This document shows, in pieces, positions 1 to 32,307 of a stretch of DNA of 32,307 nucleotides. Under the pieces are notes generated by a model. That model saw nothing but the letters and a program-made list of their open reading frames with translations, made no database searches and was not told the DNA's origin. Within the stretch, counting starts at the first letter, position 1; each line of letters begins with the position of its first letter. Made by a program: the position numbers and the translations under genes. Origin of the DNA: Candidatus Heimdallarchaeota archaeon (GTDB lineage: Archaea; Asgardarchaeota; Heimdallarchaeia; Hodarchaeales; Hodarchaeaceae); the NCBI GenBank assembly GCA_020348965.1, contig CP070760.1, forward strand, positions 2,474,690-2,506,996. The letters are read 5' to 3'.

Positions 1-1113
1 TGAGTATGCTAAAAAACCTCCAACTAATGGCCCCACAATTATTCCAATATTTCCCAATAGGTTAAAGAAACCCATTCCAGTGGCATTATCATCCGCTTCG
101 ACGATATCACCTACGAGAGCCATTGCTGGTGGTCCTGTGAAACCATTACCTATTCCTAGAATTATGAATGCAATAATTACTGCGAATAATCCAGATGAGC
201 CCAAGTACCCCATCAAAGTTAACATGATTCCAACACTAATACTTCCGAAAATTAACGGCATATATCGACCAATCTTGTCGGACCACTTACCTACAGGGTA
301 TTGTAGAAGAATGAAAGGTAAAGCGAATAGGCCTAATACCATACCTCTGAGTTCAGGCGGTGCTTCTTCAGTTACTAAGATAATTGGTAAGAAAAATTGA
401 AGTATGAATAATAAGAAACCTATATGAAATCGATCCACGAAATTGAATACCCCTGGAATAATCAAGCGGGGTTTCCTAGAAACAATAGATACATTTTGCA
501 CAAGAGATGGTCTTGATTTTAGTTGTGAAGGTTCCTTAAGGAGAACTAGTGAGGTCAAAAAGACTAGGAAGCTCAATATTGAAGCCATATAATAAGGTGC
601 AAAGACTCCAACCCCAGCGAGTATCCCTCCTAGTACTGGACCACTTCCCATTGCCAATGCCAGGAACATGCCAAAAATTCCTAAATTTTTCCCCCGATTT
701 TGTGCTGTCGATAAATCCAAAACTATAGTCATCAGAGTTTGCCAGCATAATACAGTACAACTCCCTTGTAAGAATCTGAAAACTAATAATAACGGAAAAT
801 TCAAGGTGGTTATCATCGCAAAATAGAATACAGAAGATCCTAGACTCCCCATTAAAATGAATATCTTTCGTTTTCCAATGTGATTTGACAAGATTGCAGT
901 TAAGATACCAGCAATCAAATAGGAAGCGTAGAGTGCTGTGTCAAAATAGGATGCAGCCAACAAATCTACTTCGTATCGCACCACGATAAATTCTTCTTGA
1001 TTTGTGTGCAAAAGAGCAGGTGCTAATATTGTTACTAGTACCAAGACACCTAGCACAATGATTTGCGCTATTGATTCGTTGTCTATTTCCAGATTATCAG
1101 GTTTGTTTCTCAT
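1..1113 (-). CDS. MFS transporter, C-terminus cut by window edge
   Basis: Reading the minus strand from the ATG at 1113-1111 gives an uninterrupted 371-codon frame that runs off the left edge, so the C-terminus is missing. The protein is a chain of hydrophobic helices with two copies of the major facilitator motif A: SNHIGKRK after helix 2 and GKWSDKIGRY after helix 8. The RFLQG stretch in helix 4 and the GIFGMFLALAMGSGPVLGG helix 5 (motif C-like) resemble drug:proton antiporters of the 12/14-TM DHA type. It would sit in the cytoplasmic membrane and export or import a small solute; the substrate cannot be read. It lies 89 nt downstream of ctaB on the same strand and may be the last gene of that operon, or have its own promoter. 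An ATG at 1120 hits a stop after seven codons and was rejected as the start. Confidence 0.88.
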   Translation of the reverse strand, partial: MRNKPDNLEIDNESIAQIIVLGVLVLVTILAPALLHTNQEEFIVVRYEVDLLAASYFDTALYASYLIAGILTAILSNHIGKRKIFILMGSLGSSVFYFAMITTLNFPLLLVFRFLQGSCTVLCWQTLMTIVLDLSTAQNRGKNLGIFGMFLALAMGSGPVLGGILAGVGVFAPYYMASILSFLVFLTSLVLLKEPSQLKSRPSLVQNVSIVSRKPRLIIPGVFNFVDRFHIGFLLFILQFFLPIILVTEEAPPELRGMVLGLFALPFILLQYPVGKWSDKIGRYMPLIFGSISVGIMLTLMGYLGSSGLFAVIIAFIILGIGNGFTGPPAMALVGDIVEADDNATGMGFFNLLGNIGIIVGPLVGGFLAYS

Positions 1114-1202
1114 ATCTCATCATTTACGAAAATTTCTGGCTAATGAATCGCACTTCAAATGACAACTAAAAGTCCAGCTTCAGACTATGCTTGGTTTTCC
1201 TC

Positions 1203-2150
1203 TTATGGAAGAATTGAAGTAATTACCACTCCCATGAATAACCAGAGAAATGCTAACGCCATGAAAATTGACGCGAGCTTGAAAATTTTGAATGTCCTTT
1301 CGTGAGATGGTTCTCTAAGATTTGCAAGTGCTTGAAAGAGAATGAAAGCGCAGAACAGAATTAAGGGGAGGAGTGCGAGAATGTGAATATGGAGGCTTAT
1401 CCCAGCCATAACAATGATTGATGCACTGAGTATTGCAGACAAAGTTACAACGTAAATTGTTTGGGTTTGACTACTAACAACAGGCCACATAGGAACTTTG
1501 GCATTCTTATATCCTTCTAGATTTTTAGGAATAAGAGCAAGTGTAAGAATATGCAGAGGGATCCAGCAGAGGACAAAAAGCCCCATCAATATTGCGGCTA
1601 TATCAATGTACCCCAATACTGCAGTTCGACCTGCGATAGCTGGAAGTCCTCCTGCAATCCCTCCAAAAATAATAGATAATCGTGTTCGACGCTTTAATAA
1701 TAGTGAATAAACAACCACATCAAAGAAAAACCCCAAAAATACGACGACCATTGTAACTAGACTGGTGAATACACCTACAGCTAAAATACCTGCTGTGGTA
1801 AAGAGAACACCGTGTTTTAGAACAGTAGACGGGGGAATTCGACGGCTAGGTAAGGGACGATCCTTTGTTCGTTCCATGAGTGCATCAATATCACGATCTA
1901 CGTACATATTGAGCAAAGTTGAACCTGAAATAGCAAAGAAAACTCCGATAGTGAACCAAATGAAGTTCAAGAGGTTAAAACCTAATCCCCACGTGCTAAT
2001 TAAATAACCAAAGATTGCGGTATATAGGAGAAGAAAGGTCTGTTTGCTCTTGATCAGTTCACCATATGTAGAAAAAGAAAGAGGAGGATATGTATAGGAT
2101 GTCACGTCATCATATTCCTGGGATTGGAGGGGAATTTTTATTTCAGTCAT
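1203..2150 (-). CDS. ctaB: Heme O synthase (protoheme IX farnesyltransferase), UbiA family
   Basis: This 315-residue multi-pass membrane prenyltransferase is expected to add a farnesyl group to heme b, giving heme o for heme-copper oxidases. The diagnostic first Asp motif is intact (N81, D85, D89, followed by RTKDRPLPSRRI). The family signature LLKRRTRLSIIFGGIAGGLP follows at about 151-170. The second motif region runs WIPLHILTLAL to KVPMWPVV, with H200 where CtaB proteins have WTPPHF. The length is normal for CtaB, with about nine helices. It follows the 12-TM oxidase-like gene by 53 nt and probably supplies its cofactor. I see no Shine-Dalgarno site. Instead, the start codon is the last three bases of a 21-bp tandem duplication, and a 15-codon ORF overlaps the start. 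Other UbiA prenyltransferases are possible but fit the motifs less well. Confidence 0.93.
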   Translation of the reverse strand: MTEIKIPLQSQEYDDVTSYTYPPLSFSTYGELIKSKQTFLLLYTAIFGYLISTWGLGFNLLNFIWFTIGVFFAISGSTLLNMYVDRDIDALMERTKDRPLPSRRIPPSTVLKHGVLFTTAGILAVGVFTSLVTMVVVFLGFFFDVVVYSLLLKRRTRLSIIFGGIAGGLPAIAGRTAVLGYIDIAAILMGLFVLCWIPLHILTLALIPKNLEGYKNAKVPMWPVVSSQTQTIYVVTLSAILSASIIVMAGISLHIHILALLPLILFCAFILFQALANLREPSHERTFKIFKLASIFMALAFLWLFMGVVITSILP

Positions 2151-2190
2151 ATTTTTTTAGCCATTCCACATATTTTTTTAGCCATTCCAT
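2143..2190 (-). other. Possible 15-codon upstream ORF overlapping the ctaB start
   Basis: An ATG at 2190-2188 opens a frame encoding MEWLKKYVEWLKKYD and stops at 2145-2143, so it overlaps the ctaB start codon in another frame. The peptide is a seven-residue repeat because the underlying 21-bp unit is duplicated in frame. It could couple translation or be accidental. No Shine-Dalgarno site precedes it. Confidence 0.25.
2148..2189 (-). repeat. Perfect 21-bp tandem duplication ending at the ctaB start codon
   Basis: Two identical adjacent 21-bp units occupy 2148-2168 and 2169-2189. On the minus strand each unit begins TGGAATGGC, has a run of seven A, and ends in ATG. The downstream copy supplies the ctaB start codon. 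The upstream copy's ATG is followed by three codons and a stop. Confidence 0.95.
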
Positions 2191-2203
2191 GAATTAATAG
2201 ATA

Positions 2204-3808
2204 TTATTCTGGAAACTCCTTTACATCTTTCCTTCCTTTGAGAATTTCGATGAGCTGATGGAAACAAAAGATGGTAATTGCGATGACAAAAAGCATTATG
2301 CCAAGATCAAGTGCAAGAGGTAACCAAGACGCAATAGACTCCCAATATTCCTGTACGTCTGCATACTTAGTGAGATTAACGGCCCAATCCTGATCCATGT
2401 GTGGAAAATACATATAGATGACTGCAAATCCGAATGCAATTACACTTCCTGCAAATAATAACCAGCCCATTAGTTTTCGTGGAAGGCCTTGAATATCTAT
2501 CATGTCTATGAATAGGAGTAGCAATATAACAGCTGATAATGTGGCTAAGACATGCCAATGTCCCCGTGCTACGGTCGTTTCGACAGCTAGAGGCCCCTCA
2601 CGGAATGCTACAAGACTAGTCACCCTCGTCAAAATTGAAGGATCGTCACCACCGTCAAGACTGAGAGCAAGGAATATACCTGAGAATGTCATAACAAAAT
2701 TTACCCAAATAAATAAGAAATACAATGAAAATTTCACAGGGTCCTTAAACACAGCTTTAGCACGACTAAACCATGATGCGGATTCATATGTATCACCGAG
2801 AATCCCTTTGCTTGTTCTATTCCAACCAGTTAGTGCCAATATTACACCAACTAAAACAAGAATTCCCGATCCAGCATAAATTAGGTAATGTGCATCAAAG
2901 GGGATTATGTCTCCAAAGGTTACAAGCCAAGCTCCTATTGACATGATTAGCATTCCAGGAATAACAAGTACCATTGATAAAAGGTACCATCTTCCCTTTT
3001 GATCGGGGACTGTGTATCTATATACAATAAGTAGAATAATCACATCAATCAGGGCTAACATTATATGCAAGTGCGCCTTGATGCCATCAACGAAAATTAT
3101 TGGGTAAATAGACTCGTTCCATGGAGCGATGTCGTGTCTTAGAAAATATTCCGCTAGTAATGGTATCATTCCATTTCCGAAAAATGCTCCAACTGCGGCT
3201 CCAATGATAACACTTACTAAGATACAGAAAGCCAGTAGAGCTAATGTGAGCTGCCCGACGAATATGTTACGGCCAGCTTCTTGATCTCGTTTTGGAAAAC
3301 TCTTAGTTGGAAAAACACCGATGAGTAGAATGACTCCTGCATAGAACGTAAGAGATAACCCTACAAGGTACAAACCATGAATTATCCAGGCTTCAGGAAG
3401 AATATATGCAAAAATCATTCCGCTTGCGGAAGCTAAAATACTCCCAATAAATAATGGCCATTTCACCCGTGACTTGAACTTCTCCCGCACATCCATAAAT
3501 TCCAAAACAAAGTATGTGCATGTGGCAATGAATGGGACCGCGATTGAATGATAAACCATAATAAGTCTGCCAGCTTTCTCAACATCCCTGAAGGGGTTTC
3601 CATCGGGAGTTAACGGATCAGCAAAAGGTATTGCTAACAATGGTTGTCCAAGGATTGCCTCTATTGGCTGAGAGAAAGTCGATAAAAACAGAATAATACA
3701 GAATTCCCAAACTATCGTGAAAGTTATCATTCCTTTAAAGGTCAGACCGTAATTTATCTTGTACTTTAACCATGGAATTATTCCTTCTTCTTTTTCTACA
3801 GTTGTCAT
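2204..3808 (-). CDS. 12-TM heme-copper oxidase subunit I-like protein without canonical CuB histidine pair
   Basis: The 534-residue protein has about twelve membrane helices. Histidines occur in helix 2 (H87, in MVYHSI), helix 4 (H144), helix 6 (H246 and H248, in KAHLHIM), helix 8 (H307) and helix 10 (H417 and H419, in RGHWHV). In heme-copper oxidase subunit I the low-spin heme is held by His in helices 2 and 10, the high-spin heme by a second His in helix 10, and CuB by His in helices 6 and 7. The helix 2, 6 and 10 pattern matches, but helix 7 has no HH pair and no HPEVY-like motif is seen. A good SD (GAGGT, seven bases upstream) fixes the ATG. The next gene, ctaB, makes heme o, which supports a heme protein. 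The membership is inferred from topology and His spacing; a divergent NorB-like or purely electron-transferring relative is possible. Confidence 0.6.
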   Translation of the reverse strand: MTTVEKEEGIIPWLKYKINYGLTFKGMITFTIVWEFCIILFLSTFSQPIEAILGQPLLAIPFADPLTPDGNPFRDVEKAGRLIMVYHSIAVPFIATCTYFVLEFMDVREKFKSRVKWPLFIGSILASASGMIFAYILPEAWIIHGLYLVGLSLTFYAGVILLIGVFPTKSFPKRDQEAGRNIFVGQLTLALLAFCILVSVIIGAAVGAFFGNGMIPLLAEYFLRHDIAPWNESIYPIIFVDGIKAHLHIMLALIDVIILLIVYRYTVPDQKGRWYLLSMVLVIPGMLIMSIGAWLVTFGDIIPFDAHYLIYAGSGILVLVGVILALTGWNRTSKGILGDTYESASWFSRAKAVFKDPVKFSLYFLFIWVNFVMTFSGIFLALSLDGGDDPSILTRVTSLVAFREGPLAVETTVARGHWHVLATLSAVILLLLFIDMIDIQGLPRKLMGWLLFAGSVIAFGFAVIYMYFPHMDQDWAVNLTKYADVQEYWESIASWLPLALDLGIMLFVIAITIFCFHQLIEILKGRKDVKEFPE

Positions 3809-3870
3809 TTGTTTTACCTCAATTATTACTCATTGAAAGTCTTCTATCCATAGTGGTAGGTGTCTTCAAT

Positions 3871-4665
3871 CTAGGCTTTCGTTGGTGTCGAATCTGAGGC
3901 TCGATCGACTGCAAGTACGTGTCCTGCAATTCGTGTTACTAATCCCAGTAAGATGCAAGTCAGTCCACCGATGAACTGAAGTGTGCCTGAGGCGAGGAGG
4001 TAACCATAAGAAGAGGCAATATTAACTCCATCAATAATATGCATAGGCATGAGGAATGGCTGGAACATCATCACAATACCGAAACCAAACAGCACATATG
4101 CAAATTGAGTTACTTGTGATCCGACACTCTCGTCAGTAGAAACCCCCACATCTTCCATATGAGTGTTTACTCCACGTCTAACCATGGGGAGTATTAGTAT
4201 GATGAAAATGATTAAATTAATGATCGTTCGGAACCAAGAGGGGGTGAATACCATCCCATTAACGCCGTAGCTCAAATACCATTCCCAAAACAAAATAAAG
4301 GCTGGTAAAAATCCACTAAAAAATCCGAGAATGCTGGTAATGAGGGCCACTGGATAGAACCATCTTTTTCTCGTTCCTAATGCCCAGTACAAAACTCCCC
4401 AAGCAATTGCTACTAGCCATGTCACAAAGTAACTTAGAACGTAGATTAATTGATTTTCGCCAATTACTCCGAATGTGTAACCGCCATCAGAGTTAATTAA
4501 TTTCCACCATCCAGGATCGAATGTTGTACAGGTAGCTCCAATTCCACTTACAAGTCCGATAGCAGCAGCAGCACCTGAAAGTATATAGAGAAGTTTCACT
4601 TCCTTTGAACCTTTTAATTTATCGAGAAGTTTGCTCAATTTCTTCCTGTCCTTCTTATTTATCAT
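3871..4665 (-). CDS. Unknown 6-TM membrane protein, first gene of the oxidase-like operon
   Basis: I do not recognise this 264-residue protein. It has a basic, lysine-rich N-terminus (about residues 1-20) and then roughly six membrane helices. A loop after helix 1 contains GATCTTFDPGWWKL. The histidines (in NTHMED, MPMHIID and AGHVLAV) are few and mostly near loops, so it does not look like a heme protein itself. It lies 62 nt upstream of the 12-TM oxidase-like gene on the same strand, so it may be a partner subunit or assembly factor; this is inferred from context only. There is no SD before the ATG. A TATA box about 70 nt upstream and a palindrome beyond it suggest that it heads the transcript. 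Confidence 0.8.
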   Translation of the reverse strand: MINKKDRKKLSKLLDKLKGSKEVKLLYILSGAAAAIGLVSGIGATCTTFDPGWWKLINSDGGYTFGVIGENQLIYVLSYFVTWLVAIAWGVLYWALGTRKRWFYPVALITSILGFFSGFLPAFILFWEWYLSYGVNGMVFTPSWFRTIINLIIFIILILPMVRRGVNTHMEDVGVSTDESVGSQVTQFAYVLFGFGIVMMFQPFLMPMHIIDGVNIASSYGYLLASGTLQFIGGLTCILLGLVTRIAGHVLAVDRASDSTPTKA

Positions 4666-4735
4666 CGTGTTTTTTTTTGACTAATTTTCATGAGGATAAC
4701 TTATTCATGAAATTTGAATAAGCTATAATGTGAAA

Positions 4736-4743
4736 TTTATAAT
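4736..4743 (-). promoter_or_regulatory. TATA box upstream of the oxidase-like operon
   Basis: On the minus strand the bases read TTATAAAT inside the inverted repeat GAAATT-n3-AATTTC (4732-4746). A start site about 26 nt downstream would leave a leader of roughly 48 nt before the ATG at 4665. Confidence 0.5.
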
Positions 4744-4754
4744 TTCAAGTCTTG

Positions 4755-4767
4755 GTTCGTTACGAAC
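4755..4767. promoter_or_regulatory. Palindromic operator candidate GTTCGT-T-ACGAAC
   Basis: This 13-bp perfect palindrome has six-base arms around one T and sits about 12 bp upstream of the TATA box of the oxidase-like operon. It is a plausible site for a dimeric winged-helix protein such as the HxlR regulator encoded just upstream. The link is inference. Confidence 0.45.
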
Positions 4768-4864
4768 GTATTCAATAAGAGCTTTACGTATGATAACAAT
4801 AATGTAGTGAGAAAAAAGTAATCTGATTACTTCTACTATTGTTACAAGAAAAAAGTTTTTCCAC

Positions 4865-5008
4865 TTAGGTTTTATATTCTCCTTGCTGAATATTCAAGGT
4901 TAGTACAACATTCATAAGCTTATTATAATTTTCAGCTGCATCTTCAAGTTTAACTGTCATCTGAATCAAACGAGGTAAAAATTTACCATAAGGATTATTA
5001 TTATTCAT
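4865..5008 (-). CDS. Possible small ORF, 47 residues, unknown
   Basis: An ATG at 5008-5006 opens a frame starting MNNNNPYGKFLPRL and ending NIQQGEYKT before a TAA. The middle (about residues 13-40) could form an amphipathic helix. The frame stays open for a further 14 codons upstream of the ATG, without another ATG. No SD or obvious promoter precedes it. It lies between the HxlR gene and the oxidase-like operon on the same strand. It may be a small partner protein, a remnant of a longer gene, or chance. Confidence 0.25.
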   Translation of the reverse strand: MNNNNPYGKFLPRLIQMTVKLEDAAENYNKLMNVVLTLNIQQGEYKT

Positions 5009-5093
5009 AGACAATCTAATAATGGTTGAAATGTAGGGTTCAATGTTTCCTCAGAGTTCCCTGAAGGAATAAATTATCAGAGGTCTTTACTCG

Positions 5094-5573
5094 TTAAGTT
5101 GAGTTTTGAAGTTCTTCTGGGGAAAATACAATTGGATCTCGTAACTCTAACAATTTACCTGCTTTATCAATGTCTATCATTGGGACACAGTTGTGGATAC
5201 AACTGAAAGAACGACATTTTTTTGTTCTAATCTCCCCCCATTTCATTCCCCATCCTTTTAAAACACCAAAAATTACTCGCAAGTCTATTCCTTTCTCTGT
5301 TAGGGAATACTTCACTCTAACGGGCATTTCATCACTGACTACTTCGCGAGTAATTAAATTAGATTCTTCGAGCATTTTTAGGGCCTCTGATAAAACCCTG
5401 GCTGAGATTTTCTCCCCGTAATTCCCTTCAATTCTCTCAAGAAGATCTGAAAAATATAATTCTTTTACTGCTAATAATTCACAAAGGATCCAAGGAATCC
5501 ACTTTCGCCCGAGGATTTTTATTGCTAGTAATGCTGCACATTCCTCTTCACCTTCTTGAGTTGTCGTACTCAT
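5094..5573 (-). CDS. HxlR-family winged-helix transcriptional regulator
   Basis: The 159-residue protein fits the HxlR family: C12 followed by LLAIKILGRKWIPWILCEL, a recognition-helix region ISARVLSEALKMLEES (about 56-71), the wing VRVKYSLTEKG (85-95) and the closing L-K-G-W-G (105-109). Such proteins are DNA-binding dimers, often tuned by redox, aldehydes or small ligands. The C-terminal tail is unusual, with C120, C125 and C129 (CRSFSCIHNC) which, with C12, could bind a metal or cluster or form disulfides. It lies upstream of, and in the same direction as, the oxidase-like operon, with a palindrome between them, so local control of that operon is likely. An alternative is simple autoregulation. 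Confidence 0.92.
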   Translation of the reverse strand: MSTTTQEGEEECAALLAIKILGRKWIPWILCELLAVKELYFSDLLERIEGNYGEKISARVLSEALKMLEESNLITREVVSDEMPVRVKYSLTEKGIDLRVIFGVLKGWGMKWGEIRTKKCRSFSCIHNCVPMIDIDKAGKLLELRDPIVFSPEELQNST

Positions 5574-5998
5574 TATTGAAACTCTTCTTCTTTTTTATCT
5601 TGATCTAAAATAACATAACTCATACTGAATCTATCGAAATTGTTTGGTAAAAAAGGAGTGGTATTCTTCTTCTGTAGTGATTCGTTGTTTTATATATGGT
5701 TAATAATCTTTCGTTAATTAATTATCTAATAACCTCTTAGTTACTTAGTCGTAAAAAGAATACTAGTTCAAAAACGAATGAAGGATATATTTCCTAAAAA
5801 GTAATAAGAGTCGATTCATTGGTAATTTATGGTAGTATTTTGTACTATATACCTGTAAAGTATTTCTTTTTAGTACATTGTAATTAAGGTAGCAAACTGA
5901 GGTATTGTTAAGAAAATGTGAGAAGTCATTTGATAACAATAAAACAATTTGTAAAACCAAAAAAAGAGAATGACTGAAAAAAACAGAGAGAATAGGGG
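5574..5998. other. 425-bp AT-rich gap
   Basis: Apart from the TATA-like box and the TTCGTTAA element near the HxlR gene, I see nothing convincing. A 65-codon minus-strand frame (5763-5960) has low-complexity, Leu/Tyr/Asn-rich composition and no SD, and is not called a gene. Confidence 0.6.
5688..5697 (-). promoter_or_regulatory. TATA box candidate upstream of the HxlR gene
   Basis: The minus strand reads ATATATAAAA here. The expected start site is near 5665, leaving about 90 nt of leader. A TTCGTTAA element (5710-5717), resembling half of the palindrome at 4755-4767, lies just upstream. Confidence 0.4.
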
Positions 5999-6691
5999 TT
6001 AAAATAACCCACTAATCACTGGAATTTCAACCTTCCATTTGGATGGGAGACCTATACCTAGGACGAAGAGTACTCCAACTATTAATAGAAGATATGGAAG
6101 GATATCAAAGATCAACAGTAATAGATCTGGATTTCCATCTCCTACTGTGGCAATAGCCAGCAAGACACCTCCAAAGGAAATTAGAAGACCGCCGATTCCG
6201 AAGAATGCGCTCGTCCATTCGGTATCCTTAGATACAAATGCCGTATAGAGGGGGAGAAAAGAAATTATCAACCCTGATGGAATATGAGATCCCATCACCG
6301 CCATGGAAGCCATATCTGATAAAAACACATCAAGTTTCATCAAAGTTAATACTCCAATAACGATAAGACAGTAGATGGCATAGATGAATCCATATTTGGC
6401 GTCAGGCCATACGGCAAACACGAGGCCGATTGCCAAGCATGCAGGTATGAATGCTGCAACGGGAGGTACAAGTGGAGAAGCTAAAGTATCTTCCCAACCA
6501 AGAAATATTATCAATACTCCTGAGATGAACAGTACCAAAAAGCTGACTGCCCATGCTAAATGGTAGGGTTTCTTTGTTGCCATATACTCTTTTAATAATA
6601 ATAAAACTAAGATTATGGCTACTATACCAACAACTAGAAGCACTAATGCTCCTAGCAGATCAGTTTCTAATAAAGATTTTCCTGCAACCAT
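5999..6691 (-). CDS. Unknown 7-TM membrane protein
   Basis: I do not recognise this 230-residue protein. It is almost entirely hydrophobic, with about seven helices, an outside-facing short N-terminus and a motif TKKPYHLAWAVSFLVLF after helix 1 (about residues 39-55). The K-x-Y-H-L-A-W pattern is reminiscent of 7-TM sensory input domains, but no cytoplasmic output domain follows. It has few charged residues in the membrane (D at about 103 and 131) and no lysine positioned like a retinal-binding residue in the last helix, so it does not look like a rhodopsin. It is a single gene, divergent from the cyclase gene. No SD is visible before the ATG. Confidence 0.8.
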   Translation of the reverse strand: MVAGKSLLETDLLGALVLLVVGIVAIILVLLLLKEYMATKKPYHLAWAVSFLVLFISGVLIIFLGWEDTLASPLVPPVAAFIPACLAIGLVFAVWPDAKYGFIYAIYCLIVIGVLTLMKLDVFLSDMASMAVMGSHIPSGLIISFLPLYTAFVSKDTEWTSAFFGIGGLLISFGGVLLAIATVGDGNPDLLLLIFDILPYLLLIVGVLFVLGIGLPSKWKVEIPVISGLF

Positions 6692-6926
6692 TTTTCTTCA
6701 ACACGTTTAATTTTACGATCAAAAAGAGGCTATTTTTTACTCGTATTCTACGAATTACGAATCAAAGAGAGTATTAAAACAAACAAAAATAAGTAACTTT
6801 TGATAACTTTTTAGTAACCTACTGTATAGTACCCCATAGTCAAATTAGTTCAATCTAGTCTTTATTTTAGAAACCTCAGCATTTTTTGAGTGTTCGAAAG
6901 CAACAGTAATATCCTAATATAGTTTG

Positions 6927-6933
6927 TATAAAT
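6927..6933 (+). promoter_or_regulatory. TATA box for the cyclase-family gene
   Basis: TATAAAT lies 51 nt upstream of the chosen ATG (6984), with an expected start site near 6957. It sits in the 292-bp divergent spacer shared with the 7-TM gene. Confidence 0.5.
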
Positions 6934-6983
6934 AGGGTATGTACTTAGTAATTAACTGTAAATAAATTGAAGAAGTGGTAAAA

Positions 6984-7790
6984 ATGGCAAATTCATTTCG
7001 AATGATAGATTTAACCCAACGATTAAGCATTCATACTCCCCCATGGCCAAGTTATGTTCCCCTACAATTACAGTACTTCAAACGGATAGCGGGAGCCCAT
7101 ATGGGTCAAGGAGCAAATGGCCAAATTCTCACTACGAGTAATCATGTGGGTACTCATATCGATGGAGAAATCCATTTCTTCGCCGCAGGGCGGACAATTG
7201 GTGAAATGGAGTTAGAGGAATTCTGTGGCCCAGGAGTGGTCGTTGACCTCTCTGATGTTATGACTGATTACGATCTTTATTCCCCTGAGTTACTCATGGA
7301 TCGAGCTGATATTAGAAAGGGTGACATTCTTTTAATCAAAACGGGATACCAGCGGTATGCTTGGGACCAACCTGAAAGTGATGAAGTGCGGTATTTTGTA
7401 AAACATCCTGGACCTGATAAAGATTTTCCCCAATGGGCTATGGATATGGAGTTTAAGTGGATAGGGGTGGATTGTGGGTCTGCTGATCATCCAATGAATA
7501 CAATTATTCGTGATTGGCATCCCAAATTATTCCATGAAGCAGAAAAGAAACTGATAGAAAAATATGGTGTCCAATCATGGGATGAAATGTTTCCCCCTGA
7601 CAAATTCTACCAAATTATGCATATAGACCTGTTTCCCAAAGGAGTGATTCATGCTGAGAATTTGTGGATTCCTGATGATTCCTTACTTAATAACAAGCGA
7701 GTCTGGATTGGTTGCTTTCCGCTGCGGGGTATAGAATTAGAGTCATCAATGTGTCGGATCGTTGCATTTCCAGATGTTCCCCTCGACTAA
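6984..7790 (+). CDS. Cyclase/kynurenine formamidase-like metal-dependent hydrolase
   Basis: The 268-residue protein belongs to the Cyclase family (PF04199; KynB-like). The metal motif H54-x-G-T-H58-x-D60-x3-H64-F is intact, and the later elements IGVDCGSAD (about 160-168) and AENL (224-227) match the family's second half. Members are cytoplasmic and hydrolyse amide, lactone or cyclic imide bonds, as in N-formylkynurenine. The substrate here is unknown because no tryptophan-degradation or cyclic-amide genes are nearby. The ATG at 6984 was chosen because it gives the conserved MIDLTQ start and a GTGGT element lies just upstream; a GTG at 6975 would add three residues. It is a lone gene with its own TATA box, convergent with the beta-mannosidase. 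Confidence 0.92.
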   Translation: MANSFRMIDLTQRLSIHTPPWPSYVPLQLQYFKRIAGAHMGQGANGQILTTSNHVGTHIDGEIHFFAAGRTIGEMELEEFCGPGVVVDLSDVMTDYDLYSPELLMDRADIRKGDILLIKTGYQRYAWDQPESDEVRYFVKHPGPDKDFPQWAMDMEFKWIGVDCGSADHPMNTIIRDWHPKLFHEAEKKLIEKYGVQSWDEMFPPDKFYQIMHIDLFPKGVIHAENLWIPDDSLLNNKRVWIGCFPLRGIELESSMCRIVAFPDVPLD

Positions 7791-7870
7791 GGTCATATTT
7801 TATATTTTTCAGGCGTTTCTGGAATGCCCAACCAGAATCCGAATATATATTATTTCGAGAGCTCTTGTTT

Positions 7871-10339
7871 TTAATTAGGCCTTAAATAAAATAACTTTAG
7901 CAATTTTTGAGCTTCTGTAGGTGTTAATCTGCAATCTGACTCAGGATAAAAAAATATTTTTTTAATTTGATCTGGAATTAATGTAAAACAATTTTCACTG
8001 AATGTTCCTTGTATGTCAGAGAAATCCAAGGCGACGAAGAACGCTGGCTTGTCTGTTATTATTCTAATTAAAAACCTGGATGATGATGTGGTGTCAATCT
8101 CGAAAGTGATATTCGCTGGTTGAAGTTTACTTTGCTTTGGTTGAGTAAAAAAGAAGGTGTTTTCGATAATTAGAGAGGATACTTTGGCTGAAAGATACAA
8201 AAAACCGTTTTCTCTATTGAATGGAATGTCTTTTTCAACGTTAAACGTTTTAAGATGAATCGCACCTTCAGAATTTAGCTTTATGGAGAGCTGTTGATTA
8301 TCCAAAATTTGGCCTGAAAAATCTATGAAATATAACTCTAATATACCTTCCCAGGATTCAATTGTATCATTTATTCCCCAAATCTCTACAGTGGAATAAT
8401 TATCCTTACTAAACGCTACTATATGAATTGGTTGATAGAATTTCTTTGCAGCATAGTGAAGAAGCTTCCATTTTCCTGTGTATTCAATAGAAGACCAAGA
8501 CGCTACAGGCCACAGATCGTTGAGCTGCCAATAGAGAACACCCATACATGTCGGGCGTTTACTTCTCCAATACTCGACAGCTGTTTTTATTGCATATACC
8601 TGATTTACTTGACTTAGGTAAAGAAATTCTTCAAACTGGCCAGGTTTTTTAAAATAATGTTCAATTGTTTTAGTAATAATTTCATTGCCATTAATGTTTT
8701 TTTGATGATGTTCCATTACTGCAGAAGTTACATCCCATTGGTCTTTTGAAGCATAAGTTTTCACTGTTTCAAGGGAAGGAAAAGACTGGAAACCAAATTC
8801 AGAACAAAATCGAGGCGTTACCTCATAATAAGCTTCAAAAGGTTTCCCCTCATGCCATACACTCCAATAATGCATGTCACCTTTAGAATCGTCATGCCAA
8901 TTATCCGAGTAATCATCCTCTCCAGCACAAGGTGAGCTTGGCCACCATTTCCGATCAGGATCCAATCTTTTAACGACGTTAGAAATTGTTTTATTGAGTT
9001 TAATATAATCGTTAAGATAACGTTCCCTATTTAGCATAGAAACGGCAAACCAGTTAAGTGCACCAACATTTTCATTATCCCCACACCAGATTGCAATGCA
9101 TGGATGATCCTTTAAACGTTTAACTTGATGACTAATCTCTTTTTCGACACTGGTTAAGAATTTACGGTCAGCAGGGTATAGGCTACAGGCAAACATGAAA
9201 TCCTGCCAAATAAGTATCCCTTTCTCGTCGCATAATTTGTAAAATAATTCTAGTTCATATTGCCCTCCCCCCCACACTCGAATCATATTCATATTTGCAT
9301 CAATTGCATCAGATAATAGTTTTTCATAACGATCAGGAGATTGAAGAGAAGGTAGTGCATCTATTGGAATCCAATTCGCCCCTTTACAAAAAATATCCCT
9401 TCCATTTACACGAAAAATCATACTTCTACCGATATCATCATCTTCTGTAACTACTTCAAGTTGACGGAATCCTATTTGTTTTGATAACGTATCATCAGGA
9501 GTTGTTACAGTTAAATCGTAAAGATGCTGTTTTCCATATCCAGAAGGCCACCATAACTCTGGATTTTCAATGAGTAAATTAATAATTACTTTATTCTTCC
9601 CCTCTTTTAAAATAATTTTAGTAGATTCAAATATATCTAGCTCCCTCATCTCCACTCTAATTTTTGATTCAGTTTGTATAGGAGATTGCATTTCAATAGT
9701 TACAGTTATTTTCCAATTGTTTTCTTGGTCTTCTAATTTCATGTTGGTGTATACGTAGTCTATACGCCCTTTACTATGAGCTCCAATGTAAATTCTACCG
9801 TAAATTCCAGTAACCATGATGCAAGGACCCCAATCCCAACCTGAATGACACTGAACTTTTCGTACTAGATTTCGATGCTCTGAATAGACAGGTCTAAGAG
9901 TGTGAGGTATTTCGTAAGGAAGGTTCTTAGCGCGTTCCTTTGCAATCTTCTCTGCAGAGGCAAAAAAAATCTTTATTTCATTTTCACCCTCGATAAGAAA
10001 CTTGGTTATATCACATCTAGTTCTAATAAACATATTATCAGAACTTTCAATGGCAATATTATTGATTTTTATATCTATAATTGTATCTAAACTGTCAATA
10101 TGTAAGAAAATTTCTTTCTCAGATAAAATATCTTTGCCAACGTTGAATGATCGCGAGAAAATCCAATCTTCTTTACCTACCCATTGCACATCAAGTTCAT
10201 TCAATCCTTCATATGGATGGGGAATTATCTCTGCTTCTAATAGAGCTGTATAGTTGTCACCAGGAATTCTGATCGGGATAGTCTTATTAGTGCCTTTTTG
10301 AGTACAGTTCCAAATTCCCGATAGATCAATCAGTTTCAT
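7871..10339 (-). CDS. Beta-mannosidase, glycoside hydrolase family 2
   Basis: This 822-residue protein has the full GH2 layout: an N-terminal jelly-roll sugar-binding domain (about 1-190), an immunoglobulin-like domain (about 190-300), a TIM barrel (about 300-640) and C-terminal beta domains. Barrel landmarks are RVWGGG (354-359), the acid/base Glu in GDNEN (E423) and the nucleophile in SEFGF (E514), placed as in beta-mannosidases rather than beta-galactosidases (DWGP at 169-172 also fits). There is no signal peptide, so it should act in the cytoplasm on imported manno-oligosaccharides or glycan stubs, releasing mannose. It is a single gene, convergent with the cyclase gene and divergent from the PqqD-like gene. 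A TATA-like sequence lies about 55 nt upstream (10393-10402). Another GH2 specificity is possible. Confidence 0.92.
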   Translation of the reverse strand: MKLIDLSGIWNCTQKGTNKTIPIRIPGDNYTALLEAEIIPHPYEGLNELDVQWVGKEDWIFSRSFNVGKDILSEKEIFLHIDSLDTIIDIKINNIAIESSDNMFIRTRCDITKFLIEGENEIKIFFASAEKIAKERAKNLPYEIPHTLRPVYSEHRNLVRKVQCHSGWDWGPCIMVTGIYGRIYIGAHSKGRIDYVYTNMKLEDQENNWKITVTIEMQSPIQTESKIRVEMRELDIFESTKIILKEGKNKVIINLLIENPELWWPSGYGKQHLYDLTVTTPDDTLSKQIGFRQLEVVTEDDDIGRSMIFRVNGRDIFCKGANWIPIDALPSLQSPDRYEKLLSDAIDANMNMIRVWGGGQYELELFYKLCDEKGILIWQDFMFACSLYPADRKFLTSVEKEISHQVKRLKDHPCIAIWCGDNENVGALNWFAVSMLNRERYLNDYIKLNKTISNVVKRLDPDRKWWPSSPCAGEDDYSDNWHDDSKGDMHYWSVWHEGKPFEAYYEVTPRFCSEFGFQSFPSLETVKTYASKDQWDVTSAVMEHHQKNINGNEIITKTIEHYFKKPGQFEEFLYLSQVNQVYAIKTAVEYWRSKRPTCMGVLYWQLNDLWPVASWSSIEYTGKWKLLHYAAKKFYQPIHIVAFSKDNYSTVEIWGINDTIESWEGILELYFIDFSGQILDNQQLSIKLNSEGAIHLKTFNVEKDIPFNRENGFLYLSAKVSSLIIENTFFFTQPKQSKLQPANITFEIDTTSSSRFLIRIITDKPAFFVALDFSDIQGTFSENCFTLIPDQIKKIFFYPESDCRLTPTEAQKLLKLFYLRPN

Positions 10340-10477
10340 GTTAGTATCAGCTACTCCAAGAGAGGTTAAAGTGATTTCTCTAAATCTCCTAAAACATATA
10401 ACATACTAAATATTCATATCATTATCTAAATAAAATTATTCTTAGAAATATAATACTAAAAGGACTTCAGAAATTAA

Positions 10478-10493
10478 TTAACGAGTTCGTTAA
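10478..10493. promoter_or_regulatory. Inverted repeat TTAACGA-GT-TCGTTAA in a divergent promoter
   Basis: Perfect seven-base arms around two bases lie between the divergent beta-mannosidase and PqqD-like genes, about 40 bp upstream of the latter's TATA box. It shares the TTCGTTA core with the palindrome at 4755-4767. It is an operator candidate; the regulator is unknown. Confidence 0.4.
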
Positions 10494-10531
10494 CCATTAT
10501 CAATGTGTTGTCTGAATTGGAATTGAAGTTC

Positions 10532-10539
10532 TTATATAT
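10532..10539 (+). promoter_or_regulatory. TATA box giving a near-leaderless PqqD-like mRNA
   Basis: TTATATAT is centred about 27 nt before the ATG at 10563, the spacing expected if transcription starts at or next to the start codon. Confidence 0.55.
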
Positions 10540-10562
10540 GCTCATCTTGGAAGAAAAACAGA

Positions 10563-11039
10563 ATGAAAAGGTTTACAAGGCAAAAAGGTAAACAAAAACT
10601 TCAAAATAATGACCCAAAAACCCTTGTAGTCTCAAAGGGTGAATTTTTGAAATTAAGGCCTATTATCAACCCCAATGTATATCAAAAAAAGAAGACCGAT
10701 GGAGATCTCCTATTAGAACTTGATATACGCGAATTGAAGAGGAAGTCTCTCCTCAGAAGAATGTTCCCTAGCCCTGATACGAAAAAGATCCTTCTCGATA
10801 AGCTAGGAATGGAAGTTTTCCTTTTATGTGATGGAGAACATAAAGTGAAAGATATTATCAAGATCTTCCAAGAAAAATATCGATTAACTCCAACTGAGAC
10901 TGAACTCTCGGTTCAAAAATATCTAATGAGTCTTACTGAGCGGCATCTTGTAGGATTTCTGATACCTGAGAAAATTACAGCAAAAATGAAAATAACAACA
11001 AAAGAAACCATTGATAAAGTTATTCTTGATACAGATTGA
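10563..11039 (+). CDS. PqqD-like domain protein
   Basis: The 158-residue protein has a basic N-terminus (about 1-30) and then a PqqD-type winged-helix-like fold: LRPIINPNVY (31-40), LGMEVFLLCDGEHKVKDI (81-98, the hallmark 'cDG...v.dI' segment) and LMSLTERHLVGFL (121-133). PqqD proteins bind precursor peptides and present them to radical SAM enzymes. No radical SAM/SPASM protein or Cys-rich precursor peptide is seen nearby, so here it may act alone or with a partner elsewhere. Stand-alone PqqD-like proteins of this type are common in archaea and their role is open. The gene appears nearly leaderless from its own TATA box, and its 3' end faces the 312-residue unknown at 12-nt distance. Confidence 0.75.
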   Translation: MKRFTRQKGKQKLQNNDPKTLVVSKGEFLKLRPIINPNVYQKKKTDGDLLLELDIRELKRKSLLRRMFPSPDTKKILLDKLGMEVFLLCDGEHKVKDIIKIFQEKYRLTPTETELSVQKYLMSLTERHLVGFLIPEKITAKMKITTKETIDKVILDTD

Positions 11040-11050
11040 GAATCTTAATC

Positions 11051-11989
11051 TCAATTGCCCCCAATTGCTAGTTTCGTCATTTTTTCAATTATATCACGTG
11101 TTTTTGCTAAAGGTGATCTTTTCATTGAGTAGATAATGCAATAAATATCATTCTTATCAGGATTTGACCAGAGATAGGTTTCATGATATTTTCTGGCAAA
11201 TTTCAAGGAGAATTTTCTCTCTTCTAGTTGGACACACTTCCAAGTAATCGTTTTTTTCTTATAAATTAACTTCGTGAATTCTTCAGGGTTATAATTTGAT
11301 GGAATCCCTGGAAGGTTTTTTTTGTAAAATTTTTGAAACCAGGAGGGTATTTTATCATCACTAGTGATTTTTTGATTAGCCAGTCCGATACGATATGCTA
11401 AAAAATCCAGATCATCGTTACCTAGATGGAGAAAAGTCAATCCAATAAGAAAATTTTTCTTTTTAAGCCTCATCCTAAGATAAGGAGTATGTATTTGGAG
11501 ATTGGGAGCAGACCAAATAGAGAAAGTACTTTCAGGATGACAATTGATGAGTGAAATGATCTCCATTATTCCAGATTTTTCTGTTGATTTTTTTACTTTT
11601 TCAAACTGAGCAGTACAAATGACAAGTCTTTGAGTGGACTGACAGTTCCAAGCAACAATGTAACCTTGTAGTCCTTCTTTTTCTAAATCCCAATATATAT
11701 ACCGGGCGTCATGGCCACTGATCTTCTTAGGGCCTTCATTTTTTATTCCGATCTTTTTATGTGACTTTTTTAATGATTTAAAATAATCTTCAATGACTTT
11801 ATTGATGTCTGGAGGCTTCTTTTCAATTTTTGCATAACTGATCTCCAATTTTTTTTCTTTTGAATCACGAAAACCAAAATAACCAGTTTCTTTCTTTTGC
11901 CTCTTTCGACTTTCTTTTTCAAAAATCATGTGCCAATCTATTGGTACTTGAATTAAGATATGTTGCCAACCAAATGTTTGGGTTTTCAT
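11051..11989 (-). CDS. Unknown 312-residue cytoplasmic protein
   Basis: I do not recognise this protein with certainty. It has no signal peptide or membrane segment and is Lys-rich. The opening FGWQHILIQVPIDWHMI, then KKLEISYAKIEKKPPD (about 46-61) and later RLVICTAQFEK resemble the strand-and-turn order of PsbP/DcrB-like alpha/beta folds ('W..i.iP..W'). The second half (about 158-312) may repeat the same plan, with C-terminal CIIYSMKRSPLAKTRDIIEK echoing the first half. This fold call is inference. It is convergent with the PqqD-like gene (11-bp gap) and divergent from the dehydrogenase, sharing one TATA element with it. Confidence 0.72.
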   Translation of the reverse strand: MKTQTFGWQHILIQVPIDWHMIFEKESRKRQKKETGYFGFRDSKEKKLEISYAKIEKKPPDINKVIEDYFKSLKKSHKKIGIKNEGPKKISGHDARYIYWDLEKEGLQGYIVAWNCQSTQRLVICTAQFEKVKKSTEKSGIMEIISLINCHPESTFSIWSAPNLQIHTPYLRMRLKKKNFLIGLTFLHLGNDDLDFLAYRIGLANQKITSDDKIPSWFQKFYKKNLPGIPSNYNPEEFTKLIYKKKTITWKCVQLEERKFSLKFARKYHETYLWSNPDKNDIYCIIYSMKRSPLAKTRDIIEKMTKLAIGGN

Positions 11990-12016
11990 CTTAGGTCAAT
12001 TAAGAAAATTGAAAGC

Positions 12017-12026
12017 ATTTATAATT
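12017..12026. promoter_or_regulatory. Shared bidirectional TATA element
   Basis: The sequence ATTTATAATT reads as TTTATAA on the plus strand and TTATAAAT on the minus strand. It is centred about 32 nt from the minus-strand ATG at 11989 and about 40 nt from the plus-strand TTG at 12061, so it could serve both divergent genes in this 71-bp spacer. Confidence 0.4.
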
Positions 12027-12060
12027 CTTGTCTTGAAAATCATGACGAGGTAAGTGAAAA

Positions 12061-13116
12061 TTGCGAATGAAGGTTGCTTCGTTCAATAGTCCATACAATA
12101 TAGAAATACGGGAAGTTAAAGTCCCCACTTTTGGAATGAATGATTTATTAGTTAAGGTGGCCTATTCTGGAATATGTGGTACGGATCTACATATTTTTGA
12201 AGGGAAAAATCCCTTTGTTTCTTTCCCAATAATCCCTGGACATGAATTCGCCGGTGTAATTAAATCATTCGGGTCTAAAGTTGATGATTTCTCCATTAAT
12301 GAAAAGGTAGCTATTAATCCTAATCTCTCTTGTAAGGATCAGGGATATGCTGTTCAGGATTTCTGTTATTATTGTAAGAAGAATCGGCCTCATTTTTGTC
12401 TAAACTGGCAAGCTATAGGTGTAACAAGAAACGGTGGATTTGCGGAATATGTTGTCTGTCCTAACACAGCTGCTTTCCGCGTTCCACAAGAGGTTTCCAT
12501 AAAAGAGGCAGCTTTAATGGAGCCAATTGCTTGTTGCCTTCATGGATTAAAACGATTAAATATTATCTCTGAACACACAGTACTCCTAATAGGTGCAGGG
12601 CCTATTGGTTTATTAATGATTCTCTTAATAAAATCTATGTTCAAGTCTAGAATCATAGTGAGTGAGACAGACAACCACCGTAGAAATCTAGCTACAAATT
12701 TGGGGGCCGACCTAATAGTTAATCCAGATGTTGAGAATTTGGGAGAAATAGTAAAAAACGAGACGGATGGACACGGTGTTGATGCCTCAATAGAAGCTGT
12801 TGGTTCTCCTATTACTGCATTGGAAGCTATTTCCCTCTTAAATAAGGGAGGTAAGTCATTAATCTTCGGTGTTGCTGAACCTGAGGATGTAATCAGTTTA
12901 AATCTCTTCAAATTATACAGTAATGAAACCTCAATATTCGGAAGTTTTACTAATCCTCATGAAAATAATGAATCTCTCGAAATTCTAAGAAAGAAACTAA
13001 TTCCAACTTCTTCTCTTGTTTCACACGAATTAACGATTGGTGAGGTGGGACAAGGACTAATGTTAATGAAAGACGAGGGTTCGAACATAAATAAAATTTT
13101 AATAAAATTTGAATAA
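12061..13116 (+). CDS. Zinc-dependent medium-chain dehydrogenase (sorbitol/threonine dehydrogenase-like)
   Basis: The 351-residue enzyme has the medium-chain dehydrogenase layout. The GroES-like catalytic domain holds Zn ligands C39, H61 and E62 (CGTDLH, PGHEFAG) and E154. The Rossmann domain has GAGPIG at 178-183. The acidic E202 at the end of its second strand favours NAD(H) over NADP(H). It probably oxidises a polyol, sugar or alcohol. The structural zinc loop is odd: C102, C105 and C113 keep the usual spacing, but the first Cys (C91) lies eleven residues before C102 instead of three. The TTG at 12061 has GAGGT nine bases upstream and was preferred; an ATG two codons later (12067) is possible. 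It is a lone gene between the 312-residue unknown and the ABC module. Confidence 0.9.
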   Translation: MRMKVASFNSPYNIEIREVKVPTFGMNDLLVKVAYSGICGTDLHIFEGKNPFVSFPIIPGHEFAGVIKSFGSKVDDFSINEKVAINPNLSCKDQGYAVQDFCYYCKKNRPHFCLNWQAIGVTRNGGFAEYVVCPNTAAFRVPQEVSIKEAALMEPIACCLHGLKRLNIISEHTVLLIGAGPIGLLMILLIKSMFKSRIIVSETDNHRRNLATNLGADLIVNPDVENLGEIVKNETDGHGVDASIEAVGSPITALEAISLLNKGGKSLIFGVAEPEDVISLNLFKLYSNETSIFGSFTNPHENNESLEILRKKLIPTSSLVSHELTIGEVGQGLMLMKDEGSNINKILIKFE

Positions 13117-13160
13117 TTAATTAAATCAATTGAAAAAACATTTGTGTTCAAATTACTAGA

Positions 13161-13170
13161 ATTATAAAAA
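13161..13170 (+). promoter_or_regulatory. TATA box for the ABC module
   Basis: ATTATAAAAA lies about 75 nt upstream of the ATG at 13240, predicting a leader of about 45 nt. It is the only candidate promoter seen before the tightly packed 13240-15710 genes. Confidence 0.45.
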
Positions 13171-13239
13171 GAAAAATATCCTAAGTAATTGATCCTGAAA
13201 TCTTAGGAACCAGCTTTACTCATTAATGAAGGCTAAATC

Positions 13240-13629
13240 ATGTCTCAACAGGAAATTCAATGCCCTTGTGGGCAATATATTGAAGATTATAGCAAATATT
13301 TACTCCTCCACTTAAAAAAGGAAATGGGAGAGATTGATATCCTTTGTCCAAATGAATTTTGTTATCTCAGAGAACTTGGATTCTTGAAGTTTGGAATTGA
13401 CGAGTCAGGAGAGATTGATTTTGATATTGGAAGATTTTACGCCCCTTATTCGACTTGGAATGCAACAAGAATCACGGAAGAATCCACTGTTAAAATACTC
13501 AAACAACACCTTATCGATATTACCGAGAAGCTCGTTGATTGGGATAAAGTGAAAAAGGGCTTTATTCCAAAAGAAAAAGAAGAGGAAAAAAGGGAAAAGG
13601 AGAACTCTGAGACGGAGGTTTCTACTTGA
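13240..13629 (+). CDS. Small Cys-containing protein, possible zinc ribbon, unknown
   Basis: I do not recognise this 129-residue soluble protein. It opens with IQCPCG (C8, C10) and has a second Cys pair in ILCPNEFC (C36, C41), with H24 between them, so it may bind one zinc. The middle (about 50-80) is acidic and aromatic, and the last 25 residues are a charged Lys/Glu tail. It ends inside the first codon of the FtsX-type permease gene (shared TTGA), so the two are translationally coupled. A role in the ABC module, for example as a regulator or assembly factor, is inferred only from this overlap. A weak SD (GAAGG) precedes the ATG. Confidence 0.78.
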   Translation: MSQQEIQCPCGQYIEDYSKYLLLHLKKEMGEIDILCPNEFCYLRELGFLKFGIDESGEIDFDIGRFYAPYSTWNATRITEESTVKILKQHLIDITEKLVDWDKVKKGFIPKEKEEEKREKENSETEVST

Positions 13630-14228
13630 GTCTTGATTTACCCGACCCCCATTTTTCCCTTGGGGAAGTAATCTATCTTTCTTTTGCTAATATTAGACGA
13701 AGATTCCTAAGATCTGTTATAACTGCCTTGGGGATTATCTTGGGTATAACATTTATGGCAGCCCTGTTAACTAATTCTCTTATATTGGGATTAATGCAAG
13801 CAGAAACGGGTGTAGAGGCCTACCAGTTCTGGTTAGTAGGAATATCATTGGTTGTCTGTTTCGGTGGTATCACAAATTCAATGCTAATGGCGGTGAATGA
13901 GAGGGTCAAAGAAATTGGAGTTTATAAATGTATAGGCGGCTTAGACAGTCATATTATACGGTTATTTATCGTGGAGGCGTTATTTTTAGGTGCACTGGGA
14001 GGTACAATTGGAGCAATAATTGGTATGGGTATCGGTATTTTAATTAATCTGAATCGGTTCCCGATAGAGGATTTGACCACTCAAATAGCATCTAGTTCAT
14101 TTACTTTCGTCTTGATGTTTGGACTCTGCCTTTTCATATCCCTTGTTCTCACTGCTCTTGCAACATTCATCCCTGCGAGAAGAGCAGCGAACATGTCTCC
14201 TGCAGAAGCCTTAAGATATGAAAATTGA
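13626..14228 (+). CDS. Short FtsX-type ABC transporter permease lacking the extracellular domain
   Basis: The 200-residue protein has the four helices of the FtsX/MacB permease core at about 31-55, 68-90, 113-140 and 160-183. It has the conserved post-helix-2 motif NERVKEIGVYKCIGG (91-105) and the ending PARRAANMSPAEALR (183-197). Typical MacB/LolC-type permeases carry a domain of about 200 residues between helices 1 and 2; here only about a dozen residues are present. The start is a TTG with GGAGGT seven bases upstream, overlapping the previous stop. It should form the membrane part of an ABC transporter with the two ATPases that follow, acting mechanically on lipids or proteins rather than as a classical importer. 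The sequence reads cleanly through the deletion, so I take it as a natural short form. Confidence 0.9.
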   Translation: MSLDLPDPHFSLGEVIYLSFANIRRRFLRSVITALGIILGITFMAALLTNSLILGLMQAETGVEAYQFWLVGISLVVCFGGITNSMLMAVNERVKEIGVYKCIGGLDSHIIRLFIVEALFLGALGGTIGAIIGMGIGILINLNRFPIEDLTTQIASSSFTFVLMFGLCLFISLVLTALATFIPARRAANMSPAEALRYEN

Positions 14229-14245
14229 AGGAGTTGAGAAGAGAT

Positions 14246-14968
14246 ATGAGTCTTGAGGAATATGTTGTCGAAATAGCAGATGTGTATAAAGAATATAAAA
14301 TGGGAAAAGTCACAATCCCCGCACTACAAGGAATTTCATTTAAGATCTATCGGGAGGAATATGTGTCAATAATGGGCCCTTCAGGGAGCGGTAAGAGTAC
14401 ATTGTTTAATGTAATAGGAGGCCTGGATACTGTTACTAGCGGAGAAATCTATATAGATCAAGTAGATATCGCTGAACTTGATGCTTATGAATTGGCTTGG
14501 TTACGGAATCGGAAAATTGGGTATATCTTTCAGACATTTAATTTGTTGTTAGCTTTTACAGCACAAGAAAATGTTGAAACTCCAATGGTATTCGCGGGAA
14601 GGCCAAGAGAAGAAAGAAGAAAAAGGTCGAGAGAAATTCTAGAATTAGTAGGACTTGGAGATCGGTTAAAAAACAAACCTGGTCAGTTATCAGGAGGGCA
14701 ACAACAGCGTGTTGCCATTGCTAGGGCTTTGGCAAACGATCCAGCGATTGTCCTGGCAGACGAACCAACTGCAAACTTGGATTTAGTTACTGGTTTAGAA
14801 ATAATTGAACTCTTAAGGAAATTGAATGAGGAACAAGGGACGACAATCATCACTGCAACCCATGATCTGAAAATGATTAACATTAGTGACAGGATTATTT
14901 GGGTTCGTGATGGTCGTGTGGATCGGATAGAAGATCGTACTGACGTGCAAGTTAGTGCGATCTCTTGA
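14246..14968 (+). CDS. ABC transporter ATPase, LolD/MacB type (first copy)
   Basis: The protein is a complete nucleotide-binding domain. From the ATG at 14246 it has Walker A GPSGSGKST (44-52), the Q-loop IFQTFN, signature LSGGQQ (148-153), Walker B IVLADE (168-173) and the H-loop histidine H206. The family is the LolD/FtsE/MacB type that drives FtsX-type permeases. The open frame begins at a TTG (14225) overlapping the permease stop, but AAGGAG at 14228-14233 lies upstream of the ATG at 14246, which also starts just before the conserved domain. The ATPase follows the permease directly, and a second, similar ATPase follows 13 nt later, suggesting a heterodimeric ATPase pair or two alternative partners. 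Confidence 0.94.
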   Translation: MSLEEYVVEIADVYKEYKMGKVTIPALQGISFKIYREEYVSIMGPSGSGKSTLFNVIGGLDTVTSGEIYIDQVDIAELDAYELAWLRNRKIGYIFQTFNLLLAFTAQENVETPMVFAGRPREERRKRSREILELVGLGDRLKNKPGQLSGGQQQRVAIARALANDPAIVLADEPTANLDLVTGLEIIELLRKLNEEQGTTIITATHDLKMINISDRIIWVRDGRVDRIEDRTDVQVSAIS

Positions 14969-14981
14969 AATGGTGATAAGA

Positions 14982-15710
14982 ATGTTAGAAGAGATTACCA
15001 TTAGAATGGATGATGTTTGGAAAACTTATATGATGGGTACAGAAGAAGTCAAAGCACTCCAAGGAGTTTCTCTTGATATTCCTAGAGGGGAATTTCATGT
15101 GATTATGGGTCCTTCTGGGTCAGGTAAGACAACTTTTCTGAATATGGTTGGCGCTCTTGACATTCCTACTTCAGGAGAAGTTTACTTTGAAGGTGTCCCT
15201 CTTTCTAGTCTTAACAAAAAACAATTGGCCTCACTCCGTTCTTATCGAATTGGCTTTATTTTTCAAACGTTCAATCTTGTTCCGGTAATTACTGCTCTTG
15301 AAAATGTGTCATTACCGTTAGTATTTCAAAAATATCCGCGCGAAGAGCGAAGGAGAAGAGCTGAAGAGATCTTAAAGAGAGTTGGATTAGGTGATCGAAT
15401 GCACCACACACCTGATGAGCTTTCAGGAGGACAACAACAACGAGTTGCTATTGCTCGCGCTTTAGCAGGTGAGCCAAGTCTAATTCTTGCTGATGAACCA
15501 ACAGGAAACTTGGATTTGAAAACAGGGTTTCAGATCGTAGAATTATTGCGTGAATTGAGCCAAGAAACTGGTGTAACGGTGATTAATTCCACGCATGACC
15601 TTAAATTGATTGATATAGCAGATAGAATTTCTTGGTTAAGGGACGGCGAGATAACTCGAACTCAAAAAAAGTTAGATGTAGCTATAAATGCTAATGATGT
15701 AAGTATCTAA
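14982..15710 (+). CDS. ABC transporter ATPase, LolD/MacB type (second copy)
   Basis: This is a complete second nucleotide-binding domain: Walker [10 protein letters not shown] (43-51), Q-loop FIFQTFN, signature LSGGQQ (147-152), Walker B LILADE (167-172) and H205. It is close enough to the preceding ATPase to be a tandem paralogue, with nearly identical core motifs but a different C-terminal tail. The ATG at 14982 was chosen because GGTGAT, complementary to the 16S 3' end, sits four bases upstream; the open frame extends back to a GTG at 14955 that overlaps the previous gene. It works in the cytoplasm, with the short permease or with another FtsX-type protein such as the one encoded at 21019. 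Confidence 0.94.
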
Positions 15711-15732
15711 AAATCAAAACAATTTTAAAATA

Positions 15733-15740
15733 CTTAAAAG
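15733..15740 (+). promoter_or_regulatory. Possible TATA box before the 2-TM gene
   Basis: CTTAAAAG, preceded by TTTAAAATA (15724-15732), lies about 46 nt before the ATG at 15783. It would allow transcription independent of the ABC genes. Confidence 0.3.
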
Positions 15741-15782
15741 GAAATTTTTTAAACTGAGTATTATTAGTTAGAGGCCTGAAAA

Positions 15783-16010
15783 ATGGAAACCACTGATATA
15801 ATTGCATCGATATTGGTTGGACTTGCATTAGTTATGGCAATCCTCAGCACAATCATAAGAACGGCTCTCAATGATTTTTTTGAGGATATGGGAGTAGGTA
15901 TGGTAGTATATTGGCTACCTGGAGACATCTTACTATTTTTAATAGAGGCTGGTCTTTTTATTCTTGTAATAGCAACAGCTATTTATGGACAAAGAATCTC
16001 AAGAACCTAA
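15783..16010 (+). CDS. Small 2-TM membrane protein, unknown
   Basis: I do not recognise this 75-residue protein. It has two membrane helices, at about 8-27 and 47-68, joined by a loop with an acidic patch (NDFFEDMG), and it ends in a basic tail (GQRISRT). GAGG lies eight bases upstream of the ATG. It follows the second ATPase by 72 nt on the same strand and could be an accessory subunit of the ABC module, since the main permease is unusually small. This is inference from position. Downstream it faces the convergent 804-residue gene. Confidence 0.65.
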   Translation: METTDIIASILVGLALVMAILSTIIRTALNDFFEDMGVGMVVYWLPGDILLFLIEAGLFILVIATAIYGQRISRT

Positions 16011-16100
16011 GATCTCCTTTTTACTGTCATAAAACTTTTTCACGTCTTATAGTGGAGAAATAACTATATTTTAAGAAGTTTCTAATGCTGAACACTAACT

Positions 16101-18515
16101 TTAGTGTTTTCCTTCGAATAGCTCAACAGATAATACTTCTCCTTCCTCAAATTCAAGCATTATTCCATCTTTTGCCTGATTTGCATCTATTTCAAAAGAG
16201 AATTCCTTTTCCTTATAGTCTAAGGATTTTATTTTTATCATCCAATTTCCATGTTCAATTGTTTTTAATGTGATCTTACCTTGTTGGTTTTTAAGAAACG
16301 GATTAAAAGCAATGAAAGTAAGTCTTTTAGGTGGAAAAACTTTCATCTCCAAGAAATCAAATAAGTCAAGATTTAGAATCATTATGTTTTCGTTATCACA
16401 TAATGCCAACGCTTCAAACATCAGATATAACCAAATGACCTCTCCCGCCCCATAAATTTCTCTCCCTAATACACCTGTACGACGCCCTTTTGGAACAAAA
16501 ATTTGGGAATCAGAGAAATGAGAAGGTGTTTCAAGCATTTCTAGATCTTCGAAAGGAATAAACTGGCAGGGCGATTTTTGACGATCGGGGTATATTAATT
16601 CTTTAGGTAAGACGTTTGAGAAATAATTAAAGCTATTTATTCTTATTAAATTAAAAAATTTTAATAACCCCTTCGGTAAAAGTGAAGTCTTTCCAGATCT
16701 AAGTGCGAGTTTCAGGAAAATTAACCATGGATAGGTAGATTCTAGATTCTCCTTCATTGCAGGATATCTAATTCCTACACACGCCATTACTAAACCAAGA
16801 TTACTTCTTTTTCCTTTCCAATCGAAAGAATTGTCCTCATACCAATAAAACATTCGAAGCTCATTCAAAATTTGGTGGTATGCATTTTTCAAATAACGCT
16901 CATCTTCAGTTATTCGATATAATTCCGCTAATCCCGCTGCACCATAAGCAATCTCTAGTGGTTCCCAAAATAATTCATTGGGGGAAAAAATCATATATTT
17001 CTTAGCAGCTTTTATTGCTTCCATCAAATAATAATCTTTGTTAAAGAAGTGATAAGCTTGTGTCAAGAGGTAAATATAAATCCCTAGACAAGAGTAATTT
17101 TTTGCTATTGTTTTCCAGTTGACATCTTTTTCTCCACGAGTAGAACACAATAGTTGTTTTCTCTTTGGATTTCGGTCTAACTCCTCCTTTAGTGGTTTAA
17201 AAGTGATAGGATCGTAAAAAGCACTGATCTCATAATTGTGATGTTGGGTAAATTCAATTGCCTTATTTACCATTTCCTCAAAGCAGGAGGAATAATCTAG
17301 ATCGTCTGATATTAGGGGAGCTAAGATTATAAACCACCCAAGTCTTGCAATGGGTTCAAAAAAATACCACGAGTCCCCAATTGAAGATTTTGTCGGTTTA
17401 ACTATCTTAGTGGGGAAAGATTCGCCAATTTGAATATTATTATACAGGAAATTAGACGATTGGTCAATGAAATCAATTAGACCCTTACTTGTGTTTTTTA
17501 CATGCTCCTGCTGCGCTCGATCTTTATGGAGAATTAAATGTAATATCCAAGGAGGGAGAATATCTAAAAGAGTCATTGTCTCAAACACGTCTGTTCTCCC
17601 AATAGTTTTCCGACGCTGGATTTCACTAGTATCCATAACATAGGCATGATATTTCGGAGAATCTGAATCAATCCAGCAAAGTTTTTTCTTCATGAGATCA
17701 TTAATGCATCCCTCGCTAAATCTATGCCATCGAAGATTACTACGAGGAAATGGTATATGTCCAGGGATTAATTTAAAACACCTTGATACAAGGGCTTCGA
17801 TTGCTTCCCATTCACTTGGTTGTTCTTTACGATGATCGAGAGATAAAAATAAATCAAAGTTCATTTTGAAATTGGCTGGGATTTCTACTTGTACTTTGGA
17901 GGATCCTCGATTAAGTAATCCAAATCCTCCATCAGGATGACTTCCACATTCATATACAGAAAATCTCTCAAATGTCTCTGGAGACATCCAATTCATATTG
18001 GAAAAGTCCACAAATACAAAAGTTTCAACTCCAGAATAATAATTCCATACGTATGCTGCAGGCATATCATTAGATTTCCATTCATCAGTTTTCGGAGTGT
18101 GATAAGTAGGTTGATTAATTGATACTCCTGATGCATAATCAGTTTTAGGAAGAAGAGTCATTTTAATTTCAGGAGCAAAATTGAATACATATTTCTTCAC
18201 AAAAAATAAGGTTATTTTAATGTGAATCCAAGGAAAATTCAACTTGTTACTCATAATCTCCATTTTGAAATTTAAACAATCAATCGAATCATTTTCTAGC
18301 ATTAGATAAAAATGTTCTTTAGATGATTCCTTTTTTACAACTTCTGATGGATATATTGTTAAATCATTTTCTAGAGAAATATGGGGTAATATCAAACAAT
18401 CCTGCCATTCAGAAAGATTCTTCAAAGATAAAGTTATATAGATCAGATTCCTGACCTTTTTTAAAGCCAATTTATAATTTTGAAAAACAAAATCTTCTAA
18501 TTTATTTTCGATCAT
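16101..18515 (-). CDS. Large unknown protein, probable alpha/alpha-toroid glycan-active enzyme
   Basis: I cannot name this 804-residue cytoplasmic protein. The N-terminal third is beta-rich. The middle (about 300-640) contains helix pairs such as EIAYGAAGLAELYRITEDER followed by YLKNAYHQIL, a pattern typical of (alpha/alpha)6 toroids in glycoside hydrolases, epimerases and lyases. The C-terminal 90 residues look like a beta-sandwich. There is no signal peptide. Catalytic residues cannot be assigned; candidate acids lie in FYDPITF and WYEDNSFDW. A good SD (AAGGA) precedes the ATG. The gene stands alone, convergent with the ABC module and divergent from the DUF6785-like gene. Together with the beta-mannosidase it suggests intracellular glycan breakdown, but the fold call is inference. 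Confidence 0.7.
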   Translation of the reverse strand: MIENKLEDFVFQNYKLALKKVRNLIYITLSLKNLSEWQDCLILPHISLENDLTIYPSEVVKKESSKEHFYLMLENDSIDCLNFKMEIMSNKLNFPWIHIKITLFFVKKYVFNFAPEIKMTLLPKTDYASGVSINQPTYHTPKTDEWKSNDMPAAYVWNYYSGVETFVFVDFSNMNWMSPETFERFSVYECGSHPDGGFGLLNRGSSKVQVEIPANFKMNFDLFLSLDHRKEQPSEWEAIEALVSRCFKLIPGHIPFPRSNLRWHRFSEGCINDLMKKKLCWIDSDSPKYHAYVMDTSEIQRRKTIGRTDVFETMTLLDILPPWILHLILHKDRAQQEHVKNTSKGLIDFIDQSSNFLYNNIQIGESFPTKIVKPTKSSIGDSWYFFEPIARLGWFIILAPLISDDLDYSSCFEEMVNKAIEFTQHHNYEISAFYDPITFKPLKEELDRNPKRKQLLCSTRGEKDVNWKTIAKNYSCLGIYIYLLTQAYHFFNKDYYLMEAIKAAKKYMIFSPNELFWEPLEIAYGAAGLAELYRITEDERYLKNAYHQILNELRMFYWYEDNSFDWKGKRSNLGLVMACVGIRYPAMKENLESTYPWLIFLKLALRSGKTSLLPKGLLKFFNLIRINSFNYFSNVLPKELIYPDRQKSPCQFIPFEDLEMLETPSHFSDSQIFVPKGRRTGVLGREIYGAGEVIWLYLMFEALALCDNENIMILNLDLFDFLEMKVFPPKRLTFIAFNPFLKNQQGKITLKTIEHGNWMIKIKSLDYKEKEFSFEIDANQAKDGIMLEFEEGEVLSVELFEGKH

Positions 18516-18761
18516 GATTTTCTCCTTTCTAATCGTAAAATCCTAAGATAGACCTGTAATTGATAATTATTGACATCATTTTGTTCCTTCCTACCGTGTT
18601 TTAGCGTTTGCTTAAAAAAGAGACGAAATTGACCATAAGTAAAATGAATGAAAATCCAACAGGACTAGTACAATAAATCGAGCTCTAATATAGGTTTTCA
18701 TAACACTTTCTTTGGTTGACACAAAATTTAAAATATAGTTGAAGTCGTTTGTTCAATCCGT

Positions 18762-18771
18762 AAATTATATG
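18762..18771 (+). promoter_or_regulatory. TATA box candidate for the 18804-27363 operon
   Basis: AAATTATATG lies about 37 nt before the ATG at 18804. A second candidate, TTTAAAATATAG, is at 18727-18738. The 288-bp spacer is shared with the divergent 804-residue gene and shows nothing else clear. Confidence 0.35.
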
Positions 18772-18803
18772 AATAATTACAATTATTTGTGTTTGTGATT
18801 CAT

Positions 18804-20978
18804 ATGAGTGCCAAATCCGAAGAAATGGAATCGTCTACAGAACCCAGAACAGGTTTAACCGTGAGATCTTTAATAATTGCCTTAGTGATTTTGCTTCTCT
18901 GGGGATTATTGAACATATTTAGTGGAAACTTCGGTGAGGCGCCCCGCATTTTTATAGAAGAAATGTCGATTCTTTTCCCCTTTTTCCTGTTAATTTTTGG
19001 TCTTCAAGCTCTTGAACGAATAAGAATTAGGGGAGCCAAATTATCCCGACAAGAATTAACATTTATTTGGGCAATGCTAATTGTTGGGATTCCAATTACA
19101 AACAGTGGTTTTCTTGCTGGACGTCTATTGTTGAATGCAATGTATAGTGTCCAACCAGATGAACCTAAAGCCCCTCCTTCAAGTTGGTCAGCAGGTTTTG
19201 CAGACTTTTGGGCCCCCCCAGTTGACGAGATTCTCCGAGCAATTGAGGGCGGAACAACCCCCGATTTTGGTGATTGGTTAATACCATTGGCTTTTTGGGG
19301 TGTTACATGTGTCGCATGGGCGTTTATGTGTTTATTTTTAATTCAGATTTTCAGAAAACCTTGGGTAGACGTGGAAAGACTTGCGTTTCCACTTGCTCAA
19401 CCAGTCCAGGAACTCTTAGAAGCTCCATTAGCTGTACCAGAAGAGAAGAAAAATAGGTATTTTTGGCTTGCCATCGGAGCGCTGCTTGGAATAGCTTACT
19501 CATCACTTGAATTCTTGAGAGCAGCATTTCCCGAATGGGGTGATATACTTGAAGATGTCGATATATTTGGAATGGTCTTAGGGCAAGCATGGGCAATAAC
19601 CATTGATTTCGGGAAGGAAATTGATATTTTAGGTACTCCCTTAAGTGCTCTTCTCCCCAATGCTCAGCTCGTTGCCCGTCCCGAGCCAGTTATGATCGCT
19701 GCTTTTCTGTTAGTATCATTAAATGTCTTGCTTTCAGGATTAATTTTCTGGCTTTTCTTCTGGGTTTTAATACCAGTTGGAATGACCGAACTCGGAATAA
19801 TTGATGCCCCTGCATCGCTTGAGGCTTCTCCTCCTTACATCGATTTAGGATTTGCAAGAGGAGGGGGGATTTCTCTTTTTGCATTTGGAGAATTTGGCAT
19901 GCTCTTTGGTGTTGTTATTTGGGCTGTTATCCTTCAGCGAAGATATCTTTGGAGATCAATTCAAGCTATATGGAATCCAAGTATCATTGATGAGAGTGGT
20001 GAACCAATTTCATATCGAGCAGCTTGGATTGGCCTCCTGGTTTGTGCTTTTATTTTCTTCTCAAGTTTATTACTTAGTGGTTCACCCCTAATAATGGCTT
20101 TATATACAGTTATTTTTCTGATGGTGGGGTATGTAGCTGGTGCCCGACTTAGAGCTGAGACTGCTGGAATGGGGATTGGTCATCCTGGGTATCTTCACTT
20201 GCATGGGATGCATACCGTTCGAGTTATAGTTGGAGAAGGGAATGCAAAAACTTCGGGTTTTTATGTTACTTCTATGTGGATGCAATTTTTCCAAAGAGAT
20301 GCTGCTCCTTCAACCCCTGCAATTTCCTCACTAGAAGCATATAATATTGCTAGAATCACCAATACACGTACGAGAGATATTTTTGTTGCTCATAGCATAG
20401 GGATTATCTCTATTATTTTACTGTGTTTAATTGCTTGGCCAATTTTTGCGTATTCGTATGGATTAGCTAATGAATGGTCATGGGAATATGGCCACAACCA
20501 AGACTATAGCGAATCAACAATGGAATTAGCTAGGGGTGGCTACTGGGATCATAAAAGTTATGAAATTGATATTTGGGGTCAAGCAATACTTGGAATGGTG
20601 TTTGCTATAGGGTTGAACATTCTCCGCTTAAGTAGACCTTGGCTGCCATTAAATCCTGTCGCTGCACCAATTATTTTAAGCCTTCGTGGGCCTTACTGGT
20701 GGTTACCTATGCTAATTGCTTATCTTATCAAGCTTTTAGTTGTTCGAATTGGAGGTACCAGATGGTATACTTCCTACCTTCTTCCAGGAGCGGTAGGATA
20801 CCTTGTTGGAACAGCAGGTATGTGGGGATACTCCCTTCTAGTCGTAATGATTCCTCTCATCTTTCCTTTCGTTCTAAATATTGGAACAGATATTTACGAT
20901 CTCATTGTCCTTGGAATTTGGGTGATATCCATTCTGACGATAATTTCATATCTTGTGCTTTCTTTTGTGAGGAAATGA
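18804..20978 (+). CDS. DUF6785-like multi-pass membrane protein (OPT-related)
   Basis: The protein, about 724 residues, has roughly 14 or more membrane helices. It follows the plan I associate with the DUF6785/DUF6784 proteins of bacteria and archaea: an N-terminal 'LTVRSLIIALVILLLWG' helix, 'LSRQELTFIWAMLIVG', then the motif WVDVERLAFPLAQPVQELLE after helix 5 and GLIFWLFFW later. The 'L-x-FP-x-A' element resembles the LPFPTA element of oligopeptide transporter (OPT) proteins and of the third gene in this operon. Peptide or small-molecule transport is therefore likely but unproven. The ATG at 18804 is preferred over a GTG at 18789, since TGTGATT sits a few bases before it. It leads the operon; the next gene begins 17-40 nt downstream. 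Confidence 0.8.
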   Translation: MSAKSEEMESSTEPRTGLTVRSLIIALVILLLWGLLNIFSGNFGEAPRIFIEEMSILFPFFLLIFGLQALERIRIRGAKLSRQELTFIWAMLIVGIPITNSGFLAGRLLLNAMYSVQPDEPKAPPSSWSAGFADFWAPPVDEILRAIEGGTTPDFGDWLIPLAFWGVTCVAWAFMCLFLIQIFRKPWVDVERLAFPLAQPVQELLEAPLAVPEEKKNRYFWLAIGALLGIAYSSLEFLRAAFPEWGDILEDVDIFGMVLGQAWAITIDFGKEIDILGTPLSALLPNAQLVARPEPVMIAAFLLVSLNVLLSGLIFWLFFWVLIPVGMTELGIIDAPASLEASPPYIDLGFARGGGISLFAFGEFGMLFGVVIWAVILQRRYLWRSIQAIWNPSIIDESGEPISYRAAWIGLLVCAFIFFSSLLLSGSPLIMALYTVIFLMVGYVAGARLRAETAGMGIGHPGYLHLHGMHTVRVIVGEGNAKTSGFYVTSMWMQFFQRDAAPSTPAISSLEAYNIARITNTRTRDIFVAHSIGIISIILLCLIAWPIFAYSYGLANEWSWEYGHNQDYSESTMELARGGYWDHKSYEIDIWGQAILGMVFAIGLNILRLSRPWLPLNPVAAPIILSLRGPYWWLPMLIAYLIKLLVVRIGGTRWYTSYLLPGAVGYLVGTAGMWGYSLLVVMIPLIFPFVLNIGTDIYDLIVLGIWVISILTIISYLVLSFVRK

Positions 20979-20983
20979 GTCGT

Positions 20984-20998
20984 AGGTGATGAGAAGTG
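20984..20998 (+). promoter_or_regulatory. Strong SD and GTG start out of frame with the downstream ORF
   Basis: AGGTGAT (20984-20990) sits five bases before a GTG (20996-20998) whose frame reads MQKSIKKPCFFF and then needs one extra base in the T tract (21023-21032) to join the M28/FtsX frame. The open frame's own first ATG (21019) has no SD. Confidence 0.55.
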
Positions 20999-21018
20999 CA
21001 GAAATCAATTAAAAAACC

Positions 21019-24000
21019 ATGCTTTTTTTTTTCCTCTTTATTTTATCCACAACAATCATTTTCACGATAAGTTTTCATCACAATAAGAATCTATTATTAG
21101 AATCGAAGGAAAATCCCTTCAGTTCAAATGGTAACGTAAACAGAAGACTCCAAGATTTAATCGATTTTAATGGTTTTAGTAATCAAATAAATGAAACGTA
21201 TTTTCAGAATATTGAAAGTCATATTGGGAATTTTTCGGATTTTGGTAGTCGATACACAGGGTATCAAGGATATGAAGAAGCGATTAATTATATTCAAGAT
21301 TTCTTTAAGCAACAGAATTTAACAGATATCGAGACAATATCTTATCCTCTTCTGATTCCTTTAGATAACAAAACAGAAATTGAGCTTGAAGGAAAAACCT
21401 ACACAGCACATTCTTTAGCACCAAATTCAGTCCAATCATCTAAAATCTCATCTACAGGGCTTTCTGGGCCTTTGATTTATGGCGGATTTGGCGAGTATTC
21501 TGAACTTAATGGAAGAGAAATTAAGGGTTCAATAGTTGTACTAGAATTTAATTCGGGGAATAATTGGCTTAATGCAGCCAGTTTGGGGGCGAAAGCGGTC
21601 ATATTTTTAGCTCCTGATGATACAGATCGTTTTGAAGCCGAAGAAAAGGCTATTGACGTTCCCTTACACTTTCCCCGGTTCTACATTCATAATGAAACAA
21701 CTGTGGATGTAATAAAAGAAGCTTCTCTGCATAATAACCTAACTGTTGCCCTATATTCAGATATTGAAATGGTAACCATTGATGCAAAAAATATCGCTGG
21801 TAAGCTTCCTGGGGTAGATGATGACCTGATTATTATTTCTTCTTATTTTGATTCTTCATCTATAGTTCCTGCTGTTGCGCCTGGAGCCGATGAGGCGTGT
21901 GGAATAGCTACTTTATTAGAATTAATCCGTATTATTAGAGATAATGATATCGTGCCTCAAAAAACAATTATGTTTCTCGCCCTTTCTGGACACAATCAAG
22001 CTGCAGCAGGGGCCAGAGAATTTGTATATCAAAACTATGATGTATTAAATGTTGATGCAGGAATTAAGCTATTTCTCACACTGGATATCTCTGCCTCGAA
22101 TAATAAGATTGGAATAAATCCGTATGGTTATCTATATCGGTTCAAACTACAGTTTACAACAGGAAACAATTTAGAGGGGAGGTTGAAGGATGTTGGGGAA
22201 GATCATTTAGTTGAATATGCCTCGGAAATTCGTAAGGCGTCGGGTTATGAATTTGAAGTAAAATCATTCATAAATAAGCAACAATTTGAGGATATTGCAC
22301 CAATCACTTTTGTGGGAGATCAAGAACCATTTGTTGCAAGTAATGTTATAGGATTATCATTGTTTACAATGGAGTCGTTTCGGTTAAAGTTCAACACACC
22401 ATTTGACCTACCAGAACACTTGGACTTAGAGCAGCTAAAACCCCAAGTAGTTTATTCTATGTGTGCTTTAACCCAACTCATTACCGAGCAATTAGATGGT
22501 ATTTTAGATCTAGAAAATGAAGAATTCTCATTAAGACATACAACCCATGTTGGGTACGGAATCATTGAAGGCCATAGCAAAATATACAATGAAACTACTG
22601 CTTGGCTCACTGATATTTCGGATGTAATTGTGCGGGTGACTTCCCGTGATCCAAGTCGTGGAATTTATGGTGATTATTCTTATATCACAAAAACTGATGA
22701 GAACGGTTTCTACCATATTCGGGGAATTTCTTCTTCTCAACCTGATAATGTCTTAGAATTTCTTGCAGAAGCTTATGCCTTCAATTCTGAAGGAGAGTTA
22801 ATTAAAGCAACCAATTTAGGAACACACGGTCAGACTTTTAAAAGATCACATAAACTAACCAGTAGGACAATAACTATAAATCCTACAGTTTTCGATTGTG
22901 GGACAATTGGATTCTTTGAAGTTACACATCCTTATACCCAAGCTCTCAACGCTGAAACATTAAACTATCAAGTATTAGATCCAGAGACAAGAAATTTATT
23001 CTTCTCTTACGGTTTTTCTGGAGCCCAATCAGTCAGTCTTGTCTTTCTCAGTCCAAATACACCATCTGTTATGGTGGGTGAATTACCAGATGGAGTACTG
23101 GGGGTATATGCGACTAATTCCAGCGCTAACGCATTAATGGGCGAAGGATTTAGGGTTTCACAAGGAGAATTTCTTAACCTAGGTGTCTCTGCCTTTACTA
23201 CTTCTAAAGATTTACAGGCTGCAACTACAACTTATGTTGACCTATATTCAACCTATAATATTTACGATTCTTTGGTTAATGATACCTTCGGAAGAGCATC
23301 CAATCTTATGGGAACTGCCCTTACTCAACAAACCAATTTTGACTATTCAAAATCAATAGTTACTATAAAAGAAGTTCAAACTTGGTCATTGGACGCTTTT
23401 AAACAATCTCGGAGGGTTATTGAGGATGGAACCTCCACAACAATATTCTTTGCTATCTTGCTTATCCCCTTCTCTTTTGCACTCTCCTCCCTACTTTTCA
23501 ATTTTGACTCTGGTATGAAGAGAATATTGATGACTAGTTTAATTTATGGAGCTACATTATTATTCTTTTATATCATCCATCCTGGCCTTCATCTTTCTTC
23601 AAACATTTTCATGATCATAATAGGGATTGTCGCTATCATTTTCGTTTTTCCTGCGTTCTATATGATCTATCAAGAGGGATATGACTACCTAAAGAGTCTC
23701 CGAATAAAAATGATTGGAGCTCATTTCGCCGATACTAGTCGTACTTCAACCATCTTAATTGCCATGAGTACTGGTATTGCCAGAATGAAAAAGCGAAAAG
23801 GCAGAACGATTATTGCCCTTTCAGGAATTGTTCTAATTACTTTTTCATTAACTTTATTCACCTCTGCAAGTACACAAGTCAGTGTTACCTCACGTGGGAC
23901 TGAAACTGAAACCCCTTATGATGGTGTATACCTTCGTATGAAAGATTGGTCTGATCCACTTTCAGAAGAATTGTTAGATACTTTGAGTTTAAAGTATGGA

Positions 24001-25446
24001 AAAACGACAAATTTTTCTTCACGATGGTGGTTGTATCCTCCATCACAGGAAGAAAACGGATTTGTGAATGTTACATCCATTTCGGGTAAGTCAAGTTGGC
24101 AAGGAGAAGCTGTACTTGGTTTAACACCAGAAGAATTCATTTTTCAACCGAAATTATCAACTGTGTTAACTGCAGGTGAGTGGTTCAATAATTCGTATGG
24201 AATGGAATGTGTCCTTTCTGAATATTCAGCTGGAAAACTCAATGTCAATGTTAATGACACCGTTATCTGGGCTGGCTCTGAGTTTACGGTGACTGGAATC
24301 GTTGATGAAACAGAGTTTGACAAAATACGAGATTACGATAGTGAAGAAATCACCCCTAAAAATAATCGTGCTCCCTCTCCAAGTGTCCATATCCCTACTA
24401 CAGAAATCCTAATCTTACCTGCGCAAACAGCTAAAGGTTTTGGTGCCTCTCTATATTCGATTTCGATTCAGGCAAATGATACAACTTCGATTGAAATCGC
24501 TGAAACGGTTTCCTATACCTATGGCCGTTATCTTGAAGTGCGGGTAGGTAATAATGATATAGTGACAATATATAGAAGGGCAATTCAGGACCTTGGCAAA
24601 GGATTAGTTGAAATGGGAATACCACTAACAATTGCTATTTTATTGATGATTAACACTAGTATAAGTACTGTATATGAATCAAAGAAAGAAATTGCGACTT
24701 TCACTTCTTTAGGTCTCGCTCCTTTCCATATTGCTGGTTTGTTTTTAGCAGAATTTTTAGTTTATGCAGTTATAGGTTCTGTTATTGGTTATTTGGGTGG
24801 CATTACATCTGCGGTAATTCTTTCAGCCATCGGGCTATTCCCTGAATCACTGGCCATAAACTATTCCTCTAGCTCTGTTGTTAATGCGTTAGCATTTGGA
24901 ATCATTGGAATCCTTCTAAGTACTATTTATCCCCTTAGAATCTCTGCTAAAATGTCAGTACCTTCAGTAAAGCGAGCTTGGGAGTTATCGACTTCCCCAG
25001 TGGAAGACGGTGTTCATTGGTCGATTCCTCTACCCTTTGTCGCTGCAACCGAAAAAGAAGCAGAGGGTATCATACAATTCTTAAGTGAATTCTTTTTTAT
25101 TTTTGAATCAGAAAGTGTTGGTGGAATTTTTTTCGCGCAAGATATTCAAACGACAGAAATAGATAAACCAAGACGAGAAAAGCACCTTCGAGCGACAATA
25201 AATCTTGCTCCGTTTGATATGGGGTTGAAGCAAAAGGTAGATATTTTCACATATTTAGACGAAATGAAATATCGCTATGTTTTTACGATTGATTTAGAGC
25301 GCATTGAAGGTATTTTATCTGCGTGGGAGACTTCTGTTAGACGATTTGTCGATTCAATCAGAAAACAGCTATTAATTTGGAGAAGTCTTTCGAAGGAAGA
25401 GAAAGCAGACAAAGCGATGGAATTTAGAACTAAGATACAATCATAA
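21019..25446 (+). CDS. M28-like (probably inactive) protein fused to an FtsX-type permease
   Basis: This 1475-residue protein contains, in order: a signal-anchor helix (1-20); a PA-like insert (about 105-255); an M28 aminopeptidase-like domain (about 256-490); a carboxypeptidase-regulatory-like beta domain (about 505-580); three membrane helices (about 815-890); and an FtsX/MacB-type permease with its extracellular domain and four helices (about 925-1320), with a C-terminal cytosolic part of about 150 residues. In the M28 part the metal Asp is kept (GADEA, D291), but the first His becomes Tyr (Y276 in SYFDSS) and the Glu-Glu pair becomes H325-N326 (SGHNQ), so hydrolysis is unlikely. It may sense or bind peptides outside the cell and pass force to or from an ATPase. 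Its start is uncertain (see the T tract at 21023). Confidence 0.88.
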   Translation: MLFFFLFILSTTIIFTISFHHNKNLLLESKENPFSSNGNVNRRLQDLIDFNGFSNQINETYFQNIESHIGNFSDFGSRYTGYQGYEEAINYIQDFFKQQNLTDIETISYPLLIPLDNKTEIELEGKTYTAHSLAPNSVQSSKISSTGLSGPLIYGGFGEYSELNGREIKGSIVVLEFNSGNNWLNAASLGAKAVIFLAPDDTDRFEAEEKAIDVPLHFPRFYIHNETTVDVIKEASLHNNLTVALYSDIEMVTIDAKNIAGKLPGVDDDLIIISSYFDSSSIVPAVAPGADEACGIATLLELIRIIRDNDIVPQKTIMFLALSGHNQAAAGAREFVYQNYDVLNVDAGIKLFLTLDISASNNKIGINPYGYLYRFKLQFTTGNNLEGRLKDVGEDHLVEYASEIRKASGYEFEVKSFINKQQFEDIAPITFVGDQEPFVASNVIGLSLFTMESFRLKFNTPFDLPEHLDLEQLKPQVVYSMCALTQLITEQLDGILDLENEEFSLRHTTHVGYGIIEGHSKIYNETTAWLTDISDVIVRVTSRDPSRGIYGDYSYITKTDENGFYHIRGISSSQPDNVLEFLAEAYAFNSEGELIKATNLGTHGQTFKRSHKLTSRTITINPTVFDCGTIGFFEVTHPYTQALNAETLNYQVLDPETRNLFFSYGFSGAQSVSLVFLSPNTPSVMVGELPDGVLGVYATNSSANALMGEGFRVSQGEFLNLGVSAFTTSKDLQAATTTYVDLYSTYNIYDSLVNDTFGRASNLMGTALTQQTNFDYSKSIVTIKEVQTWSLDAFKQSRRVIEDGTSTTIFFAILLIPFSFALSSLLFNFDSGMKRILMTSLIYGATLLFFYIIHPGLHLSSNIFMIIIGIVAIIFVFPAFYMIYQEGYDYLKSLRIKMIGAHFADTSRTSTILIAMSTGIARMKKRKGRTIIALSGIVLITFSLTLFTSASTQVSVTSRGTETETPYDGVYLRMKDWSDPLSEELLDTLSLKYGKTTNFSSRWWLYPPSQEENGFVNVTSISGKSSWQGEAVLGLTPEEFIFQPKLSTVLTAGEWFNNSYGMECVLSEYSAGKLNVNVNDTVIWAGSEFTVTGIVDETEFDKIRDYDSEEITPKNNRAPSPSVHIPTTEILILPAQTAKGFGASLYSISIQANDTTSIEIAETVSYTYGRYLEVRVGNNDIVTIYRRAIQDLGKGLVEMGIPLTIAILLMINTSISTVYESKKEIATFTSLGLAPFHIAGLFLAEFLVYAVIGSVIGYLGGITSAVILSAIGLFPESLAINYSSSSVVNALAFGIIGILLSTIYPLRISAKMSVPSVKRAWELSTSPVEDGVHWSIPLPFVAATEKEAEGIIQFLSEFFFIFESESVGGIFFAQDIQTTEIDKPRREKHLRATINLAPFDMGLKQKVDIFTYLDEMKYRYVFTIDLERIEGILSAWETSVRRFVDSIRKQLLIWRSLSKEEKADKAMEFRTKIQS

Positions 25447-25461
25447 TAACGAGGTTAACAA

Positions 25462-27363
25462 ATGACCGAAAAAAACACAGAAATTGCTGTCTCGAATACG
25501 AGCGACCTCCCGTCAGAAAAGTTTGAGAGCGGACTAACGTGGCGAGTAGGCTTAGCAATTGTTTATAGTGCATTAATAATTCAACCATCTGCAATTTATC
25601 TGTATTTTGTGACAAATCAATGGTTCATTGGGGCAGTTCTCAATACAACTATTGTTCTCTTCGCTGTTCTAGCCAAAATGGCTGATAATCCTCTTTCGAA
25701 GCAAGAAGTATTCATCATGATAAATGTTACAAGTACTGCTCTGGGCATGGAAATGATTGTTGCCCTTGTCTTCAATTATTATCTAAGATTTCATCCAACA
25801 ACCCAAGCAACAACGATCGACGGAGTATCGCTCTCTGCACTAATTCCTGATTGGTATGCTCCAGAATACTTTGGGCCTATCCAGTCTATTATTAATCCTG
25901 TATTCATTCTCCCCTTAGGATTATTAATTCTAAATGCTTTACTTGGAAAAGCAACTGATATATCCCTTGGAATTGTATTCAATTATCTCTATACTAAAGT
26001 TGAAGTATTACCATTTCCCACTGCAGAAGTAGAAGCAGAACGATCCAAATCTTTAACATGGGAAGATAAAAGAAAATTGCAGATATTTTCCTTGAGTGCG
26101 ATTGTTGCCAGTCTCTTAGGAATTATCCTTTATGCTTTCCCTCTGGTAATGGAAACAACTCTAATCCCTCTTCCTTGGCTGGATTTTAATTCATCAATAG
26201 AGGGTTTTCTCCCTGGTGCCTCCTTTGGAATCGCAACCGATTTAATCGCATTTGCAACTGGATTTATTTTACCAATGAATGTCGTCATTTGCATTTTACT
26301 AGGGTCTATCGTTGTGAATATTGTTGTCAACCCCATCCTTGTTGCTAATGGATTGCTTCCCAGATGGGAAAAAGGCATGACCCTCCTTGATACTTTTAAT
26401 ACTTCTCAATTAGACTTCTGGTTAGGTTGGACAGTCGGCTTATTGATTAGTGCTTCTCTCATTCCCGTCCTACGTAATCCAAGAATTTTTATTAAGACAA
26501 TCAAAGACCTAAGAAAACTAAGTCAAGGAAAAGGAGACGAGATCGAAGGTGGTGCTCCAAAGCTAAGTGTTTTACTTGCTTTTTTCTTATTAGGAACATT
26601 AGGCTCAGTTATAGTAGCTATCATACTTATTCCTGATCTTTCATTTCGATTGATAATAATTCTCGTAATATTGACTGTTGGCTGGAGTTTCCTATCCTCT
26701 CTAGCCATGGCTTATGCTTTTGGGATAACAGCTAATCTTCCGTTGATCCCTTACATAAAGGAATCTGCTTTTGTTGCTGCAGACGCTCCTATTGGTGGAA
26801 AAATATGGTTTGTGCCCTTGGTTATCTCACAAGGAGGAGCAGGTTGGGTTGCGACATTTAAAACGGCTGATTTGACTTTTACAAAGAGGGGAAGTTTGAT
26901 CAAAGCTCATCTTTTAGCTTCATTTGTCGCTTGGGGTGCCGGTATTTTTTGGGTTTCAGCTCTCCTTTCGATTGCTCGTGTTCCCTCTGTGATTTTTCCC
27001 GTACCTTTTTGGGATCTTGATGTTGGTAAGATAATAACCTTTGTATCTGAACCAACTGTCATAATTAATCCAATCATTATAGGTATTTCCTTTGTGATAA
27101 CATTAATACTGTACTTTATTGAATGGGGAACACCAATTCCAATATCTGTTATCTCTCTCGCTGTAGGTACAACGACGTCTATCCCATATGCAATTACTAC
27201 GTTTTTAGGGGCGTTATTTGCAAGAATACTAAAGCGAAGAATGGAAAATTGGGAATCTGATCGTGCAATTATTGTTGCTGGATTAGGAGCTGGCCTTGGA
27301 ATTATTATTTCCTTATCTACTTTCTTAGCACTGATCCTTAATACTATCTCTCTCCCATATTGA
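25462..27363 (+). CDS. OPT-like multi-pass transporter
   Basis: The 633-residue protein has about 14-15 membrane helices. The element VEVLPFPTAEVEAER (about 188-202) after an early helix block matches the conserved 'LPFPT/G-x-A' region of oligopeptide transporter (OPT/YSL) proteins. Its overall order resembles the first gene of this operon, so the two look like distant paralogues. OPT proteins move small peptides or metal chelates across the membrane with protons; the substrate here is unknown. GAGGT, six bases upstream of the ATG, fixes the start 15 nt after the M28/FtsX stop. The operon order transporter-like, M28/FtsX, transporter-like suggests a shared peptide-related task. It ends 8 nt from a convergent gene. 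Confidence 0.8.
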   Translation: MTEKNTEIAVSNTSDLPSEKFESGLTWRVGLAIVYSALIIQPSAIYLYFVTNQWFIGAVLNTTIVLFAVLAKMADNPLSKQEVFIMINVTSTALGMEMIVALVFNYYLRFHPTTQATTIDGVSLSALIPDWYAPEYFGPIQSIINPVFILPLGLLILNALLGKATDISLGIVFNYLYTKVEVLPFPTAEVEAERSKSLTWEDKRKLQIFSLSAIVASLLGIILYAFPLVMETTLIPLPWLDFNSSIEGFLPGASFGIATDLIAFATGFILPMNVVICILLGSIVVNIVVNPILVANGLLPRWEKGMTLLDTFNTSQLDFWLGWTVGLLISASLIPVLRNPRIFIKTIKDLRKLSQGKGDEIEGGAPKLSVLLAFFLLGTLGSVIVAIILIPDLSFRLIIILVILTVGWSFLSSLAMAYAFGITANLPLIPYIKESAFVAADAPIGGKIWFVPLVISQGGAGWVATFKTADLTFTKRGSLIKAHLLASFVAWGAGIFWVSALLSIARVPSVIFPVPFWDLDVGKIITFVSEPTVIINPIIIGISFVITLILYFIEWGTPIPISVISLAVGTTTSIPYAITTFLGALFARILKRRMENWESDRAIIVAGLGAGLGIIISLSTFLALILNTISLPY

Positions 27364-27371
27364 GAGACTCA

Positions 27372-28052
27372 TCACATTTCTCTTTCTATCCTTGCAGTTA
27401 GATTCGTTAAATGAAGTGATATGTTCTCAAATGCCTCAATAATTGAATCGAGAATTCTATTGTACTTTCCTTTAGAGATTATATAACCGAGGAATTTTTC
27501 AATTTTTATATTCCAGATTAGTTCATTTGGATTCTGGTAAATCTCCCTGAATTGTGTACAATACTCTTTCAGATTTTTGGTATTAATAGGTTCCGAATAA
27601 AGAGTTATTGATAGACTCTCAGGGGTAATTATTGAAATCAGTCGTTTTAGTGATTCATCTTGCTCTAGAAGGTGGACTAGATGATCATCGTAAATTAGAT
27701 CTGGGATTTCTTCTTGGAGATGTTTCAGGAGTGGATTAGGCATTAGATAGAACTTTTTCTTGAAAAACCCCTTAACTGAAACTTCGCATTCAAACCTCTT
27801 TAAGAGTTGGAACAGTCTAACATGTTCTTTAGAAAACTGATTTTTTTCTTTAATATTAACAGAAGCGATGAATTGCCAGGATTTATCAACAGAAAACGAC
27901 AATCGTCTCGGTATGAATACAATTGAATCAAAATGATATTTTTCCGTGGGGATCAACATACTGGTTCCGAGATTAGATAGCTTCCATTCTCCATATTTTG
28001 CTAAATACTTCGCAAATGGTACAAGTAACATGTCAGAGTAAGAATCGATCAT
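27372..28052 (-). CDS. Unknown soluble protein
   Basis: I do not recognise this protein of about 226 residues. It has no signal peptide or membrane segment. It begins with a helix (SDMLLVPFAKYLAKYG), has a beta-rich middle (about 30-80), and ends in helices with many Ile/Leu (EAFENISLHLTNLTARIEREM). The open frame reaches a TTG at 28064, but the ATG at 28052 was chosen because a TATA box (28071-28078) lies about 22 nt upstream, which would make the mRNA nearly leaderless. It is convergent with the OPT-like gene and divergent from the first surface-protein gene. No function can be offered. Confidence 0.65.
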   Translation of the reverse strand: MIDSYSDMLLVPFAKYLAKYGEWKLSNLGTSMLIPTEKYHFDSIVFIPRRLSFSVDKSWQFIASVNIKEKNQFSKEHVRLFQLLKRFECEVSVKGFFKKKFYLMPNPLLKHLQEEIPDLIYDDHLVHLLEQDESLKRLISIITPESLSITLYSEPINTKNLKEYCTQFREIYQNPNELIWNIKIEKFLGYIISKGKYNRILDSIIEAFENISLHLTNLTARIEREM

Positions 28053-28070
28053 GTATTTTCCCAAAATAGA

Positions 28071-28078
28071 GTATATAG
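28071..28078 (-). promoter_or_regulatory. TATA box for a nearly leaderless mRNA
   Basis: CTATATAC on the minus strand is centred about 22 nt from the ATG at 28052, close to the spacing for transcription starting at the start codon. Confidence 0.4.
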
Positions 28079-28237
28079 AACGATGACGAGGTCATTCTAT
28101 AATGTTTTTTGATTTTTAAACCATTCAATAGTCGATGATATACAATTCGTAATAACTGACAATATCAGAAATAGATTTTTAAATAAATTTTCAACTAAAA
28201 CTCATAATTCCCCCAATTAGTAGGAGTCTAAAATCAA

Positions 28238-30451
28238 ATGAGAAATATGCGATTCTGGATTATATTGTTGCTCTTTTTTTCTTTGCTTTCAATTCAGCTT
28301 AATTATGAATCAACCAAAAGGATTTCAGTTGGCTTTGGGAATTCTAATATTTCCTTAAAAACCACTCAAACTGAAATCTATAAAACTGAAATTGAAGTTA
28401 CAGCCCCATCAGGGTACTCTTTAAAAGAAAAGACCCCGATTATAATTAAACTATCAACTCTTGCTGAAGCATTTCCAGCTTCTAGTGATCCTTTCGGTAA
28501 GAACACTGTTGATACTAGTGACGATGTGAAGTGGCCTGCCGCCTATGTCACTTATGGTGATGACTTAATACCAAGTCAAGTTGATGATGTGGATAATCAG
28601 ATAGGCTATTCTGAAGACGATGAATTATTGTTCCAATTACCAGAATCGCTTGAACTTGCCAGCGGGGAAAGTGCAACATTTTCAGCTTATTTTGGAACAC
28701 AGGAAACAAACTTACCTGAGCCTCTGTTTTCAGAAGATTGTACCGTATACGAATACACAAAATACGCCGAAGTAAAGAAAAATTTCGGTGCTGACATGTT
28801 GAAAGAGGCCTATTACATTGACAATAGGAAGATTCAGGCTGCAGCCTTAGTGGATTCAGCATGGAGTTCTGGTGGTCTCTACGAATTATCTGTTCTCGAC
28901 GAACAAGGAAATTCCCAATGGGATGCGATTAAACAGCGATTCGATAGTAGTTGGGAGTCGTGGAAGTGGGCTCGATTCGCGACTGTTGAACAGTTCATTG
29001 AACTTAATGATAAAGCAGGCACAAACAACTTTTTTATTCCAGATTCTCAACGGTCGATCATTCGAGGACCAGTTCGCGCTAGGATCACAATGCAATCGAT
29101 CCCACCTTACGGAAAGGCTTCATCAGTCTGGGGAACTAAACCTGGTGTTTTTGGACTGGTTACATATGATCTCTACGCGAATCTCCCCTACCTTGACTAT
29201 ACACTGGATATTACAGGTCCAAATGCTGCAGAAAATCCTACACTAATAATAGAGCTTCAAAACCGAGAGAAAGCCGCTGGAGGTTCTTACAGCCCATACA
29301 AGAGTATTTACGTACCTGGAAAAGGATGGAGACCTAGAAATCCTGATGATCTCGATGATCATGCTATCCTCAGCTCCGAATTTTTAGAGTCCTGGTACCT
29401 CGAAAAGCTAGCTCCAGGTGAAACTATGTTTCCTGAGGAACCAAATGCTGATAAGCTAGGTTACGGGACAATTTTTGATATCACTGGTTTAACAAATATT
29501 ACTTACCGGAAGGGCTCTGAAGAATTGAAACTAAAGTATGATGCGTGTAACTTTCCTTTACATGCGCGATACTTTCCATTAGATGCCTCCATTACAGAAG
29601 ATGCAATAGCTTTTATGGAAGAGCAATATCTGGAATGGAGCCGTCCTAGTCCAGAGTTTGATGTTACTATCACATCGGTCACTGAACTTCCTTTTGAATA
29701 TGTAGGTGTAACTAGACCAGAAATTCTTTACGACAACGACACTGCTTTATTACAGATTGAGAATGTAACTGCAATGTCTACCAAATACGGAGCGATTAAT
29801 GATTCAATAGAGGCTACTCACACATATGAAGTATTGCTGGCTAAAACTAAAGCGGAGACCACGATTACGGGAGATTTGACGTGGAATTCAACAACAGAAA
29901 CATGGGAAACACATGATGTTAGTCTCGCCTCACTTTCCCCTGATGTTGCGTACGTTGTAGTTGTCTATTTTGAAGTTGATTCCATCCTTGGAACAAGTCC
30001 CCCTTCTATACCTTTTCCAGAAATACCTGATTCTGATCCCCCAATTATTGGGTCCCCAACTCAAATGCCAGGTGCTAACGCCACTATTCATTCATCCGAT
30101 ATGGTGAATGTATCAGTTCGGGTGACTGATGATTCCCCCCTTAGTAAAGTTATACTCAGTTATAACAATGGAACTTGGCATAATCTTACGATGACATCAG
30201 CTTTTGGACTTTATTCCGCATCTATCCCTCCCCAGGCCGAAGGTGCAAGTATTGAATACAAAATTATTGCCTACGATGTTGCAGGAAATTTCAACAGTTC
30301 AGAAATATATTCATATCAAGTTGCTGTCGGATACCATGCTGGACAGGGTCTTATTCCCTTTGTGGGAGCTGCAGGGATTCTTATTGCAGCAATTGTAATT
30401 GCCTTGAAAACTACTGGACTACATAGACAAAAATACGACCAGGTAGAATGA
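28238..30451 (+). CDS. Secreted, membrane-anchored beta-sandwich protein (DUF4861-like N-terminal part)
   Basis: The 737-residue protein has an N-terminal signal peptide (hydrophobic about 6-20), a large beta-rich extracellular region, an immunoglobulin-like domain near the C-terminus (about 605-695, starting DPPIIGSPTQM), one membrane helix (about 704-725) and a short basic tail. The first part shares the arrangement 'PIIIKLSTL ... QVDDVDNQIGYSEDDELLFQLP' with the following gene, where the motif reads QADDLDGDGTIDEIVFQLP; both also share a GPVR element. This pattern occurs in DUF4861-like proteins, some tied to polysaccharide use. Several N-x-S/T sites suggest surface glycosylation. The start follows TAGGAGT by about ten bases. 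It is probably a surface glycan-binding or degrading protein; no catalytic residues are identified. Confidence 0.8.
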   Translation: MRNMRFWIILLLFFSLLSIQLNYESTKRISVGFGNSNISLKTTQTEIYKTEIEVTAPSGYSLKEKTPIIIKLSTLAEAFPASSDPFGKNTVDTSDDVKWPAAYVTYGDDLIPSQVDDVDNQIGYSEDDELLFQLPESLELASGESATFSAYFGTQETNLPEPLFSEDCTVYEYTKYAEVKKNFGADMLKEAYYIDNRKIQAAALVDSAWSSGGLYELSVLDEQGNSQWDAIKQRFDSSWESWKWARFATVEQFIELNDKAGTNNFFIPDSQRSIIRGPVRARITMQSIPPYGKASSVWGTKPGVFGLVTYDLYANLPYLDYTLDITGPNAAENPTLIIELQNREKAAGGSYSPYKSIYVPGKGWRPRNPDDLDDHAILSSEFLESWYLEKLAPGETMFPEEPNADKLGYGTIFDITGLTNITYRKGSEELKLKYDACNFPLHARYFPLDASITEDAIAFMEEQYLEWSRPSPEFDVTITSVTELPFEYVGVTRPEILYDNDTALLQIENVTAMSTKYGAINDSIEATHTYEVLLAKTKAETTITGDLTWNSTTETWETHDVSLASLSPDVAYVVVVYFEVDSILGTSPPSIPFPEIPDSDPPIIGSPTQMPGANATIHSSDMVNVSVRVTDDSPLSKVILSYNNGTWHNLTMTSAFGLYSASIPPQAEGASIEYKIIAYDVAGNFNSSEIYSYQVAVGYHAGQGLIPFVGAAGILIAAIVIALKTTGLHRQKYDQVE

Positions 30452-30489
30452 ATATCAGCTTCTAGAGTCTTAACTCATTCATTCTCTAC

Positions 30490-30501
30490 TTTATTTTTCT
30501 T
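30490..30501 (+). terminator. Possible T-rich terminator after the first surface-protein gene
   Basis: A T-rich run (TTTATTTTTCTT) lies about 40 nt after the stop at 30451, before the next gene's own leader. The signal is weak. Confidence 0.3.
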
Positions 30502-30580
30502 AAATGAGACGCTTATCCAATCTCATCCTTCTGCTAACATAAGTTTCAAATCGCTGATAATCTTTCTTTCTATGACTAAA

Positions 30581-30589
30581 ATTTAAAAG
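30581..30589 (+). promoter_or_regulatory. Possible TATA box for the second surface-protein gene
   Basis: ATTTAAAAG, about 95 nt before the ATG at 30679, is the best TATA candidate in the 227-bp spacer. The predicted leader is about 65 nt. Confidence 0.3.
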
Positions 30590-30678
30590 TATATCAGGAA
30601 AAGTAACATTGTTGTTAGAACTCTGATCTCTAACAATCAAGAAATTATCTCGTTTAATCTCAATAGAAGGAGAATAAA

Positions 30679-32169
30679 ATGAAAGGAAGAAAACTATCAA
30701 TCTATGGGTCTCTCTTGCTATTATCAGTGTTTCTTTCAGTATTGGTAGCTCCCACAGCTGTTTTAGCTGATAAGGGAAAAAAAGGTGCTGAAATCACTGT
30801 TACTGCGGGAGACGACAAAATATTGAAAAATACACCCGTCATAATAGATGTAGGTGATTTACCTGAAGGTGTCGAAAATCTAGCGACTGCGATTGTATAT
30901 GATGGTGATACAGAATTACAAACACAAGCAGACGACTTAGATGGCGATGGAACCATAGATGAAATTGTGTTCCAACTCCCAGCATATATTGAAGCCAATA
31001 AAGACAAGAAGTTTTCATTATATACACAAGAAACAGGAACAGATAATAATCAAACCGCCACTATTACGGCTGGTCAAGGCAAATATAATGAAACCTATGA
31101 TGACTGGTTACCCTCAACTGCTTATAGCAACTTTAAAAACGCCACTGGTCATACAGCTCCCATGGTTTTGGAAGTTGGAGACGTAGTTTGGATTGATACC
31201 GATTGGGCGACGATGTGTGTTTATATCTCTGCTGGCTGGCGAAAGAGTGCTTTCAAACACATTTACATGAAAGATGACAATTGGGACATGACCATGGCAA
31301 AATGGGATCCATGGACAGACTGGCAAGTTCAGTGGACAAGACAATTCTGGGAAGCAGATTACGGCTGGCATGATGGAAACGATTTTGGCAATACCTCTGA
31401 CACTGTTGAAATGCTAAAAGTTGGCCCAGTCCGTTGCATTCTTCAAACGAAGTCTGGGATTGGCTATAATGGCGCTTTAGGGAAACATGACACACTTCGG
31501 GCTCTTAGAACATTTACTTTTTACAATGGCTTCGCAGGTATCCATCAGAATATCCGATTGACTGGTGGAGATGAAGTAGCAGCATCTACTGGCATGACTG
31601 CCCTGTATGGTGGGCCACTTCAATTCACAACAAAAATCCTCGACTTTAGCGCAAACACTTCTGCTACTCCCTGGACCAGTTATCCAAAGAGTAATGGATT
31701 TGACAAGGTTTATGCCCCAGGTACCCCGAATAAGGGTGGTAATTCTGATCGATATCAAGCCGTTGATAGTAATCGAGTTCTTGATCTGACCAAGGCCACA
31801 GCAACCTACTTTGGCATGTACAGTAGTGCATCAAAGAACGGTTATATGCTCAACTTTGCTCTTGGTGAAAATGCCACAGCGTTTATCAAGGATCATATTA
31901 CGTCAATTGACTGGTCTGATGGCGAGATCGTTGTGAAACAGGAATATGAGAAATTCCCATTGGAAGGAATAAATCGTGTCCTTGTTCCATTCAGTGGTTC
32001 TGGTGCTGGTACTGATGTCGGCGCGCACATGGACGCATTGAATGACGCCTGGGCAACGGAACTTGATGTAGAGGTGTCCGAACCAGCTGCCGCTCCAGGA
32101 TTTGAGCTTCTACTCACAATCGTTGTTGCCACTGGTCTAGCTGTCATGTACAAAAGAAAACAAAAATAA
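30679..32169 (+). CDS. Secreted surface protein, DUF4861-like, with a PGF-CTERM-like anchor
   Basis: The 496-residue protein starts with a signal peptide (basic MKGRK, hydrophobic core, likely cleaved near TAVLA at 26-30). The mature N-terminal domain has the motif QADDLDGDGTIDEIVFQLP, shared in outline with the preceding gene, which could bind calcium through its Asp residues. A long Trp/Asp-rich beta region follows. The C-terminus is Pro/Ala, then P473-G474-F475, a membrane helix and a basic KRKQK end, the layout of archaeosortase substrates (PGF-CTERM and related Asgard families). It should be processed and lipid-anchored at the outside. GAAGGAGA five bases upstream fixes the ATG. It is probably a partner of the neighbouring surface protein, possibly in glycan binding. 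Confidence 0.85.
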   Translation: MKGRKLSIYGSLLLLSVFLSVLVAPTAVLADKGKKGAEITVTAGDDKILKNTPVIIDVGDLPEGVENLATAIVYDGDTELQTQADDLDGDGTIDEIVFQLPAYIEANKDKKFSLYTQETGTDNNQTATITAGQGKYNETYDDWLPSTAYSNFKNATGHTAPMVLEVGDVVWIDTDWATMCVYISAGWRKSAFKHIYMKDDNWDMTMAKWDPWTDWQVQWTRQFWEADYGWHDGNDFGNTSDTVEMLKVGPVRCILQTKSGIGYNGALGKHDTLRALRTFTFYNGFAGIHQNIRLTGGDEVAASTGMTALYGGPLQFTTKILDFSANTSATPWTSYPKSNGFDKVYAPGTPNKGGNSDRYQAVDSNRVLDLTKATATYFGMYSSASKNGYMLNFALGENATAFIKDHITSIDWSDGEIVVKQEYEKFPLEGINRVLVPFSGSGAGTDVGAHMDALNDAWATELDVEVSEPAAAPGFELLLTIVVATGLAVMYKRKQK

Positions 32170-32184
32170 CTCCCCCTATCTCTC

Positions 32185-32204
32185 TTTTTTTTTTCTTTTT
32201 TTTT
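32185..32204 (+). terminator. Poly-T transcription terminator
   Basis: A 20-base run of T interrupted by one C begins 16 nt after the stop of the last gene. Archaeal RNA polymerase terminates at such U-tracts without needing a hairpin. Confidence 0.75.
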
Positions 32205-32217
32205 ATCTTGGTTTTTT

Positions 32218-32268
32218 AAATCCATCCTTTAATTTACGATAAATAAAGTATGATCATTGGATGGATTT
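32218..32268. repeat. 10-bp inverted repeat with 31-bp loop
   Basis: AAATCCATCC (32218-32227) and its exact reverse complement GGATGGATTT (32259-32268) flank an AT-rich loop. It lies beyond the terminator. It could be a hairpin in a neighbouring transcript or a protein-binding site. Confidence 0.6.
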
Positions 32269-32307
32269 GACTTTAAATACAATCAACGTCGTTTTTTACC
32301 CTTCTTT

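Follow-up and report, generated by a model that had tools for sequence, protein, structure and literature searches.

What kind of protein has the heme ligands of a heme-copper oxidase (HCO) but not its copper ligands, and what might it do? The question is raised by a gene at positions 2204..3808, minus strand, of a 32,307-nucleotide stretch of DNA (referred to as the window) from a Candidatus Heimdallarchaeota archaeon. A first-pass annotation of the window, made from sequence alone, had proposed a diverged relative of oxidase subunit I in which both heme sites are retained and the copper site is changed or lost and which, together with a neighbouring heme O synthase, belongs to a distinct complex rather than a normal oxidase. 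As described below, the encoded HCO-like protein is likely to represent an uncharacterised, diverged branch of the HCO fold, in which the heme ligands are retained and the metal site is changed. No earlier description was found in the open-access literature searched; this is weak evidence, and a description elsewhere is still possible.

The HCO-like protein has twelve helices and matches no known family

The open reading frame starts with ATG and encodes 534 amino acids. Searches of the protein against Pfam gave no match better than E 0.1, PF00115 (COX1) included, NCBIfam gave zero matches and nothing significant was found among PDB sequences. When 27 family members were scanned jointly against Pfam, no common family emerged and COX1 was not matched, and a search of PDB sequences with the family profile returned nothing. 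An AlphaFold2 model, for which 25 Asgard sequences served as input, consists of 12 long helices (pLDDT 85, pTM 0.88): TM1 24-45, TM2 73-104, TM3 109-135, TM4 141-165, TM5 179-207, TM6 237-266, TM7 273-296, TM8 307-340, TM9 357-382, TM10 407-436, TM11 442-471 and TM12 495-524. The first-pass annotation had counted about twelve helices, and exactly twelve were modelled. Its placement of the histidines also held, with H87 in TM2, H144 at the start of TM4, H246 and H248 in TM6, H307 as the first residue of TM8 and H417 and H419 in TM10, as did its statement that there is no HH in helix 7 and no HPEVY-like segment. No proton channel pattern was seen in the protein.

Fold and profile comparisons point to heme-copper oxidases

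The model was compared with the PDB using Foldseek. Ranks 1-46 were all HCO chains (mitochondrial and bacterial COX1, cbb3 CcoN, bo3, ba3 and qNOR), and beyond rank 46 other folds of low probability followed. The scores are weak, with a best E-value of 4.9e-3 (none passes 1e-3) and a TM-score of about 0.5, and generic membrane folds can also reach a Foldseek probability of 1.00, as seen in a search with the 7-TM partner described below. The protein thus passes a fold test for HCOs at modest strength.

Profile-profile comparison and structure modelling had been suggested by the first-pass annotation as checks, and both revealed similarity to COX1. Using HHalign, the HCO-like family matched canonical HCO alignments with a local p of 3.1e-4. 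In global mode the best match to combined HCO alignments reached a p of 1.6e-7 and others ranged from 1.5e-6 to 1.1e-4; global comparison with A-type or B-type COX1 alone gave no useful match. Controls (UbiA, MFS and the other membrane families of the module) remained at p >= 0.03 in local and >= 0.07 in global mode. The profile alignments place H87 at or close to the TM2 heme histidine of COX1 and GHWH on the TM10 motif GHFH. In the COX1 alignments, the segment FDAHYLIY, which contains H307, lies over the CuB motif VWGHHMYT; the global fam-hco alignment does not show this correspondence. The register of TM6 is ambiguous, so that either H246 or H248 could be the equivalent of the CuB ligand.

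Two explanations that deny this kinship were considered. The first holds that the protein is an unrelated 12-TM transporter whose histidine spacing resembles that of HCOs by chance. The lack of HMMER matches to COX1 families and the weak Foldseek E-values would fit this idea. Against it stand the invariant ligands in the right helices, profile p-values far better than those of the controls, the dependence on a heme O synthase (see below) and the fact that the top PDB fold matches are all HCOs. We therefore regard a transporter as very unlikely. The second explanation is a relationship to NnrS (PF05940), a polytopic heme- and copper-containing membrane protein of the NO response. Both proteins are polytopic and have conserved histidines including an HxH motif, but HHalign gave no signal (p 0.17-0.33) and no PF05940 match was found in the window's own genome. 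NnrS kinship, also suggested for checking by the first-pass annotation, was rejected for lack of profile similarity and is all but excluded. It is very likely that the protein is an HCO-fold heme protein, although its heme content is inferred.

To examine internal repeats, the family alignment was cut into TM2-4 (r1), TM6-8 (r2) and TM10-12 (r3). Self-similarity was evident for r2-r3 (p 6.3e-10), r1-r3 (1.6e-6) and r1-r2 (0.0016). In the repeat alignment the TM6 motif HLH corresponds to HWH of TM10, and H144 to H307. Canonical HCOs show repeats too, with probabilities of 96% and 80% for two of the pairs.

The three-fold internal repeat of heme-copper oxidases is itself visible at profile level (canonical alignments L075-L103 and L124-L135).

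Predicted heme ligands are invariant while the CuB site is not conserved

H87, H144, H246, H248, H307, H417 and H419 are invariant in 76/76 HCO-like sequences from two domains of life. The remaining histidines H225, H470 and H517 vary across the homologues, so that the pattern of the seven exceeds what chance would give. Both low-spin heme ligands of COX1, the TM2 histidine and the second histidine of the TM10 HxH, have aligned counterparts in H87 (codon 3548..3550, minus strand, as are all codons given here) and H419, and the high-spin heme ligand, the first histidine of that motif, is present as H417 (H417-W418-H419, 2552..2560). The heme-ligand test is passed on this basis; ligation itself is predicted. 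The codons of H246-L247-H248, one of which occupies the place of the TM6 CuB ligand of COX1, are located at 3065..3073, that of H307 at 2888..2890 and that of H144, its equivalent in the r1-r2 alignment, at 3377..3379. R81, Y86, Y135, E220, R224, M250, E410, W418 and W449 are also invariant. E410 precedes H417 by 7 residues, which we take to match Asp369 before His376 in bovine COX1.

Other hallmarks of the superfamily are missing: besides PF00115, the protein fails the tests for the CuB triad and for the active-site Tyr or Glu. A CuB/FeB triad is not met, given the HLH of TM6, H307 at the border between loop 7/8 and TM8 and the lack of an HH. There is no Tyr four residues after the TM6 histidine, this position being the invariant Met250 or Leu252, and no invariant Tyr in TM6-TM9 of the 76 sequences. 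Likewise, the combination of three histidines with the Glu of nitric oxide reductases (NORs) or the Gln of eNOR is not met, as TM6-TM9 contain no invariant Glu or Gln in these sequences. Because the active-site Tyr, Glu and Gln are missing, neither of the known reactions (with O2 or NO) can be predicted from the residues. An altered metal site may exist in place of CuB, but this remains a possibility only, and any metal content is inferred.

These data support the first-pass claim that both heme sites are kept, and they support a changed copper site; in one alignment H307 is set on the CuB HH. Its suggestion that H307 or H144 takes part is strengthened, both residues being invariant and equivalent in the internal repeat, although any bound metal is inferred.

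Compared with known systems, the protein shares with A- and B-type COX1 (PF00115) the modelled 12-TM fold, the TM2 and TM10 heme ligands, an acidic residue seven positions before the high-spin heme histidine, the three-fold repeat and, by implication, the use of heme O. It differs from COX1 in lacking the HH pair of CuB, the TM6 Tyr and any Pfam match, in carrying HLH where COX1 has HPE/AVY, in its invariant H144 and in having no CuA or cupredoxin subunit in COX1-negative genomes. With NORs (cNOR, qNOR, eNOR) it shares the absence of the active-site Tyr, and qNOR is among its Foldseek matches. However, NORs keep three FeB/CuB histidines plus Glu or, in eNOR, Gln, whereas TM6 of the HCO-like protein has the invariant Met250. 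A cupredoxin subunit accompanies the active-site Gln in eNOR (PMC8756737), while neither NorC nor a cupredoxin partner was seen in the HCO-like module. NORs use heme b and are not known to require a heme O synthase.

The gene belongs to a module conserved across archaea and bacteria

Downstream of the HCO-like gene lies a gene for a 315-amino-acid heme O synthase of the UbiA type (CtaB/CyoE; 1203..2150, minus strand), which exceeds the TIGR01473 cut-off (214.9 versus 210.3 bits). On the other side, a 264-amino-acid membrane protein with about six hydrophobic segments by eye is encoded at 3871..4665 (minus strand). It is conserved in 11 Asgard loci, contains an invariant Cys in a GxGxxC motif and a conserved His, has no Pfam or NCBIfam match and is homologous to a 6-TM operon protein of Chloroflexota (c24/c5; profile comparison 98.5%). 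A second membrane partner of 230 amino acids (5999..6691, minus strand) belongs to no known family and has one invariant histidine, H136. Its model shows seven long helices (pLDDT 93), and its gene was present in 33/65 surveyed neighbourhoods, usually adjacent to the HCO-like gene. The structure of this 7-TM partner was considered as a clue to function and dismissed, Foldseek having returned generic 7-TM fold matches only. An HxlR-type, RrpB-like transcription regulator is encoded at 5094..5573 (minus strand; PF01638 9e-18; NF047364 3.3e-15, under its cut-off), and its cluster recurs near 11 Asgard loci.

CtaB is linked to the HCO-like gene in most surveyed loci. The typical order in Anaerolineae is c11, 7-TM, HCO-like gene, FGE-like lipoprotein, CtaB, a 7-TM copy and 6-TM, and a Crp/Fnr regulator is often included. 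In one Anaerolineae subgroup (L180, L182, L054) the HCO-like gene immediately follows canonical COX1, and NDH-2 and hemerythrin/DUF438 genes are found near L054, L182 and L074. The HCO-like gene, CtaB and the 7-TM and 6-TM partners thus form, as shown by computation, a module conserved across archaea and bacteria.

The survey of neighbouring genes, a further check put forward in the first-pass annotation, bore out its description of the locus. The ctaB neighbour and the conserved 6-TM protein of no known family were confirmed, and so was the absence of a nearby subunit II with a CuA or cupredoxin domain, as a Pfam scan of 17 proteins from the window (not all of its ORFs) revealed no COX2 or cupredoxin. 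Its distinct complex is supported as a ctaB module; activity and metal content are inferred. The module is wider than had been recognized, comprising a second partner, extending into Chloroflexota and having a dedicated CtaB clade.

Several further genes were observed around the module. Canonical COX1 and the HCO-like gene at L180 are accompanied by a gene (6635-7057) for a cupredoxin-like subunit II, in which inspection by eye showed no CuA cysteines. The FGE-sulfatase-fold lipoprotein (L069 11449-12411 and equivalents) has a fixed position between the HCO-like gene and CtaB and occurs in bacteria only. This protein (c3, PF03781) was rejected as a clue to function, its catalytic Cys pair being missing by eye and the protein being absent from Asgard. 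In the window, a putative cyclase (PF04199, arylformamidase-like; 6975-7790, plus strand) adjoins the module, with homologues near three other Hodarchaeal loci.

A dedicated heme O synthase accompanies the HCO-like gene in genomes without COX1

Among 82 COX1-negative Asgard genomes, a strong CtaB (130 bits or more) was detected in 17/18 with the HCO-like gene compared with 2/64 without it (p 1.8e-14, an optimistic value, the genomes being related). The one exception, G024, has only a fragment of the HCO-like gene. In the CtaB tree, the family-linked CtaBs group together in a single clade (99/96) that includes both Asgard and Chloroflexota sequences, and this sets the synthases of the Asgard and Anaerolineae modules apart from other CtaB/CyoE proteins. 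G125 is an exception, with its sole CtaB outside this clade. These data make it likely that the HCO-like protein uses heme O, although occupancy by the cofactor is inferred.

The two genomes with a strong CtaB and neither COX1 nor the HCO-like gene, G082 (L119 9517-10401) and G095 (L113/L120), carry a CtaB of a separate lineage.

Heme A synthase was found in COX1 genomes only, and COX2 (PF00116) in none of the COX1-negative Asgard genomes searched, including G000 (the window's own genome), G006, G034, G038, G060 and G092. Five of these (G006, G034, G038, G060 and G092; 91-98% complete) keep the HCO-like gene and have neither COX1 nor bd oxidase. The window's own genome has no match to PF00116 or PF00115, in an assembly that is only 71% complete. 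By computation, the HCO-like module needs no CuA, CtaA or COX1 partner.

This distribution bears on the idea that the protein is a chaperone or assembly factor which passes heme O from CtaB to a terminal oxidase. In favour of this, the HCO-like gene occurs nearly always beside or together with CtaB, and in some Anaerolineae it is located directly behind canonical COX1. On the other hand, it is present in near-complete Asgard genomes without COX1 or bd oxidase (G006, G060, G092), and three genomes with canonical COX1 (G108, G114, G115) have a separate CtaB a few kb from COX1, outside the family clade, in addition to a family-type copy. A chaperone function is hence unlikely.

The window's own genome does encode a bd oxidase. 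Its subunit I (PF01654) was found in two distant pieces covering profile positions 80-418 and 1-77 (C1:602886-603962 and C1:1461854-1462084), possibly reflecting a split gene or an assembly rearrangement.

Proposed function

What the analyses show by computation is a family with invariant histidines, a fold like that of HCOs and an internal repeat, together with the dedicated heme O synthase and the conserved partners. Cofactor occupancy, the heme type at each site, the quinol donor, catalysis and the substrate are all inferred. With this reservation, we propose that the protein acts as core subunit in an uncharacterised HCO-fold membrane redox complex that uses heme O for quinol-driven reduction of O2 or NO, a reading for and against which the evidence is finely balanced, catalysis being unproven. 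In this view, H87 of TM2 and H419 of TM10 would hold one heme between them, which would correspond to the low-spin heme of COX1. A second heme, probably heme O supplied by the co-encoded CtaB, would be bound by H417 and would face a rebuilt distal site, in which H246/H248 of TM6 and H307 replace CuB with its HH pair. Because a CuA subunit is absent, the electron donor would probably be quinol of the membrane pool, with electrons perhaps passing through the 7-TM and 6-TM partners, which carry conserved His and Cys residues. The likeliest task would be to reduce a small gas, either O2 or NO, at this second heme, with the reaction under redox control. For the narrower claim that the protein is itself a catalytic gas reductase, catalysis and substrate being inferred, we find the doubts slightly heavier than the support.

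The main rival, which is possible, is a non-catalytic HCO-fold heme protein, i.e. an electron-transfer or gas-binding/sensing cytochrome whose second site is closed by bis-His ligation (H417 and H248). The protein lacks the active-site Tyr, Glu and Gln but has additional invariant histidines, the equivalence of HLH and HWH in the repeat makes a second bis-His heme plausible by symmetry, and the partners carry conserved His and Cys; all of this would suit such a cytochrome. The dedicated clade of heme O synthases argues against it by pointing to a farnesylated heme. In known enzymes (bo3/aa3) farnesylated heme serves the high-spin catalytic site. A further point against the proposed reductase is that canonical oxidases co-occur with the gene in some Anaerolineae and that in one subgroup it lies directly after canonical COX1, which would fit an accessory role as well.

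The proposed redox complex also admits a bolder reading. From the three-fold repeat, H246 and H144 may be inferred to belong to the third pore of the bundle. The readable repeat would then assign the histidines to all three HCO pores, with cofactors at H87/H419, at H417 with H248 and H307, and at H246 with H144. We consider this possible; to our knowledge no cofactor is present in the third pore of known HCOs, which is empty. If confirmed, such a three-site heme protein would serve as a model of how the symmetric ancestor of the respiratory oxidases was built. Independently of this reading, the HCO-like protein makes it possible to test how the three-fold bundle evolved its metal sites.

Distribution of the family

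HCO-like homologues were found in 25/96 relatives, the window's own genome excluded. In named genomes, 44 loci are distributed over Hodarchaeota, other Heimdallarchaeota, Thorarchaeota and Anaerolineae/Chloroflexi, and two MAGs labelled Bacteroidales also carry the gene. In a sample of the class Anaerolineae it was present in 56/298 genomes, some of which also possess canonical oxidases. Asgard and bacterial members separate in the family tree.

Surveys that rely on PF00115 would miss this gene. Its presence in Hodarchaea and Heimdallarchaeia, which are relatives of eukaryotes, bears on claims about respiration of O2 or nitrogen oxides in these lineages. CIV and nitrate reductase were inferred for the ancestor in the work of Eme et al. 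(2023; PMC10307638) on Hodarchaeales respiration, and nothing resembling the HCO-like protein was found in the passages of that paper on oxidase, heme and nitric oxide. The HCO-like gene also opens to test the question of what heme O is used for in near-complete Asgard genomes without a known terminal oxidase.

Two genomes contain incomplete versions of the gene. In G024 (L025/L123) only a piece of about 100 amino acids is present, and in G057 (L043, L018) the ORF is split in two; either case may reflect decay or a sequencing break.
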